From NCBI RefSeq assembly GCF_001695855.1, contig NZ_MBSS01000045.1, positions 124,001 to 188,000 of the forward strand: a stretch of 64,000 bases of DNA, given 5' to 3'. Positions 1-64,000 of this stretch are shown here, in pieces. Every line of letters begins with the position of its first letter. Position 1 is the stretch's first letter. The DNA is from Ensifer sp. LC163 (GTDB taxonomy: Bacteria > Pseudomonadota > Alphaproteobacteria > Rhizobiales > Rhizobiaceae). The notes beneath the pieces were generated by a model that was given only the letters and a program-made list of their open reading frames with translations, ran no database searches and had not been told where the DNA came from. Position numbers and translations under genes: made by a program.

Positions 1-8
1 CCGCAACG

Positions 9-38
9 GAAAAGGCCCTGCCGTAAACGGCAGGGCCT
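9..38 (-). terminator. Rho-independent terminator of tig
   Basis: A perfect 10-bp stem (arms 14-23 and 28-37, loop TAAA) is followed on the minus strand by TTTTCC. It lies 27 bp beyond the tig stop codon, the expected place for the end of that transcript. Confidence 0.85.
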
Positions 39-64
39 CAATCTCAAAGCAATCGAAGAAGTGA

Positions 65-1543
65 TTACTCGGCGCTGTCGTCAGCAGCCTTCTTCTTGGC
101 CGGAGCCTTCTTCTTCGGAGCAGCAGCTTCTTCGCCTTCAGCGGCGTCAGCCTTGGCAGCGGCTTTCTTCTTGGCCGGAGCCTTCTTGGCAGCCTTGCCT
201 TCGGCTTCTTCGTCGTCAGCCGTCAGCTCTTCCTTGGAAACCGTCTTGTCGGTCACCGAGATCTCGGAGAGCAGGTGATCGACGACCTTTTCTTCGAACA
301 GCGGAGCGCGCAGCGAAGCGGCGGCACCGGGGGTGTTCTTGAAGTAGTCGAGGATCTGCTTTTCCTGGCCCGGGAACTGGCGGAGCTGTTCGAACAGCGA
401 ACGCTGCAGTTCGTCGTCGCTGACCTGAACGCCGGCCTTTTCGCCGATTTCCGAGAGAACGAGGCCGAGACGAACGCGGCGCTCGGCGAGCTTGCGGTAT
501 TCGGCGCGTGCTTCTTCTTCGGTGGTTTCTTCGTCAGCGAAGGTCTTGCCGGCCTGCTGCAGGTCGGTGTTGATCTGGCGCCAGATGTTTTCGAATTCGG
601 CTTCGACGAGGCGCTCCGGCGTTTCGAACTGGTAGAGTTCGTCGAGCTGGTCGAGGATCTGGCGCTTCACCTTCTGGCGGGTCAGCGAACCATACTGGCT
701 CTCGATCTGGCCGCGAACGATTTCCTTCAGCTTGTCAGCCGATTCGAGACCGAGCTTGGTGGCCAGTTCGTCGTTGATTTCAATGTCCTGGGCCGAGGCG
801 ACGTCCTTGACGGTGATGTCGAAGGTGGCTTCCTTGCCGGCGAGGTTCGCTGCCGGGTAATCGGCCGGGAACGTCACGGTAATGGTCTTCTCGTCGCCAG
901 CCTTGACGCCGACGAGCTGCTCTTCGAAGCCCGGGATGAAGCGGTTGGAGCCGAGAACGAGTTCTGCGTCTTCGTCCTTGCCGCCGTCGAAGGCTTCGCC
1001 GTCAACCTTGCCGAGATAGTCGATGGTGACGCGGTCGCCGTTGGCGGCCTTGCCCTTCTTCGATTCGTAGGTGCGTGCGCTTTCAGCGATACGCAGGATC
1101 TGCTCGTTGACTTCGTCTTCAGCGATCTCGACGACTTCGCGCGTCACCTTGATGCCGCTGACGTCCTTGAGTTCGATCGCCGGGATGATTTCGTAAGCGA
1201 CGGTGAATTCGAGGTCAGCCTGAGCGTTGAGGATCTTGTCGGCTTCGGACTCGTCCTCGGTCATCGCGATTTCCGGCTGGGTCGCCGACTTCTCGCCACG
1301 GCCCGACAGGATCTCGGTCGGCTTTTCGCGGACGATCTCATTGACGAGATCTGCCATGATCGACTTGCCATAGACCTTCTTCAGATGCGCGAACGGCACC
1401 TTGCCCGGCCGGAAGCCGTTGATGCGCACACGGTCTTTCACTTCAGCCAGACGCTCGTTCATACGAGCTTCCATGTCCTTGGCCGGGATAACGACCTTGA
1501 GTTCGCGCTTCAGCCCTTGAGCGAGCGTTTCGATAACCTGCAT
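65..1543 (-). CDS. tig: trigger factor, ribosome-associated chaperone and peptidyl-prolyl isomerase
   Basis: Trigger factor binds the ribosome exit tunnel and shields nascent chains. The N-terminal ribosome-docking signature GFRPGKVP is near residue 45, an FKBP-type isomerase domain ([20 protein letters not shown]) spans roughly 165-245, and the C-terminal arm domain follows. The ATG at 1543 is chosen over a TTG two codons upstream; AAGG lies about 10 nt before it. At 492 aa it is about 60 residues longer than the E. coli protein because of a C-terminal tail of roughly 50 residues with repeated APAKKKAA units separated by acidic patches. The gene is monocistronic, with its own terminator and a tRNA gene upstream. 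Confidence 0.97.
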
Positions 1544-1722
1544 GTTCAAACCTTCATTTCACGTTGACTGTGCTCTTCCCCTTGAAAAGGTCTGGCGAGC
1601 ACGTGAGCCGATCCATTTGCCGGGAGTGGCTTTACGCAGTTCCGTAACCGTTTTGCAAGCAAAATGGCACTCCAGCCCCCTTCATCATAGCAGAATCCGG
1701 ACTTTTGGCGCGATCATTGTCC

Positions 1723-1807
<85 letters not shown>

Positions 1808-1993
1808 GTTCAGACAATCGCACCGACTGAGCGTATTCCCGCAAGACCAACCAACGGAAATACCGCGGATAAGATGGGCATGCTGAGGTTCAGGGCTTTC
1901 CCGAGCGCGGCGTCTCTATATCACTCGTTTTCGCGGGATCAAAGGGAAAATGCGGGATACCCACGACAGAACGATTTGATCCCGCAGCGGCGG

Positions 1994-2587
1994 TCAATAG
2001 AGCGGCTCCTCGTAGACCGGCGTGCCCTCGACGGCGATCTGCCTTATCTGCGCACGACCCGCATCATTGATGCGAACGCTGACCGAAAGCGCCTCGGCAT
2101 TGCGCGCCTGCTCCAGCACTCGGCCTTCGCCCTCCGGAACATAGAATCGCTCGATGCCGTAGTCGACATTGATCGATGACGGGTTTTCACTCGACGAAGG
2201 GTAATAGGTGAACGGCTGCGATTGAAGAACGACGCTGTCGTCCGTTGGCGCAAGCGGCTTGAAAGAGGCCTCGGACGAGCCCCAGAAGCCGTCGGGTTGT
2301 TTGGCAAGACGCAGGAAGACCGTCGCTTCCTGCGGCTCCGTCGGCAATCCGCCCTTGAAAAGCGCCGGCGGCAGCCTGGAAATATCATAGCTCAGGATGA
2401 CATAGTCGCCGCGCAGCAGATCTCTCGGATCGACGGGCACGGTCTTCAGCAGGACTTCCCGGCCGTTCCGCAGGATCGATGCCCGGCTTTCGACCATATA
2501 GCCGAGGGCTGCCGTCTGGAGGACGGCGGCAATCAGCGCGGCGATGAGCGGGGGTAACCAGCGGCCCTTTGATGCGATACCTGTCAT
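1994..2587 (-). CDS. GDYXXLXY domain protein, membrane anchored
   Basis: A 197-aa protein with one N-terminal membrane helix (about residues 11-31) followed by an extracytoplasmic domain. The family signature GDYVILSYD is at about residues 60-68. Proteins with this motif are usually encoded next to DUF2157 membrane proteins, as here: the ATG overlaps the stop of the upstream DUF2157 gene by 4 bp (ATGA), which indicates translational coupling. The biochemical role is unknown. The call rests on the motif and the pairing, so the family is secure and the function is not. Confidence 0.85.
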   Translation of the reverse strand: MTGIASKGRWLPPLIAALIAAVLQTAALGYMVESRASILRNGREVLLKTVPVDPRDLLRGDYVILSYDISRLPPALFKGGLPTEPQEATVFLRLAKQPDGFWGSSEASFKPLAPTDDSVVLQSQPFTYYPSSSENPSSINVDYGIERFYVPEGEGRVLEQARNAEALSVSVRINDAGRAQIRQIAVEGTPVYEEPLY

Positions 2588-3693
2588 GGCGACACCTCCT
2601 CGCGTCGCGTCCGCATCAAGCGCCCTTCTATCCGGATGACCAACCAGGCGATCGCCGCAACCAGCAACCCGGAAATCAGGAAGAAGCCCGACGTACCGAG
2701 CATGGAGCCAAGCGTCTCGAACGCGAGATAAAGAAGCTCGCCGGCAAAGGCCGCATAACCAAGGTAGCGCACTGCCCCATTCTGCGCGCCGGCAAGCGCG
2801 ATCCCGAGCAGGGCGACGATGAGCACAGCCGCACCGGCGGCCACTTCATTGATCAAACCGTCTGCCTCGAACTGCAACGCCGCGAAACCGATGAGCGCCA
2901 AAGCGAAGGAATAGAATGCAGGTGCCGAGCCCGCCTCAAGCGCCATGGGGCGAAGCGGCGAGCCGGGCATCGCTGCCGCGAGAAATGCGACAATGCCACC
3001 GCCTGCCAGCGCGCCTGCAAAAGCCAAGGACGGGTTCTCGATATAGAGCCACACCAGCCACGCCATGACCAGAAGATAGGCCAGGTGGCGTGCGCGCCCT
3101 GCATCGGTCACGCGCACTAAGACGACGACGAGGACGGCGAGCGCCGGGACAAGCCAGGTCTGCCACTGGACAATATCGCCAAGGTCGCTCTCGGACAGCA
3201 ACGTCAGGAAATAGGCCCAGGCCAACCCGCCGCACACCGTCGTGACGGCGGCTGATCGAAAGGCAAGCGCCGTCACGCAGGCTCCGGCAATCCAGAGCAG
3301 GATCGCATCGGCGGCCTCCCCTGAGAGATGATACATCTGCCCGACAAGCGCGATGCCTGCACCGAACGACATCGCCGCCAGCACCAGCGCCGCTGCGGCC
3401 AAGCCACCATTGCCCCGCAGCAGAAGTAACGCACCGGCAAAATGAAAGCCCCAGATCAAGCCGACAATGCCGATCAGGCGTGCAAGACGTGGCAGTGCTT
3501 CCCAGTTGGCCGCCACCAGCAGCAGGATAGAGGCCGACAGCAGCAGGGCGGCGAGCACCAGCAGAACACGCCCCGCCCGAAAGGTGGATTCGCGGCCATC
3601 ATACTCCGCAAGCATCTGACGCGCGGACGCCTCTGGCAGAAGCCCCATGCCGACCCAATGCTTGAAATCCCTTTCAAGACGCCCGCGATACAT
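2584..3693 (-). CDS. DUF2157 family multi-spanning membrane protein
   Basis: A 369-aa protein with a soluble N-terminus of about 40 residues (the DUF2157 region, with LLPEASARQMLAEYDG) followed by about ten hydrophobic segments running to the C-terminus. The start ATG at 3693 is preceded by GAGGTGAGG. It is the first gene of a two-gene operon with the GDYXXLXY protein, whose start overlaps its stop. The two products probably act together in the inner membrane (inference); no enzymatic motif is visible. Confidence 0.85.
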   Translation of the reverse strand: MYRGRLERDFKHWVGMGLLPEASARQMLAEYDGRESTFRAGRVLLVLAALLLSASILLLVAANWEALPRLARLIGIVGLIWGFHFAGALLLLRGNGGLAAAALVLAAMSFGAGIALVGQMYHLSGEAADAILLWIAGACVTALAFRSAAVTTVCGGLAWAYFLTLLSESDLGDIVQWQTWLVPALAVLVVVLVRVTDAGRARHLAYLLVMAWLVWLYIENPSLAFAGALAGGGIVAFLAAAMPGSPLRPMALEAGSAPAFYSFALALIGFAALQFEADGLINEVAAGAAVLIVALLGIALAGAQNGAVRYLGYAAFAGELLYLAFETLGSMLGTSGFFLISGLLVAAIAWLVIRIEGRLMRTRREEVSP

Positions 3694-3854
3694 GCTGCCT
3701 CACCTCCTGCGACGAGCTTCCCTTGAAGGCAGAACCCGACATGCTCACCTAATCACGCAATCGCGGAAAAACACAACCATTCGATCGCTAGCACCACGAT
3801 TGCCGCTGCCAGGATTTGACGGCTTGCGCGATGCGCATATCTTCCATGCGGATA

Positions 3855-3869
3855 TTGCACTGCACAAAT
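3855..3869. promoter_or_regulatory. candidate regulator-binding motif TTGCACTGCACAAAT
   Basis: An imperfect dyad lies in the gap upstream of the sRNA pair. Its last 14 bases recur exactly at 5087-5100, upstream of the second DUF1127 gene. TTGnnCnGnnCAA is symmetrical enough for a LysR-type dimer. In Brucella the LysR regulator VtlR activates an sRNA gene and genes for small DUF1127 proteins, so a VtlR/LsrB-type site is a reasonable guess. The regulator assignment is inference. A possible -10 (CTATGT) follows at 3883. The rest of 3694-3990 has no recognisable gene. Confidence 0.35.
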
Positions 3870-3990
3870 CGATTTAAACATCCTATGTTCAGATCATCAG
3901 AGGCGAACGAAGGCAAACAGCCAACCGGACGCCCGCGGCGATGGTCAGCCGCCCCGGAGCGCCGGGAAAGACCCGGACGAAAGTTCGATG

Positions 3991-4118
3991 GAATTCGGAG
4001 CGGCGCACTCCTCCTCCCAGCGCCCCTCCGATACGATTGGCAACACTCCTCCTCCCAGTTGCCAATCACCTTCAATGACGCTCGCTGGACCTCCTCCCCC
4101 AGCGGGCGTTATTCTTTT
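3991..4118 (+). ncRNA. alpha-r14/NfeR1-like (cuckoo-type) sRNA, copy 1
   Basis: Three consecutive hairpins each present CCTCCTCCC, an anti-Shine-Dalgarno sequence, in the loop. Hairpin 1 has arms 3996-4006 and 4020-4030 (one mismatch) and loop ACTCCTCCTCCCA. Hairpin 2 has a perfect 10-bp stem, 4035-4044 with 4058-4067, and the same loop. Hairpin 3 has arms 4078-4088 and 4099-4109, loop ACCTCCTCCC, and runs into TTATTCTTTT, so it also serves as terminator. This matches the described rhizobial NfeR1 (Smr14C2) design of three unpaired anti-SD motifs in about 123 nt, which to my recollection also lies near tig. Such RNAs are expected to block translation starts of many mRNAs. The 5' end is estimated. 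Confidence 0.88.
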
Positions 4119-4269
4119 CAGGCTCCCTTTTGTTTATCGCAGTTGATCGAGGCGTTTGCACAATCTTTGCGCAGATTTCGCTCAATCTGACACTGAGATA
4201 TGTTCTAGGCGCATAGGTGCCATGAAGCATCCGATCTACCCAAATTCGGCAGACTGAACTATCTTCAAC

Positions 4270-4398
4270 TCATCGATCGGGGCGGCGCACTCCTCCTCCC
4301 AGCGCCCCTCGATTTGGATCGGCAGCACTCCTCCTCCCAGTTGCCGATCAGAACAAAACGACGCTCGCTGGACCTCCTCCCCCAGCGGGCGTTGTTTG
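4270..4398 (+). ncRNA. alpha-r14/NfeR1-like (cuckoo-type) sRNA, copy 2
   Basis: This is a tandem paralogue of the sRNA at 3991-4118 with the same three-hairpin plan. Hairpin 1 arms are about 4280-4288 and 4302-4310, loop ACTCCTCCTCCCA. Hairpin 2 arms are 4317-4326 and 4340-4349, with one G-U pair and the same loop. Hairpin 3 arms are 4361-4371 and 4382-4392; the flanking CAAAACG/CGTTGTTT lengthens the stem and supplies the terminator U-tract. The hairpin-3 core is identical in both copies. Stems vary with compensating changes while loops are fixed, which supports an RNA rather than a coding signal. CTATCT at 4258-4263 could be its -10 box. Confidence 0.88.
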
Positions 4399-4627
4399 AT
4401 TCAGCCAGCCCCTTCTCTCTACAATCTCTGCGCCACGCCACCGGCTCGGTGGCGGCATTGGGCGCACGGCCCGGGCACAGCGGCCATAGAGAGGCTTGCA
4501 AGAGCTGCATGGGTGCGATGCAGCATTATCTCTGTAACTTCTGCTCAAAACGATTATATTCCGGGACATCAGATGATGGCCAGCAGAGAGATAAGCGCTG
4601 GCAAACGACCCTAGAAAGGATAGGATC

Positions 4628-4771
4628 ATGAACCTCGCACGCTCTTTCAACAATTGGCGCAAGTATCGTCAGACCTGCAACGAACTCGGCCGCATGAGCG
4701 ACCGTGAACTGAGCGACCTCGGCATCGGCCGCGGCGACATCGCCTACGTTGCACGTCAGGCCATCAAGTAA
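4628..4771 (+). CDS. DUF1127 small protein 1
   Basis: A 47-aa basic protein whose second half is the DUF1127 signature: LGRMSDRELSDLGIGRGDI (about residues 20-38). The ATG is preceded by GAAAGGATAGGATC, and a strong terminator follows at 4813-4844. It lies downstream of two anti-SD sRNA genes on the same strand. In Rhodobacter the related CcsR (cuckoo) sRNAs are co-transcribed with a DUF1127 protein, CcaF1, which binds RNA and affects sRNA processing. A similar role here is inference. A second 47-aa DUF1127 gene lies 440 bp further on. Confidence 0.9.
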   Translation: MNLARSFNNWRKYRQTCNELGRMSDRELSDLGIGRGDIAYVARQAIK

Positions 4772-4812
4772 TTCCAGGAGCGCTGCTTCGCGCAGCGCGC
4801 CGGACATTACCA

Positions 4813-4844
4813 ACGCCCTCCGGTTCATTCCGGGGGGCGTTTTT
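4813..4844 (+). terminator. Rho-independent terminator after DUF1127 gene 1
   Basis: Stem ACGCCCTCCGG/CCGGGGGGCGT with loop TTCATT is followed by TTTTT on the plus strand, 42 bp after the DUF1127 stop codon. Between here and 5212 there is no recognisable gene, only the repeated TGCACTGCACAAAT motif. Confidence 0.85.
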
Positions 4845-5086
4845 CGTTGTCGAAGTACCGGGCCAATTCGCTTTCGCAACTGCGAAAGCGCGCCGCCGAT
4901 CCGGAACCGCGCACGGCCAAGCAATCTTGTTCGGATTCAAGCGGGCACCACCGGCAACACCTTCGGTCATCCACGCGGAAAATGACACAATTACAAATCC
5001 TTAACGCGACACATCCGCACTTTAATCAATCTTTAAGTGATGGCGTATTTTCGAGCGGGCGCAAATCTTGCCCAGCAATTTGGCGA

Positions 5087-5100
5087 TGCACTGCACAAAT
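5087..5100. promoter_or_regulatory. second copy of the TGCACTGCACAAAT motif
   Basis: This 14-base sequence is identical to 3856-3869. It sits 113 bp before the start codon of the second DUF1127 gene, a usual distance for an activator site plus leader. Sharing of the motif between the sRNA and DUF1127 upstream regions suggests joint control; the regulator is not known from sequence. Confidence 0.35.
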
Positions 5101-5212
5101 GCATAGCAGCTGCATTTTCTTTGCACTCCACCTTCTAATTAGACAAGCGTATAAGAACCTCAACGACGCAGACAGATGGCTGTCGCGACAAACCGCTCTT
5201 GAGGAAAAAGTC

Positions 5213-5356
5213 ATGAACCCGATTCGTATCGCAAAAAGCTGGATCAACTACCGCCGCACCGTCAGCGAGCTCGGCAACCTGTCGAACCACGCTCTGAATG
5301 ATATCGGCATCACCCGCTACGATATCCGCAACATTGCATCGCGTTCCTTCCGTTAA
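5213..5356 (+). CDS. DUF1127 small protein 2
   Basis: A 47-aa basic protein with the DUF1127 pattern LGNLSNHALNDIGITRYDI (about residues 20-38). It is a paralogue of the product at 4628-4771, of equal length and aligning without gaps. The ATG is preceded by GAGGAAAAAGTC. The frame is open further upstream, but that part has no family similarity and lacks a ribosome site, so the short start is used. It has its own terminator at 5383-5405 and a candidate operator at 5087-5100, so it is probably a separate transcript. Confidence 0.9.
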   Translation: MNPIRIAKSWINYRRTVSELGNLSNHALNDIGITRYDIRNIASRSFR

Positions 5357-5382
5357 TCGGAACGAACGACCAGACTTCCAAG

Positions 5383-5405
5383 ACGGCGCCTTCGGGCGCC
5401 GTTTT
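5383..5405 (+). terminator. Rho-independent terminator after DUF1127 gene 2
   Basis: A perfect 8-bp stem ACGGCGCC/GGCGCCGT with a TTCG tetraloop is followed by TTTTCGTTT, 26 bp beyond the stop codon. Confidence 0.88.
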
Positions 5406-5465
5406 CGTTTGTTCCCATAGCAACGATGGTTGGAACAACGGGGCGGGCATGGTAGGAAGCCGACC

Positions 5466-6884
5466 ATGAGCAAAGACACCTCTTCCCACTCTCCCATTCA
5501 TGTCATCGGCGGCGGCCTTGCCGGCTCCGAAGCGGCCTGGCAGATCGCCGAGGCCGGCGTTCCGGTCGTGCTGCATGAGATGCGCGGCGTCCGCGGCACC
5601 GATGCACACAAGACGGACGGCCTTGCCGAACTCGTCTGTTCCAATTCCTTCCGCTCCGATGACGCGACCAGCAACGCCGTCGGCGTGCTGCACGCCGAAA
5701 TGCGTCTTGCGGGCTCGCTGATCATGAAGGCGGCGGATGCCAATCAGGTTCCGGCCGGCGGCGCGCTCGCCGTCGACCGCGATGGCTTCTCCGACGCCGT
5801 CACCGCGGCGATCGCCGGCCATCCCCTGATCACCGTGGTTCGCGAAGAAATCCGCGGCCTGCCGCCGAAAGAGTGGGACCTTGCAGTGATTGCAACCGGC
5901 CCGCTGACCGCGCCGGACCTCGCCGAATCGATCCGCCAGGAAACGGGCGCCGATGCACTTGCCTTCTTCGACGCCATCGCGCCGATCGTCTATACCGAGA
6001 CGATCGACATGGACATCTGCTGGTACCAGTCGCGCTACGACAAGGTCGGCCCCGGCGGCACGGGCAAGGATTACATCAACTGCCCGATGAACGAGGAGCA
6101 GTACAACGCCTTCATCGACGCGCTTGTGGCCGGCGACAAGACCGGCTTCAAGGAGTGGGAAGGCACGCCCTATTTCGATGGCTGCCTGCCGATCGAGGTG
6201 ATGGCAGAGCGCGGACGCGAGACGCTTCGCTACGGGCCGATGAAACCGATGGGGCTTACCAACGCCCACAATCCGACGGTCAAGGCCTATGCCGTCGTCC
6301 AGCTTCGCCAGGACAACGCGCTCGGCACGCTCTACAACATGGTCGGTTTCCAGACGAAGTTGAAGTACGGCGCGCAGGCGGAGGTCTTCCGGATGATCCC
6401 GGGCCTCGAGAATGCGGAGTTCGCGCGCCTCGGGGGCCTGCACCGCAACACCTACATCAACTCGCCCACCCTGCTCGACGGAACGCTGACGCTCAAGTCG
6501 CGGCCGGGCCTGCGTTTTGCCGGCCAGATCACCGGTTGCGAGGGCTATGTCGAGAGCGCAAGCATCGGTTTGCTGGCCGGGAGGTTCGCCGCAGCGGAGC
6601 GCAAGGGTGAACCTTTGGTCGCGCCGCCGGCAACGACAGCCTTCGGCGCGCTGCTCAACCACATCACCGGCGGTCACATCGTTTCCGACGACGAGCCGGG
6701 CAAACGTTCGTTCCAGCCGATGAACGTCAACTTCGGATTGTTCCCGCCGCTGGAACCGGGCGCCATCACCAAGCCCGAAGGGGCAAAGCGCTTCCGCGGC
6801 AAGGAAAAGGCCGCAGCGAAGAAGCAGGCGACTGCCGCCCGCGCGCTCGGCGACTGCGCCGCCTGGCTGAACGGCACGGATTGA
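5466..6884 (+). CDS. trmFO: FADH2/folate-dependent tRNA m5U54 methyltransferase TrmFO
   Basis: It methylates U54 of the tRNA T-loop using 5,10-methylenetetrahydrofolate and FADH2, and was formerly named Gid. The FAD-binding Rossmann motif [21 protein letters not shown] is at about residues 10-30. Family blocks [17 protein letters not shown] and [17 protein letters not shown] follow. The ATG at 5466 has AGGAAG 8 nt upstream; an in-frame ATG at 5430 lacks a ribosome site. The length, 472 aa, is usual. It is a single gene between the DUF1127 terminator and a convergent gene. Confidence 0.97.
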
Positions 6885-6901
6885 GAGTCAAACATCCGCA
6901 A

Positions 6902-6927
6902 GGCAAGCCGGAATCACACCGGATTGC
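6902..6927. terminator. possible bidirectional terminator between trmFO and the convergent gene
   Basis: Arms GGCAA-CCGG and CCGG-TTGCC form a stem with one bulged base on each side, in the convergent gap between two stop codons. No strong T-run follows on either strand, so the call is weak. Confidence 0.35.
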
Positions 6928-6998
6928 CGGCGGCCCTGCCTTTGCAGCCTATGTTGATCAGATGACGGTCGGCCGTGATCGGCTCGACTGACGGCGAC

Positions 6999-7466
6999 CT
7001 ATTCGTTCGCCTGCGCCGAAGACGGCGCGCCCGCCTCCTCTGCAGTGAATTCTGACCTCGGGCTGAAACTGCCCAGCAGCCACAGCGACACCTCGGCCGC
7101 TTCGCTGGCGTTCTGAAACTCGAACGCGTTGTCGAGATAGGCGAAATCAGGGAAATGGACGATCAGGCCACGGCCGCTGTCGGAACTGTTGACCCGGACC
7201 TTGCCCGGCTGAATGACGTGGCAGACATAGTGCGTGCCGTGCGATTGAATGAAACCGGCCTTGCCGTCATGCAGCCGCAGGAAAATCGCCTTCCGGTCTG
7301 CCGTCGAGTGAAGTGCACGGATCGCTTCGTCCGGAAAGGCACGCCCGAACTCGACCATCGCCGAACCGGCATCCGGATCGTCCCAATCCCGCTCTGCCCG
7401 CGCGTTCATCCACATATAGAAGGCGCCGGCGAGAATGACGACGATGATGAAAAGCAGCCAGAGCAT
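6999..7466 (-). CDS. hypothetical protein with N-terminal membrane anchor
   Basis: A 155-aa protein starting MLWLLFIIVVILAGAFYMW, a single membrane helix, followed by a soluble domain of about 130 residues with no motif I recognise. The C-terminus (SAQANE) is low-complexity. Codon use matches neighbouring core genes, which supports a real gene. It converges on trmFO and is followed upstream by a 190-bp gap before the secDF operon end. Function not identified. Confidence 0.7.
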   Translation of the reverse strand: MLWLLFIIVVILAGAFYMWMNARAERDWDDPDAGSAMVEFGRAFPDEAIRALHSTADRKAIFLRLHDGKAGFIQSHGTHYVCHVIQPGKVRVNSSDSGRGLIVHFPDFAYLDNAFEFQNASEAAEVSLWLLGSFSPRSEFTAEEAGAPSSAQANE

Positions 7467-7657
7467 CAGACGGGCACCCCCTCAGTGGGCATTGAGTCGC
7501 TAGACTGTGTCTATACGATGCGAGCCTTGCGCCAATTTGACCAGCCGGCCGCCAAACCCGCGGCCCCAAAAGACGCCGCGCAGGGGTTCAAGTGAAGCGC
7601 CTCAGCTTTTCATAGGGACAATTGTCCGAAATGCTAAGCAGATTCGACCGCCAAGCA

Positions 7658-8500
7658 CTAGAACCGCTTGCGCTTGCTCGCCCACCACATCCACCACTGT
7701 CGCCGCCATTGCGTCGGCCTGATCGGATTGCGCAGCAGCTCTGCTCCAACGGCGTCTGCCCGGTCAAAGATCGGCTCGGCGAGTGCCAGCGGAACGAAGG
7801 CTGCGAAATTGTCGGACGAGATCGTGTCGAGCCGGGCGCGTGCCTTGGCCAGATGGTCGCGGCCGAAGCCGGTAAAGGCCCGGATCGCCCGCCCGATCGC
7901 TTCCAGGTCCTCTCCAGCGAGCAGCGTTTCCCGGTCGAGGCCGGTTGCCCTCAGGAGATCGGCCGGAAGATAGACCTGGCCGCGGCGGCAATGCTGCGGC
8001 AGGAGCAGGAGCAGACCTGCGACCGTCTGGGCGACGCCGGCGTGACCGGCAGCCTCGGCAGATTCTGCAGCGTTCTGCGGATCGAGGACGAGCGATGACA
8101 GCTGGATCAGCGCTGATGCCGTCTCTCCGGCGTAACCTTCGAACGCCGCCCTGTCTTCCATCGGATCATCGTAGAGATCGAAGATCCGCGCATCGATCAT
8201 GTTCTGAAACACCGAGATGGGTAGTCGATGCTTACGAATGCAATCGAGCAGCGCACGCGCGAGCGGATGCCCCTCGCCGGTCGCATCTTCATTTTCCAGC
8301 AATTCGCGCCACCATTGCATGCGGATTTCGCCGGGGATCGGTTCGTGCACGAGATCGCGAATGCGGGCGAGTTCGGCGTTGAACGCATAGAGCGGAGCGA
8401 GCGACGACTGGCTGGCTACAGGCGCCAGCAGGCAGGCGAGATAACGGTCACGGTCAGTGTCCCTGATGTCGGTCAGGATCTGGATGTCGAGGTCTTGCAC
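7658..8500 (-). CDS. squalene/phytoene synthase-fold protein (NDUFAF6-like)
   Basis: A 280-aa member of the SQS_PSY family. The blocks FNAELARIRDLVHEP and GEIRMQWWRELL (about residues 40-70) are typical of the branch that includes the mitochondrial complex I assembly factor NDUFAF6 rather than carotenoid enzymes; the first Asp-rich metal site of true phytoene synthases is not visible. The frame extends to a TTG at 8533 inside the preceding gene, but the GTG at 8500 has GGGAAAG about 8 nt upstream and is preferred. It is the last gene of yajC-secDF-Mth938-SQS_PSY. The linkage to complex I assembly is inference. Confidence 0.8.
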   Translation of the reverse strand: MQDLDIQILTDIRDTDRDRYLACLLAPVASQSSLAPLYAFNAELARIRDLVHEPIPGEIRMQWWRELLENEDATGEGHPLARALLDCIRKHRLPISVFQNMIDARIFDLYDDPMEDRAAFEGYAGETASALIQLSSLVLDPQNAAESAEAAGHAGVAQTVAGLLLLLPQHCRRGQVYLPADLLRATGLDRETLLAGEDLEAIGRAIRAFTGFGRDHLAKARARLDTISSDNFAAFVPLALAEPIFDRADAVGAELLRNPIRPTQWRRQWWMWWASKRKRF

Positions 8501-8522
8501 GCAAGTCTTTCCCTGGTCGCGA

Positions 8523-8909
8523 TCAGACGGCAATCAGCGCGACGGCGACCGCCCGCGATTCGGCCAGCATCACGTTGTAGGTTCTGACCGCAGCTCCGGT
8601 GCTCATCGGGTCAGACGAGATATTCGATGCGCGCAGGGCGGCTTTCAACTCGGCCGGCAAGGGCCGGATATCCCGGCCGGTGCCGACCAGCAACACCTCA
8701 ATGTCACGCGCCTCGTCCAGCACCCGCTGGAACTTTTCGACCGCCAACGGATCACCCTCGACCACGTCCCATGCGTAGACGCCCGAGGGCAGCATCAGCA
8801 CGGAGCCTCGATGCGACATGTCGGCAAACCGAAAGCCGCCATTGCCGTAGGCGTCGATCGGGGCGCGCCCCGGAAAATGCGCTTCGCGGATCTCGATACC
8901 CCTAGGCAT
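8523..8909 (-). CDS. Mth938-like (DUF498) domain protein, NDUFAF3 homologue
   Basis: A 128-aa protein of the Mth938/DUF498 family: MPRGIEIREAHFPGRAPIDA at the start, then FRFADMSHRGSVLMLPSG and VLLVGTGRDIRPLP. The human family member NDUFAF3 helps assemble respiratory complex I. The ATG lies 1 bp after the secDF stop codon, so it is almost certainly translated from the same mRNA. An upstream in-frame extension would overlap secDF and is rejected. The bacterial function is not settled. Confidence 0.85.
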   Translation of the reverse strand: MPRGIEIREAHFPGRAPIDAYGNGGFRFADMSHRGSVLMLPSGVYAWDVVEGDPLAVEKFQRVLDEARDIEVLLVGTGRDIRPLPAELKAALRASNISSDPMSTGAAVRTYNVMLAESRAVAVALIAV

Positions 8910-8910
8910 T

Positions 8911-11481
8911 TCAGACTGAACCCTTTGTCGTTTGCGCCGCTCCGGCGCCCGGGCCGGAGGCATTCTCCCCGCCCTGGAAATGGTCCGTCCGCTTGCGGAA
9001 AAGAATGAGGATCGGACCAGCGATATAGATCGAAGAGATCGTGCCGACGATGACGCCAAACAAGAGGGTAACGCTGAAAGAACGGATAACACCGCCACCG
9101 AAGAGGTAGAGCGCCGCCAGGGCCAGTCCGGTCGTCAGCGCAGTCAGGATCGTGCGCGAAAGCGTCTGGTTGATCGAAGCGTCGATCAACACCGACAGGG
9201 GCATCCTCTTATAACGGCTGAGGTTCTCGCGGATACGATCATAGATCACGACCGTATCGTTCAAGGAATAACCGACGATGGTCAGGACGGCAGCGATGCT
9301 GCCGAGATTGAACTCGATGCCGGTTACAACAAGGAAACCGATCGTCAGCAGCACGTCGTGCAGGGTCGCCACAATCGCGCCGAGTGCGAAGCGCCATTCG
9401 AAACGCAGCCACACGTAAAGCAGGATCGCGGCAAAGGAGACGGCAAGACCAATTGTGCCGGCACGGGTCAATTCGCCCGATACCACCGGACCGACGACCT
9501 CGACGCGCTTGAACGCATATTCATCACTGAGTTCCGCGCGGATGACGCCGATCGCGGTCTGCTCGGCATTGTCACCTGCCTCCTGCGACGGGACGCGCAC
9601 GAGAACATCGTTACCGGAACCCAGATGCTGCACCTGAACCTCGCCGAGGTTCAACTCATCAAGCCGCACGCGCAGATCGGCGATATCGACGTTGCCGGCC
9701 TTACCTTCGAGTTCGATGATCGACCCGCCCTTGAAGTCGACGCCCAAATTGAGACCGAGGCTGGCCAGGAGCACGACGGAAGCGACCGACAGCGCCGCCA
9801 TGACGATGAAGACCGGATTTCGGATCGCCATGAAGCGGATGTCGAGATCGCTGAAGCGGCCCGTGCGGATGCCCTTCGGCAGATGCTGGGCCTTCCAGCC
9901 GCGCAGCCAGGCCTTGGCGATCCTGCGGGTGACCGTATAGGCGGTGAACAATGTCGTGACACTGCCAATCGCAAGCGTGACGGCGAAGCCGCGCACGGGG
10001 CCCGAGCCAAGGTAGAAGAGGATCGCACCGGCAATCAGCATCGTCAGATTGGCATCGAAAAGGCTGCTGAAGGCGCGCGCGAAGCCTTTGTTGACCGACT
10101 GGACCAACGGTTGACCGCCCCGTGCTTCCTCGCGGATGCGCTCGTAGATCAACACGTTGGAGTCGACGGCGACGCCAATGGTCAGAATGATTGCGGCAAT
10201 GCCCGGCAATGTCAGCGTCGCGCCGGTGAGCGAAAGCACGGCAATGATCAAGATGAGATTCACGGCCAGGGCGGCAACGGCGAAGATACCGAAGACACCG
10301 TAGAAGAAGACCATCGATGCGGCGACAGCAATGGCAGCGATGAAGCCGGCCTTGAGACCGTCACCGATCGCATCATCGCCAACGCCTGGGCCAACAGTCC
10401 GCTCCTCGACGACTGTCAACGTCGCCGGCAACGGTCCGGTCCTGACGAGAGCTGCGAGGTCGCCGGCACCCTCCTCCGGCAGATCGGCGGCGATGATTGC
10501 CGTATCGCCCTTCACGGCATCGCCAAGCTTCGGCGTTGCGACGACCTGGTCGTCGAGAATGATCGCAACCTTCTGGTCGGCGCCCGTGGCCTGAAGCGCG
10601 ACGACGCGGCCGGTTGCCGCCGGTGTCAGCTTGATGGCGACCGATGCCTCGGCGCTTGCGGCGTCGATCTCCGGCTGCGCGCCAGCGAAATCCTCCCCCG
10701 ACAGCAACGGCGTCTTCTCGACGAGATAGGGGACCGGCGGATCGTCGAAGGAGTAAAGCACTTCACTGCCGGCGGGCGGCTGCGCATCGATGGCCTGCTC
10801 CACGGGTACGGCAGTGTTCAGCATCTGCAAGGAAACGCGGGCACGCTGGCTGAGCAGGTCCTTCAGGCGCTGTGGATCCGCCAGACCCGGCACCTGAACG
10901 ATAAGTCGATCACCGCCACGGCGCTGGATGAGGGGCTCTGCTACCCCGACTTCGGCGATCCGGCGCCGAACGACGTCCATCGCCAGTCCCAGAGCCTGCG
11001 ACATCCGGTAGTCGATACCGTCGTCGCTCAGGCGCAGACGAACAAGTTCGTCCTCCTCAGCGCCGTCGAAGGCCAGTTCGGTCACTTCGTCGTTGACCAG
11101 TCCACCGGTTTCAACCGGCGTCATGAGCGGCGCGAGCGCTGCGCGCGCGGCCGGCAACTTGGCCCGGTCACGAACCCGCAGCGAGATCAGCTGCGCCGCG
11201 CCCGACAGGCCGATATAGGCAATGTCGGCATCGCGCAGCGCTTTGCCGACATCATTTGTCACTGCCTCAAGCCGCTCGGCGAGGATATCCTCGCGCGAGG
11301 CCTGCAACATGAAGTGCGAGCCACCCTGGAGGTCGAGCCCCAACGCCACCTGACGGTGCGGCAGCCACGAAGGCAGCGCATCCGCCCATTCCTTCGTCAG
11401 GAAGTTCGGCATCGCAAACGCGACACCCAAAAGCACTGCCAGCCAAACAAGAGCGCTTTTCAACGGCTTCAGATTGGACAT
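8911..11481 (-). CDS. secDF: protein translocase subunit SecDF (fused)
   Basis: SecD and SecF work with SecYEG and use the proton gradient to pull secreted proteins across the inner membrane. At 856 aa this is a natural SecD-SecF fusion, with twelve predicted helices. The SecD half contains GLDLQGGSHFML (about residue 48) and AVDSNVLIYERIREE; the SecF half contains GVDFKGGSIIELEG and YSLNDTVVIYDRIRENL. The start ATG at 11481 precedes a typical N-terminal helix. yajC lies 50 bp upstream and an Mth938-like gene 1 bp downstream. Confidence 0.97.
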   Translation of the reverse strand: MSNLKPLKSALVWLAVLLGVAFAMPNFLTKEWADALPSWLPHRQVALGLDLQGGSHFMLQASREDILAERLEAVTNDVGKALRDADIAYIGLSGAAQLISLRVRDRAKLPAARAALAPLMTPVETGGLVNDEVTELAFDGAEEDELVRLRLSDDGIDYRMSQALGLAMDVVRRRIAEVGVAEPLIQRRGGDRLIVQVPGLADPQRLKDLLSQRARVSLQMLNTAVPVEQAIDAQPPAGSEVLYSFDDPPVPYLVEKTPLLSGEDFAGAQPEIDAASAEASVAIKLTPAATGRVVALQATGADQKVAIILDDQVVATPKLGDAVKGDTAIIAADLPEEGAGDLAALVRTGPLPATLTVVEERTVGPGVGDDAIGDGLKAGFIAAIAVAASMVFFYGVFGIFAVAALAVNLILIIAVLSLTGATLTLPGIAAIILTIGVAVDSNVLIYERIREEARGGQPLVQSVNKGFARAFSSLFDANLTMLIAGAILFYLGSGPVRGFAVTLAIGSVTTLFTAYTVTRRIAKAWLRGWKAQHLPKGIRTGRFSDLDIRFMAIRNPVFIVMAALSVASVVLLASLGLNLGVDFKGGSIIELEGKAGNVDIADLRVRLDELNLGEVQVQHLGSGNDVLVRVPSQEAGDNAEQTAIGVIRAELSDEYAFKRVEVVGPVVSGELTRAGTIGLAVSFAAILLYVWLRFEWRFALGAIVATLHDVLLTIGFLVVTGIEFNLGSIAAVLTIVGYSLNDTVVIYDRIRENLSRYKRMPLSVLIDASINQTLSRTILTALTTGLALAALYLFGGGVIRSFSVTLLFGVIVGTISSIYIAGPILILFRKRTDHFQGGENASGPGAGAAQTTKGSV

Positions 11482-11531
11482 GCCTCAAACGCTCCGTGAC
11501 CCGGATACTCCCGGTTGTGGCTGGACTTCTA

Positions 11532-11867
11532 TTATTCCTTTACGGGTTCGCCCTTGACGCGAACTTCCGACACGCCGCTGCGAACGACGCGGATCTTGAC
11601 GCCTTCCGCAATCTCGACTTCCAGCTCGCTGTCGTCGACGACTTTGGTCACCTTGCCGACGATGCCGCCGCCGGTCACGACCTGGTCACCACGACGGATG
11701 TTCTTCAGCAGCTCTTCGCGGCGCTTCATCTGCGCACGCTGCGGGCGAATGATCAGGAAATACATGACAACAAAGATCAGCAGGAAGGGCAGAATGGACA
11801 TAAGGATGTCCGCGCCGCCGGTCGACGGGGCGCCGGCTGTCTGCGCAAAAGCTTCGGTAATGAACAT
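11532..11867 (-). CDS. yajC: preprotein translocase accessory subunit YajC
   Basis: A 111-aa single-span protein that forms a complex with SecDF. The segment SILPFLLIFVVMYFLIIRPQ (about residues 25-44) and the following RRGDQVVTGGGIVGKVTKV are diagnostic. It is first in the yajC-secDF operon; the gap 11868-12106 holds the promoter region shared with the divergent ATPase gene. Confidence 0.96.
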   Translation of the reverse strand: MFITEAFAQTAGAPSTGGADILMSILPFLLIFVVMYFLIIRPQRAQMKRREELLKNIRRGDQVVTGGGIVGKVTKVVDDSELEVEIAEGVKIRVVRSGVSEVRVKGEPVKE

Positions 11868-12106
11868 CGATCACTCCTTGAGTTCAAAATATGCGGCGGT
11901 TCCTCCGCGCCAAATCGGCCGGAATATAAGGGCGCGCAGCCGCAATGCAAAGCGACGGCACCCGTATCCGTTCCAGTGCCTCTGACATAAATTGTGCAAG
12001 AGGAGAACCCCCTGTCCCGCCCGGTGCGGCCTTTTCCAGCGCAAACCTGCGTGCTACCCGGTTAAACCGAAGCCAAGTGACTGATTCAGCAAGCGGAGAT
12101 GGACAA

Positions 12107-12976
12107 ATGGGTGACACAAGGATCGACGTTCTCATCAAGGAAATGCAGAAGCTTTCCGCGGCGATCGAACGCATCGCCGGTCCCGCTCCCGCCGCCAACG
12201 ATTGGGACGCTGCAGAGTGCTTCGTCTGGGCGCCGGCAAGCCATCATCTGCAGCCGGTCAAAAGGCCGAACCGCATCGAACTGTCGCTGATCACCGGCGT
12301 CGACCACGTGCGCGACATCCTGGTCGACAACACGCTGCGCTTTGCCGAAGGTTATCCGGCAAACAACGTGCTTCTGTGGGGCGCGCGCGGCATGGGAAAA
12401 TCCTCGCTGGTCAAATCCGTTCATGCGCAGATCGCACGGGATGCGGGTGTCGCGATGAAGCTCGTGGAGGTTCACCGGGAGGATATCGCGACGCTGCCCG
12501 CACTGATGGAAATACTCAAATCGGCGCCGGTGCCGGTGATCGTCTTCTGTGACGACCTTTCCTTCGACCATGACGACACGTCCTACAAGTCGCTCAAGGC
12601 CGTGCTCGACGGCGGTGTCGAGGGGCGGCCGACGAACGTGCTGCTCTATGCAACATCGAACCGACGCCATCTCCTGCCGCGGCACATGATGGAAAACGAA
12701 CAGTCGACAGCCATCAATCCGTCGGAGGCAGTCGAGGAGAAAGTGTCGTTGTCGGATCGCTTCGGATTGTGGCTCGGCTTCCACAAATGCAGCCAGGAAG
12801 ACTATCTCGCGATGATCGACGGCTACGCGGCCCATTACGGCTTGGCTGTTGACAAGGAGGCCTTGCACGCCGATGGGCTGGAATGGTCGACGACGCGGGG
12901 AGCAAGGTCCGGCCGCGTCGCCTGGCAGTTCATTCAGGATCTGGCCGGCCGCCTGCGCCACCGGCTGGACGGCTAA
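12107..12976 (+). CDS. DUF815 family AAA-type ATPase
   Basis: A 289-aa cytosolic protein. Walker A is GARGMGKSS (about residues 88-96) and Walker B is VIVFCDDLSF (about 143-152), followed by the family block LLYATSNRRHLLPR. The ATG at 12107 has GGAG 8 nt before it; the frame remains open upstream, but without a ribosome site. The gene is divergent from yajC and convergent with the NlpD-like gene, 7 bp from its stop. DUF815 ATPases are common in Proteobacteria; the substrate is unknown. Confidence 0.88.
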   Translation: MGDTRIDVLIKEMQKLSAAIERIAGPAPAANDWDAAECFVWAPASHHLQPVKRPNRIELSLITGVDHVRDILVDNTLRFAEGYPANNVLLWGARGMGKSSLVKSVHAQIARDAGVAMKLVEVHREDIATLPALMEILKSAPVPVIVFCDDLSFDHDDTSYKSLKAVLDGGVEGRPTNVLLYATSNRRHLLPRHMMENEQSTAINPSEAVEEKVSLSDRFGLWLGFHKCSQEDYLAMIDGYAAHYGLAVDKEALHADGLEWSTTRGARSGRVAWQFIQDLAGRLRHRLDG

Positions 12977-12983
12977 TACCAAC

Positions 12984-14540
12984 CTATTCCAGGAAGGTTG
13001 CCGGGTTCACGGCGCTGGCGTTCTTGCGCACTTCGAAGTGGACCTGCGGCTGGCTTGCGCGGCCGGTCATGCCGGATGCGGCGAGCGTCTGGCCGCGCTG
13101 CACCTTCTGACCGCGCTGGACCTTCAGTTCGGACGCATTGCCGTAAACCGTGACCGTGCCGTCGTCATGACGAATGAGGACGGCGTTGCCCAGTTCCTTC
13201 AGGCTGCTGCCGGAATAGATGACTACACCGTTTTCGGCGGCCTTGATCGCCGTCCCCTCGGGCACGGAGATGTTGATGCCGTCGTTGCGGTTGCCATCGA
13301 CATTGGCGCCGTAGCCGGCGACGACTGCACCGCGAACTGGCCAGCGATACTTGCTGATGCCCGTCGACTTCGGCGATTCCTCGTCAACGTCGGCCGTCTT
13401 GCTGGCGACCTCGGTAACACTCTGCTTTGCGACCGGAGGCTGGTACTCGGCGGGCTTGTTCTTGTCGAGCGCGGCCACCTGACCTTCAGCCTTCTTGTTC
13501 GGAACGGATGCCGTCTTGACCTGATCGGTCGCGGCGCCTGCGGCACCCGGCAGCGTCAGCTTCTGGCCGACACGGATCGATTCTGCCGTCAGGCCGTTGG
13601 CCTGCTTGAGCGCGCCGACCGAGACACCCGTTGCCTTGGCGATGCGATTGAGGGAATCGCCCGGCTTGACGGTGTATGAGCCGTCACCGCTGCCCTCGCC
13701 TGTCGTGGCGAGTTTGCCTGCCGCCACATCCGTCTTGCTTTCGCTCTTTTCGCGAGACTGCGACTGGCCCGGCAGGATCGCGACATCACGCTGATCGGTC
13801 GGTAAGGGTGATGGCTGACGCTTGCTGCCATCCAGGTCGGTGATCGTGTTGGAGGCAGCAGCCTTCGCAGCGCTGCTCGCAACACCGAAGGTCGGGATGA
13901 CGAGGCGCTGGCCGGGCTCGACCTGTCCGGCCGTCTTCAAGCCGTTAGCCTTCAGGATTTCCTTTTCCGGAACACCGAAGCGCTTGGAGAGAACGGCAAC
14001 GCTGTCGCCCTGGCGAACCATGATCGAAGGCGCGTTCTGCGTCGTCCAGCCACTCTTGCTCGCCGCCTCATTGACGGCCGCAGGCAATGCCTGTCGCGTG
14101 GCAGTGGAGGCCTGCTCGACCTGGCGTGCCGCCGGGAACGGCTGCGGATCGACACGGCGGCTGGAGACGGCAGTCGGATCTGCAAGCGTTGAACGCTGCA
14201 CGTTCATCGGCGTCGAGGCGGCACGTGCGCTGGACATCGGTGTAGACGCCGTATTGACCGGGTCGTACGCACCGTTTGCCGCGGGATAAGGCTGACCGAG
14301 CGCCGAGTTGCGCGTGTCGGCCGGCGAAACCACAGCCATCTGGCCGTTGGCGACGTCGCCGCGCGGCACCGGTGTCGTATTTCTTTGAATTGAGCTGGTC
14401 GTCAGCGTGTCCGACCGCGAGAACAAGCCGTCGAAACGGCTGGCGTCGGAGCTGCAGCCTGTGGCGACACCTGCCAGCAAAACTGCTGCACACAGGCGGA
14501 TCGTGGACTTTCCAACCTTGGGAGATACAAACTGACGCAT
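12984..14540 (-). CDS. NlpD/LppB-like lipoprotein with LysM repeats and a degenerate M23 domain
   Basis: A 518-aa lipoprotein; signal peptide and lipobox end LLAGVATGC, with Cys near residue 29. Two LysM peptidoglycan-binding modules follow (about 168-210, VRQGDSVAVLSKRFGV, and 285-328, YTVKPGDSLNRIAKATGV). The M23/LytM domain occupies about 400-518. The usual zinc ligands are replaced: the HxxxD region reads NDGINIS, the middle His region reads VYGNAS, and HxH reads QVHFEVR. It is therefore probably a non-catalytic amidase activator of the EnvC/NlpD type in cell division. The ATG at 14540 is preferred over one 8 codons upstream. It follows surE-pcm, the usual nlpD context. Confidence 0.88.
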   Translation of the reverse strand: MRQFVSPKVGKSTIRLCAAVLLAGVATGCSSDASRFDGLFSRSDTLTTSSIQRNTTPVPRGDVANGQMAVVSPADTRNSALGQPYPAANGAYDPVNTASTPMSSARAASTPMNVQRSTLADPTAVSSRRVDPQPFPAARQVEQASTATRQALPAAVNEAASKSGWTTQNAPSIMVRQGDSVAVLSKRFGVPEKEILKANGLKTAGQVEPGQRLVIPTFGVASSAAKAAASNTITDLDGSKRQPSPLPTDQRDVAILPGQSQSREKSESKTDVAAGKLATTGEGSGDGSYTVKPGDSLNRIAKATGVSVGALKQANGLTAESIRVGQKLTLPGAAGAATDQVKTASVPNKKAEGQVAALDKNKPAEYQPPVAKQSVTEVASKTADVDEESPKSTGISKYRWPVRGAVVAGYGANVDGNRNDGINISVPEGTAIKAAENGVVIYSGSSLKELGNAVLIRHDDGTVTVYGNASELKVQRGQKVQRGQTLAASGMTGRASQPQVHFEVRKNASAVNPATFLE

Positions 14541-14692
14541 GACGCTTACCCACTCCGAACGCAACTCGATGTGGGATGATTAAAGCGTATTAGAGTTACC
14601 GCACGGTTAAGGTCGGCACCACCAAAGCCCTAGTTTGACAGAATGCTAACCATAGAGCGATGCCTGGCCCGGGCAATGAGCGCACACAGAGC

Positions 14693-15337
14693 CTAGATCA
14701 GTTCGGAATAGAGGCGTTCGATTTCCGAGACGGCGCGCCGCTCGGTCGGCTCGTCCTCATAGCTGATGCTCGTCAGGTCCCAGGCAAAGATCTGGCGTCC
14801 CGCCGGTGAGGCTGGTGCTTCCGACTGTGCGGTCTTGTCTTCCTCAAGGAGCACGCTCACCAGCGTCTGGAAGGTCGCCTCGCCCTCCAGGCCGCCTGCC
14901 TGATCGTATTCGAGCGAGCGCAGTCCGGCGACAGCCGCCTCACGCGTTCCGAAATAGCGCAGGCTGTCCTGGTCTTCCGATCGCAGGCCATCGTAGTACT
15001 CGATGAAACCCTTGTAGTACGCGCGGTGATCGCCGGTCTCGAGGAACTTTCCAAAAGCCTGGTGTTCCCGCAACGCCAATTGCGGCGACAAGCGGTTGTT
15101 CCATTCGTCGCGCGTCAGAGCGGGCTGCCCGTCAGAAGATCTTTTGTTCTGGCTGAGGTAAAGCAACGCATCGGCGGAAAGCGAAATCCGTGGCGTCGGA
15201 TCGAAGAAAGTTGCCTGCAGCGCCTGCACTGCACTTTCATCCTTGCCGCTTGGCCCGGATTGCCCCGCCGTACGACCGGCAAGGTTGCCCAGCCCGTCGC
15301 CTGATGTCGCGGTCGTCAGCCTGTTCGCGATCTGCAT
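14693..15337 (-). CDS. hypothetical protein, 214 aa
   Basis: No family recognised. The protein is soluble and acidic, without a signal peptide or membrane helix; the N-terminus is Gly/Ser-rich and a helical, Tyr-rich middle (DHRAYYKGFIEYYDGLRSED) lies near residues 100-120. Codon use matches neighbours. It lies between pcm and the NlpD-like gene on the same strand but with gaps of 150 and 366 bp, so it may be separately transcribed. Possibly restricted to close relatives (inference). Confidence 0.65.
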   Translation of the reverse strand: MQIANRLTTATSGDGLGNLAGRTAGQSGPSGKDESAVQALQATFFDPTPRISLSADALLYLSQNKRSSDGQPALTRDEWNNRLSPQLALREHQAFGKFLETGDHRAYYKGFIEYYDGLRSEDQDSLRYFGTREAAVAGLRSLEYDQAGGLEGEATFQTLVSVLLEEDKTAQSEAPASPAGRQIFAWDLTSISYEDEPTERRAVSEIERLYSELI

Positions 15338-15568
15338 GTGCCGTCTCCGTCAACCGCACGACCAAGTCACCTTTCCGAGCCGCATAGAAATTCAGCGACT
15401 CGCAAGGCCAGACCTTTCGTGCAGCCGAAGGCGTATGGCGCAAAGCTTGCGCGAAACTGGCGCGGTTAGGGTTTTGTTAACCAATGACCGCCCTTGGCGC
15501 GCAATCGCCCACCGGCTTCACGCGGCCACGAAGATGAACCCGGGGCCGCAAACCGCTCAGGCTGGTTT

Positions 15569-15612
15569 GCGCGGTCGAGACGCGGGCATAGCAGCTCGCG
15601 TCTCGACCGCGC
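15569..15612. repeat. perfect 16-bp inverted repeat in the pcm/hypothetical gap
   Basis: Arms GCGCGGTCGAGACGCG (15569-15584) and its exact reverse complement (15597-15612) flank a 12-base loop. No T-run follows on either strand, so it does not look like an ordinary terminator. It is the only strong structure in the 366-bp gap 15338-15703, which otherwise shows no gene. It could be a dispersed intergenic palindrome. Confidence 0.7.
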
Positions 15613-15703
15613 CCGCGTTCGGGGTGAAGGGTTGGATGCGTGGCGCGGCTGGATGAGGCCAGCTTTCGCAGCGTGACGTCCCAGGGAGACTGGAATGGCG
15701 AGC

Positions 15704-16357
15704 TTAGAGGTAAGACGCCAGTTGCGGAACGATCGGAAGGTAAGGCGCTTCGAACAGATCCTCGCGGTCGAAGCGGCTACCGGTGCGGCTGACACGCACC
15801 ACCCGACAATGCGTTTCGCTCATCATGATCGGAACGACCAGCGTTCCGCCGGAAACAAGATGGTCGGAGAACATGCGCGGCAGGCTGTTGAAAGCAGCCG
15901 TAATCAGGATGCGGTCGAACGTGCCCTCACCCGGCACGCCGGCGCTGCCATCGGCATGCCGAACAATGACGTTGCGCACGCCTGATTTTTCCAGATTCTT
16001 CTGCGCGGTAGCGACGAGCGTCTGGTAGCGGTCTATCGTCAGCACGCGCTCGGCGATGCGGCCCATGACGGCGGCGGTAAAGCCGCTGCCGGTGCCGACT
16101 TCGAGGATACGCTGGCCGGACTTGAGATTGAGGCAGTGCAGCAGCCGCACGGCAAAATCATAGCCTTCCATGAACGAACCGCACTCGAGCGGGATCGTCC
16201 TTTGCGAGTAGGCTTCCGCCTGGAACTGCGGCGGCGCGAAATGGCCGCGTTGCGTCTGCTCGACAGCGTTCAGCAGGCTCTGGTTGCTGATGCCCTCGGC
16301 GCGAAGCCGAAGAACCATCGCCGCGAAGCCTTCCTGTTCCGAAACACGTCCGCTCAA
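15704..16357 (-). CDS. pcm: protein-L-isoaspartate O-methyltransferase
   Basis: It repairs isoaspartyl damage in proteins using S-adenosylmethionine. The SAM motif [15 protein letters not shown] is at about residues 84-98, preceded by the family block [20 protein letters not shown]. The likely start is a TTG at 16357 that overlaps the surE stop by 4 bp, with AAGGGA 8 nt upstream; the next in-frame ATG, 13 codons on, would shorten the family N-terminus. The protein is 217 aa. The surE-pcm pairing is widespread. Confidence 0.92.
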
Positions 16358-17124
16358 ACGACGGTCCCTTCGCTCAAGGCCCGTGCCAGACGGTCCTGCA
16401 CGGTGTAGTCGGTCAGGTCGAGCTTGAGCGGGGTCACAGAGATCCGGTTTTCGCGCAGCGCGTGGATATCGGTACCGGCGCGGAAATCACCGAACCGCTC
16501 GCCAAAGCGCAGCCAGAAGTAGGGAAACCCGCGACCGTCGGAACGCTCGTCGATCGTCAGACCAAAATCGAGCTTGCCTTGCGAGGTCACTTCGGTGCCG
16601 GCGACGGCGTCGGCCGAACATTTCGGAAAGTTGAGGTTGAGCAACGTACCATCAGGCAGGTCAACCGCCAGCAGGCTGCGGATCAACGCAGGCGCATGCC
16701 GTTCTACCACGTCCCAGGCAACGGCCTCACCGACGACATGGCTGTAGGCTTGGCTCAGGGCCATGGAGCGAATGCCCTGCAGCGTTCCCTCCATCGCACC
16801 GGCGACGGTACCGGAATAAGTGACGTCGTCGGCCATGTTCGCGCCGATGTTGACGCCGGACAGGACGAGATCCGGCTTGCGGTCCAGCACTTTGCGGACG
16901 GCCATGATGACGCAATCCGTCGGCGTGCCCCTAAGGGCAAAACGCTTCTCCGAGATCTGGCGCAGGCGCAGCGGTTCTGACAACGTCAGCGAATGGGCGA
17001 GACCACTCTGATCCGCCTCGGGCGCCACCACCCAGACATCATCGGAAATCGTCCTGGCGATCCGCTCGAGGACCGCAAGGCCCTCTGCGTGGATGCCATC
17101 GTCGTTTGTCAGCAGGATCCGCAT
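16354..17124 (-). CDS. surE: 5'/3'-nucleotidase SurE
   Basis: A stationary-phase survival nucleotidase. The N-terminal metal site [19 protein letters not shown] contains the paired Asp residues; [19 protein letters not shown] (about residues 90-108) is the second family block. The length is 256 aa. It lies 16 bp after serS and its stop overlaps the pcm start, within the tat-serS-surE-pcm run. Confidence 0.96.
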
Positions 17125-17140
17125 TGCGACTTCTTTCCCG

Positions 17141-18424
17141 TCAGGCAGCTTTTTCGATACGCTTCTGGCCGCCCATATAGGGAACCAGGACGTCCGGCAC
17201 CGAGACCGAGCCGTCGGCGTTCAGATAGTTTTCGATAACGGCAATCAGGGCGCGGCCGACGGCAACGCCGGAACCGTTCAGCGAATGAACGAACCTTGTC
17301 CCCTTGTCTTCCTTGTTGCGGTAGCGCGCGTTCATGCGCCGCGCCTGGAAATCGCCGCAGACCGAGCAGGACGAAATTTCGCGGTACGTATCCTGTCCGG
17401 GCAGCCAGACCTCGAGATCGTAGGTCTTGCGGGCGCCAAAGCCCATGTCGCCGGTGCAGAGCGTCATCACGCGGTAGTGCAGGCCCAGACGCTTCAGCAC
17501 CTCTTCGGCGCAGGCAGTCATGCGCTCGTGCTCGGCAACTGACGTCTCGGCGTCGGTGATCGAAACGAGTTCGACCTTGTTGAACTGGTGCTGGCGCAGC
17601 ATGCCACGCGTGTCGCGCCCCGACGAACCGGCCTCCGAACGGAAGGACGGCGTCAGCGCGGTGAAGCGCAGCGGCAGTTTTTCGCCATCGAGGATCTGCT
17701 CGCGCACGATATTGGTCAGGGGAACTTCGGCCGTCGGAATCAGCCAGCGATCATCGGTGGTGCGGAACAGGTCTTCGGCAAATTTCGGCAGCTGCCCGGT
17801 GCCATACATCGCATCGTCACGCACCAGCAGCGGCGGCTGGACTTCGGTATAGCCGTGCTCCTGGGTGTGGAGGTCGAGCATGAACTGGCCGAGCGCGCGT
17901 TCGAGCCGGGCAAGCTGGCCCTTCAGGATCGTAAAGCGGGATCCGGCAATGCGCGCCGCTCCTTCGAAGTCCATCAGGCCCAGCGCCTCGCCGATTTCGA
18001 AATGCTCGCGCGGCTGGTGGTTCCAGGTTGGCTTGGCACCGATCACCCGCGTGACGACGTTGCCTGCCTCGTCCGAACCGACCGGGACGTCTTCGAGCGG
18101 GATGTTCGGGAGGCGCGACAGGGCGTCGTTCAGTTCGACCTCGACCTGGCGGCTCTCTTCCTCGAGCGCCGGCATCGAGTTCTTCAGCTCGGCAACTTCG
18201 GCCTTCAGCTTTTCGGCAAGCTCGTTGTTCTTCTGGGCCATGGCCGCGCCGATATCCTTCGACGCCGCATTGCGGCGCGACTGCATGTCCTGCAGCGATT
18301 GAAGGATTGCACGGCGACGTTCGTCGATGGCGATCAGCGACGCGGACGATGGTTCCGCGCCCCGCTTCGCCAGGGCGGCGTCCAGCACATCGGCATTCTC
18401 ACGGATCCATTTGATATCAAGCAT
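17141..18424 (-). CDS. serS: serine-tRNA ligase
   Basis: A class II aminoacyl-tRNA synthetase, 427 aa. An N-terminal coiled-coil tRNA-binding arm (about residues 30-105) precedes the catalytic domain. Class II motif 2 is [20 protein letters not shown] and motif 3 lies in [17 protein letters not shown]. The block [11 protein letters not shown] is typical of SerRS. It lies 47 bp after tatC and 16 bp before surE, so it is very likely co-transcribed. Confidence 0.97.
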
Positions 18425-18471
18425 TGTCGTTCCACGCGTTTTTCAGGTCACGGCGCGGAACCGTCGAATGC

Positions 18472-19314
18472 TCAGCCCTTTGCGGGGCCAACCTCTTCGG
18501 AGGATTCTTCCTGCGACTGGGCGGCCTCACGCTTGAGCGCATCCGCTGCCCGCTGTCTTTCGACGAGTCGCGCCGTATAGATCGAAATTTCGTAGAGAAG
18601 GATGGCTGGCAGTGCAAGGCCGATCTGGGAGACCGGGTCCGGTGGCGTCAGCACGGCCGCGACGACAAAGGCGATCACGATCGCGTATTTGCGCTTCTCG
18701 GCAAGGCCCTGTGCGCTCACGAAGCCGACGCGGGCCAGAAGCGTGGTGATCACCGGTAGCTGGAAGACGAGGCCGAAGGCAAAGACCAGCGACATGATCA
18801 GGCTCAGATATTCCGAGACCTTGGGCAGAAGCTGGATCGCCACATGGCCCTCATCACCGCCCTGCTCCATCGCCAGGAAGAACCACATGACCATTGGCGT
18901 GAAGAAGAAATAGACCAGCGCGCCGCCAAGCAGGAACAGAAGCGGCGAGGCAATCAGGAACGGCAGGAACGCCGCACGCTCATTCTTGTAGAGACCGGGA
19001 GCGACGAACTTGTAGATTTGCGATGCGATCACCGGAAAGGCGATCACCAAGGCGCCGAACATCGCCACCTTGATCTGGGTGAAGAAGAATTCTTGCGGCG
19101 CGGTATAGATCAGTTCGACATTGCGGTGCTCCATCCCGGCCCAGCTAACCGCCCATTTGAACGGCAGCACCAGCAGGTTGAAGAGACCCTTGGCAAAGTA
19201 GAAGCAAACGAGAAAGGCGATGAAGAACGCGCCAACGGCCCATATCAGCCGTTTCCGGAGCTCGATCAGATGCTCGATCAGCGGCTGCGGCCGGTCCTCG
19301 ATATCGCCGCTCAT
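18472..19314 (-). CDS. tatC: twin-arginine translocase subunit TatC
   Basis: The six-span core of the Tat system, which exports folded proteins. The N-terminal block LIEHLIELRKRLIWA (about residues 12-26) and the acidic FxxE/P-rich periplasmic loops fit the family. The length, 280 aa, includes a charged cytoplasmic tail. Its ATG overlaps the tatB stop by 4 bp, so translation is coupled. Confidence 0.97.
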   Translation of the reverse strand: MSGDIEDRPQPLIEHLIELRKRLIWAVGAFFIAFLVCFYFAKGLFNLLVLPFKWAVSWAGMEHRNVELIYTAPQEFFFTQIKVAMFGALVIAFPVIASQIYKFVAPGLYKNERAAFLPFLIASPLLFLLGGALVYFFFTPMVMWFFLAMEQGGDEGHVAIQLLPKVSEYLSLIMSLVFAFGLVFQLPVITTLLARVGFVSAQGLAEKRKYAIVIAFVVAAVLTPPDPVSQIGLALPAILLYEISIYTARLVERQRAADALKREAAQSQEESSEEVGPAKG

Positions 19315-19976
19315 GCGTCACCTTTCTTGCGCGTCGCCGCGCGTGTCTTTTGGGTCTTTTCTTTCGGCTGCTCGGCCGCCGCCTTCTTCATGGCGGGCTT
19401 GGCCACTGCAGGCTTAGCCACGGCGGTCCCGGCTGCTGCCCTGGGCGCTGTGGCTTTCTTGGCCGTGGGCGTGGCGTCGGTCTTGGCCTTCGTCGCCCGC
19501 TTCGGTTTTACGGCAGGCTCAGCCGCTTCGGCACGCTGCATCTGCCGGCTCGCGGAACCGATCGCCGCGGCCGCAACGCTGTCGGCCGGCTTTGCCTCGA
19601 CCGCAGGCACGGCGGTAACCGGCTCTACGGAGGATGCCGGTGGTTCTGCCGCAGCTGCGGGGACCTTGTCCGGCGATGCCGCCTTCTGGAGATCGGATTT
19701 GATCTCATTGCCGATCTGGCGCAGCGGGTTCATCGCATCGCGCAGCGCATTTGCCGGGTTGAGGCTTTGTGCGTCGCTGATCGTCTTGCGGACATCTTCG
19801 AGATCGGCCTCGCGCAGCGCTTCGTCGAACTGCTGGCGGAAATCCGATGCCATGCCGCGCAGCTTCGACGTCATCCGGCCAAAGGCCCGCAACATCGGCG
19901 GCAAATCCTTCGGTCCGACAACAACGATCAGTACGATGGCAATGACGACTAGCTCGGTCCAGCCGATATCAAGCAT
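19311..19976 (-). CDS. tatB: twin-arginine translocase subunit TatB
   Basis: TatB forms the Tat substrate receptor with TatC. The N-terminal helix MLDIGWTELVVIAIVLIVVV ends in the Gly-Pro hinge (VGPKDLP), followed by an amphipathic helix. The protein is 221 aa, longer than E. coli TatB, because of a low-complexity Ala/Lys/Pro tail of about 100 residues with repeats such as AKPAVAKPA. It is the middle gene of tatABC. Confidence 0.95.
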   Translation of the reverse strand: MLDIGWTELVVIAIVLIVVVGPKDLPPMLRAFGRMTSKLRGMASDFRQQFDEALREADLEDVRKTISDAQSLNPANALRDAMNPLRQIGNEIKSDLQKAASPDKVPAAAAEPPASSVEPVTAVPAVEAKPADSVAAAAIGSASRQMQRAEAAEPAVKPKRATKAKTDATPTAKKATAPRAAAGTAVAKPAVAKPAMKKAAAEQPKEKTQKTRAATRKKGDA

Positions 19977-20050
19977 TCGATATGTCCTGCAAACCCGTGA
20001 TGCGGCCGGCCGGGAAATAATCCCAGCCCGGCCCTATCGATGCTCGATCG

Positions 20051-20257
20051 TTAGCGAACTTCGTCAGACTTGTGATCGACAGTCTTGCCGTCGAGCGACT
20101 TGTCGGCCGAAGCGACGTCGTCGTCGTTCATGCCCTTCTTGAAGCTCTTGATGCCCTTGGCAACGTCGCCCATCAGTTCCGGAATTTTGCCGCGACCGAA
20201 CAACAACAGCACCACGACCAGAACGATCAGCCAGTGCCAGATACTTAAGGAACCCAT
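20051..20257 (-). CDS. tatA: twin-arginine translocase subunit TatA
   Basis: A 68-aa pore-forming Tat component. [20 protein letters not shown] is the membrane helix; [20 protein letters not shown] is the hinge and amphipathic helix. The ATG at 20257 is chosen because the family begins MGS; AGGAG lies upstream in the reverse orientation. It is first in tatABC, 90 bp after an orphan ABC ATPase gene. Confidence 0.97.
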
Positions 20258-20347
20258 GTGCTTACTCCTCTGAGCCTTCCCCGATTTAGGCCCTATCACG
20301 TGTCAATTTTCGGGCGTACGGACCGCACGCCCCTTTCGCGAAAGACC

Positions 20348-21460
20348 CTAAGGGCTCACGGCGTCTTTTTCAAACAGCAATATATCCCGCTCGTTAACTG
20401 AAAGCATTACATCGCGCAATCCTTGCGGCAATTGGTCCGCCCGGATACGCGCGCGCACGGTCCCGTCGCAGCCCTGCACAGCCAGTTCGAGCAGTTCGAC
20501 GACGCCGATGAAACGCCGCGAGACGATCCGCGCCTGTATATCGCCTTCGTCCTTGCCGACATGCAGGCCCGAAAGCCGGACGGCCACGGACAGGCGCTGC
20601 CCATCGCGATACTTGCCTGCCTCCACGCCGCCGAGCGGCGTGTCGACACGGCCGTTGCGCACCTGGGCATCGAACACATTGATTTCCGAGAAGAAACCGG
20701 CGGCAAATAGGTCCCGTGGCTTGCGATAAAGCTCGTCCGCGGTGCCGACCTGGACCAGGCGTCCGTCCTTGAGCAGAGCGATCCGGTCAGCCATGCGCAT
20801 CGCTTCTTCGGCATCATGGGTCACGACGATCGCGGTGGCACGTGTCTCCCGCAGGATGGCGAGCGTATCGGCGCGGATTGAATCCTTAAGCCGCGAGTCG
20901 AGCCCGGAGAAAGGTTCGTCCATCAACAGCACCGCCGGCCTTGGGGCGAGCGCACGGGCGAGCGCCACGCGCTGCTGCTCCCCACCTGAAAGCACATGGG
21001 GATAACGGTCGGCATAGTGCGACAGACCGACCCGCTCCAGCGCCGCATCAGCCTGGATCAACGCCTCCTTCTTGGGAAGCGCGGTCAAACCGAAACGAAC
21101 GTTGTCGCGGATGGTCATGTGCGGAAACAGCGCAAAGTCCTGGAACATCAGCCCGACACCGCGCTTTTCCGGCGGCAGGAAGGTCGACGGGCCGGAAATC
21201 TCTTGGCCGTTGAGCAACAGGCGGCCGGCGCTTTGCATCTCGATGCCAGCGGCGATCCGCAGCAGTGTCGTCTTGCCTGAACCGGAGGGACCGAGCAGGC
21301 AAAGAACTTCACCCGCCTTGGCCGCCAGGCTGACGCCTTTGATCGTCTCCTTGGAATGGTAGTTGTGGTGAATATCCTCGAATGTCAGGCTCGCCGCGAA
21401 AGATACGCCCGCCGTCCGTCGCGTTGCCATGACGGGCCTGTCCTGCGTATCTGAAGCCAT
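20348..21460 (-). CDS. orphan ABC transporter ATP-binding protein, FbpC/PotA-like
   Basis: A 370-aa importer-type ATPase: Walker A GPSGSGKTT (about residues 54-62), signature LSGGEQQR, Walker B VLLMDEPFSGLD, switch His in VVTHDAEEAMR, and a C-terminal TOBE-like regulatory region. It resembles ATPases of ferric-iron, thiamine or spermidine importers, but no permease or binding protein is encoded nearby. The ATG at 21460 has AAGGA about 10 nt upstream. It sits between scpB and tatA, genes usually adjacent in relatives as far as I recall, so it may be an insertion. Its transport partners are unknown. Confidence 0.88.
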   Translation of the reverse strand: MASDTQDRPVMATRRTAGVSFAASLTFEDIHHNYHSKETIKGVSLAAKAGEVLCLLGPSGSGKTTLLRIAAGIEMQSAGRLLLNGQEISGPSTFLPPEKRGVGLMFQDFALFPHMTIRDNVRFGLTALPKKEALIQADAALERVGLSHYADRYPHVLSGGEQQRVALARALAPRPAVLLMDEPFSGLDSRLKDSIRADTLAILRETRATAIVVTHDAEEAMRMADRIALLKDGRLVQVGTADELYRKPRDLFAAGFFSEINVFDAQVRNGRVDTPLGGVEAGKYRDGQRLSVAVRLSGLHVGKDEGDIQARIVSRRFIGVVELLELAVQGCDGTVRARIRADQLPQGLRDVMLSVNERDILLFEKDAVSP

Positions 21461-21547
21461 GCTGCGTATTCCTTGACACCGGTGGCACCACGGCGACCAT
21501 ACCGGGTGCAGGCTCGATGGAGAAAGCCGATATCTCCAATCAGGTTT

Positions 21548-22276
21548 TTAATCGGCCTCTTCGCCCTTTGGAGTCAAGAGCCCCAGTTCTTCGAGATCGA
21601 GCTGGGTGATCGGATCCTCATTTTCCGCCAGGTCGTCCTCGCCGACGGGCACGGGAATATGCAGATTGGACGGAACGCGGCCGGAGAGAAGCCCCGCTCC
21701 CTTCAACTCCTCGATCCCCGGCAGATCACGCAGTTCCTCCAGGCCGAAGTGGTCGAGAAAATCACGTGTCGTTCCGAAGGTGACCGGACGCCCGGGCGTA
21801 CGCCGGCGACCGCGGAATCTGACCCAGCCGGCTTCCATCAGAACATCGAGCGTGCCCTTCGATGTCTGCACGCCGCGAATGTCTTCGATTTCGGCGCGGG
21901 TTACCGGCTGATGGTAGGCGATGATCGCCAGGACTTCGAGCGCGGCGCGCGACAGCTTGCGCACCTCCTGCTCGTCCGTCTGAACGACGAAGGAAAGGTC
22001 GGCAGCGGTGCGGAACGCCCAGTGATCCGCCACCTGCACCAGGTTGACGCCGCGGCTGGCATAAAGCGCCTTCAACCGCGCCATGATGCGCGGGACATCG
22101 GCATCACGTTGCAGGCGGCTGGCGATATAGGCCTCGGAGACCGGCTGAGCAGAGGCAAACACCAAAGCTTCGGCAATCCGCTCGGCTTCCTGTTCCACGC
22201 GCGGATCGAGCAACGGGCCGTCATTCTCGCTGTCTTCATCTGCCACATCAGGCAAATATTTCTGCGGCTCAGCCAC
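21548..22276 (-). CDS. scpB: segregation and condensation protein ScpB
   Basis: The winged-helix partner of ScpA in the SMC chromosome-condensation complex. The core block is EVLAIIAYHQPVTRAEIEDI, followed by RGRRRTPGRPVTFGTT. The start is placed at a GTG that overlaps the scpA stop (GTGGCTGA), giving 242 aa; upstream in-frame codons lie inside scpA and do not resemble the family. Translation is probably coupled to scpA. Confidence 0.92.
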   Translation of the reverse strand: MAEPQKYLPDVADEDSENDGPLLDPRVEQEAERIAEALVFASAQPVSEAYIASRLQRDADVPRIMARLKALYASRGVNLVQVADHWAFRTAADLSFVVQTDEQEVRKLSRAALEVLAIIAYHQPVTRAEIEDIRGVQTSKGTLDVLMEAGWVRFRGRRRTPGRPVTFGTTRDFLDHFGLEELRDLPGIEELKGAGLLSGRVPSNLHIPVPVGEDDLAENEDPITQLDLEELGLLTPKGEEAD

Positions 22277-23135
22277 GGGCTGCCTCCATATCGGCGAGCG
22301 TCGCCGCATCGATCGGGTTTGGCCCGCGCCGCAGATAGATCGGCGCGAACGCTTCTTCCTGGCGGATTTCCAAGCGTCCCTCGCGCACCATCTCCAGCGA
22401 GGCGGCAAAGGAACTGGCGATGGCCGTCGCCCGCTCCTTCGGCGTCGTCATGTAACGCAGAAGGAAGTGGTCGAGCGCGGTCCAATCGTCGAGGTGACCG
22501 GTCATGCGGGCTAGGATCAATCGCGCATCGGCAAGCGACCAGACATGACGCTTTTCGATCGTTACCTGTGTAATCGCCGTCCGTTGGCGCAAGCTCGCAT
22601 AGGCGGTCAGCAGATCATAAAGCGAAGCGTCGTAGTCCGACTTCCGCTCTGTGACGATGTGCTCCGGCGCGCCCCGCACAAAAACATCGCGGCCGAGGCG
22701 GTTTCGATTGATCAGCCGGGTCGCGGCCTCGCGCATGGCTTCGAGGCGCTTCAGCCGGAACGCCAACGCCGATGCCATCTCCTCACCCGAGGGGCCGTCA
22801 TCCTTCGCCTGTTGCGGGATCAGCAGCCGCGATTTGAGATAGGCAAGCCAAGCCGCCATGACGAGGTAGTCGGCAGCCAGTTCGATGCGGATGCTGCGCG
22901 CGCGCTCGACGAAGGCGATGTATTGCTCCGCCAGTGCCAGCACAGAGATGCGGGCAAGATCGACCCGCTGGCTGCGAGCAAGATGGAGGAGCAGATCGAG
23001 CGGGCCTTCGAAGCCGGCGATGTCGATGACAAACGCCTCTTCGTGCAGCCCCCGCTCCGCGGTCTCGTCCTGCCACAAGGGATCCATCGGCGCTTTAGGA
23101 CCGGACCTGCCCTGCTTTTCACCCGCATTGCTCAC
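22269..23135 (-). CDS. scpA: segregation and condensation protein ScpA
   Basis: The kleisin subunit bridging SMC heads, 288 aa. The N-terminal domain FEGPLDLLLHLARSQRVDLA (about residues 43-62) and the IRIELAADYLVMAAWLAYLK block are diagnostic. The start codon is GTG at 23135, 36 bp after the nagZ stop, with GGGAAAGGA upstream. The order nagZ-scpA-scpB-tatA is the usual alphaproteobacterial arrangement. Confidence 0.95.
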   Translation of the reverse strand: MSNAGEKQGRSGPKAPMDPLWQDETAERGLHEEAFVIDIAGFEGPLDLLLHLARSQRVDLARISVLALAEQYIAFVERARSIRIELAADYLVMAAWLAYLKSRLLIPQQAKDDGPSGEEMASALAFRLKRLEAMREAATRLINRNRLGRDVFVRGAPEHIVTERKSDYDASLYDLLTAYASLRQRTAITQVTIEKRHVWSLADARLILARMTGHLDDWTALDHFLLRYMTTPKERATAIASSFAASLEMVREGRLEIRQEEAFAPIYLRRGPNPIDAATLADMEAARG

Positions 23136-23171
23136 GACAGCCCGATCCTTTCCCGCCGGCCGTACCCGTCC

Positions 23172-24188
23172 TCAAACCGTCGCGAACAGGCCGTTGAACT
23201 CGGCCCGCAGTTCCTGCTCGTTCGCATTGTCGGGCTTGCGGAAGGCGGCCTCGGCGGCCTTTGCCCTGCGCAATGTCTCTCCGGCCAAAACCGGCACGAC
23301 ATTCGCTACAGCCTTCATCTCGTCCATTATGCCATGACAATGCAAGACGAGATCAAGTCCGGCGTCGATGATGTTGCGAGCGCGGGTCGTCATGTCGCCG
23401 GCCAGCGCATTCATCGAGACGTCGTCGGACATCAGCAATCCGTTGAAGCCGATATGGCCGCGGATGATCTCGCGCACCACCTTGGCGGAAGTCGTCGCCG
23501 GATTGTCCGGATCGATTGCCGTAAAGACCATATGCGCCGACATGGCCATGGCCTCGTCCTTCATCGCGATGAAGGGCAGGAAGTCGCTCTTGGCAAGCTC
23601 GTCGAACGTTTCGCTGACCACAGGCAGGCTATGGTGAGAATCGACGAAGGTGCGCCCATGACCGGGCATATGTTTCATCACTGGCAGCATGCCACCGGAC
23701 TTCAGGCCTTCCGCCATCGCGCGGCCGATCGCCGTGACGCTGTGCGGGTCGTGCCCGTAGGCGCGATTGCCGATGACATCGTGACTGCCGGGTACCGGAA
23801 CGTCGAGCACCGGCAGGCAATCGACCGTGATGCCGAAGCGCATCAGATCGAAGGCGTGCAGCCGCCCCATCAGCCAGGCCGCACGCAGACCGCCCTCGGC
23901 ATCGCGGCGGTAGATCTCGCCGATCGCCGCGCCATTCGGATATTGCTGAACAAGCGGCGGTCGGATGCGCTGAACGCGCCCGCCCTCCTGGTCGATCAGC
24001 ACAGGTGCAGCCGGATTGCCGATGCTGTCACGCAGAGCCGCGACCAGATCGCAAATCTGCTGTTCCTCGCCAATGTTGCGGCCAAAGAGGATGAAGCCCC
24101 AGGGTCGCTCGCCATCAAAGAAGCTGCGCTCTTCGCTCGAAAGAGAAAGACCCTTGCAGCCGGAGATAAATGCTTTTGATTCGCTCAT
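23172..24188 (-). CDS. nagZ: beta-N-acetylhexosaminidase NagZ, glycoside hydrolase family 3
   Basis: A cytosolic enzyme of peptidoglycan recycling that removes GlcNAc from muropeptides. Family blocks are DQEGGRVQRIRPP (about residues 67-79), KHMPGHGRTFVDSHHSLP, which carries the catalytic-loop His and Asp, and the nucleophile segment LLMSDDVSMNAL. The length is 338 aa from ATG 24188; an upstream extension is not conserved in character. It is first in the nagZ-scpA-scpB operon. Confidence 0.95.
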   Translation of the reverse strand: MSESKAFISGCKGLSLSSEERSFFDGERPWGFILFGRNIGEEQQICDLVAALRDSIGNPAAPVLIDQEGGRVQRIRPPLVQQYPNGAAIGEIYRRDAEGGLRAAWLMGRLHAFDLMRFGITVDCLPVLDVPVPGSHDVIGNRAYGHDPHSVTAIGRAMAEGLKSGGMLPVMKHMPGHGRTFVDSHHSLPVVSETFDELAKSDFLPFIAMKDEAMAMSAHMVFTAIDPDNPATTSAKVVREIIRGHIGFNGLLMSDDVSMNALAGDMTTRARNIIDAGLDLVLHCHGIMDEMKAVANVVPVLAGETLRRAKAAEAAFRKPDNANEQELRAEFNGLFATV

Positions 24189-24261
24189 CCTAAAAGCATA
24201 GTGCGCGGCTTGCCCGCAGCGAAGCGAGAATAATTGTCCGTGCGCGTCATGCACAGACTAC

Positions 24262-24365
24262 TACAGCGCCGCGCGTCAAATATGACGCGCAAAGGACGCT
24301 GTAACGCCTTAAATTTGCTGCATAATTTTCTCCTTAAATCGATTCCGATTTAAGGAATTATGCAG
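24262..24365. repeat. intergenic mosaic element with two palindromes (RIME-like)
   Basis: Palindrome A (24262-24303) has outer arms TACAGCG/CGCTGTA and inner arms GCGCGTCA/TGACGCGC. Palindrome B (24318-24365) has outer arms CTGCATAATT/AATTATGCAG and inner arms TCCTTAAATCG/CGATTTAAGGA. Two large palindromes in about 105 bp match the description of Rhizobium-specific intergenic mosaic elements, and this sequence pattern is familiar from many rhizobial intergenic regions. The name is by resemblance only. It sits between nagZ and the SPOR gene. Confidence 0.75.
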
Positions 24366-24374
24366 TAACACTGA

Positions 24375-24411
24375 AACATGGAAGGGCGCGGCATCTCTGC
24401 CGCGCCCTTCC
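24375..24411 (-). terminator. probable terminator of the SPOR-domain gene
   Basis: A perfect 14-bp stem (24380-24393 with 24398-24411) with loop TCTC lies 24 bp beyond the stop codon of the gene at 24435. Only a short T-run (ATGTTT) follows on the minus strand, but the stem is very stable. Confidence 0.6.
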
Positions 24412-24434
24412 GAGGATAATATTCGTCGTGGTGA

Positions 24435-27359
24435 CTACTTGGTCACGAGGCAGCTGCCGCCGGCACCCTTGTAGCGCGAGCAAAGTGCATTGGCCTCTTC
24501 GCGCGATCCGGCCGGGATGCGGACACGATAGTACGTGCCCTTACCCGCGATCTCCGCCTTGCGGATATCCACGCCGCGACCGCCGATGAGACTCCCGAAC
24601 TTGTTGGAAAGGCTGTTGTAGGACTTCTGCGCTTCGGCCTCTGAGGGCAGCGATGCCACCTGGATGAAGTAGGTCCCAGCCGGCACGGAAGCCGTCGAAA
24701 CCTGCTGGGTATCCGCTGCAGCGTTAGCCGCAGGCTGGGTCTCGGCCGTGTCGGTCGCAGCCACGTTGACGGGCTTTGCGGCCGGACGTGTCTGCGGCAG
24801 TGGCGCCTGATCGCCAGCGGCATCGACGGTAGCGCTGCTTGCGGCTGCAAGAGCGACCTGATCGGCACCGGTTGATGCCTGGCCGGCCGCGCGAAGCTCG
24901 GACCCGGCGCCCGTGGCTGTCGCCTGGCCCTCGATGCCCGACGCGGTCGCCTGACCCGAAGCCGTTGCCGGAACCGGCTGAGCATTACCAGCGACTTCCG
25001 TCGCCGGGACCTCAACCGGCTCTTCGCGAGCGACGAGCGTGCCATCCGGCTTGACGATCATCGTGCGTACCTTCCGCGGTGCGACCGCGGGAGTCTTGTC
25101 CTCTTCCTGATCAGCCGGCGCAGCCGTGCCATCATTCGGCATCAGGCGCGCAGACTGATCGTCAGCTTCAGCGGAAGGCGTCATCAGCGCTTCGGCTTCA
25201 TCGCTGCCGTCATCAGGCAGGTTTTCCGGCGTCAGCGTCCGCTGCACGACGTCCATCGGCTCCTCTGTCGAGGAGACCAGAGCCTCCTGGCGAGGGCCGG
25301 TGCCCTGCGCGCCGGCGACGCGGTCATAGACGGCCTTGTCCTGGTTCGGCACGGTCTTGCCGCCCTTTTCCTCTGGCACGACCTTGACCGGGGACTTGTC
25401 GGCGAGAATGATCTTCGGACCCTCTCCAGACGAGACGGCATCGCTGCCACCCATCCATGCATAGACGCCTGCACCGCCAAGAATGATGACGCCCGCGACG
25501 CTTGCGGCCAGCAGCATCATGCGCTGCGAGCGGCGACCGGAGCCGTATTCGTTATAAACACCCGCGTCGGCCTGGCCGGACATGGGCTGCACGCGCTCCG
25601 ATTCGCGCGGCGCGTTCTGGCGTTCAACCATCGAGCGGCGGAAGTCTTCTTCCATCGCCTTCTCGAACTCGTCGAAATCATCCATCGGGGCTGCGCCAAA
25701 CGATGCGGCCGGCTTGGCGGCCGGCGCGGAGCGCGCAGGTTCGCGAGTCTCGACGGGCCGAGCCTGTGTCTCCCTCACGGAGAGTGCAGGCGTGCCGAAG
25801 AGCTGGGCCATTTCCGCGTCGATATCGAGATCGTAGTCGGCAGGATAAGCGACCGGCTTTTCTGTCTCGATGACCGGCAGTTGCGGCACATCCATATCGG
25901 CGATCGGTGCAACGCCGGAATCGGCTTCGGCGATCATCGACGGATCGAAGGGCAGAGCGCTTTCAACCGGCGGCCCTTCGATTTCCATGGGCGCTGCTGC
26001 AACCAACGGCGTTACGAAGGATTCTTCGCGCTGGATCGGCGCCTGTTCAACAACTGGCAACGTCGGCTGCTGCACGGCAGCCACGACATCCTCAGAAGCG
26101 TCGAACTCCGGAAGCTCCAGCTCCATTGCCACATCCGAGAGCTCCATTTCGAAGTTCTCGATGTCGAAGCTCGGCTCGTTCTCAGGTTCAACGGTCGGGC
26201 GGGCAGCCTGCGGAGCAACCACTGCGGCCACTGGTGCAGCAACTGCAGGTGCCGCAGCCGCAGGGATCGACGAGACGATCGGACCGGCAAAGGCGCGCTG
26301 CTGGCCGACACCCGAAGGCGAAGCAACCGGTGTGGCGCGGCTGAACGTCGGAGTGAAGGGATACGGGCTCTTCTTGACCGGAGCGGCTCCAGTCGCGATC
26401 GGCTCAGCTCGCGCATGGACGGCGGGATGAGCGTGAACTGCGGCGGCAACCAATCCCGTCGCAGCCGGCACCGGGAACCGCTCGATATCGGCAAGAAGCT
26501 GATCGACGGCATTATCGGTTGCAGGGTCTGCCGCAACTGGAGCAGCCTGTTCGATCACGGCCGGTTCATACGAGTAAGCGTTGTCCGACGCGTAGGCGTT
26601 GCTGCCCTCGGCAGCCGGAGCCACTTCGAAGGCCGGCTCGACAGACAGCGCAGCCGGCACAGCCATCAGCTCATCGGCGAAATCGGAAACGTCGAATGAA
26701 ATTTCCTCGACCGGTGCGTGCCACTCTTCAGGTGCCGCGCCCTGCGGCTCGGCCACAGCAAATTCGGCTACCGGAGAAAGCTCGGCCTCGCCAAGCGACA
26801 GCTCGAGTTCGCGCTCAAGATCGAAGGCCGGCTCGCCTGCGTCGGGAGCCACCTCATATCCTGCGGGGTCGGCAACCGGAGCCGTTTCAGGAAACGCGAC
26901 AACTTCGACCGGGCCGCGTTCGACCTGTTCTGCGGCAATAGCGGCGTCTGCCCACGGCTCCGCGAACGCGGCAGGCTCGTATGCCGGCTCGACTACCGGT
27001 GCGTCCTCGACCGGCGCCGATTCGGCGACAGCGAACTCGGCTGGCGCAAATTCGAGCACGGGCTCGACCTGCTGAACCTCTTCCGCGGGCACGGCAGCAT
27101 GCTCAACCGGGCTGTTGTCCGGCTGAACATTTGCTGCGCGCGGCGCGTCATAGGTATCGAACTCTCGAAGAATCTCTTCCTCGAGATCGAATGCCGGATC
27201 TTGCCGGACAGCCTCCTGGTGGCGTTGCAATTCCTGCAACTGCTGGACAGCCGGCCGGGCATCGTAGCCGACGATCCGGGCGAGTTCGGCCAACGGATCA
27301 TCGTCTGCCAATACATCGAATTCAGCCGGCCCGCTTCGTGCGAATTGTTTGTCTGCCAT
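24435..27359 (-). CDS. large SPOR-domain membrane protein
   Basis: A 974-aa protein. A very acidic, Ala/Pro/Glu/Val-rich region of about 600 residues, probably cytoplasmic and disordered, precedes one membrane helix (MLLAASVAGVIILGGAGVYA, near 608-630). A Gln/Ala/Thr-rich periplasmic linker leads to a C-terminal SPOR domain (about 895-974, beginning GTYFIQVASLPSEAEAQ). SPOR domains bind denuded septal glycan, so a division or envelope role is likely. The ATG at 27359 follows GGAG. It lies between argS and nagZ on the same strand. The specific function is not established. Confidence 0.9.
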   Translation of the reverse strand: MADKQFARSGPAEFDVLADDDPLAELARIVGYDARPAVQQLQELQRHQEAVRQDPAFDLEEEILREFDTYDAPRAANVQPDNSPVEHAAVPAEEVQQVEPVLEFAPAEFAVAESAPVEDAPVVEPAYEPAAFAEPWADAAIAAEQVERGPVEVVAFPETAPVADPAGYEVAPDAGEPAFDLERELELSLGEAELSPVAEFAVAEPQGAAPEEWHAPVEEISFDVSDFADELMAVPAALSVEPAFEVAPAAEGSNAYASDNAYSYEPAVIEQAAPVAADPATDNAVDQLLADIERFPVPAATGLVAAAVHAHPAVHARAEPIATGAAPVKKSPYPFTPTFSRATPVASPSGVGQQRAFAGPIVSSIPAAAAPAVAAPVAAVVAPQAARPTVEPENEPSFDIENFEMELSDVAMELELPEFDASEDVVAAVQQPTLPVVEQAPIQREESFVTPLVAAAPMEIEGPPVESALPFDPSMIAEADSGVAPIADMDVPQLPVIETEKPVAYPADYDLDIDAEMAQLFGTPALSVRETQARPVETREPARSAPAAKPAASFGAAPMDDFDEFEKAMEEDFRRSMVERQNAPRESERVQPMSGQADAGVYNEYGSGRRSQRMMLLAASVAGVIILGGAGVYAWMGGSDAVSSGEGPKIILADKSPVKVVPEEKGGKTVPNQDKAVYDRVAGAQGTGPRQEALVSSTEEPMDVVQRTLTPENLPDDGSDEAEALMTPSAEADDQSARLMPNDGTAAPADQEEDKTPAVAPRKVRTMIVKPDGTLVAREEPVEVPATEVAGNAQPVPATASGQATASGIEGQATATGAGSELRAAGQASTGADQVALAAASSATVDAAGDQAPLPQTRPAAKPVNVAATDTAETQPAANAAADTQQVSTASVPAGTYFIQVASLPSEAEAQKSYNSLSNKFGSLIGGRGVDIRKAEIAGKGTYYRVRIPAGSREEANALCSRYKGAGGSCLVTK

Positions 27360-27422
27360 GCTCTCCACTCACAATTGCCTGCATTCACTTGCCAGTGCAT
27401 TGTGGGAAAATGGTGACAATAC

Positions 27423-29183
27423 TTATCGCATTTCTTCCGGTGCGGAGGTGCCTGTAATGGACAGGCCCGACTTCAGTACGGAAGCGACAGCATGCACCAG
27501 CCCGAGTCTGGCAGTACTTAATTCTCTATTTTTATCGTTAACAAAACGTAATTCCGGATTCTCTTTACCTTTGTTCCAGTGTCCATGGAAGGCAGCGGCA
27601 AGATCGTACAGGTAAAACGCGATGCGATGGGGCTCCTGCGCCAGTGCCGCAGCCTCGACGACGCGCGGATATTCTGCGAGCTTGGCGACCAGCTGCAGCT
27701 CCGCCGGATCGACGATCGCGCCGTTGATTGCACCGGCAAGATCGACGGAAGCCAGGTCGAGGCCGGGGAAAGCGTCCGCCGCCTGACGGAAGACAGACCG
27801 GCAACGCGCATGCGCGTACTGGACGTAGAAGACAGGGTTATCCTTGGACTGTTCTGTCACCTTGGCAAAATCGAAATCCAACGGCTCGGAGTTCTTCCGG
27901 TAGATCATCATGAACCGCACCGGGTCGCGTCCGACTTCGTCGACGACGTCGCGCAGAGTCACGAAATCACCGGAACGCTTGGACATCTTGACCGGCTCAC
28001 CCTCACGGTAGAGCTTGACCAGCTGGCAAAGCAGCACCGTCAGCTTCGACGCGCCGCCGGACACCGCGCGCGCCAGCGCCTCGAGCCGCTTGACATAACC
28101 GCCATGATCGGCGCCAAGCACATAGATCATCTCGTCGAAGCCGCGGTCGAACTTGTCCTTGAAGTAAGCAACGTCGGCAGCGAAGTAGGTATAACTTCCA
28201 TCCGACTTGATCAGCGGCCGATCGATGTCGTCGCCGACCTCGGTCGAGCGGAACAGCGTCTGCTCCCGATCTTCCCAATCCTCCGGCAGTTGCCCCTTCG
28301 GCGGCGGCAACGTGCCCTTGTAGACATGGCCCTTGAAGGTCAGATCGTTGATCGCGGTGCGGATCTTGGCAGCGCCATTGGCATGCAGCGTCCGCTCCGA
28401 GAAGAAAACATCGTGGGTGACGTTCAGGGCGGCAAGATCCTCGCGGATCATGGCCATCATCGCGTCGATGGTGCGCTCCTTGACGAGCGGCATCCACTTG
28501 TCCTCGGGCATCAACCGCAGGCTCGTGCCGAATTCGTCGGCCAGCGCCTCGCCGACGGGCACGAGATAGTCGCCGGGATAGAGGCCCGGCGGGATCTCGC
28601 CGATCTCTTCGCCGAGCGCCTGCCGATAACGAAGAAAGGCCGAACGCGCCAACACATCGATCTGCGAACCGGCGTCGTTGATGTAATACTCCTTGGTCAC
28701 CTCATAGCCGGCAAAGGCCAGCAGGTTCGCAAGCGCGTCACCGACGACAGCACCGCGGCAATGGCCGACATGCATCGGCCCGGTCGGGTTGGCCGACACA
28801 TATTCGACGTTGACCTTGCGGCCGGCACCGGTCGTGCTGCGGCCATAGTCGGCTCCGGAGCGAACCACCGCGGTCAACAGCTTCTGCCAGTAGGAAACCG
28901 AAAGGCGCACATTGATGAAGCCGGGACCGGCAACGGAAACATCGGTGACCTCAGGGTCCTGCCTGAGCTTTTCGACGATCAGATCGGCAAGCGCGCGCGG
29001 ATTCATCCCCAACGGTTTGGCAAGCACCATCGCGGCATTGGTTGCGACATCGCCATGGCTGGCGTCGCGCGGCGGCTCGACATTGATACGGCCGAAGTCA
29101 AGCTCGGATCGCTTTTCTCGAACGACATCAAGCGTTTCGAGAATATCCTTAATTCTTGATTCGAAGTCCGTGAAGAGATTCAT
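27423..29183 (-). CDS. argS: arginine-tRNA ligase
   Basis: A class I synthetase, 586 aa. The HIGH-type motif is [15 protein letters not shown] (about residues 123-137) and the KMSKS-type motif is [11 protein letters not shown]. The C-terminal anticodon-binding DALR domain includes [11 protein letters not shown]. The start is taken at the ATG (MNLFTDFE) rather than an upstream non-ATG codon. It lies 95 bp after dgt and 63 bp before the SPOR gene. Confidence 0.97.
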
Positions 29184-29222
29184 CTGATCCGTCCGCTTTT
29201 CCCGACAGAATATGGTCGGTGC

Positions 29223-29265
29223 AAAACTCAAAAGGAGGCTCGGTTCGGGTGAACCAAAAGCCTCC
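29223..29265 (-). terminator. Rho-independent terminator after dgt
   Basis: On the minus strand GGAGGCT and AGCCTCC pair, enclosing an inner GGTTC/GAACC stem, and TTTTGAGTTTT follows. It lies between the dgt stop and the argS start, so argS may be partly separated from dgt transcription. Confidence 0.75.
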
Positions 29266-29278
29266 GGGCGCGGCGTCC

Positions 29279-30496
29279 CTACCGCAAATCGGGCGTATGG
29301 TCAAACAAACGCCGGTGGACACTGATGGCGAAGGTATCCGTCATCCCGGCCAGGTAGTCCCCGACATGGCGCGCCCGCGCTGGCTCGGCCATACCAGGGA
29401 TCTGGTCGATCCAGTAGTGTTCGCGCATCAGCAAGGGGTCGGCCATGAAGGCGCGATAGAGATCGCAGACGATCGATGCAGCGCCCTCACGCACGCGCAT
29501 CACCTCGGGATGACGATAGATCCGTGTCATCAGCAGTCTTTTGATCTGCTTGTCGGTCTCACCCATCTCTTGCGAGAATGTCGCCATGACCTTCCCCGCC
29601 TGCCTGACATCCATGGCACTTTCGGGCCGAGCCTTCTTGAGGCGCGTTTGTGCGACCGAAATCACGTCCTCGACCATCGCCGTGATCTGGCGCCGCATGA
29701 TTTCATGGGTGAACCGGCTGGCCTCCAGACCGGGGTAACGATCGCCGACCTCTCGCATCAGACGGGCGAGGAACGGTACGTCTTCAAGCATCTCGAACGT
29801 CAGGTAGCCGGATCTCAGGCCGTCATCGATGTCATGGGTGTTATAGGCGATGTCATCGGCGATCGCCGCCACCTGCGCCTCCAGGCTCGCGAAGCTCGCA
29901 AGCTCGAGGTCATGAATGGCGCAATAATCCAGGATCGGCTGCGGCACCGGACCGTGCGCGCCCTGCCCGTCAACTGTCAAGAGCGGCCCGTTGTGCTTGA
30001 CCAGTCCCTCCAGGCTTTCCCAGGTGAGGTTCAGTCCGTCGAACTCTGCGTAGCGTCGCTCGAGCTTGGTGACGATACGCAACGACTGCGCGTTGTGATC
30101 GAAGCCGCCATAGGGCTTGAGCATGTCATGTAGCGCGTCCTCGCCCGTATGACCAAATGGCGTGTGCCCGAAATCATGGACGAGCGCGACGCCTTCGGCG
30201 AGATCCTCGTCAAGCTTCAGCGCCCGCGCCAGTGCGCGCGCAATCTGGGCCACTTCGATCGTGTGGGTCAGGCGGGTGCGATAGTGGTCACCGTCGGCGG
30301 CGATGAAGACCTGCGTCTTGTGCTTCAGCCGACGGAAGGCGGTCGTGTGGACGATGCGGTCGCGGTCACGCTGAAAGTCGGACCGCGTCGGGCTTGTCGC
30401 TTCCGGATATAGCCTGCCGCGCGTCGCCCAGGGATTCGACGCGAATGGCGCATGTTCGCCGTAACCGAAGCCGAGCGCTTTTTTGTCGAATGTCAT
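29279..30496 (-). CDS. dgt: dGTP triphosphohydrolase-like HD-domain protein
   Basis: A metal-dependent phosphohydrolase that cleaves triphosphate from dNTPs, 405 aa. HD-domain ligands are in [20 protein letters not shown] (about residues 65-84) and [16 protein letters not shown]. The family opening [19 protein letters not shown] is present. The ATG at 30496 is preferred, with CAGGCAGGTG upstream. It is divergent from erpA across 214 bp. Confidence 0.93.
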
Positions 30497-30710
30497 TTCA
30501 CACCTGCCTGTGTCGTCCCATTGACGGGACATTCAAGCCTTCATACCTATAGTGAAAGCTACGGGAAAGCGGCGACCAAACATCGACCGATTCCTTAAGC
30601 CAAAGCAATGGCTTGGCGCTCGGCATTGAAAGACATGCCAGCACCGGCCGATTGTAAATCGCGCAATGAAGACGAATCTCTCCGGTTCTTGACCCCGGCA
30701 GGAGGCAAAT

Positions 30711-31043
30711 ATGACACAGGAAACAGTGACACTTTCCGACGCGGCGGCCAAGCGGATCGCCACCATTCTGCGCTCGGACGGGCATAAGAATGCCATGCGG
30801 GTTTCCGTAGAAGGCGGCGGTTGTTCGGGCTTCTCCTATAAGTTCGATCTGGTCGACGACACGAACGACGATGACTTCGTGCTCGAAAAGGACAACGCCA
30901 AAGTCCTGATCGACAGCCTGTCGCTCGTCTATATGGGTGGCTCGGAGATTGACTTCATCGACAACCTGCTCGGCCAGTCATTTCAGATAAGGAATCCGAA
31001 TGCTGTCGCAAGCTGCGGATGCGGAACGAGTTTTTCCATCTGA
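30711..31043 (+). CDS. erpA: iron-sulfur cluster insertion protein ErpA (A-type carrier)
   Basis: A 110-aa A-type carrier delivering Fe-S clusters to apoproteins. Three conserved cysteines are visible: one in GGGCSGFSY (about residue 38) and two in SCGCGTSF near the C-terminus. The ATG has GGAGG 8 nt upstream. It is a single gene divergent from dgt and convergent with cls. SufA/IscA paralogues cannot be fully excluded, but the sequence and location fit ErpA. Confidence 0.92.
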   Translation: MTQETVTLSDAAAKRIATILRSDGHKNAMRVSVEGGGCSGFSYKFDLVDDTNDDDFVLEKDNAKVLIDSLSLVYMGGSEIDFIDNLLGQSFQIRNPNAVASCGCGTSFSI

Positions 31044-31073
31044 CTGCGCGCGCGCATTTCCAACCGCTCATTG

Positions 31074-32537
31074 CTAGAGATATGGTGATCCCAGCCAGAG
31101 CAGACGGTTCGCCAGGCGCGCAGCCAAAGGCTGGGCATTCAAATCCTTCAGGGTCACCTCTTCCGCCGTCTCGATGATCGCAGCGATGCCGCCGTTGACG
31201 CTGCGCGCAAAGACGTCATCGAGCACTTCGAGATCGAATTCGAAGTTGAGACGCAGCGACCGCGGATCGAGGTTCGTCGAGCCGACATAGGCCCAGCGCT
31301 CGTCAACGGCGAGCAGCTTGGAGTGATTGAAGGCACCCTTTGCACGCCAGACGCGACAATGCCCCTTCAGCACCTGATCAAACTGCGCCGCCATGGCACG
31401 GTCGACCAGCAGCAGATTGTTGACCGCAGGCACGACGATATCCACCTCGACGCCGCGGCGGGCGGCCGTCACGAGCGCGCTGATCAACTCCCGGTCGGGA
31501 AGGAAGTAGGGCGACATCAGCCGGATGTTCTTCCGTGCCACGGAGAACGCACCCATCAGCATCTTGTGATTGGTTTCGTTCGTTTTATCAGGCCCCGATG
31601 GCACCGCACGCATCAAAATGCCCGGCGCCTTTGCCGGCGGCGAAGTCGGCTCGATCGTCCAGGTGTCACTTGCCAGAAGTTCGCCGGTTGAAAACTGCCA
31701 ATCCTCGGCCGAAACCTGGAAGATATCGGCAACGACGGGTCCGGTGATGCGGAAATGGGTGTCATAGGCGGCTTCGGGACCAGCAATTTCGGTGGTGAAA
31801 CCGGCGCGGATGTTCATGCCGCCGGCAAAGGCGACCTTGCCATCGACGACCAGGATCTTTCTGTGCGTGCGCAAATTGGCATAGGGCAATCTGAGCCCGA
31901 TGATGATGTTGCCATTAAAGACGGCCGTGGGCACGCTGGCGGCCTTGAGATAGCCGACGATGCTCGGCACGGAATAACGTGCGCCCACCGCATCGATCAG
32001 CACCCGCACCTCGACCCCTCGCCCTCGCGCCGCAATCAATGCATCGGCGAAGCGCAAGCCGAGTGCGTCTCGGTCGAAGATATAACTTTCAAGCAGGATG
32101 CTGCGGCGCGCATTGGCGATCTCGTGCAGCATGGCGGCATAGGCCGCGTCCCCGCCCTCAAGTATGGTTATGCGGTTGCCTGTCGACATCGCATGTTGCG
32201 ACACCCGGTCACCGAGGATCTTCATCGCCGCGAACCGCTGGCCGAAGCGTGCGCCGATCTCTGCATCGGACACATCGAAGCGCCCGAATTGGTCCGGCCC
32301 GCGTCCGCTCAACAGCGAACGCTGCATGCCGATGGACGAACGTCGGATGCGGTTGATGCCGGCGACACCGTAGACGAGCGCGCCAACAATCGGTGACAGC
32401 AGCACGACGCCGACCCAGCCGGCCGCGGCCCGAACATCGTCCTTGGTCATGGCGGCATGGATCGCCGCCGGCACGCCCAAAACGAAAGACAGGACGACGA
32501 GAAAATGCGGCCAATAGTTCTGGATGAGGTCGATCAT
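31074..32537 (-). CDS. cls: cardiolipin synthase, phospholipase D type
   Basis: It joins two phosphatidylglycerols into cardiolipin at the inner membrane. Two N-terminal helices (about residues 10-60) are followed by two HKD motifs: HRKILVVDGKVAFAGGMN (about 220) and HSKLLAVDERWAYVGSTNLD (about 405). The length, 487 aa, is typical of ClsA-type enzymes. It is convergent with erpA. Confidence 0.95.
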   Translation of the reverse strand: MIDLIQNYWPHFLVVLSFVLGVPAAIHAAMTKDDVRAAAGWVGVVLLSPIVGALVYGVAGINRIRRSSIGMQRSLLSGRGPDQFGRFDVSDAEIGARFGQRFAAMKILGDRVSQHAMSTGNRITILEGGDAAYAAMLHEIANARRSILLESYIFDRDALGLRFADALIAARGRGVEVRVLIDAVGARYSVPSIVGYLKAASVPTAVFNGNIIIGLRLPYANLRTHRKILVVDGKVAFAGGMNIRAGFTTEIAGPEAAYDTHFRITGPVVADIFQVSAEDWQFSTGELLASDTWTIEPTSPPAKAPGILMRAVPSGPDKTNETNHKMLMGAFSVARKNIRLMSPYFLPDRELISALVTAARRGVEVDIVVPAVNNLLLVDRAMAAQFDQVLKGHCRVWRAKGAFNHSKLLAVDERWAYVGSTNLDPRSLRLNFEFDLEVLDDVFARSVNGGIAAIIETAEEVTLKDLNAQPLAARLANRLLWLGSPYL

Positions 32538-32742
32538 GTGCGGGACTATAGCTTTCAGTGGGTGGGAATCAATTCATGGACATGCCCGCATACGGCAAGT
32601 GAATGAAAAGCGCCGCGCGCTATTGATGTATGGCGCCTTTCCCGGTGGAAAGACCGCAGGTATCGGATTTGTCAAAAGAATCCGGAGCCGTTACAAGGAG
32701 CAGTCCGAGAGGGTTCACTGACATGGAAGGGCATTTCGAGCC

Positions 32743-33537
32743 ATGAAGATTGCCACCTGGAACATCAATGGCGTCAAGGCGCGAATCGACAGCCTGCTTT
32801 CATGGCTGAAGGAGTCGAATCCGGACATCGTCTGCCTGCAAGAGATCAAGTCGGTCGACGAAAACTTCCCGCGCCTTGAGATAGAAGCGCTCGGCTATCA
32901 CGTCGAGACGCACGGCCAGAAGGGCTTCAACGGCGTTGCGTTGCTTTCCAAGCTGAAACCGGACGAAGTCAATCGTGGGCTGCCGGGCGACGATGCCGAT
33001 GAGCAAGCCCGCTTTATCGAAGGCGTATTTTCCGTTTCCGGCGGCGTCATCCGCGTCTGCTCGCTCTACCTGCCCAATGGCAACCCGGTCGATAGCGAAA
33101 AATATCCCTACAAGCTGCGCTGGATGGCACGCCTGTCCGCCTATGCCGAGCAGCGCCTGCAGCTTGAAGAGCCGTTTATTCTTGCTGGCGACTACAACGT
33201 CATCCCCGAGGAACACGACTGCTGGGACATCAAGGTCTGGCAAAACGATGCACTGTTCCTGCCCGAGACGCGTCAGGCTTTCCGCCATCTGCGCAACCTC
33301 GGCCTCACCGATGCCGTTCGCTCGACCACGGATGACGTTCCGCTCTACTCATTCTGGGATTATCAGGCTGGATGTTGGCCGAAGAATTTCGGGATACGGA
33401 TCGATCACCTGATGCTGTCGCCGGAAGCGGCAGACAGACTGGTTTCAACGTCGATCGAAAAACATGTGCGGGCTTGGGAGAAACCTTCCGACCACGTGCC
33501 GGTCGCGGGTTACTTCGCGTTCGACCGTCCGCTTTGA
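32743..33537 (+). CDS. xth: exodeoxyribonuclease III / AP endonuclease
   Basis: A base-excision-repair enzyme of the EEP fold, 264 aa. Blocks in order are MKIATWNINGVKAR, CLQEIK (metal-binding Glu, about residue 34), LAGDYNVIPEEHD (about 150) and IDHLMLSPEA with SDHVPV near the C-terminus (catalytic Asp-His). The start ATG opens the conserved MKIATWN. It is convergent with exoR. Confidence 0.95.
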   Translation: MKIATWNINGVKARIDSLLSWLKESNPDIVCLQEIKSVDENFPRLEIEALGYHVETHGQKGFNGVALLSKLKPDEVNRGLPGDDADEQARFIEGVFSVSGGVIRVCSLYLPNGNPVDSEKYPYKLRWMARLSAYAEQRLQLEEPFILAGDYNVIPEEHDCWDIKVWQNDALFLPETRQAFRHLRNLGLTDAVRSTTDDVPLYSFWDYQAGCWPKNFGIRIDHLMLSPEAADRLVSTSIEKHVRAWEKPSDHVPVAGYFAFDRPL

Positions 33538-33565
33538 AGCGAAGGTTGACCGCCGGGGGCGACGC

Positions 33566-34372
33566 TTAGTCTTCGTCGCCCTGAGTGTGCATATTCTGCG
33601 ACAACGTGATCGCCTTGCGGCGATCGTCTTCGGTCGCCAGAGAAAATGCCTGTTCCTGCATCGACTGCAGCCATGGCCGATCCTTCGGCAAACATTGATC
33701 GAGCGCGGCGGTCATATAGGCAAGGCCACGGATGGTCTGGCCCTCCTGGAAAATGACGTTGCCGAAGACACCCATGGCGCCGGCATGACCATTCTTGCGT
33801 GCACGGTTCAGCCATTTCTTGGCCTGCTGAACGTTGACGTTGCCGCCCTCGCCGGAAAGCAACATGCGCGCCAACTGGAACTGCGCTTCGGATACGCCGA
33901 AGGTCGATGCTGCCTGGAAGTAGAGCTGGCGCGCCTGAGACATGTCGGACTTGATCGGGCTGTCGGGAATGCCGCGGCGATAGTAGCCGGCAAGCGAGAT
34001 CAGCGCGTTGACGAAGTAGCCCGTATCCTCGGAACCGGGTTCGACACCCTGCTGGGCAATCTCGCTGTAGATCTTGAAGGCTTCGAGGTCATTTTCGGCG
34101 ACACCGTCGCCATAGGCATACATGTTGGCGAGTGCCCAACGGGAGCCGGTATGCCCCTTCTCGGCGGCATAGCGGTAGGCTTCGACCGCTTCGTCCTTGC
34201 GGCCGCTCTTGTAGGCGGAAAAGCCGAACTTGAACAAGGCAAACGGACCGGATTCCTTGCTGACGCCGGCGCCTGGATCAAAGGCACGTGCCGGACCAGC
34301 CGTCGCACCGCCGACCATCAGCGACACGCCGAGCATCGCAACCTTCAAAGACTTCAGTTCACCCGCAAGCAT
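33566..34372 (-). CDS. exoR: ExoR, periplasmic Sel1-repeat regulator of exopolysaccharide and motility
   Basis: A 268-aa exported protein: signal peptide of about 30 residues ending in PARAFA, then Sel1/TPR-like repeats (AVEAYRYAAEKGHTGSRWAL, AKKWLNRARKNGHAGAMGVF). Length, opening sequence MLAGELKSLKVAML and overall sequence agree with my knowledge of S. meliloti ExoR, which binds the sensor kinase ExoS in the periplasm and holds down succinoglycan production while allowing flagella. The ATG at 34372 is used rather than the adjacent GTG; GGAAG lies 12 nt upstream. It is monocistronic with a long non-coding region upstream. Confidence 0.9.
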   Translation of the reverse strand: MLAGELKSLKVAMLGVSLMVGGATAGPARAFDPGAGVSKESGPFALFKFGFSAYKSGRKDEAVEAYRYAAEKGHTGSRWALANMYAYGDGVAENDLEAFKIYSEIAQQGVEPGSEDTGYFVNALISLAGYYRRGIPDSPIKSDMSQARQLYFQAASTFGVSEAQFQLARMLLSGEGGNVNVQQAKKWLNRARKNGHAGAMGVFGNVIFQEGQTIRGLAYMTAALDQCLPKDRPWLQSMQEQAFSLATEDDRRKAITLSQNMHTQGDED

Positions 34373-34455
34373 CACAGTCTAATTCTTCCGTTCCAGCCGG
34401 CCACGCCGAACTCATCACCGCTGCAAACACAAACGCCTGAATAGCCCTTTGCCAT

Positions 34456-34638
34456 TCACTTGTTCACCGAAACCGCCGAGAACATCGACGCACCCAGTCC
34501 AGGAGGAAACTCCATTGTGTGCAGCTTTACCGAACGATTTCCGCAGAAGTGCGGCAGCTCATGCAAGACGACACATGACTTCATTTCGTTACAAACATTG
34601 CAGGCTCGATCTTCAAGTTGCACGTTTGTCCCCAACAT
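34456..34638 (-). CDS. candidate small cysteine-containing protein, 60 aa
   Basis: A short frame, MLGTNVQLEDRACNVCNEMK onward, lies in the 455-bp gap upstream of exoR. A good ribosome site (AGGGAG, 5 nt spacing) precedes the ATG. It has four cysteines (two as CxxC, then two spaced singly) and several histidines, which could bind a metal. Third-position GC is lower than in neighbouring genes and I recognise no family, so this may be chance. The rest of 34373-34827 holds only the porin-gene terminator. Confidence 0.3.
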   Translation of the reverse strand: MLGTNVQLEDRACNVCNEMKSCVVLHELPHFCGNRSVKLHTMEFPPGLGASMFSAVSVNK

Positions 34639-34774
34639 CGCTGCTCCCTGTTTGTGGCGGGAAATGGACATACTCACCTTGAGTCCGACCCTAGCAAACT
34701 CTAGCATTAAATGTGTTGCTGAATCGTCACATTGGCGCGGCGCGGAACAGTCACCAACAGATGTCGCATAAGGC

Positions 34775-34804
34775 AAAAAGAAAGGCCCGGCGATGAACCG
34801 GGCC
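34775..34804 (-). terminator. Rho-independent terminator of the FadL-like gene
   Basis: On the minus strand the stem GGCCCGG/CCGGGCC with a 7-base loop is followed by TTTCTTTTTG, 23 bp beyond the stop codon of the outer-membrane protein gene. Confidence 0.85.
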
Positions 34805-34827
34805 TGAGTATTCCAATCGATCGAAGA

Positions 34828-36084
34828 TCAGAACTTTACTTTGATAGATGTCGAGATGGCGCTGACCAAGTCGTTACCGAAATCGTACTGAGCGCGCGTA
34901 CCATAGTCGATTCCGTCTTTTCGAACGACCCCGGACGAGCCGCTCGTCAAGATGCCGAGCGCCCCACTAAGCCTAAGTTCGATGTTCTCATTCGCGGCAT
35001 ATGACACGCCAGCTCCGAGCGTCCATGTATCGGTCAGCGTGCCCAAGCCCGTGCTTGTTCCGCGATCCCAAGTCAGACTGACGGCGCCGCTCCATTGGTC
35101 GTTGAACTTGTGGCCGACGCCGCCTGAGACAGTCCAGCCATCGCGGTACAGAAGGTCGAGCGTTGTTGCGACAACGGGACTGGTTGGTGTGCATGCTGCA
35201 AGACCCCGCGTTGAAGTCGGGCAGAACGGCAGAATTTGGAGCTGGCTCCAATCCACCCACTTGACCGAACCAAACACGACCCATCCCGGAGCAACACCAG
35301 ACTGAATCTTAAGCTCCAAGGAGTCGGGCATATCCGCTGTGCCGTAAACGTCGGTGACCCGGCCAGCCAACGGACTGCCAATTGGCGGAAGCTGCCGCAG
35401 ATCGAGTGTGCCGGTCACGTCGCCCAGGTCCACGGCGCTATTGTATACCAAGCTCGCACGAACAGCATATTCGGGGATTTCATAGCCAACGCCGGCGCGC
35501 CAGCCATATCCGTTTCCGGCAAGATCAAGTCGACCGACCCCCGAAAGGCCCAACGCCCCCGGCAGCTGTTGAACCAGGCGCTCCTTGAAGCCGCTCACCT
35601 CTTGGTAGAAAACACCCCCGATGACGCGAAATTGCCCTTGACCCACATCCCATTTGTAGGAGCAGGTCGCTGCATAGTTGTCGCTATCAATCTTCGTCTC
35701 GATGTTATCATTGGCGCCTGCCCAGTTGGCGCCTGGATTGGTGTGCGCGCCCCACGGCTGTGAATAGTCAGCCATGCAGTCAACGCTATCGCCGAGCCCA
35801 GCCTTGAATCCAATGCGAGGCACCCAATACCCCTCCGTATCCCGAATACCGGAATTGGGGCGGCTGTTTAAGTTACCGTCGGCTGCGATTGGATCCCGCA
35901 CATTGTCCAGTTCGCGCTGCGGGTTGACATAAGTCGCCGTCGCTTCCGCTGCATAGTCGGACGGGTCGAACAGCAGATCGATGTTATAACCGCCGCGTTC
36001 GAGACCGCCAGCGTGCGCCGCCGATGCAACCAGAACTCCGGCCGCCACCGTCAGGACGCTCCGCTTCAAATTCTTGTGAGCCAT
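34828..36084 (-). CDS. OmpP1/FadL/TodX-type outer-membrane transport protein
   Basis: A 418-aa beta-barrel protein, probably importing fatty acids or other hydrophobic compounds. The signal peptide ends ASAAHAGG (about residue 25); alternating-hydrophobicity strands fill the rest and the C-terminus ends in aromatic Phe (SIKVKF), as for Bam-assembled barrels. The start ATG has GGAGG 7 nt upstream. By eye the gene is less GC-rich than its neighbours and is flanked by AT-rich gaps, so it may have a different history. Substrate unknown. Confidence 0.88.
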   Translation of the reverse strand: MAHKNLKRSVLTVAAGVLVASAAHAGGLERGGYNIDLLFDPSDYAAEATATYVNPQRELDNVRDPIAADGNLNSRPNSGIRDTEGYWVPRIGFKAGLGDSVDCMADYSQPWGAHTNPGANWAGANDNIETKIDSDNYAATCSYKWDVGQGQFRVIGGVFYQEVSGFKERLVQQLPGALGLSGVGRLDLAGNGYGWRAGVGYEIPEYAVRASLVYNSAVDLGDVTGTLDLRQLPPIGSPLAGRVTDVYGTADMPDSLELKIQSGVAPGWVVFGSVKWVDWSQLQILPFCPTSTRGLAACTPTSPVVATTLDLLYRDGWTVSGGVGHKFNDQWSGAVSLTWDRGTSTGLGTLTDTWTLGAGVSYAANENIELRLSGALGILTSGSSGVVRKDGIDYGTRAQYDFGNDLVSAISTSIKVKF

Positions 36085-36486
36085 CAAGCTCCTCCCCCTG
36101 CATTTCAATCTGCGACAATCCACCTCACGTCGCCTGTGCGAAAACTAATCTCACGATCGCGTGAAATCGCAAATGCCGCTTTCTAGGGGTGCGGCGCTCC
36201 TCTGCGCCATCAAATTTACGTAAGATTCTCATCATTTGGACACAATCCACCCAAATCGAACGAATTTCGCGCGAAGCGTCTATTTTGACGCCAATATTAG
36301 GATAGTTTTCCAATATAATCCGAAAGTGTTACTCAACAACAACAACATCGGTTTTTGCACAAAAAAGGGCGGGTTCGGGTTTGAAAGCGAGGCTCGAACT
36401 CCCAAGTCGGTTCGACAGAAAGCCACCGCCTTGGCATGCCGAATCGGCTTGGCGACAAACGCAGCCGCCTCATCAGAAAATGCGAA
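36085..36486. other. AT-rich intergenic region between valS and the FadL-like gene
   Basis: About 400 bp without a convincing coding frame. It must contain the promoter of the FadL-like gene on the minus strand (AT-rich 36230-36350). A GTTCGAGCC stretch near 36390 resembles a tRNA T-arm, but no acceptor, D or anticodon arm can be built around it. Confidence 0.5.
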
Positions 36487-36510
36487 ATCCGCGGCGCTGC
36501 CGCCGCGGAT
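36487..36510 (-). terminator. terminator of valS
   Basis: A perfect 10-bp stem ATCCGCGGCG/CGCCGCGGAT with loop CTGC lies 26 bp beyond the valS stop; the minus strand continues TTTCGCATTTT. Confidence 0.75.
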
Positions 36511-36536
36511 GACATAAGATCACGCCTTTGGTGCAC

Positions 36537-39377
36537 TCAGCCGGCTTCTGCAACCCGGGCCAACGCGACGCCGAGTGAATCCTTTTGCAGATCCAGTTCG
36601 ACGAGACGTTCGCGTTCGGCGTCAACCAGTTCCGGCTTCGCGTTGGCGACGAACTTCTCGTTGGCCAGCTTGCCGAGGATACGCTCCCGCTCGACTTCGA
36701 CCTTGGAGATCGCCTTTTCCAAACGCGACTTTTCGGCCGAGAGATCAATCAGGTTGCCAAGCGGCAGGCAAGCCGTGGCTTCGCCAATAACGATCTGGGC
36801 GCTGCCGCGCGGCGCCACCGCCGCATGATCGATATGCTCGACGCGTGCCAGGCGGCCGATGGCCGAGGCATGCCGCTCGAGGCGTTCGCGCGTGAGCGCG
36901 TTGGCGGCAACGACGATGAGCGGTGCGGTGGCTGCTGGCGGGACGTTCATCTCCGAACGGACCGAACGGATGCCCGAAACCAGATCGATCAGCCAGTTGA
37001 TCTCGTCGGCGGCAGCATCATCGGCATAGGAAGCGGACGGCCATTCCGCGTGGCAGAGCAGGCCAGAGCGCTCACGTCCCTCACCCGCCGTCTGATCCCA
37101 GAGTTCTTCGGTCATGAACGGCATGAACGGATGCAGCAGCTTGTAGATTTCGTCGAGAACATAGGCAACGCAGGCCTGGGACTCGCGCTTGGCCGCCTCG
37201 TCCTCGCCGCTGAACACCGGCTTCAGCAGTTCCAGGTACCAGTCGCAGAACTGGTTCCAGACGAACCGGTAGAGGCTGCCGGCAGCTTCGTTGAAGCGAA
37301 AACCCTCGAGCGCTTCGGTAACGTCGCGGATGGTCCGGGAAAGCTCGGTCAGGATCCAGCGATTGATCGTCAGCGACGACGCCTCAGGAATGAAGCCGTC
37401 ACTGTTGGTAACGCCGTTCATCTGTGCGAAGCGCGTGGCGTTCCAGAGCTTCGTCCCAAAATTGCGGTAGCCGGCGATGCGAGCCGTGTCGAGCTTCACG
37501 TCGCGCCCCTGCGCGGCCATGATCGCCAGCGTGAAGCGCAGCGCGTCGGCACCGTATTCGTCCATCAGTTCCAACGGGTCGATGACGTTGCCCTTCGACT
37601 TCGACATCTTCTGCCCGTTCTTGTCGCGAACGAGCGCATGGACATAAACGGTGTGGAACGGTTCGACCGGGGTGCCGTCGGCATCCTTCATGAAATGCAG
37701 GCCCATCATCATCATCCTGGCAACCCAGAAGAAGATGATGTCGAAACCGGTGACCAGGACATCGGTCTGATAGTACTTTTCGAGTTCCGGTGTCTCGTTC
37801 GGCCAGCCGAGCGTCGAGAACGGCCAGAGTGCCGACGAGAACCAGGTGTCGAGCACGTCCTCGTCGCGGGTCAGGATTTCACCCGGCTTGAAATTTTCAA
37901 GCAGGTCCTCGACATAGGCCTTCATCGGGCCCTCATGCGCCAGATAGTGCTGGATCGCGGCGTGCAGCGCCTCTTCCTCGGTCTTCTCGACAAAGACCTG
38001 TCCGTCCGGGCCATACCAGGCCGGAATCTGGTGTCCCCACCAGAGCTGACGCGAGACGCACCAGGGCTGGATGTTCTCCATCCATTCGTAATAGGTCTTT
38101 TCCCAATTCTTCGGGACGAAGTTGGTGCGGCCTTCCTTAACCGATGCGATCGCCGGCTTCGCCAGTGTCTTGGCATCGACATACCATTGCTCGGTCAGGC
38201 GCGGCTCGATCGGCACGCCGCCTCGGTCGCCGTGCGGGACCATGTGCTTGTGCGGCTCGATCTTGTCGAGCAGGCCGGCTTCCTCGAAGATCCGAACGAT
38301 GATCCTGCGCGCCTCGAAGCGGTCCTTGCCCTCAAGCTCGTCCCACGCGCCATGCAAAGCCGCTGGTTCGCTGAGGCCCTCGAGGAACTCCTCATTGTCC
38401 TTGATGTTGATCCGACCTTCTATGGTCAGGATGTTGATCGCTGCGAGACCGGCACGTTTGCCGACGTCGAAATCGTTGAAGTCGTGCGCCGGCGTGATCT
38501 TCACGGCACCCGTTCCTGCCGTCGGATCGGCATAGTCGTCACCGACGACGGGGATGCGTCGGCCGACGATCGGCAGAATGACGTGTTTGCCGATGAGTGG
38601 CTTGTAGCGCTCGTCTTCCGGATTGACGGCAATGCCGCTGTCGCCAAGCATCGTCTCCGGTCGCGTGGTGGCAACGACCAGATAGTTGCGCGTCACCCAT
38701 TCCGTTGCCTTGCCGTCTTCGTCGAAGGCGACCGGATGCTGATAGGTGACACCTGGCTCAAGCGGATAGCGCAGGTACCACAGGTTTCCGTTGATTTCGT
38801 GCTGCTCGACCTCCAGATCGGAAATCGCCGTCAGCAGCTTCGGGTCCCAGTTGACCAGACGCTTGTCCTTGTAGATCAGCCCCTCCTTGTAGAGCGAGAC
38901 GAACACTTCAAGGACGGCCTCCGACAGACCGTCGTCCATGGTGAAGCGCTCGCGCGACCAGTCGCAGGATGCGCCGAGCCGCTTCAGCTGATTGAAGATC
39001 AACCCGCCGGATTCAGCCTTCCACTCCCAGACCTTCTCGATGAAGGCCTCACGGCCCATCTGACGGCGGTGCTGCTGTTGCTCCATCAGCTTGCGCTCGA
39101 CGACCATCTGCGTGGCGATGCCGGCATGGTCCATGCCCGGCTGCCACAGCACGTCCTTGCCGCGCATGCGCTCGAACCGCACCAGCACGTCCTGCAGCGT
39201 GTTGTTCAGCGCATGGCCCATGTGCAGCGAGCCCGTCACGTTCGGCGGCGGGATCACGATGCAGAAGCTGTCGGCGCCGGGCTTTGCTCCCGCACCTGCA
39301 CGAAACGCGTTTTCTTCGTCCCACTTCTTGGCGATACGTGGGTCGACGGATGCGGAATCGTAGGTCTTATCAAGCAT
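36537..39377 (-). CDS. valS: valine-tRNA ligase
   Basis: A class I synthetase, 946 aa. The HIGH motif is in PPPNVTGSLHMGHALNNTLQ (about residues 42-61), editing-domain blocks include ATTRPETMLGDSGIAVNP, and KMSKS is in NGQKMSKSKGNVIDP. A C-terminal coiled coil of about 60 residues (from LIDLSAEKSRLEKAISKVE) is typical of ValRS. It is the first clear gene after the popZ terminal region on the same strand. Confidence 0.98.
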   Translation of the reverse strand: MLDKTYDSASVDPRIAKKWDEENAFRAGAGAKPGADSFCIVIPPPNVTGSLHMGHALNNTLQDVLVRFERMRGKDVLWQPGMDHAGIATQMVVERKLMEQQQHRRQMGREAFIEKVWEWKAESGGLIFNQLKRLGASCDWSRERFTMDDGLSEAVLEVFVSLYKEGLIYKDKRLVNWDPKLLTAISDLEVEQHEINGNLWYLRYPLEPGVTYQHPVAFDEDGKATEWVTRNYLVVATTRPETMLGDSGIAVNPEDERYKPLIGKHVILPIVGRRIPVVGDDYADPTAGTGAVKITPAHDFNDFDVGKRAGLAAINILTIEGRINIKDNEEFLEGLSEPAALHGAWDELEGKDRFEARRIIVRIFEEAGLLDKIEPHKHMVPHGDRGGVPIEPRLTEQWYVDAKTLAKPAIASVKEGRTNFVPKNWEKTYYEWMENIQPWCVSRQLWWGHQIPAWYGPDGQVFVEKTEEEALHAAIQHYLAHEGPMKAYVEDLLENFKPGEILTRDEDVLDTWFSSALWPFSTLGWPNETPELEKYYQTDVLVTGFDIIFFWVARMMMMGLHFMKDADGTPVEPFHTVYVHALVRDKNGQKMSKSKGNVIDPLELMDEYGADALRFTLAIMAAQGRDVKLDTARIAGYRNFGTKLWNATRFAQMNGVTNSDGFIPEASSLTINRWILTELSRTIRDVTEALEGFRFNEAAGSLYRFVWNQFCDWYLELLKPVFSGEDEAAKRESQACVAYVLDEIYKLLHPFMPFMTEELWDQTAGEGRERSGLLCHAEWPSASYADDAAADEINWLIDLVSGIRSVRSEMNVPPAATAPLIVVAANALTRERLERHASAIGRLARVEHIDHAAVAPRGSAQIVIGEATACLPLGNLIDLSAEKSRLEKAISKVEVERERILGKLANEKFVANAKPELVDAERERLVELDLQKDSLGVALARVAEAG

Positions 39378-39498
39378 TTTGAAGCCAATTTTGGAGATTG
39401 ATATCTGTGTCTTGTAAACCGGAACGGCCGATGCAAGTCAACACGAACGCAAAAAGGCCGCGACTGTTCCGCGGCCCCTGTATCGGAAAGGTTCAGAT

Positions 39499-40329
39499 CT
39501 AGCGCCGGGGACCGCGCGCGACGCGCTCTATCTCTTCGCGAACGAGCCGCTCAACCAAGGTCGGCAGGTTGTCGTCCAGCCATTCCTGAAGCATCGGACG
39601 CAGCATCTCTTCGGCAATTTCGTCGAACGACCGCCGCGTGCTCAGGTCGACAGCCTGGGCAAGATTGTCAAAGGACTGCGCAACTTGCCGGCTGACCTCC
39701 GGCGAAACAATCGCAGGTGCGGGTCTTTCGGCTGCAGGCTCGTCGGCAATGACAGCCACGGGTCCGGCAGAAACGATCGTGGGCGCCGGCTCTGCTACCT
39801 CAGGCGCTGCTGCGGCGGCTTTGACTGCCAAACTCTGATTGGCGCGCTCCTGTACTGCACCCATCGATAGACGGTCAGCCGGCGCCTGTGGTGCGGAAAC
39901 GGCCGCCATGCGCGACGTGATCACCGGGCTATCCTGAACGCTGCGCAAAGGCACATCGTTGACCGGCTCTTTGGCAGCATAGCTCATGGTGTGACGCTCG
40001 GAGGCTGCCCTTACTCGGGCAGCAACGTCCGCCAGCGAAAGCGGAGGCTGCGCGATACTTGAATGCGGCTCCGAAGGGATGACGGCCACCGCGATCTCCG
40101 GCGAAGGCGTGGCGGGCTTGCGCGCCTCGGCCTGCTCTTCCCGCCTGCCGAAGGCGGCTGCTTCGATTTCGCTGTCGATCGTCAGTTCGATCTCATCCGA
40201 TCCGTCGTCCTCGTAGTGATCCTGTGAGGAGAAATCGGTCTGCCCCGGCTCATTGCTCTCGATGATCTTGCGAATGGATGCGAGAATCTCATCCATCGAA
40301 GGTTCACGCGCGACATTGAGCTGTGCCAT
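39499..40329 (-). CDS. popZ: PopZ-like polar organizing protein (DUF2497)
   Basis: A 276-aa protein. The N-terminal SMDEILASIRKIIES helix (about residues 10-25) and the C-terminal SFDEIAEEMLRPMLQEWLDD plus LVERLVREEIERVARGPRR are the conserved PopZ ends. The middle is an acidic and Ala/Pro-rich disordered spacer. In Caulobacter PopZ forms a polar matrix that anchors the chromosome origin; in Agrobacterium it marks growing poles. The ATG at 40329 gives the family start MAQ. It lies between tolC and valS. Confidence 0.93.
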   Translation of the reverse strand: MAQLNVAREPSMDEILASIRKIIESNEPGQTDFSSQDHYEDDGSDEIELTIDSEIEAAAFGRREEQAEARKPATPSPEIAVAVIPSEPHSSIAQPPLSLADVAARVRAASERHTMSYAAKEPVNDVPLRSVQDSPVITSRMAAVSAPQAPADRLSMGAVQERANQSLAVKAAAAAPEVAEPAPTIVSAGPVAVIADEPAAERPAPAIVSPEVSRQVAQSFDNLAQAVDLSTRRSFDEIAEEMLRPMLQEWLDDNLPTLVERLVREEIERVARGPRR

Positions 40330-40480
40330 TTCTATCCCCGTTTGACGCGGCCGAACATGTGTCCCGAAACGACGCATGTGCCGATTGCAAACAAACCTTA
40401 AGTGAGTTCACGGACGAAACATACGCCGCGAATCAGACACTTGGATTGTTGCACAGATTTGTTTTGATCGGCAGAAGCAG

Positions 40481-40507
40481 AAACGCCCCGGTTTCCCGAG
40501 GCGTTTT
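40481..40507 (-). terminator. terminator of tolC
   Basis: Arms AAACGCC-CGG and CCG-GGCGTTT pair, with a small internal mismatch and loop TTT, 7 bp beyond the tolC stop codon. Confidence 0.7.
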
Positions 40508-40513
40508 GCTTGA

Positions 40514-41884
40514 TCAGCGGCCGTCTACGGTTCGAAGACCGAACCACTTGTCTTTGACCGCCTCGTAGTGCTCTTCGGCCCGGTATTCGGCGACCTGCAG
40601 GCCCTGGCTCTTGACGCTCAGCGTCGCGGTGGCAGCGAGCAGGCCGTAGCTTGCGACGACGGCATCACGCTGGGCAATCGCCAACTGTTCCTGCGCATTC
40701 AGGACGGTCTGCTGCGAATCGAGCACGTCGAGCGTGGTGCGCTGGCCGACCTTTCGCTCTTCGATGACGCCGGCGAGAGCCATGTTGGCGGCCGAGATCT
40801 GCGTCTTGTTGGCGCCGATTCGGGCAACTGCCGCCTCAAGTTGGGCGTGTGCGGTCACGACGTTCTGCTGAACGGCGGCGCGCTGCGAATCGACGAGGAT
40901 GCGCTGCTGTCCCAGGGTCTCCTTGGCCCGACGAATCTGGCCGTATTCGGCACCACCCTGGTAGATCGGCACCGTCAGGCGGGCCGTGAGGCTCGACGCG
41001 TTGCTATCGATACCGTCACCGGAGTTGCCGGTCGTGCGCCCGACCTGCCCCTGAATAGTCACGCCGGGCAGCATCGTGCCTTCAGCGGACTTCACCTGGT
41101 AGCCGGCGGTATCGACGTTGTACTGGGCGGCAAGAATGGTCGGGTGCTGACGCAATCCCAAGGCAACGGCCTGATCGAGCGAACGCGGAAGCCCCTTGGT
41201 GGCCGGCCCCGGCTGCTTGATGCCCTTCGGCGCCACGCCGACGATCTGAACATATACCGCTTCGCTCTGCTTCAGCTGCGCGATGGCGCTGATCAGCAGC
41301 GACTGCGCGTTGGCAAGCGATGCCTCGGCAAGGCTTACGTCCGTGCGGGTGCCTTCACCCACGTCAAGACGGGCCTGCGACGCGTTCAGCTGCTCCTGCA
41401 AGAAGGCGATGTTCTGTCGGCGGATGGCAACGATCTGCTGGTCGCGTGCGATGTTGGCGTAGGATGTCGCTGCCGCCAGCAGAATCTGGATCTCGTTTGC
41501 CCGTAGCCCTTCGCGGTTGGCAAAGACATTCGATTCGGCGGCACGAACGTTGTTCAACGTCTGAAAGCCGTCAAAAATCATCTGGGTTACGGTGATTCCG
41601 ATCTGCCCCTGATGAAAATCCCGACTGCCGGTAACCTCGTTGTCGACGTTAGAAAGCGTTCCGTTTGCAAACGCCGAAACCTGTGGGCGAAACCCGGACT
41701 TTGCGATCGGCACCCCTTCGTCGGTTGCCCGAAGGCCAGCCCGCGCCGCGTTCAGATCCGGGTTATTCTCATAGGCTTTGGCCATTGCGCCGAAGATCGT
41801 CTCCGCCAGCACAGCCTGCGGTGCAAGCAGTACACTCGTCGAGACGGCAGCCCAAAAGGCTGCTTTGCGGACAATCGACACCAT
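40514..41884 (-). CDS. tolC: TolC family outer-membrane efflux/secretion channel
   Basis: A trimeric outer-membrane exit duct for type I secretion and multidrug pumps, 456 aa. The signal peptide ends APQAVLA (about residue 27). Two OEP repeats follow, with AYENNPDLNAARAGLRATDE (about 37-56) and ALGLRQHPTILAAQYNVDTA opening each half. The start ATG follows GAGAGGGAAGT. It is read after a Pcm-like gene across a 287-bp gap containing dyads. In S. meliloti TolC serves exopolysaccharide-processing protein export and stress resistance (known of the species). Confidence 0.94.
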   Translation of the reverse strand: MVSIVRKAAFWAAVSTSVLLAPQAVLAETIFGAMAKAYENNPDLNAARAGLRATDEGVPIAKSGFRPQVSAFANGTLSNVDNEVTGSRDFHQGQIGITVTQMIFDGFQTLNNVRAAESNVFANREGLRANEIQILLAAATSYANIARDQQIVAIRRQNIAFLQEQLNASQARLDVGEGTRTDVSLAEASLANAQSLLISAIAQLKQSEAVYVQIVGVAPKGIKQPGPATKGLPRSLDQAVALGLRQHPTILAAQYNVDTAGYQVKSAEGTMLPGVTIQGQVGRTTGNSGDGIDSNASSLTARLTVPIYQGGAEYGQIRRAKETLGQQRILVDSQRAAVQQNVVTAHAQLEAAVARIGANKTQISAANMALAGVIEERKVGQRTTLDVLDSQQTVLNAQEQLAIAQRDAVVASYGLLAATATLSVKSQGLQVAEYRAEEHYEAVKDKWFGLRTVDGR

Positions 41885-42102
41885 ACTTCCCTCTCCGATC
41901 AGGGCGGCAAAGCCAGCCCACTATTTCCTGCGGCACCATTCCGAAGTCGAAACCGGGCCGCCCTAAACACGGCGATGAAGCGCTCACACCGCCCACCGGT
42001 GAGCAAATCACTACCTCAGTACCCTTTGAAACCCGGATTCGGCATGATCACAACTGTACACCGATACTGCGCACGGTCATTTCAAAAAGAAACAGGTGGT
42101 TC

Positions 42103-42160
42103 GTTGCCAATTGGCAACATTGTTATTTTAGCAGCACAATTAAATGTTGAGATACCTCAA
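42103..42160. promoter_or_regulatory. two dyad elements upstream of tolC
   Basis: GTTGCCAATTGGCAAC (42103-42118) is a perfect 16-bp palindrome. TTGAG-ATAC-CTCAA (42147-42160) is a perfect inverted repeat. Both lie in AT-rich DNA between the Pcm-like gene and tolC, about 220-275 bp before the tolC start. They could be operators for tolC or structures at the end of the Pcm-like transcript; no regulator can be named. Confidence 0.35.
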
Positions 42161-42171
42161 TAAGTGGCACC

Positions 42172-42837
42172 TCAAAAAACAAAAGTCCGCTCGCGGCGGA
42201 AGCCGGGAAGCGGCTTGACCGCAGTGTTGAAGTCCGCCCTTTCGGACGTCTTCCCATGCTCATGGACATATAGCTTAGCACGCGAAGCATTACCGAAACC
42301 TTCGACGGCAATCAGCCTGCCGCCATCGCGCAACTGCTCGAACAAGGCGGCAGGAAGCACCTCCACGGAACCATGAACGAAGATGACGTCATAGGGCGCT
42401 TCGGCGGCATATCCCTTGCCAAGATCGCCCGTGACCACAGCGGCGTTGTCATACCCCAGCCGCGCCAAGGTTTCCGTCGCCGTTGCGGCAAGCGCCGCAT
42501 CGCATTCGAGCGCGACGACCGAACCGGCAATCAGCGAAAGCAGCGCCGAGGCGTAGCCGGTGCCGCAGCCGATCTCCAGCACGACGTCCGACTTCGAGAT
42601 TTCGGCGAGCTGCAGCAGCTTGGCGAGCGGCGACGGCTCCATCAGGTACCGCGGGCCCGCGTCCTTGGCACCGTCGAGCTCGATATCCGTATCGATATAG
42701 GCAAGTTCCTTCATGCGCGAAGGCACGAACTCTTCGCGCGGCACGGAGAGGAAAGCGGACAGGATGGCGTGGGACGTGACATCCGTCGTCCGGATCTGGT
42801 TGTCCACCATCTTGGTGCGCGCCGCTTCGAAATTCAT
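42172..42837 (-). CDS. protein-L-isoaspartate methyltransferase-like protein, second paralogue
   Basis: A 221-aa SAM-dependent methyltransferase. MNFEAARTKMVDNQIRTTDV opens the family found upstream of tolC in alphaproteobacteria; the SAM motif is VLEIGCGTGYASALLS (about residues 80-95). It is distinct from pcm at 15704-16357. The second of two adjacent ATGs is used, with GAGGG 8 nt upstream. Whether it repairs isoaspartate or has another substrate is open. 42838-43077 shows nothing else. Confidence 0.85.
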   Translation of the reverse strand: MNFEAARTKMVDNQIRTTDVTSHAILSAFLSVPREEFVPSRMKELAYIDTDIELDGAKDAGPRYLMEPSPLAKLLQLAEISKSDVVLEIGCGTGYASALLSLIAGSVVALECDAALAATATETLARLGYDNAAVVTGDLGKGYAAEAPYDVIFVHGSVEVLPAALFEQLRDGGRLIAVEGFGNASRAKLYVHEHGKTSERADFNTAVKPLPGFRRERTFVF

Positions 42838-43077
42838 CATACTGCCCTCGTGTCCGGATGGGCGCGGTACCGATATCCCGGCGATCCGCGCAGTCGTCTT
42901 ATGGCTGCCAATGCGGAGCCTTTGCATAAGCTCATAAATCGCCGCTCCGCCGGTTTCAAGCGACAGCAACATCTTGCAGCGGAAAAAGGAAACGAGAAAC
43001 GGCGGAACCGGCGATTGTGCGCCCCGACAGGGGCGGCAAACGCTGGCGCCTGCCGCAAGAACAAAGAACGGCTGGCG

Positions 43078-43503
43078 TCAGCGGCCAGGCGCCCCTTCCA
43101 ACCCGACGAGGGCGATCTTGGTGTAACCGGCGCTCTGGATGAGGTTCATGACCGTCATAAGCTCGCCGTAGTCGACGGCCTTGTCCGCACGCAGCAGAAC
43201 GCGCGTCTCGGTGTTGCCCTCTGTCAGGCGCTGCAGCTCGGCCGCGAATTCTTCGCGGGCCGTTTCCTCGTTACCAATCGCAAGACCGAGATCGGCGTTG
43301 AGCGTCACGAAGACCGGCTTGTCGTCCCGTGGCGTCGGCTTGGACACCGATTGCGGCAGGTCGACCTTCATGTCCACCGTCGCAAGCGGAGCAGCGACCA
43401 TGAAGATGATCAGCAATACGAGCATGACATCGATGAAAGGGGTGACGTTGATCTCGCTGTTTTCGTCGAGATCGCCGCCGCTGTCGCCAACCTTGCCGGC
43501 CAT
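43078..43503 (-). CDS. exbD: ExbD/TolR family biopolymer transport protein
   Basis: A 141-aa single-span protein. INVTPFIDVMLVLLIIFMVA (about residues 18-37) carries the conserved membrane Asp used in proton flow. The gene starts 3 bp after the exbB stop. With ExbB it energises TonB for outer-membrane iron and vitamin uptake. No tonB gene is adjacent in this window. Confidence 0.93.
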   Translation of the reverse strand: MAGKVGDSGGDLDENSEINVTPFIDVMLVLLIIFMVAAPLATVDMKVDLPQSVSKPTPRDDKPVFVTLNADLGLAIGNEETAREEFAAELQRLTEGNTETRVLLRADKAVDYGELMTVMNLIQSAGYTKIALVGLEGAPGR

Positions 43504-43506
43504 GCC

Positions 43507-44610
43507 TCACCCGATCCTTGCGATGGACGCTTCCGCCGGATGGGCAAAGCCATCCTGGCGACGAGGTTGCGCCTTGCGGACCAGGCGGTGATCGAGGTCG
43601 CGGCTGACAAGCCGTTCGACCGCAGCTGCCGCGTCGGCGAGGATCACCTTGTAGCCGCCCACCGAGCGGGCAAAATAGTTATAGATGATAACTGCCGGAA
43701 TAGCGGCAACGAGACCGATTGCGGTCGCCAGCAGCGCTTCGGCAATACCAGGAGCGACGATGGCAAGATTGGTCGTCTGCGCCTTACTGATACCGATGAA
43801 GGAGTTCATGATCCCCCAGACGGTTCCGAACAGGCCGACGAACGGGCCAACCGAACCGATCGAGGCAAGGATGCCCGTTCCGCTGGTCATGCGCTTGCCA
43901 GCGCGAACCTCGATGCGCGTCAGCAGCGATGCGACGCGTTCCTTGAGACCTGCGGCCGGCGCGTGATCGAGCACGGCCTCCGAACGCACCATCTCATCGA
44001 TCGCAGCAGCAACCATTTCCGCGGCAGGACCCGACCTATCCTCGAATGTGGGCTTAAGCTCAGCCAGTCCATTTGCGGCGGAGAGCTGACGGACGGCGCG
44101 GCTAAGGCGCGCCTTTGCGGCAAAAAGTTCGAGCGTCTTGACCACAAAAATCGCCCAGGTGATGACCGAGGCAAGCGCCAGCCCGATCATCACCGCCTTC
44201 ACCACCATGTCGGCGGCAAGGAACATGCCCACCGGTGAAAGGTCGTGCGGCAGGACCGGGTTGGCGGCAACCTCCAAGGTCGCTTCAGCGGCTTCTGCCA
44301 CCGGGGCCTCCGTTGATGCCGGCGATGCTTGTCCACCGACGTCAGACGCGGTCGCCGCGAGACCGTCGGCAGTCGGTTGCCCTTCGGCGGCCGGTTGAGC
44401 GGTCGCGGGCTGGCCGCCCTGAGGGGCACCATTGGCGTTGGCCGCTGCCGTTGCCGCCGGTTCAACGTTTTGAACCTGAGTGACCACCGGGACCATCGTC
44501 TCGGTTGCGGTTGTCGTCTGGGCAAAGACGACCGTCGAGGAAACACCACAAGCCAGCACCAATGTCGCTGCCGCCAACAAATTCAGCTTCGATCGGGTTC
44601 GGTTGGGCAT
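43507..44610 (-). CDS. exbB: ExbB, TonB-system proton channel subunit
   Basis: A 367-aa MotA/TolQ/ExbB family protein. The signal peptide is followed by a periplasmic extension of about 110 residues rich in Ala, Gln and Glu, then three membrane helices, with the block GTGILASIGSVGPFVGLFGT (about 243-262) and LLATAIGLVAAIPAVIIYNY. The long N-terminal extension is typical of the ExbB subgroup of this lineage. The ATG at 44610 has GAGGAACAAG upstream. It is the first gene of exbBD. Confidence 0.92.
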   Translation of the reverse strand: MPNRTRSKLNLLAAATLVLACGVSSTVVFAQTTTATETMVPVVTQVQNVEPAATAAANANGAPQGGQPATAQPAAEGQPTADGLAATASDVGGQASPASTEAPVAEAAEATLEVAANPVLPHDLSPVGMFLAADMVVKAVMIGLALASVITWAIFVVKTLELFAAKARLSRAVRQLSAANGLAELKPTFEDRSGPAAEMVAAAIDEMVRSEAVLDHAPAAGLKERVASLLTRIEVRAGKRMTSGTGILASIGSVGPFVGLFGTVWGIMNSFIGISKAQTTNLAIVAPGIAEALLATAIGLVAAIPAVIIYNYFARSVGGYKVILADAAAAVERLVSRDLDHRLVRKAQPRRQDGFAHPAEASIARIG

Positions 44611-44798
44611 CTTGTTCCTCGCGTACTGGTCCGTTTCGCCATCACAAAAATTCAAAGACAGCCGGAATTTCAGCCACCTCAACGTGCGTTGGTCGCTCTT
44701 TACGACAAACCATGACTGAAGCACAAGGATTTGTGGAGTATAAAGATCAAGAATAATTTCGCGCCTGCGTCCCAATTGCGGCCAACGGCAGGATCTAG

Positions 44799-47282
44799 CT
44801 AGAGGGACGGCGAACCGTCGACGAAGCCGTCGCTTCGCCAGTCATACGCGCGGTGGCGCTCCCAGGGACGCTGCAAGGATGTGAACGACGTCTTGAACCG
44901 CATCTTCGAGCGCTGGTCGCCGGAGACCGGCTCGGCGAAAATCTCGACCGCCCCTGCCAACCGCAGCAGGCGCCCACTCAGGATTCGCGCCTGGCCGGAT
45001 GGACAGGTCCGCTCGTTGAAACTTCCCGGCGCGATCAGCAGATCGGCTTGATCGCACAGCACCTCAAACAGGCTTAGATCGTCGACGATCACAACCGTCC
45101 AGCCAGAACGGGTCCGAGCGCCACACCATGCTTTGTCTCGGCACGAAAAGACATCGAGCGAAGCACGGTTGAGCGTGGAAGTGAGATCTTCGCGGACGGA
45201 GGAGGCTGTCCCTGCATCGACGGTCCTCGCTGCCGCCTTGCCAGCCGGGGGCTTCATTTCGGGATAAAGACCGTCAGCTGCTACCGCTTGCACGGGCATT
45301 GGAGCAACGTGGTTCTCGACCGCCAATGCGCGCTGCCATTGAGAGAAGAGGAAGTCGGAGGGGCGATCCCGGTTCGTCGCAATGGCCGCGTCGGTGACCA
45401 ACCCAACGAGACGCCCATCTTCCGACACCAGAACCGCCGGCAATTGCCTGTCTTCGAAGACAAGGCAAGCCAGCCCGGAAAACAATAGCAGGGCTCCGAT
45501 CCCTGCCAGCCAGGTCCGCAACACACAGAGCATGATCCCGCCAAAGGCAATGAGGAGGAACGCCAGCGGCCCGATGCGGCCGGTCAGAAACTCGCCGTCG
45601 AGCGAGGTGACGAAGCGGGCGATCACCAGCATGCCATCAAGGCCCCATGCCATGACAGTGAGCGGATATTGCTCGAGGCCGAAGGGCATCAGCAACATGG
45701 CGAACAGGCCAAACGGCATGATGACGATGCTGATCAGTGGCGCTGCAAGGATATTGGCGAGCAGGCCATAGGCTGGCAGGCGCTGGAAATAGGCGGCGGA
45801 ATAGACCGCGGTCGCCAGGCCACCGATCAGCGAGGTTACAACCACGCCGATGACAAAGCCCGCAACGAGCCGCCTGCCCCACCATCGGTCTAGCGTCGGC
45901 TGCTCACCCCCTCCTGCCCGTTCGCGCCAGCGTGCATAACCTGCCACCAGCGCCAATGTGGCGGCGAAAGACATCTGGAACCCCGGCCCCGCGACCGCCG
46001 ATGGCGTCATCACGATGATGACAATTGCGGCCAGCGCGATGTTGCGCAGGCTGATCGACATGCGATCGAAAAAGACCGCGACCAGCATGATCGAGATCAT
46101 GATCCAGGCACGCACCGCGGATACGGCACCACCCGAGATCAGGATGTAGAGAAAGACCATGGTCAGCGCACCCGCAGCGGCAATCTTCTTGATCGCCGCG
46201 CGCTGCGCCAATCCAGGAACAGCGCTCAGGACGGTTCGCGCTCCAATCAGAAATGTTCCCGCTGCAAGCACCATGTTGAGACCGGAAATTGCCAACACAT
46301 GCGCCAGGCCGGCCTGTCGCAGCATCTCGACGGTGTCGCGACCGATCGCTCTTTCTTCCGCCGTCACCAAGGCCGCAGCAAGCGCACCGGTGTCGCCACC
46401 GATCACCGTGCGGATTCGTTCGCCCACCGTCTCACGCTTTGCGGCCAGATGTTCCGCCATTCGCATCCAAGGCGAACGGTCCGACGCCGCTGCGGCACTA
46501 TCGGCCGGCGGGCTACGCGGCGCACCGTAGAAATAGCCGACGGCGCCGATCTGCCGAAAGTACGAATCGAACGCGAAGTCGTTCAGACCCGGCAACGCAG
46601 GGCCGGAAGGCGGCGAAAGACGCGCCCTGCCCTCGATCGTTGCCCCGATCGCCAACGGAGCGTGCGGGCTGCGCGACAGCACCATGGCCTTGAGGGGCGC
46701 CCGACGGAGCATCGGCTTTGTCGTTTGCTCGATGAGAATGCCGTAGCGCCAATGGTCGCGATCATTCTTCTCGCGCGAAAACACCTTGCCCCGCAGGTTC
46801 GTCGTCACCGGTCCGTCGAGCACGATCGTGTCGATGCGCGATGTCTCGATTGCCGCAAGCATCATTCCCGCAGTGAACAGCCCCGCTGCGATCATCGGCG
46901 CACGCAGGGCTCGCATGCGGATGCTGAACAGCAAGGCGGCCATTCCGAAAACGCAAAGCAGCAGTGCAAGTTTGACGAGTCCGACGTCATAGGGCAGCGA
47001 GAGCCACGTCAACACACCCGCGGCCAAAAGAACCGGAACAAACACCAATCCGTGGCCGAATGCCGTTTCTTCCTCCACGGCGTCGCGCCAGGATGCAGCA
47101 ATAGCCTCTGGTCGGAGGCGCGTCGACGCTACCGTGGCAAACGATCTCACAAGGCGAAGAACGAGATTGCGCCGCGCATTCGCGGGCGTTGCAGACATAC
47201 CGCCAGCCAAAACCGAGGCTGGTGGTGCTGGAGCGACACGATCTGCGTCCTGCATCAAAGACCGGACTTCGATCTCGCTCAT
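44799..47282 (-). CDS. ComEC/Rec2 family membrane protein without a metallo-beta-lactamase domain
   Basis: An 827-aa multi-span protein. N-terminal helices and a DUF4131-like soluble region (LRGKVFSREKNDRDHWRYGI, about residues 160-180) precede the Competence domain, with LAHVLAISGLNMVLAAGTFL and GPGFQMSFAATLALVAGYAR. ComEC forms the DNA uptake channel in competent bacteria. The last 270 or so residues show no HxHxDH motif, so the usual nuclease-like metallo-beta-lactamase domain is absent. It is divergent from gltA. Its role in a species not known to be naturally competent is unclear. Confidence 0.9.
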   Translation of the reverse strand: MSEIEVRSLMQDADRVAPAPPASVLAGGMSATPANARRNLVLRLVRSFATVASTRLRPEAIAASWRDAVEEETAFGHGLVFVPVLLAAGVLTWLSLPYDVGLVKLALLLCVFGMAALLFSIRMRALRAPMIAAGLFTAGMMLAAIETSRIDTIVLDGPVTTNLRGKVFSREKNDRDHWRYGILIEQTTKPMLRRAPLKAMVLSRSPHAPLAIGATIEGRARLSPPSGPALPGLNDFAFDSYFRQIGAVGYFYGAPRSPPADSAAAASDRSPWMRMAEHLAAKRETVGERIRTVIGGDTGALAAALVTAEERAIGRDTVEMLRQAGLAHVLAISGLNMVLAAGTFLIGARTVLSAVPGLAQRAAIKKIAAAGALTMVFLYILISGGAVSAVRAWIMISIMLVAVFFDRMSISLRNIALAAIVIIVMTPSAVAGPGFQMSFAATLALVAGYARWRERAGGGEQPTLDRWWGRRLVAGFVIGVVVTSLIGGLATAVYSAAYFQRLPAYGLLANILAAPLISIVIMPFGLFAMLLMPFGLEQYPLTVMAWGLDGMLVIARFVTSLDGEFLTGRIGPLAFLLIAFGGIMLCVLRTWLAGIGALLLFSGLACLVFEDRQLPAVLVSEDGRLVGLVTDAAIATNRDRPSDFLFSQWQRALAVENHVAPMPVQAVAADGLYPEMKPPAGKAAARTVDAGTASSVREDLTSTLNRASLDVFSCRDKAWCGARTRSGWTVVIVDDLSLFEVLCDQADLLIAPGSFNERTCPSGQARILSGRLLRLAGAVEIFAEPVSGDQRSKMRFKTSFTSLQRPWERHRAYDWRSDGFVDGSPSL

Positions 47283-47505
47283 TGTATGGCACTTCTCCCC
47301 CAAGGCGGTCGCGGACGATCATGCAACCAATAGCGACAAACAGCAACCTGAGCGCTATCTGCCGAAAAAAGCGGCAAACCTATATGGAATGGTACCGCAT
47401 CATTCTGCCGGCGGTCATTGATCCCGTTGGACATATTGCCCTAACATGCGATTATTGCGTCGCCATATGCACATTTTCGCATCGCACAATTTGCCTTTCG
47501 TACAG

Positions 47506-47533
47506 CTTGGCAGTCGAAAATAAATCATATAGC
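47506..47533 (+). promoter_or_regulatory. candidate gltA promoter
   Basis: CTTGGC (47506-47511) and TATAGC (47528-47533) with a 16-bp spacer approximate the alphaproteobacterial sigma-70 pattern CTTGAC-N17-CTATAT, about 65 bp before the gltA start. A small hairpin (GTGGCA/TGCCAC, 47555-47574) lies in the presumed leader. The remaining 47283-47505 separates the divergent comEC and gltA genes and shows no other feature. Confidence 0.4.
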
Positions 47534-47597
47534 AAATTCGCAACGTTCATTTTCGTGGCATGTCTCTGTGCCACGGTGCCATAAGACGGAGGGTCCG

Positions 47598-48887
<1,290 letters not shown>

Positions 48888-48906
48888 ACGGCAATCATGG
48901 AATGAG

Positions 48907-48937
48907 AAAGGCCCGGTCAGAGATGACCGGGCCTTTT
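48907..48937 (+). terminator. gltA terminator overlapping the 3' end of lpxB
   Basis: A perfect 13-bp stem AAAGGCCCGGTCA/TGACCGGGCCTTT with loop GAGA is followed by TGTTTTG on the plus strand, 20 bp after the gltA stop. The minus-strand lpxB stop codon (48917-48919) lies inside this stem, so the last codons of lpxB double as a terminator. The hairpin can act on both strands. Confidence 0.85.
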
Positions 48938-50101
48938 GTTTTGCAGGTAAGAGAGGACGATCTCGGCGCCTAGTTCGCCGGGCGGTCGACTGGTTGCCAT
49001 GCGCTGCTGCACGAGCGCGTAGCCGTCGAGCATCGACGCACGCTGGGCCGTCTCGCTCGACAGCCGCTCGACCCAGCGGGTCAAGGCACCCGGGCGGATG
49101 CTCTGGTTGAAATACTCCGGCACGATCGGGAAGTCGGCGATCAGATTGGGGAGCGCCCCGCTCCAGATGCGGATGCGGTTGTGCAGCAACCGCACAAGCC
49201 AGTCGGCATCATAGGTGGAAACGACGGGAACGCCGGCCAGCGCTAGCTCCAGAATAACTGTTCCCGACGCCGCAATCGCGGCATCCGCCTTGTCGAAGGC
49301 GGCCCATTTTTCGGCGGCTCCCACTGATATTTCCGGCTGAACGGTCCAGCCGGCCGTGATCTCGCGTACCAGTTTTTCCTGGCGTGGAACCGTCGGCAAC
49401 AGGAAGCGCACGCCGGGATGCCGGCTGGCAAGCTCCTCGACCATCTGTCCAAAGATCGGCAGAAGCCGCTCGACTTCGCTGGAACGCGATCCCGGCAGCA
49501 GCAGGCAGGTGGAAACCACGTTACCGCTGACGCCGCCCAGTCTTTCGCGCCGACTGGCGCGGACGGCAAGCACATTGGCATCCGAGGCAAGCCGATGACC
49601 AATGTAGGTCGTCGGCGGCCCCCCAAGCTTGCGCATGGTCTCGGGCTCGAACGGTAACACCGCCAGAACATGGTTGACATAGCTGCGCATGCGCGGCGCC
49701 CGTTCCGGTTTCCAGGCCCACACACTCGGGCAGACATAATTGATAACAGGCAGACCCGGCAGGGCGGCGCGAACGCGACGCGCGACACGATGGGTGAAAT
49801 CCGGACTGTCAATGATCAGCAGCGCATCGGGGCGCGCAGCGATAATGGCATTCGCCGTCTGGCGGATACGCAGAATCAACTTTGGCAGGCGTGCCAGCAC
49901 CTGTGAAAAGCCCATGATCGACAGTTCGGAATAATCGAACAGCGACCTCAGACCTTCGGCCTCCAGACCATCGCCGCCGACGCCGACAAGCTCGACATCA
50001 CAGCCACATTGGACACGCAGTGCCCGCACCAGATCTGCTCCAAGCAAATCACCCGATACCTCGCCGGCAATCACTGCCAGCTTGTAGCCCCGTCCACTCA
50101 T
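48917..50101 (-). CDS. lpxB: lipid-A-disaccharide synthase
   Basis: Joins UDP-2,3-diacylglucosamine and lipid X to form the lipid A disaccharide at the inner membrane. A 394-aa GT19 enzyme: LAVIAGEVSGDLLGADLVRA (about residues 8-27), INYVCPSVWAWKPERAPRM and LLLPGSRSSEVERLLP. Its start overlaps the lpxI stop by 4 bp. Its final residues (NKRPGHL) are encoded by the gltA terminator stem. It is the last gene of the long rpsB-to-lpxB run. Confidence 0.96.
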   Translation of the reverse strand: MSGRGYKLAVIAGEVSGDLLGADLVRALRVQCGCDVELVGVGGDGLEAEGLRSLFDYSELSIMGFSQVLARLPKLILRIRQTANAIIAARPDALLIIDSPDFTHRVARRVRAALPGLPVINYVCPSVWAWKPERAPRMRSYVNHVLAVLPFEPETMRKLGGPPTTYIGHRLASDANVLAVRASRRERLGGVSGNVVSTCLLLPGSRSSEVERLLPIFGQMVEELASRHPGVRFLLPTVPRQEKLVREITAGWTVQPEISVGAAEKWAAFDKADAAIAASGTVILELALAGVPVVSTYDADWLVRLLHNRIRIWSGALPNLIADFPIVPEYFNQSIRPGALTRWVERLSSETAQRASMLDGYALVQQRMATSRPPGELGAEIVLSYLQNKRPGHL

Positions 50102-50985
50102 GCCCTTCCCCGGTAATCGCTGCGCTCGACACCCATGACGAACAGCCCTGCCCGGTCGGCAGCCTCAATCACCTCCGAGCGCTCGAGCACCAGGGCACGT
50201 CCGGCTTCGACGGCAATTCCGGCCAGCCCGGCCGCTACAGCGCCAGCAACCGTGGACGGACCGATCGATGGTAGATCCGCGCGCAAATCCTGCCCCGGCT
50301 TGCAGAGCTTGACCAGGACGCCACGACGACGCGCAGAGACGCGTCCTTCCATCTTGAGCGTTGCCACGCGCTGCAGCATGGCATCGGTGCCCTCGGCGCC
50401 CTCCAGCGCCACCACGCGACCGCCGACGGCGACCGCGCCCTGCCCCACGTCGAGTTCGCCAAGCGCGTTGGCAGCAGCAATACCGGCCTCTACGTCCCGC
50501 CTGTCGTCGACCGATGGTGCGAGAGCGCCAATCGGCCCTGGATCTGCCAGAAGGTTCGGAACGACCTCATGCACGCCGATCACGTGGGCGCCACTTGCTT
50601 CGATGAGTTGCATGGCCATGCGCAGAACAGCGTCGTCGCCACCGGACACCAGCGTCTTCAAAACGCTCGGCACCCTGGCAAGCGTTTTCAGTGTCGGGCG
50701 GATATCGCGCCATTCCGGCCGGCGACGCACCCAGCCCGAAAGCACGACGCGATCGATACCTTCTTCCTTGAATGTGCGGCTAATGCCGGAGAAATCGCCA
50801 ATGGCAAGTACGGAGTGATCGAATCCGATCCAATCGCTCTCTTCCGCTTCGCGCGAAAGCGCAATGACAAAAGGGTCTTCTCCACGGGCCCGAACGGCCT
50901 CGGCTACATGATGGGGCAGCGCTCCGCCACCGGCGATGATCGCGAGCCGGCCGCCATTTGCCGCGCGGCTCGCCGTAGCCGACAT
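50098..50985 (-). CDS. lpxI: UDP-2,3-diacylglucosamine pyrophosphatase LpxI
   Basis: The alphaproteobacterial replacement for LpxH; it yields lipid X for LpxB. A 295-aa protein with N-terminal RLAIIAGGGALPHHVAEAVR and C-terminal KLCKPGQDLRADLPSIGPST, both diagnostic of LpxI (DUF1009). The ATG at 50985 is used rather than the adjacent GTG. It is 5 bp after lpxA and overlaps lpxB, matching the order of its biochemical step. Confidence 0.95.
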   Translation of the reverse strand: MSATASRAANGGRLAIIAGGGALPHHVAEAVRARGEDPFVIALSREAEESDWIGFDHSVLAIGDFSGISRTFKEEGIDRVVLSGWVRRRPEWRDIRPTLKTLARVPSVLKTLVSGGDDAVLRMAMQLIEASGAHVIGVHEVVPNLLADPGPIGALAPSVDDRRDVEAGIAAANALGELDVGQGAVAVGGRVVALEGAEGTDAMLQRVATLKMEGRVSARRRGVLVKLCKPGQDLRADLPSIGPSTVAGAVAAGLAGIAVEAGRALVLERSEVIEAADRAGLFVMGVERSDYRGRA

Positions 50986-50990
50986 CACGA

Positions 50991-51800
50991 TCAGGCCTTG
51001 CCGCGACTTGGCGACGACAGTGCTCTGTCGCTTTCTGCAGCGATAAAGTCGAGGATCTCGATAACCGGCGCGCAGTCGGCATAGTCCGCGCGAATGGCGG
51101 CCGCATTGGCGCGAACCGATTCCGGCCCTTCGAAGATCTGCTTGTAGGCGCGGCGAACCACGTGGATCGTCGCACGCTCGATGCCCGCCCGGGTCATGCC
51201 GACCACGTTAAGCCCGCTCAGAACGCCGGGATTGCCGTTGAGCATGCCATAGGGAATGACGTCGTAGCTTACGGCAGAGAGACCGCCGATGAACGCCTGC
51301 CGCCCGATGCGTGTGAACTGGTGCACGGCACAGCCGCCGCCGAGGATCGCACGGTCCTCGATCGTCACATGGCCGGCCAGCAGCACGTTGTTCGACATGA
51401 TGATGTTGTTGCCGAGGCGGCAATCATGCGCCACATGCGAATAGGCGAGGAACAGATTGTTGTTGCCGACGATCGTGGCGCCGCCATATTCGACGGTTCC
51501 CGCATTCATCGTCACACCTTCGCGGATGGTGCAGTTTTCACCGATCTGTAGCGTGGTGTCGACCGTGCTGTGATGCACGCTTTGCGAATCTCCGCCAATG
51601 ACGGCATTCGGGAAAATCTTGGAGCCCTTGCCGACCGTCGTGCGGCCGGCGACGACGACGTGGCTCATGAGTTCCATATCGTCGCCGAGAACGACTTTCG
51701 GCCCGATGTAGCAAAACGGGCCGATTTTGACGTTTTCGCCGATGACCGCCCCATCTTCGATGATCGAGGACGGGTGGATCTTCGCTGTTGCTGCAATCAT
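50991..51800 (-). CDS. lpxA: acyl-ACP-UDP-N-acetylglucosamine O-acyltransferase
   Basis: The first step of lipid A synthesis. A 269-aa left-handed beta-helix protein built on hexapeptide repeats ([20 protein letters not shown] and onward). The catalytic His lies in [15 protein letters not shown] (about residues 119-133). The ATG at 51800 lies 2 bp after the fabZ stop. It sits between fabZ and lpxI. Confidence 0.97.
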
Positions 51801-51802
51801 GT

Positions 51803-52267
51803 TCAAGCGTCTTCCGTGCTGACTATCATCGCGCCGATATCAGCTTCCGCGACAAGTTGCCCGTCAACTTTTGCGTCACAGTGAAACTTCCAGATATTGC
51901 CGCGCTGTTTCTGCTTCACGACATGGAACTCGACACGGTCGCCCGGCACAACCGGCTTGCGGAAACGCGCATTGTCGATGGTCATGAAGTAGACGAGGTT
52001 GGTGCCCGAAGCGGTCTTGCGCGCGCAGATCGCGCCCGCCGTCTGTGCCATGCCTTCAATCAAGAGGACACCCGGCATGATCGGCTTTTCCGGGAAATGG
52101 CCGGTAAAGTGCGGCTCATTCGCCGAGACGTTCTTGATGCCGATCGCCGAATTGTCACCGTCGATCTCGATGATCCGGTCGACGAGCAGGAAGGGGTAGC
52201 GATGCGGGAGAAGCTTCAGGATCTCCTGAATATCCGCCGTACCGAGAACCGTTGCCGCCTCACTCAT
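51803..52267 (-). CDS. fabZ: 3-hydroxyacyl-ACP dehydratase FabZ
   Basis: A fatty-acid elongation dehydratase competing with LpxA/LpxD for hydroxyacyl-ACP. A 154-aa hot-dog-fold protein: [18 protein letters not shown] (about residues 19-36), and [20 protein letters not shown] with the catalytic His and downstream Glu. Its ATG overlaps the lpxD stop by 8 bp, and lpxA starts 2 bp after its end, so the three are translationally coupled. Confidence 0.97.
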
Positions 52268-53324
52268 TCGTGCCACCCTTCTTTTTCTGTCTGTCACTTG
52301 CGCGCAGGGCCATTTCGGCGACATCGCGCAGGAAATCGCGCATGGGGCGCGCTGGAATACCGCCATAGCGTTCGCCCGCCGGGACGTCGCTTGCAACGCC
52401 GCTCATCGCGGCAATCTGGACACCGTCGCCCACGGTGATGTGACCGTTGACGCCGCTGCCACCGCCGATCATCACGCCATCACCAATCCTGGTGCTGCCG
52501 GCGATACCGACCTGGCTGACGATGCCGCAATAACGGCCGATTCGGACGTTGTGGCCGATCTGTACAAGGTTGTCGATCTTCGTGCCTTCGCCGATGACCG
52601 TATCATCCATCGTGCCACGGTCGATCGTCGTGTTTGCACCGATCTCGACATGGTCCTGGATGATCACGCGTCCGACCTGAACGATCTTGATCATTCCACC
52701 CTTGGGGCCTGGCGCGTAGCCGAACCCATCCTGGCCGATCCGGGCACCCGGGTGAATGATGACGCTATTGCCGACAAGGGCACAGAGAACGCTTGCGCCC
52801 GCCGCGATCGTGCAGTCTCGGCCAATGCGAACGCCTGGCCCGATAACGACACCCGCGGCAATTCTCGTTCCGCTGCCTATTTCGGCGCCGGCCCCAATCA
52901 CTGCCATCGGCTCGACTTCAACCCCCTCTTCAAGGCGGGCCGTCGGATCGACGAAGGCAGCCGGCGAGACACCGCCGAGGCTGGTGTTGCGCGACGGGCG
53001 CATTGCCACCTCGTGCAACAGCGTACCTGCGAGCGCAAAGGCCGTATGCGGCCTTGCAGTCAAGAGAATGGGGATATGAGGCGGGACGAGCGGAGCGATC
53101 GTCTTATCGCAGATGATAGCGGACGCCTGGCAGCTTTCCAACTCGGCGCGGTATTTGCGCGAAAGCATGTAGCAGACATCGCCGGGCTTTGCCCGGTTGA
53201 CGGGTGCTACCGAATGGATAGCGCGATCGGCCGCCGCGCCATCGTTGAGCTCCGCCCCAATTTGATTCGCAAGGTCACCCAGACGAATCCCTTGATGGGG
53301 CGGAAAAAACCAGTTCTGTTCCAT
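52260..53324 (-). CDS. lpxD: UDP-3-O-acylglucosamine N-acyltransferase
   Basis: Adds the second acyl chain in lipid A synthesis. A 354-aa protein: an N-terminal uridine-binding domain, then a hexapeptide-repeat beta-helix from about residue 110 ([20 protein letters not shown]), with [20 protein letters not shown] and the catalytic-His region [12 protein letters not shown]. The ATG at 53324 has GGAG 9 nt upstream. It lies 48 bp downstream of bamA. Confidence 0.97.
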
Positions 53325-53372
53325 GGACACTCCAGAACAATCTACTTTCGGCAGTTCTGGACTGCTTCTTTA

Positions 53373-55706
53373 TCAGAACGACGAGGAAATACCGAACTTC
53401 AGGTTCTGAACCTTGTCGAAATCTTCCTTCGCGATCGGCCAAGCGTAGTCGACACGCAGCGGACCGAACGGCGAAGCCCAGATCAAGCCGATACCCACCG
53501 ATGCGCGCAGCGAGGAGTCGTTACCCTGTACCGTTTCAGAGGGAAGCATCGCGACCTTGTTGCTATAGAGCGTGCCCGCATCTGCGAAGACCGCACCGCG
53601 GAAGCCACTGTCACGCGGAATGCCCGGCAGCGGGAACGTCGCTTCGGCTGAAGCCGTGAAATAGGTGGTGCCACCAAGTGCATCGCCCGTTGCTTGGTCG
53701 CGCGGACCGATACCATTGCGCTCGAAGCCGCGAATATCGTTACTGCCGAGCTGGAACTGGTCAAAGACCTGCAGGTCACTGCCGGTCTCGAAGATATGAC
53801 CAGCGCTACCAGCGAGCGAAGTAATGATGTCTGCCTCGTCGTTCACGGTGTAATACCACTTGGCCTTACCCGTCATCTTATAGAAATCAGAGTCTCCACC
53901 AAGGCCCGCGAACTCATGCGTAAACGTCGCCAAGATACCATCATGCGGCAGTTGCGCATCATCGAGCGTGTTATAGGTGATCGACTGCGATACCGACGAA
54001 CGGACCCAGTTGCCACCTTCAACCGCCCGGACGTAAGGCGATGACAGCTCGGCAACATTACCGCTATAGTCGAACTGCGTGAAGTTATAGCGCAGCGTGG
54101 TCGACAGGTTTTCGGTAATCGGCGCCGCTATGCGCAGGCTGAAGCCTTGATCCTCATAGCTGTAGTTTTCGTCATCAAAATCATTTTCGTTCTTGAAGAC
54201 GTCGAAGCCGGCGGCCAGACGGTAGCCGAGGAAATACGGCTCGGTGAACGAAACGTTGTAGGTACGGCTCTCATCACCGCGCCCTGCAGCCAAGCGGATG
54301 TACTGGCCGCGACCCAGGAAGTTCTTTTCCTCGATCGAAGCTTCGACAAGGAAGCCGCCGCCGCTGCCAGCAGAGTAGCCAGCACCGATACCAAACGAAC
54401 CGGTCGACTGATCCTGTACGTCAACGATAACCACGACGCGGTCGGCAGCGCTGCCCGGAGCCGTCGAGACATTGACAGTCGAGAAGTAGCCCAGAGCCTC
54501 AAGGCGACGTTTGGCGCGCGCAATCATTTCCTGGTTGAAGGCATCGCCTTCGCCCATGTCGAACTCGCGGCGGATGACGTAGTCGCGGGTGCGGGTGTTA
54601 CCGCGAATTTCGATGCGCTCGACGTATGCCCGCTCACCCTGGTCGACGAGGTAGTCGACGGCAATCGTATGGTTGCCCAGGTCACGGTTACCGCGCGGCG
54701 TTACGCGGGCAAACGGGTAGCCAGCCGAAGCGACGCGCTTCGAGATCTCGCTCATCGTTTCCTGAATGTCCTTGGCCTTATAGACCGAGCCTTCGCGGCT
54801 AAGAACGACGCCCTTCAGCGATTCGGCATCCACACCTTCAACCGTCGATTCGACAGTCACCGCACCGAAATCGTAGCGCGGACCTTCCTCGACAGTGATC
54901 GTCACCGTGTATTCGTTGGTCGCCTCGTTGAGAGAGGCTTCGGACGACATGACCTGGAAGTCGGCGTAACCGCGGTTGTAGTAGAACTGGCGCAGCAGCT
55001 CTTCGTCCGCGCGCAGCTTGTCCGGATTGTAGACGTCCTTGCGGGTCAGGAACGAGAAGATGCCCGATTCTTTGGTTGCAATGATGGATTGCAGACGGCC
55101 ATCGCTGTAGGCTTCGTTGCCGACGAAATTGATCTGCGAAATCTTGGTGCGCTCGCCTTCATTGATGACGAAAGCAAGATTGACGCGACCCTCAGCTATC
55201 GGAACAACCTGAGTCGTCACAGTGATATCGCTGCGACCGATCGCTGCGTAAGCGTCCTTGATCGACTGGATATCCGTTTCAACGGTCGCCTCACTATAGG
55301 GGCCGAGCGGCTGTGTGCGGACGATGCCCTGAAGCTTGTCATCCTTGATCTTGCGGTTGCCGTTGAAAACAACCTGGTTGATCAACTGATTCTCGCTGAC
55401 GGTTACGACAAGCGTACCGCCCGCAACATTGATGCTGACGTCGGAGAAATAGCCAGTCGCGTAAAGACGCTTCACGGAAGCATCGATATCTGCGTTGCTG
55501 AAGCTCTTACCTGGAACAATCGTGATGTTCGCACGCACCGTTTCAGCGCTGACGCGCGTGGCACCGCGGACTTCAACACGACTGATGGTCGCGGCCTCTG
55601 CGACGGAAGCGCCTGCGAGCAACCCAACACCAGCGCCAGAAACCACCATACTCGTGGACAGCGCAAACGCCGACACCGCGTTCAAAAACCTTGAACCAGC
55701 TTTCAT
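53373..55706 (-). CDS. bamA: outer-membrane protein assembly factor BamA
   Basis: Inserts beta-barrel proteins in the outer membrane. A 777-aa Omp85 protein: signal peptide ending ASVAEA (about residue 38), five POTRA domains to about residue 430 (ISRVEVRGATRVSAETVRAN opens the first), then the barrel with the conserved DIRGFERNGIGPRD loop (VRGF-type motif) and a C-terminal Phe. The ATG at 55706 is chosen over a TTG two codons upstream. It lies between rseP and lpxD. Confidence 0.97.
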   Translation of the reverse strand: MKAGSRFLNAVSAFALSTSMVVSGAGVGLLAGASVAEAATISRVEVRGATRVSAETVRANITIVPGKSFSNADIDASVKRLYATGYFSDVSINVAGGTLVVTVSENQLINQVVFNGNRKIKDDKLQGIVRTQPLGPYSEATVETDIQSIKDAYAAIGRSDITVTTQVVPIAEGRVNLAFVINEGERTKISQINFVGNEAYSDGRLQSIIATKESGIFSFLTRKDVYNPDKLRADEELLRQFYYNRGYADFQVMSSEASLNEATNEYTVTITVEEGPRYDFGAVTVESTVEGVDAESLKGVVLSREGSVYKAKDIQETMSEISKRVASAGYPFARVTPRGNRDLGNHTIAVDYLVDQGERAYVERIEIRGNTRTRDYVIRREFDMGEGDAFNQEMIARAKRRLEALGYFSTVNVSTAPGSAADRVVVIVDVQDQSTGSFGIGAGYSAGSGGGFLVEASIEEKNFLGRGQYIRLAAGRGDESRTYNVSFTEPYFLGYRLAAGFDVFKNENDFDDENYSYEDQGFSLRIAAPITENLSTTLRYNFTQFDYSGNVAELSSPYVRAVEGGNWVRSSVSQSITYNTLDDAQLPHDGILATFTHEFAGLGGDSDFYKMTGKAKWYYTVNDEADIITSLAGSAGHIFETGSDLQVFDQFQLGSNDIRGFERNGIGPRDQATGDALGGTTYFTASAEATFPLPGIPRDSGFRGAVFADAGTLYSNKVAMLPSETVQGNDSSLRASVGIGLIWASPFGPLRVDYAWPIAKEDFDKVQNLKFGISSSF

Positions 55707-55956
55707 GTTCAAATCTTACCTTTTCCCAACGTCGCGCGGCAATTTCGTGCCGACTCCGGTCACGGTTGCCGTTTTACCCGCTTTTCCCATACAAGCAAGC
55801 CAGCTCGTTAATTTCTGTTTACTTCAATTCGAACCGTGGCTTAACGGCCACTACAGATTCGACTTATCGTAAACAAATCCTTGCTGCACAAGCCATTGAA
55901 ACCCAATCGTTCACAGTATCGGTCGTCGTTCCCTCTGAACGCTCCGCGGCCGAACG

Positions 55957-57090
55957 CTAGCCGAAGAACATCGAAATGTCGTTCCAGGTCGCAAAAACCA
56001 TGAGCATGAGCACCATGGCAAAGCCGATCCGATAAGCGACATCCTGCGCGGCAGCTCCAACCGGCTTTCCGCGCAAGGCCTCAACCGCATAGAACATCAG
56101 GTGGCCGCCATCAAGCACCGGAACGGGCATGAGGTTAAGCAATCCTATGGAAACTGACAGGACAGCTGCAAGCTGCAGCACGGCAGCCACACCCAGCGTC
56201 GCCATTTGGCCCGAAGCCTGGGCGACACGAATAGGACCGCCCAGCTGATCCGCCTTCATACGCCCCGTTACCAGATTCGCCAGATAGTCGAATGTGCCGG
56301 TGACGATGTGCCAGCTTTGCAGCGCACCCTGCCCGATGGCTTCGATCGGCCCGTAGGTAACAAGACGGAAATTGCCGGCATCCTGGTCGGTGACGATACC
56401 GATGATTCCGACCTCCATCTTGTTGCCGAACTGGTCCGATATTTCGGTCCGTTCGGGTACCATGGGAAGATCCAGAAATGCACCGTCACGCTCGATCCGG
56501 ATCTTGATCTCCAGCTCTGGCCGAACGCTCACATAGCGGCGCACATCGTCGAAGGTCGCGACCGGCGTTCCGTCAATGGCGATCAGCCGATCACGCGGAA
56601 GAATGCCAGCCTTGTCGGCAGCACTGTTCTCCTTCACCTGAGCGACGACCGGGTCCGCCACCGAACGTCCGTAAACGGCGAAGAGAACGGCAAAAATGGC
56701 GATGGCAAGGATGAAGTTGGCGATCGGGCCCGCGGCAACTGTCGCCGCACGCTTCCACAGCTTGGCCCCCAGGAAGGTTCGCGACCGTTCTTCGGGCGAG
56801 ATCGCCTCCAGCCGCTTGTAATCCGGCGTGCTGGCCGCGTCTTCATCGCCATAGAACTTGACGTAGCCGCCAAGCGGTACGGCGCAGAATTTCCACCGGG
56901 TGCCACGCTTATCGGTCCATCCGAGCAGTTCCGGCCCGAAACCGACCGAGAATGCAAGGATCCGAATGCCCGACCAGCGGCCAACGAGGTAGTGTCCCAT
57001 TTCGTGCACGAAGACCAAAAGGGTCAGCACCAACAGGAAGGGAACGATGTAACCGGTCACGAATTGCAGGGCATCAAGCAGATACGACAT
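55957..57090 (-). CDS. rseP: site-2 protease RseP (MmpA-type RIP metalloprotease)
   Basis: An intramembrane zinc protease that cleaves anti-sigma factors, signal peptides or cell-cycle proteins. A 377-aa protein with four helices: HExxH is HEMGH at about residues 29-33, a PDZ domain lies near 130-210 (NSAADKAGILPRDRLIAIDG), and the third zinc ligand is in NLMPVPVLDGGHLMFYAVE. In Caulobacter the orthologue MmpA degrades PodJ remnants. It lies between cdsA and bamA. Confidence 0.96.
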   Translation of the reverse strand: MSYLLDALQFVTGYIVPFLLVLTLLVFVHEMGHYLVGRWSGIRILAFSVGFGPELLGWTDKRGTRWKFCAVPLGGYVKFYGDEDAASTPDYKRLEAISPEERSRTFLGAKLWKRAATVAAGPIANFILAIAIFAVLFAVYGRSVADPVVAQVKENSAADKAGILPRDRLIAIDGTPVATFDDVRRYVSVRPELEIKIRIERDGAFLDLPMVPERTEISDQFGNKMEVGIIGIVTDQDAGNFRLVTYGPIEAIGQGALQSWHIVTGTFDYLANLVTGRMKADQLGGPIRVAQASGQMATLGVAAVLQLAAVLSVSIGLLNLMPVPVLDGGHLMFYAVEALRGKPVGAAAQDVAYRIGFAMVLMLMVFATWNDISMFFG

Positions 57091-57119
57091 GAGTTTTCCT
57101 TAAGTGCCTGCCGGCAGCA

Positions 57120-57953
57120 TTACAGGCCGAGGAGGACCGACCCAAAGGCGATCTGACGCCCCTCGCTGAGGATATACTGTACCAGGACCAAGACCAGCGT
57201 GGCGATGCAGGCGAATATCAGACCATCGACCCGATCCATGACCCCACCATGCCCAGGAATGAGATGGCTCGAATCCTTGACGCCAAATCGGCGCTTTATG
57301 AAGGATTCGAAGAGGTCTCCGATCTGGCTCGCGACGGAGAGAACCAGCGCCACCGCTGGGACACGCAGATCTTGCAGCGGAAAATATGCCATAAAAACGG
57401 CAGTGCCTGCCAAAATACCTGAAATCGTCCCGCCAATGGCGCCCGACCAGGTCTTGCCGGGCGAAATACGCGGCGCGAGCTTGGGTCCCCCGATCGCTCG
57501 GCCAACGAAGTAGGCAAGAATATCGGTTCCCCAAACGACCGCGAAGACGAACAAGGTCGCAATCAGGCCGGCCTGATCAATCCCGCGCAGGGCCGCCAGC
57601 GAGATGCCGGTCAATCCTGCGTAGACGATGCCGCCAGGCAACCACCAGCTGCCCTTCTTGAGCGATACCCAAAGCACTGCGACAACGACGGCAATGAGCA
57701 GGGCCGGCAGACTGTAGCCAATGTAACCGAGAAGAATGAGCGCCGCGATTGTCGCCAGCGACAGCCAACCGAAAGCGTTTCCCTGAAAATCGCGTTCCGG
57801 AAGACCGGTAATCGTCGACCATTCGTAATAGACGAGCAGCGCGATCAGAACCGAAAGCAGCTGGAAGGCCAAGCCACCGAACCAGGTCGCACCGAGGGCT
57901 ACCGCCGCGAGCACCACTCCCGAAGCGATGCGAAGCTTGAGTTCTGTTTGCAT
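57120..57953 (-). CDS. cdsA: phosphatidate cytidylyltransferase
   Basis: Makes CDP-diacylglycerol for all phospholipids. A 277-aa protein with about eight helices; the C-terminal signature SQIGDLFESFIKRRFGVKDS and HLIPGHGGVMDRVDGLIFA are diagnostic. Its ATG overlaps the uppS stop by 1 bp (TAATG), indicating coupling. Confidence 0.96.
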   Translation of the reverse strand: MQTELKLRIASGVVLAAVALGATWFGGLAFQLLSVLIALLVYYEWSTITGLPERDFQGNAFGWLSLATIAALILLGYIGYSLPALLIAVVVAVLWVSLKKGSWWLPGGIVYAGLTGISLAALRGIDQAGLIATLFVFAVVWGTDILAYFVGRAIGGPKLAPRISPGKTWSGAIGGTISGILAGTAVFMAYFPLQDLRVPAVALVLSVASQIGDLFESFIKRRFGVKDSSHLIPGHGGVMDRVDGLIFACIATLVLVLVQYILSEGRQIAFGSVLLGL

Positions 57954-58696
57954 TACGAACCAACCGCTAACGTCGGCTGCGCCAGACCGCCGAAGCGACG
58001 CTCGCGGCAGGCGAATTTCTCGAGCGCCGACAGAAACGTCTCACGCGTGAAGTCTGGCCAAAGCTCCGGAACGAACAGCAGTTCCGAATAGGCGCCCTGC
58101 CAAAGAAGAAAGTTTGAAAGCCGCTCCTCGCCGCTGGTGCGAAGAATGAGATCCGGATCGGGAATACCCGCCGTATCGAGCGATGCGGCGATGCGTTCCG
58201 GCGTGATGTCCTCTGGCCGCAGACGGCCCTCGGCGACATCGGTTGCCAGGCGCCGCATGGCGCGCGTCAGCTCGTCACGCGCACCGTAGTTGAAGGCGAT
58301 CACCAGCGTGATGCCGGTGTTCGCACTCGTCGTCTCCTCGGCCTCGATCAGTAGCGGCAGGATATCGCCGCGCAGATTCGATCGCTCCCCGATGATCCGG
58401 ATGCGAACATTCTCGCGGTGCAAATCGGCAAGATCACGGCGAATGAAGGCTTTGAGCAAGCCCATCAGATCCGTCACCTCGGCCTGCGGCCTGTTCCAGT
58501 TTTCGGACGAGAACGCAAAAAGCGTGAGGTAGCGGACACCCGCTTCGGCTGCCGTCTTCACCGCATCACGCACCGCTTCAACACCTTTGCGGTGTCCCAT
58601 CGTGCGCGGCAGTCCGCGCGCGTTCGCCCAGCGCCCGTTGCCATCCATGATGATGGCAACGTGTTCCGGAACGGTGATCGGGATGAGTTTTTGCAT
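57953..58696 (-). CDS. uppS: undecaprenyl diphosphate synthase (cis-prenyltransferase)
   Basis: Builds the C55 lipid carrier for peptidoglycan and polysaccharides. A 247-aa protein: [20 protein letters not shown] (about residues 12-31, catalytic Asp), [11 protein letters not shown] and [18 protein letters not shown]. It lies between frr and cdsA in the common frr-uppS-cdsA order. Confidence 0.96.
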
Positions 58697-58734
58697 AAGG
58701 CGTCCGCGAAAGGAGACTCAGGATCAAGAGCAGA

Positions 58735-59295
58735 TCAGACCTGCATGATTTCCTTTTCCTTATCGGCGAGCAAGCGGTCGATATCGGAAATCGTTTCATC
58801 GGTCATCTTTTGCACCCGCTCGGACTGAGCACGGCTGATATCCTGCCCGATGTCGCCATCCTTTTCGGCTTTTTTCAGGTCGTCCATGCCATCACGGCGA
58901 ACGTGGCGGACGGCGACCTTGGCCTTTTCGGCATAGTCGTGCGCAACCTTGACCAGCGACTTGCGGCGCTCTTCGTTGAGTTCCGGCAGCGGAATGCGCA
59001 AATTCTGGCCGTCGATGATCGGGTTCAGGCCGAGGTTCGATTCGCGGATGCCGCGATCGACGGCGCCGACCATCTGCTTGTCCCAGACCGAAACGGACAG
59101 CATGCGCGGTTCCGGCACGGTGATGTTTGCCACCTGATTGAGCGGAACGCGCGAGCCGTAAGCTTCAACGGTCACCGGGTCGAGAACATTTGCCGACGCG
59201 CGGCCGGTGCGCAGCGATGCAATATCGCTCTTGAATGCGGAGATCGCGCCGTCCATGCGACGCTTCAGTTCCTTCAGGTCTACACCTTCACTCAT
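58735..59295 (-). CDS. frr: ribosome recycling factor
   Basis: Splits post-termination ribosomes with EF-G. A 186-aa helical protein: [20 protein letters not shown] (about residues 28-47) and [20 protein letters not shown] are diagnostic. It lies between pyrH and uppS. Confidence 0.98.
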
Positions 59296-59347
59296 GGTTG
59301 GAAACTCCCGTTCTGTCTTTCATCCGCAGATAGCCGTCTTGCAGCTC

Positions 59348-60070
59348 TTAATTGTCTGTGACGATGGTGGCGCGGCCGCCACCGGTCAATATTTCGGTGA
59401 AGCCGCCCTTTTCGTGGATCGAGAAGACCACGATCGGAATGGCGTTCTCGCGCGCGAGCGCCACTGCCGCCACGTCCATCACCGCGAGGCCCTTTTCCAG
59501 GACCGCACTGTGGGTCAGGCGGTCGAAGCGCGTGGCCGTCGGATCCTTCTTCGGATCGGCTGAATAGATGCCGTCGACCTGTGTACCCTTGAAGATCGCC
59601 TGAGCGCCCATTTCGGCTGCGCGCAGGGCGGCTGCAGAATCGGTCGTGAAGAACGGATTGCCCGTCCCGCCTGCAAAGATCACCACGCGTCCGAGCGACA
59701 GATGGTGGAGCGTTGCACGCTGCGAGAAGCTCTCGCAGATTTCCGGCATCGCGATTGCCGAGAGCACCACGGTGTCGATGTCGAGCTTGCGCAGAGACGT
59801 CGCCAGGGCGAGCGCGTTGATGACGGTTGCCAGCATGCCCATGTGGTCGCCGGTCACCCGGTCGCCGCCCTTGGAGGCAACGGCGACGCCGCGGAAGATG
59901 TTGCCGCCGCCGACGACGACGCCCACTTCGACGCCCATGGCGCGTGCTTCGGCAATATCGGCGGCAATGCGGTCGGCAACCGCCACATCGATGCCGAAGC
60001 CCTGGCTTCCCATCAGGGCTTCACCGGAAGCTTTGAGTAGAACACGCTTGTAGATTGGCTCGGCCGGCAT
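59348..60070 (-). CDS. pyrH: UMP kinase
   Basis: Phosphorylates UMP to UDP. A 240-aa amino-acid-kinase-fold enzyme: KRVLLKASGEALMGSQGFGI (about residues 8-27), VVVGGGNIFRG and IFAGGTGNPFFTTDSAAALR. Two adjacent ATGs exist; the second (60070) has the better spacing to AGGAG. It lies 52 bp upstream of frr. Confidence 0.97.
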   Translation of the reverse strand: MPAEPIYKRVLLKASGEALMGSQGFGIDVAVADRIAADIAEARAMGVEVGVVVGGGNIFRGVAVASKGGDRVTGDHMGMLATVINALALATSLRKLDIDTVVLSAIAMPEICESFSQRATLHHLSLGRVVIFAGGTGNPFFTTDSAAALRAAEMGAQAIFKGTQVDGIYSADPKKDPTATRFDRLTHSAVLEKGLAVMDVAAVALARENAIPIVVFSIHEKGGFTEILTGGGRATIVTDN

Positions 60071-60207
60071 CATCGCTCCTGAACAGATCGGTACGCGTGC
60101 ACGCGAAAAGGCGCGCTGCGTATAAGGACATATTGCGCTACCCGGTTTCAACCGCTGCGGAGCATTTTCCGGCGGGTCCGGCGCATTGACGAAGCCGGAT
60201 ACACGAA

Positions 60208-60233
60208 GGGCACCGCGTTGTCACGCGATGCCC
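60208..60233 (-). terminator. possible terminator or attenuator after tsf
   Basis: Ten-bp stem GGGCACCGCG/CGCGATGCCC with one mismatch and loop TTGTCA, between tsf and pyrH. The following minus-strand sequence is only weakly T-rich, so termination may be partial. Confidence 0.45.
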
Positions 60234-60261
60234 CACGGTTTTCCAAACAAGGGTGAAGAAA

Positions 60262-61185
60262 TCAGCCCTTGGCGACAGCCGCAACTTCGGCTGCAAAGTC
60301 CGATTCTTCCTTCTCGACGCCTTCGCCGAGCAGAAGACGCGCCATGCCGGTCACTTCGATCGGGGCGCCAGCGAGCTTTTCAGCATCCTTGACGGCCTGG
60401 CCGACGGTGATTTCCGGGTTCATGACGAAGGCCTGCGACAGCAGGGCGACCTCTTCGAAGAACTTGCGCATACGGCCTTCGACCATCTTTTCGATGATGT
60501 TGTCCGGCTTGCCCGAAGCGCGCGACTGTTCGATGAACACGTTGCGCTCGCGCTCGGCGACAGCGGCGTCGACTTCGTCGGCGCGGATTGCCAGCGGGTT
60601 GGTGGCGGCAATGTGCATGGCGATCTGGCGACCGACCGAGAACAGAACTTCCTTGTCACCAACCGACTTCAGCGCGACGAGAACGCCGAGCTTGCCGATG
60701 CCGTCGCCGGCAGCGTTGTGGATGTAGGTGGCAACGACGCCGTCTTCGACCTTGAGCAGGGCTGCGCGGCGAAGCGTCATGTTCTCGCCGATCGTGGCGA
60801 TCGCGTCCTTGATCGTGTCGTCGACCGACTTGCCGGTTGCCGGGTAGTTGGCGTTTGCAATGGCTTCGACAGAACCGTCGGTACCGAGCGCGACGTTGGC
60901 AACGCCACGAACGAGCTCCTGGAAGGCTTCGTTGCGGGCAACGAAGTCGGTCTCGGAGTTGATTTCGACGACAACGGCCTTGACGCCGCCGCTGACAATA
61001 CCGATGAGGCCTTCAGCAGCCGTGCGGCCCGACTTCTTGTCGGCCTTGGCGATGCCCTTGGCACGCAGCCAGTCGATCGCAGCTTCCATGTCGCCGTTGG
61101 TTTCGGCGAGAGCCTTCTTGCAATCCATCATGCCTGCGCCGGTCTTTTCGCGCAGTTCCTTCACCATTGCTGCAGTTACACTCAT
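60262..61185 (-). CDS. tsf: translation elongation factor Ts
   Basis: Nucleotide-exchange factor for EF-Tu. A 307-aa protein: the N-terminal UBA-like domain [20 protein letters not shown] (about residues 7-26), then [20 protein letters not shown]. The ATG at 61185 has GAGG upstream; the upstream open frame overlaps the rpsB terminator region and is not coding. It follows rpsB, as usual. Confidence 0.98.
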
Positions 61186-61351
61186 CTTTTTGCCTCTTTG
61201 TCTGTTTGGCTGGCGCGCTGCCCGCAAGTGGCGCGGCACCAGGAGGTGTGGCAGGGGAATGGCTTGCGTATGTGACACCGTGATGAACGCGCCCACCGCT
61301 GTCGTGTCCGGGGCGCGGATCGCCGGCCCAAGCCGCTTCATCCCTCGCTGA

Positions 61352-61391
61352 AAAGAACAAGGCCGTTCAGACTTTTCATCACAAACGGCCT
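61352..61391 (-). terminator. rpsB-tsf intergenic terminator/attenuator
   Basis: On the minus strand AGGCCGTT and AACGGCCT form an 8-bp stem with a 16-base loop, followed by TGTTCTTTT. It sits 52 bp beyond the rpsB stop and probably sets the rpsB to tsf ratio. Confidence 0.75.
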
Positions 61392-61442
61392 CGCCCCGAC
61401 ATTAGATTGGTGCGGCGGTCCGATGCCCGCCGCGCCGTCCGA

Positions 61443-62210
61443 TCAGGCTTCGGAGGCTTCGTCGAGCGCCGGCTCGACCATAGCTTCAGCCGATGCGCCG
61501 AGATCGCGGCCCGATGCGCCCTGCTGACGGGCAATGCCGTCGATGGCGGCACGAGCGATGAGATCGCAGTAAAGAGCGATCGCACGCGAAGCGTCGTCGT
61601 TGCCCGGGATCGGGTAGTCGATCTGGTCCGGATCGCAGTTGGAGTCGATAACCGCAACAACCGGGATGCCAAGGCGCTTGGCTTCGTCGATTGCGATCGA
61701 TTCCTTGTTGGTGTCGATGATGAACATCAGGTCCGGTGTGCCGCCCATATCGCGGATACCACCGAGAGCGCGGTTCAGCTTTTCGCGTTCGCGCTCGAGG
61801 TTCAGACGCTCCTTCTTCGTGAAGCCGGAAGCTTCCGAAGCGAGGATTTCGTCGAGCTTGCGCAGGCGCTGGATCGAGTTCGAAATCGTCTTCCAGTTGG
61901 TCATCATGCCGCCGAGCCAGCGAGCGTTGACGTAGTACTGGGCCGAACGCTTGGCAGCGTCAGCAATGATTTCCGAAGCCTGGCGCTTGGTGCCGACGAA
62001 CAGGACGCGGCCGCCGTTGGCGACGGTGTCGCTAACGATCTGCAGGGCGCGCGACAGCATCGGAACGGTCTGTGCGAGGTCGATGATGTGAACGTTGTTA
62101 CGATCGCCGAAGATGTAGGGCTTCATCTTCGGGTTCCAGCGGTGCGTCTGGTGGCCGAAGTGAACACCAGCTTCAAGCAGCTGGCGCATGCTAAAATCAG
62201 GCAATGCCAT
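61443..62210 (-). CDS. rpsB: 30S ribosomal protein S2
   Basis: A 255-aa protein: [20 protein letters not shown] opens the protein, followed by [20 protein letters not shown] and [13 protein letters not shown]. The acidic C-terminal extension is typical of alphaproteobacterial S2. The ATG at 62210 has GGAG upstream. It is first in the rpsB-tsf-pyrH-frr cluster; the 180-bp gap to eipB should carry its promoter. Confidence 0.98.
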
Positions 62211-62390
62211 GCCTTTTCTCCTTTTCCGGTTGAACCTCCGCGAGACGTCGAGCTCATCTTTCGAAAAGCCCACCGGCGGAACGAACCGGATTTCTCCCGG
62301 AACATCCCATGCCTCACGTGTGGAATGGGCAGCCCCTTACCGGCAACTGCCCGACAAATCAAGACTTGAAGTCTGTTTTTGTCATATCGA

Positions 62391-63218
62391 CTACTTGCAT
62401 TCTTCCGATTTGAAGACTTCGAGATCCGCGAGCTTGCCGCTCAGCACGAAGTCGCCGTAGTCCATCGTCAGGTCGCGGGTGATGCCGTTTTCGTAGAGTT
62501 TGAACGACATGCGATAGATCGGCAGCGCGTCGCCACCCTTGTCGTCGTTGAAGTAGGAGATGGTGACCGGCCAATAATTCTCTGCGCCGAGCTTGCCGGC
62601 CTTGCCCGCATCCGGCTCATCGGGCGTCGGCTTGCGCGACTTGCCGACGAAGGTCGAGGTGATCAGCGTCTTGTCACCCGAATCGGAGCCATCGAAGATC
62701 CGTGCCTCGAAGAAGCTCTCACCTTTCTTGGCGCGATCGATGACTTCGACCATGTGCTCGGTCGGAAACCGGCTTGCCGCCAGCTCGACCTCACGCTTGT
62801 CCGGCGCAGTCAGCTCGACCTTGACGCCGGTCTTGTCGTCATGGGCCGTGCCGCGCACTTCCTTGTCGAGTTTTTCGTCGGTGAAGGAGCGGGTCAGAAA
62901 ACGGAAGTTGCCCGTCTTCAGATCCTCGTAGGTGGTTGTCTGCTGGTCGGTCATGCGCGTCTCTTCGCCGGTATTAACCTGCGTCACGAAGCGGAAGCTG
63001 ACCGTATATCCCTCGCAAGCCGATCCGTTGAACTCGTAGACCATGCGGCCGTACATGCCGGAAATGCCCGAGCGGTCGGAAGCATCCTTGAGCTCGAGAT
63101 CGTAGACGGCTCGATGCGGCACGAGGACACTTGCGCTTGCCGCATCGATGCCCGCAACCGTCATAACAGCGAAGCAGGCGCTGCCCAAACTTGCGAGACC
63201 GAAGCCTTTACGAAACAT
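62391..63218 (-). CDS. eipB: EipB-like periplasmic envelope-integrity protein (DUF1849)
   Basis: A 275-aa exported protein: the signal peptide ends about residue 29 (GIDAASA), followed by VLVPHRAVYDLELKDASDRS and NGSACEGYTVSFRFVTQ. The two mature-region cysteines (in SACEGY and at the C-terminal SEECK) match the disulfide pair described for Brucella EipB, a beta-spiral envelope-integrity protein. The ATG at 63218 has AGGAGG 7 nt upstream. Confidence 0.88.
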   Translation of the reverse strand: MFRKGFGLASLGSACFAVMTVAGIDAASASVLVPHRAVYDLELKDASDRSGISGMYGRMVYEFNGSACEGYTVSFRFVTQVNTGEETRMTDQQTTTYEDLKTGNFRFLTRSFTDEKLDKEVRGTAHDDKTGVKVELTAPDKREVELAASRFPTEHMVEVIDRAKKGESFFEARIFDGSDSGDKTLITSTFVGKSRKPTPDEPDAGKAGKLGAENYWPVTISYFNDDKGGDALPIYRMSFKLYENGITRDLTMDYGDFVLSGKLADLEVFKSEECK

Positions 63219-63363
63219 CCGTTTCCTCCTGTTGGACTCGCCGGCAATGCTATAAACAAGCTTTCGGCAGAAGCGAGGCGTCACCACATTTAAATGCCAG
63301 CGCCCCGCAGCGATCCGGTCTGAATGCCGGATTTTAACACAAAAGACAACAACGGAGCTTTCC

Positions 63364-63831
63364 ATGTCCGCAGAGATCGAAACGCGCCTCAAGGACCTCG
63401 GCGTCACCCTTCCCCAGGCAGCAGCCCCGGCGGCGAACTACGTGCCCTACGTCATCAGCGGCTCGATGCTCTACATCTCCGGACAGCTGCCGATGGAAGG
63501 CGGAAAGATCGCCGTCACCGGGCATGTGGGCAAGGACGTTGACGTCGCGGGCGCCCAGCGCGCCGCCGAACTCTGCGCCATCAATATTCTCGCACAGGCC
63601 AAATCCGCGCTTGGCGGCGACCTCGGCCGTATTCGCCGGCTGGTCAAGATCAACGGCTTCGTCGCCTCCACGCCCGAATTCATTGAACAGCACCTCGTGC
63701 TCAATGGTGCCTCCAACCTTCTGGCCAACGTCCTTGGTGACGCCGGCAAGCACGCGCGCGCTGCCGTCGGCATGGCCGCCCTGCCCTTCAATGCCGCCGT
63801 CGAGATCGACGCGGTCATCGAGATCGCTTGA
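63364..63831 (+). CDS. RidA/YjgF family protein
   Basis: A 155-aa protein of the RidA-like group with longer N-terminus; members deaminate reactive enamine/imine intermediates. GSMLYISGQLPMEGGKIAVT (about residues 33-52) and the C-terminal RAAVGMAALPFNAAVEIDAV are family blocks. The ATG has GGAG 7 nt upstream. The next gene starts 13 bp after the stop, so the two are probably co-transcribed. Confidence 0.9.
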   Translation: MSAEIETRLKDLGVTLPQAAAPAANYVPYVISGSMLYISGQLPMEGGKIAVTGHVGKDVDVAGAQRAAELCAINILAQAKSALGGDLGRIRRLVKINGFVASTPEFIEQHLVLNGASNLLANVLGDAGKHARAAVGMAALPFNAAVEIDAVIEIA

Positions 63832-63844
63832 TCGGGTGCCGGGC

Positions 63845-64000
63845 ATGACGGATATTTCCTGGCTGAAGGCTCAGCCGATCGCCCATCGCGGCTATCACGA
63901 CATGAACAAGCAGGTGTGGGAAAATACACTTTCGGCGTTTTCCCGCGCGCTCGATGCCGGCTTTGCGATCGAATGCGATCTGCAATACACCGCCGACAGC
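63845..64000 (+). CDS. glycerophosphodiester phosphodiesterase family protein, truncated by the window edge
   Basis: Only the first 52 codons are visible. IAHRGYHDM and ENTLSAFSRALDAGFAIECD are the hallmark GDPD motifs (catalytic His-Arg-Gly and ENT). The reading frame is open to the window end. It lies 13 bp after the RidA-like gene. Confidence 0.88.
   Translation, partial: MTDISWLKAQPIAHRGYHDMNKQVWENTLSAFSRALDAGFAIECDLQYTADS

Follow-up and report, generated by a model that had tools for sequence, protein, structure and literature searches.

Earlier reports describe the closest relatives of the locus analyzed here in Sinorhizobium meliloti. Two small RNAs (sRNAs), sm7 and sm7', were predicted in the SMc02051 region in 2008, at which time sm7' was still awaiting detection (PMC2573895). 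Deep sequencing in 2010 placed both on the same strand, with SmelC398 (217 nt, 1667766-1667982) transcribed first and SmelC397, or NfeR1 (124 nt, 1667491-1667614), following it (PMC2873474). Only one of the six S. meliloti copies was reliably visible on Northern blots under the conditions tested (PMC7143759). NfeR1 silences ntrBC via anti-Shine-Dalgarno (anti-SD) loops; its promoter is printed as CTTAGAC-N17-CTATAT, LsrB activates it by binding TGCA-N6-GCAT at about -72 to -57, and NtrC acts as its repressor (PMC10746234), the NtrC site of NfeR1 being placed at about -116 to -100. The Agrobacterium regulator VtlR, which recognizes GCAT-N3-TG-N3-T, is an activator of abcR1 and of the small gene atu1667 (PMC7486931). 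Finally, CcsR1-4 of Rhodobacter sphaeroides share a transcript with the DUF1127 gene ccaF1 and arise by processing of its mRNA, and the CcaF1 protein aids RNase E in the maturation of CcsR RNAs (PMC10253847).

We analyzed a 64 kb stretch of DNA from Ensifer sp. LC163, hereafter the window, in which an earlier note had proposed two tandem sRNA genes in an arrangement thought to be uncharacterized. The latter view has to be given up, as the published record, as far as accessible, contains the same tandem in S. meliloti (sm7/sm7', SmelC397/SmelC398) and the combination of DUF1127 genes with sRNAs in the CIN1 locus. The sRNAs are new members of a family already described, and their locus is known as well; the less expected part is a conserved leader fold on the first copy together with a promoter design shared across the cluster. 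We consider it likely that the two genes are an old tandem of trans-acting anti-SD repressors under an LsrB-type activator, with the leader most likely contributing to stability or processing.

Results

Two ar14 sRNAs with anti-SD loops next to two DUF1127 genes

The genes of the cluster are as follows.

3990..4114, + strand: sRNA copy 1, ar14 domain with three anti-SD hairpins (RF02344, 119.2 bits; predicted fold)
4272..4397, + strand: sRNA copy 2, ar14 with three anti-SD hairpins, putative NfeR1 counterpart (RF02344, 106.1 bits; predicted fold; order and size as SmelC397)
4628..4771, + strand: DUF1127a, 47 aa (Pfam PF06568, 60.5 bits)
5213..5356, + strand: DUF1127b, 47 aa (Pfam PF06568, 53.6 bits), with its own conserved upstream region at 5083-5190

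Before the sRNA pair, trigger factor, tRNA-Leu, GDYXXLXY and DUF2157 genes lie on the - strand; after DUF2157, the + strand carries the two sRNAs, the two adjoining DUF1127 genes that the earlier note had reported, and a Pfam GIDA gene that we take to be trmFO. The DUF2157 protein shares 91-96% identity with five records among 7 loci compared (four Ensifer/Sinorhizobium and one Rhizobiales isolate), with E. adhaerens SD006 as the best match (96%), and identity falls to 59% and 53% in a Rhizobium and a Pararhizobium. Directly 3' of DUF1127a, a terminator-like hairpin with a T-rich tail (4812-4841, + strand) is kept in the genus alignment. Some 100 nt before DUF1127b (5083-5190, + strand, including GCACTGCACAAATGCAT) are almost unchanged in 16/16 genomes of the genus, a conservation exceeding the need of a coding flank, and this region may contain a promoter and a 5' UTR element. 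Elsewhere in the window, an Rfam rpsB sRNA element (RF01815, 46.4 bits, cut-off 40) is found at 62211-62322 on the - strand.

The window has exactly six occurrences of CCTCCTCCC, each on the + strand and inside 4010-4381; the mean in 100 dinucleotide shuffles was 0.51 with a maximum of 3, and none reached six. Both copies match the ar14 model over its full length and exceed its gathering cut-off (58.8 bits), which bears out the proposed alpha-r14/NfeR1 membership. The CcsR1 model (RF02791; two hairpins) yielded 33.2 and 32.2 bits, below its cut-off of 65.3. Both RNAs are predicted to fold into three hairpins with CCTCCTCCC in every loop (z -8.9 for copy 1 and -7.3 for copy 2), and CCUCCUCCC is unpaired in each loop, as in ar14 RNAs. 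In a MAFFT alignment of 12 copies made without reference to structure, 91.3% of cells were paired and 27/32 pairs showed two-sided change; pairing was as high in no shuffle. By hairpin, just 75.6% of cells were paired in hairpin 1 and 98-100% in hairpins 2 and 3. Among 99 distinct copies, in an alignment that was fitted to the structure, the corresponding values were 95.7% and 31/32. The stems of both sRNAs are under selection for RNA structure.

The six hairpin loops, three per RNA, and the variation of stems with pairing kept were claimed from the window's letters, and both stand; the loops are also conserved in related genomes, a point whose failure the earlier note had named as refuting. 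Two further claims hold in part: the 9-mer is the same in all six loops, although the third loops of both copies differ from loops 1 and 2 outside it, and the third hairpins are consistent with the predicted role as terminators of both sRNAs, although a terminator scan permitting loops of at most 8 nt gave no call for them.

The whole genome holds seven ar14 matches, five of them over the cut-off. At two of these loci (L004 and L005, contigs C19 and C23), an extra CTCCTCCC stretch with GAAG/CTTC flanks lies about 40 nt 5' of the ar14 match, which, judged by eye, suggests four-hairpin relatives of SmelA099.

The tandem is widespread and its copies look old

All 16 genomes of the genus carry a tandem of above-cut-off ar14 genes on one strand, 282-288 nt apart. 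Beyond the genus, ar14 is present in 30/30 Sinorhizobium-group genomes, and at least 22 of 101 family genomes (100 genera) have two or more ar14 genes within 550 nt on one strand. Gene context was compared in 40 family loci picked among the matches listed, half of them for having tandems and hence not a random sample. DUF1127 was in range in 20/20 of the tandem loci and trmFO lay downstream in 18/20, one of the two exceptions stopping at a contig end; among the 20 further loci, mostly single copy, trmFO was found in 10 and DUF1127 in 13. Two layouts recur, with DUF1127 either 5' of tightly packed sRNAs or, as in the window, 3' of them, and mixed layouts occur in L073, L074, L078, L080 and L106.

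A tree built from 58 copies places the genus's copy 2 among second or third copies from other genera (26 rows, support 87/94, just below the strict mark of the tool). This group contains zero first copies, and the second copies of L074 and L078 fall outside it; strong support was obtained for just 10/47 inner branches. From this tree, copies 1 and 2 look like old paralogues whose identities were retained across genera, and an old duplication without homogenization would be the simplest reading. It could also be argued that two genes merely mean more repressor, the copies being interchangeable and the leader of copy 1 idle. The identical 9-mer loops of both copies agree with such an effect of dosage, but the separate copy lineages across genera do not, nor do the promoter blocks, which differ between the copies; we regard dosage as the sole explanation as unlikely. 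Division of labor, which the earlier note had suggested beside dosage control, would fit better, since each copy stays recognizable from genus to genus and copy 1 alone carries a long structured leader.

Predicted promoters each carry an LsrB/VtlR-type box with constant spacing

Upstream of both sRNAs and of DUF1127a, we located the following elements.

3825..3838, + strand: LsrB/VtlR-type box of copy 1, TGCGCGATGCGCAT (1 mismatch to TGCA-N6-GCAT)
3860..3888, + strand: predicted sigma-70 promoter of copy 1 (-35 CTGCAC 3860-3865, -10 CTATGT 3883-3888; start about 3895)
4201..4214, + strand: LsrB/VtlR-type box of copy 2, TGTTCTAGGCGCAT (2 mismatches)
4259..4264, + strand: -10-like hexamer CTATCT of copy 2 (predicted start about 4271)
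4497..4510, + strand: LsrB/VtlR-type box of DUF1127a, TGCAAGAGCTGCAT (exact in 16/16 genus genomes)
4555..4560, + strand: -10-like hexamer TATATT of DUF1127a (58 nt after the box start)

With at most 1 mismatch, the box of copy 1 recurs at this place in 16/16 genomes of the genus, and the whole copy 1 promoter block is conserved among them. The copy 2 box has at most 1 mismatch in the other 15 of the 16 and two in the window, where it has decayed; the hexamer of copy 2 deviates from the consensus in 2/16. At copy 1, copy 2 and DUF1127a alike, box start and -10-like hexamer are 58 nt apart, in register throughout the genus. In the Sinorhizobium group, 20/24 copy 1 promoters have a box with at most 1 mismatch and 4/24 one with 2 mismatches. 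Compared with the printed NfeR1 promoter, the -10 is present as CTATGT or CTATCT and the -35 matches CTTAGAC in part; for copy 2, a convincing CTTAGAC-type -35 was not found.

Similar boxes precede DUF1127 genes across the family. In the 40 family loci, 45/54 DUF1127 upstream regions contain the box (shuffled mean 11.2, maximum 18) and 25/54 an exact one (shuffled mean 0.56, maximum 2), with TA at offset 59 for 18 of the 25 exact boxes. We take the VtlR-activated gene atu1667 to be a DUF1127 gene as well. For ar14 genes (the same loci plus L013 and L014), the box was found in 34/70 (shuffled mean 8.6). The three strong ar14 copies elsewhere in the genome have zero boxes (at most 1 mismatch) within 300 nt upstream. 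Across the window, matches are near chance: 86 against 67.8 expected for TGCA-N6-GCAT (at most 1 mismatch), 11 against 8.8 for the VtlR core GCAT-N3-TG-N3-T and 14 against 16.4 for ACTGCACAAATGC (at most 3 mismatches). The case for the boxes depends on position and conservation. A longer combined box gave 5 matches in the whole genome, including DUF1127a, and 0 in the control. A LysR-type gene (Pfam HTH_1, LysR_substrate) adjoins a tandem suhB/AbcR-like pair in the same genome, and its call as putative lsrB rests on that context. Given a box with constant spacing before copy 1, before copy 2 and before DUF1127a, the cluster is probably under the control of a single LysR-type activator.

A different origin of the RNAs would be an operon like CIN1/CcsR, with both sRNAs cut from one long DUF1127-containing transcript. 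Processing of CcsR1-4 from the ccaF1 mRNA (PMC10253847) sets a precedent, and several family genomes have DUF1127 tightly 5' of tandem sRNAs. In the window, however, a separate conserved box and -10 precede each unit and a 3' hairpin follows each RNA, and in published S. meliloti data the two RNAs appear separately, with lengths of 217 nt and 124 nt; we find such an operon very unlikely here and continue to favor separate promoters with a common activator.

Copy 1 carries a conserved leader with a predicted pseudoknot

The earlier note had let copy 1 begin at 3991. The sole conserved copy 1 promoter instead points to a probable start near 3895, so that about 95 nt would precede the ar14 domain and the RNA would measure about 220 nt; this start was predicted before the comparison with the length of SmelC398. 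The additional segment contains the elements below, each derived from alignment and pair counts.

3895..3989, + strand: structured leader of copy 1 (SmelC398 being 217 nt long)
3935-3939/3948-3952, + strand: leader stem P1
3953-3957/3962-3966, + strand: leader stem P2
3974-3978/3984-3988, + strand: leader stem P3
3943-3946 with 3970-3973, + strand: leader pseudoknot, GGUC in the P1 loop with GACC

For pair counts, 37 distinct leaders from two genera were aligned by MAFFT without structure. They came from 44 loci in which a copy 1 promoter was present, each set of identical cores being entered once, and excluded loci of other genera (L013, L014, L071, L072, L075, L077 and L079) and those with a leader missing or short (L145, L152 and L153); L143, L155-L158 and L161 yielded no copy 1 promoter. 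P2, whose register varies between genera, is paired in 7/7 sequences of a same-genus alignment, and scoring of the 37 leaders covers P1, P3 and the pseudoknot.

One may ask whether conservation here concerns RNA at all, or rather DNA (a spacer or promoter), or whether the leader is what is left of a DUF1127 gene. In L106 (genome G013), a DUF1127 gene behind the same promoter block as copy 1 occupies exactly the place of the leader and is followed by the sRNA, so that this locus takes a CIN1-like form there. Parsimony also counts few independent compensatory events in the pseudoknot: a single change from U-A to C-G, reverted one time, within the window's genus and a single change from G-C to A-U within the second genus, the remaining changes being a G-U and misfitting rows. 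For P1, P3 and the pseudoknot together, 7 pairs have two-sided change (shuffled mean 4.1) and the number of pair types is no higher than in shuffles; for the pseudoknot alone, 11 cells changed on both sides (2.2 in shuffles) and the numbers of changed pairs and pair types are not above shuffles. Against a DNA-level explanation, 95.7% of the cells in P1, P3 and the pseudoknot are paired versus 30-43% when the partners are slid, and 95.9% versus 3-55% for the pseudoknot alone, all four pairs of which form in 34/37 rows (exceptions L136, L140 and L159). Moreover, in a third lineage (L013 and L014) the pseudoknot sides are swapped (GACC/GGUC). A DUF1127 relic was sought by comparing 16 leaders with 3 DUF1127 genes (48 tests, 300 shuffles each) and rejected, the lowest p being 0.023 uncorrected and not significant after correction. 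We judge conservation at the DNA level or as a gene remnant rather improbable; the alignments support a conserved leader fold whose pseudoknot covaries.

Other searches delimit this element. Guided by pairing, a search of 24 loci missed L025, L077 and L079 and took the wrong partner for L072; by eye, the pseudoknot pairs in L025, L072 and L077, as do 3/4 pairs in L079. Among 8 leaders tested for folding energy, the window's had z -3.0, two more reached -4.6 and -4.4, and five lay at an unexceptional -1.2 to -2.0. A leader model run with stricter filters on 297 family genomes matched 20 of them at E <= 0.01, and scores of at least 40 bits were confined to just five genomes of the window's genus (its own included) and G054. 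Among 36 loci, the model found the genus leaders well, L071 (24.3 bits) and L072 (19.4 bits) weakly, and the leaders of L013, L014, L076 and L077 not at all. A known Rfam element was ruled out, the best matches in an Rfam search (E 2.2 and 4.2) being far under the cut-offs. A coding ORF (ATG at 3941, 45 aa) was likewise rejected: judged by eye, several relatives lack this ATG, and length differences among leaders are not multiples of three.

In the Sinorhizobium group, 24 loci have a copy 1 promoter; the leader is missing from two of these and shortened in one, and is thus dispensable. These losses also sit well with the idea, set out above, of two genes kept for dosage. In L145 and L152, the copy 1 promoter abuts the sRNA, making them natural leader-less variants. 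The leader of copy 1 would most likely be a stability or processing domain. More doubtful is a switch that would respond to stress, to a ligand or to a protein such as, perhaps, DUF1127, and gate the release or stability of the anti-SD RNA; if it existed, one of two LsrB-driven global repressors would have gained a second, post-transcriptional control.

Discussion

Under the reading that we prefer, both genes would make alpha-r14 (NfeR-type) trans-acting sRNAs with three CCUCCUCCC loops each. By likeness to NfeR1 acting on ntrBC, we infer that these loops pair with Shine-Dalgarno regions in the window's organism, so that translation of many mRNAs would be blocked. One LysR-type activator, presumably LsrB binding to the boxes, would drive copy 1, copy 2 and DUF1127a via their own predicted promoters, and the pseudoknotted leader of about 95 nt would make the supply of copy 1 differ from that of copy 2.

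The cluster joins research on NfeR1/alpha-r14 RNAs, DUF1127 small proteins and LsrB/VtlR regulators, with the prediction of a single activator behind all of it. Different promoters, and a structured leader on one copy alone, offer a testable explanation for the retention of both near-identical repressors, and the leader is a specific, testable element on an RNA that, in the accessible literature, barely goes beyond a table entry. The accessible literature on these RNAs yielded no description of the leader fold or of the cluster-wide promoter design, and an earlier one is possible.

Comparison with known systems

AbcR1/AbcR2 (alpha-r15) beside lsrB are also tandem sRNAs with anti-SD motifs (PMC7143759), and AbcR1 is under LsrB/VtlR (PMC7486931, PMC10746234). 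They differ from the ar14 pair in Rfam family, loops and locus, and a suhB-type AbcR-like pair is present elsewhere in the window's genome. In the CIN1 locus, with CcsR1-4/ccaF1 of R. sphaeroides, published accounts likewise have anti-SD RNAs adjoining small DUF1127 genes, whereas DUF1127 in the window sits downstream with its own predicted promoter. The three hairpins, CCUCCUCCC loops and variable stems described for ar14 (RF02344)/cuckoo RNAs recur in the window; the extra structured leader of copy 1 is not part of the ar14 model. Similarly, the accessible descriptions of SmelC398 contain no mention of a leader fold. The closest system is the S. meliloti tandem of SmelC397/NfeR1 (smrC14, sm7) and SmelC398 (sm7', sra38), reported on one strand in the SMc02051 intergenic region and in the same order as in the window. 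Starts are 368 nt apart there versus about 376 predicted here, and the predicted lengths of about 220 and 127 nt fit those of SmelC398 (217 nt) and SmelC397 (124 nt). Taken with the Sinorhizobium-group loci, this agreement in order and size is what the proposed correspondence rests on, with copy 1 as the putative counterpart of SmelC398 and copy 2 as that of NfeR1.
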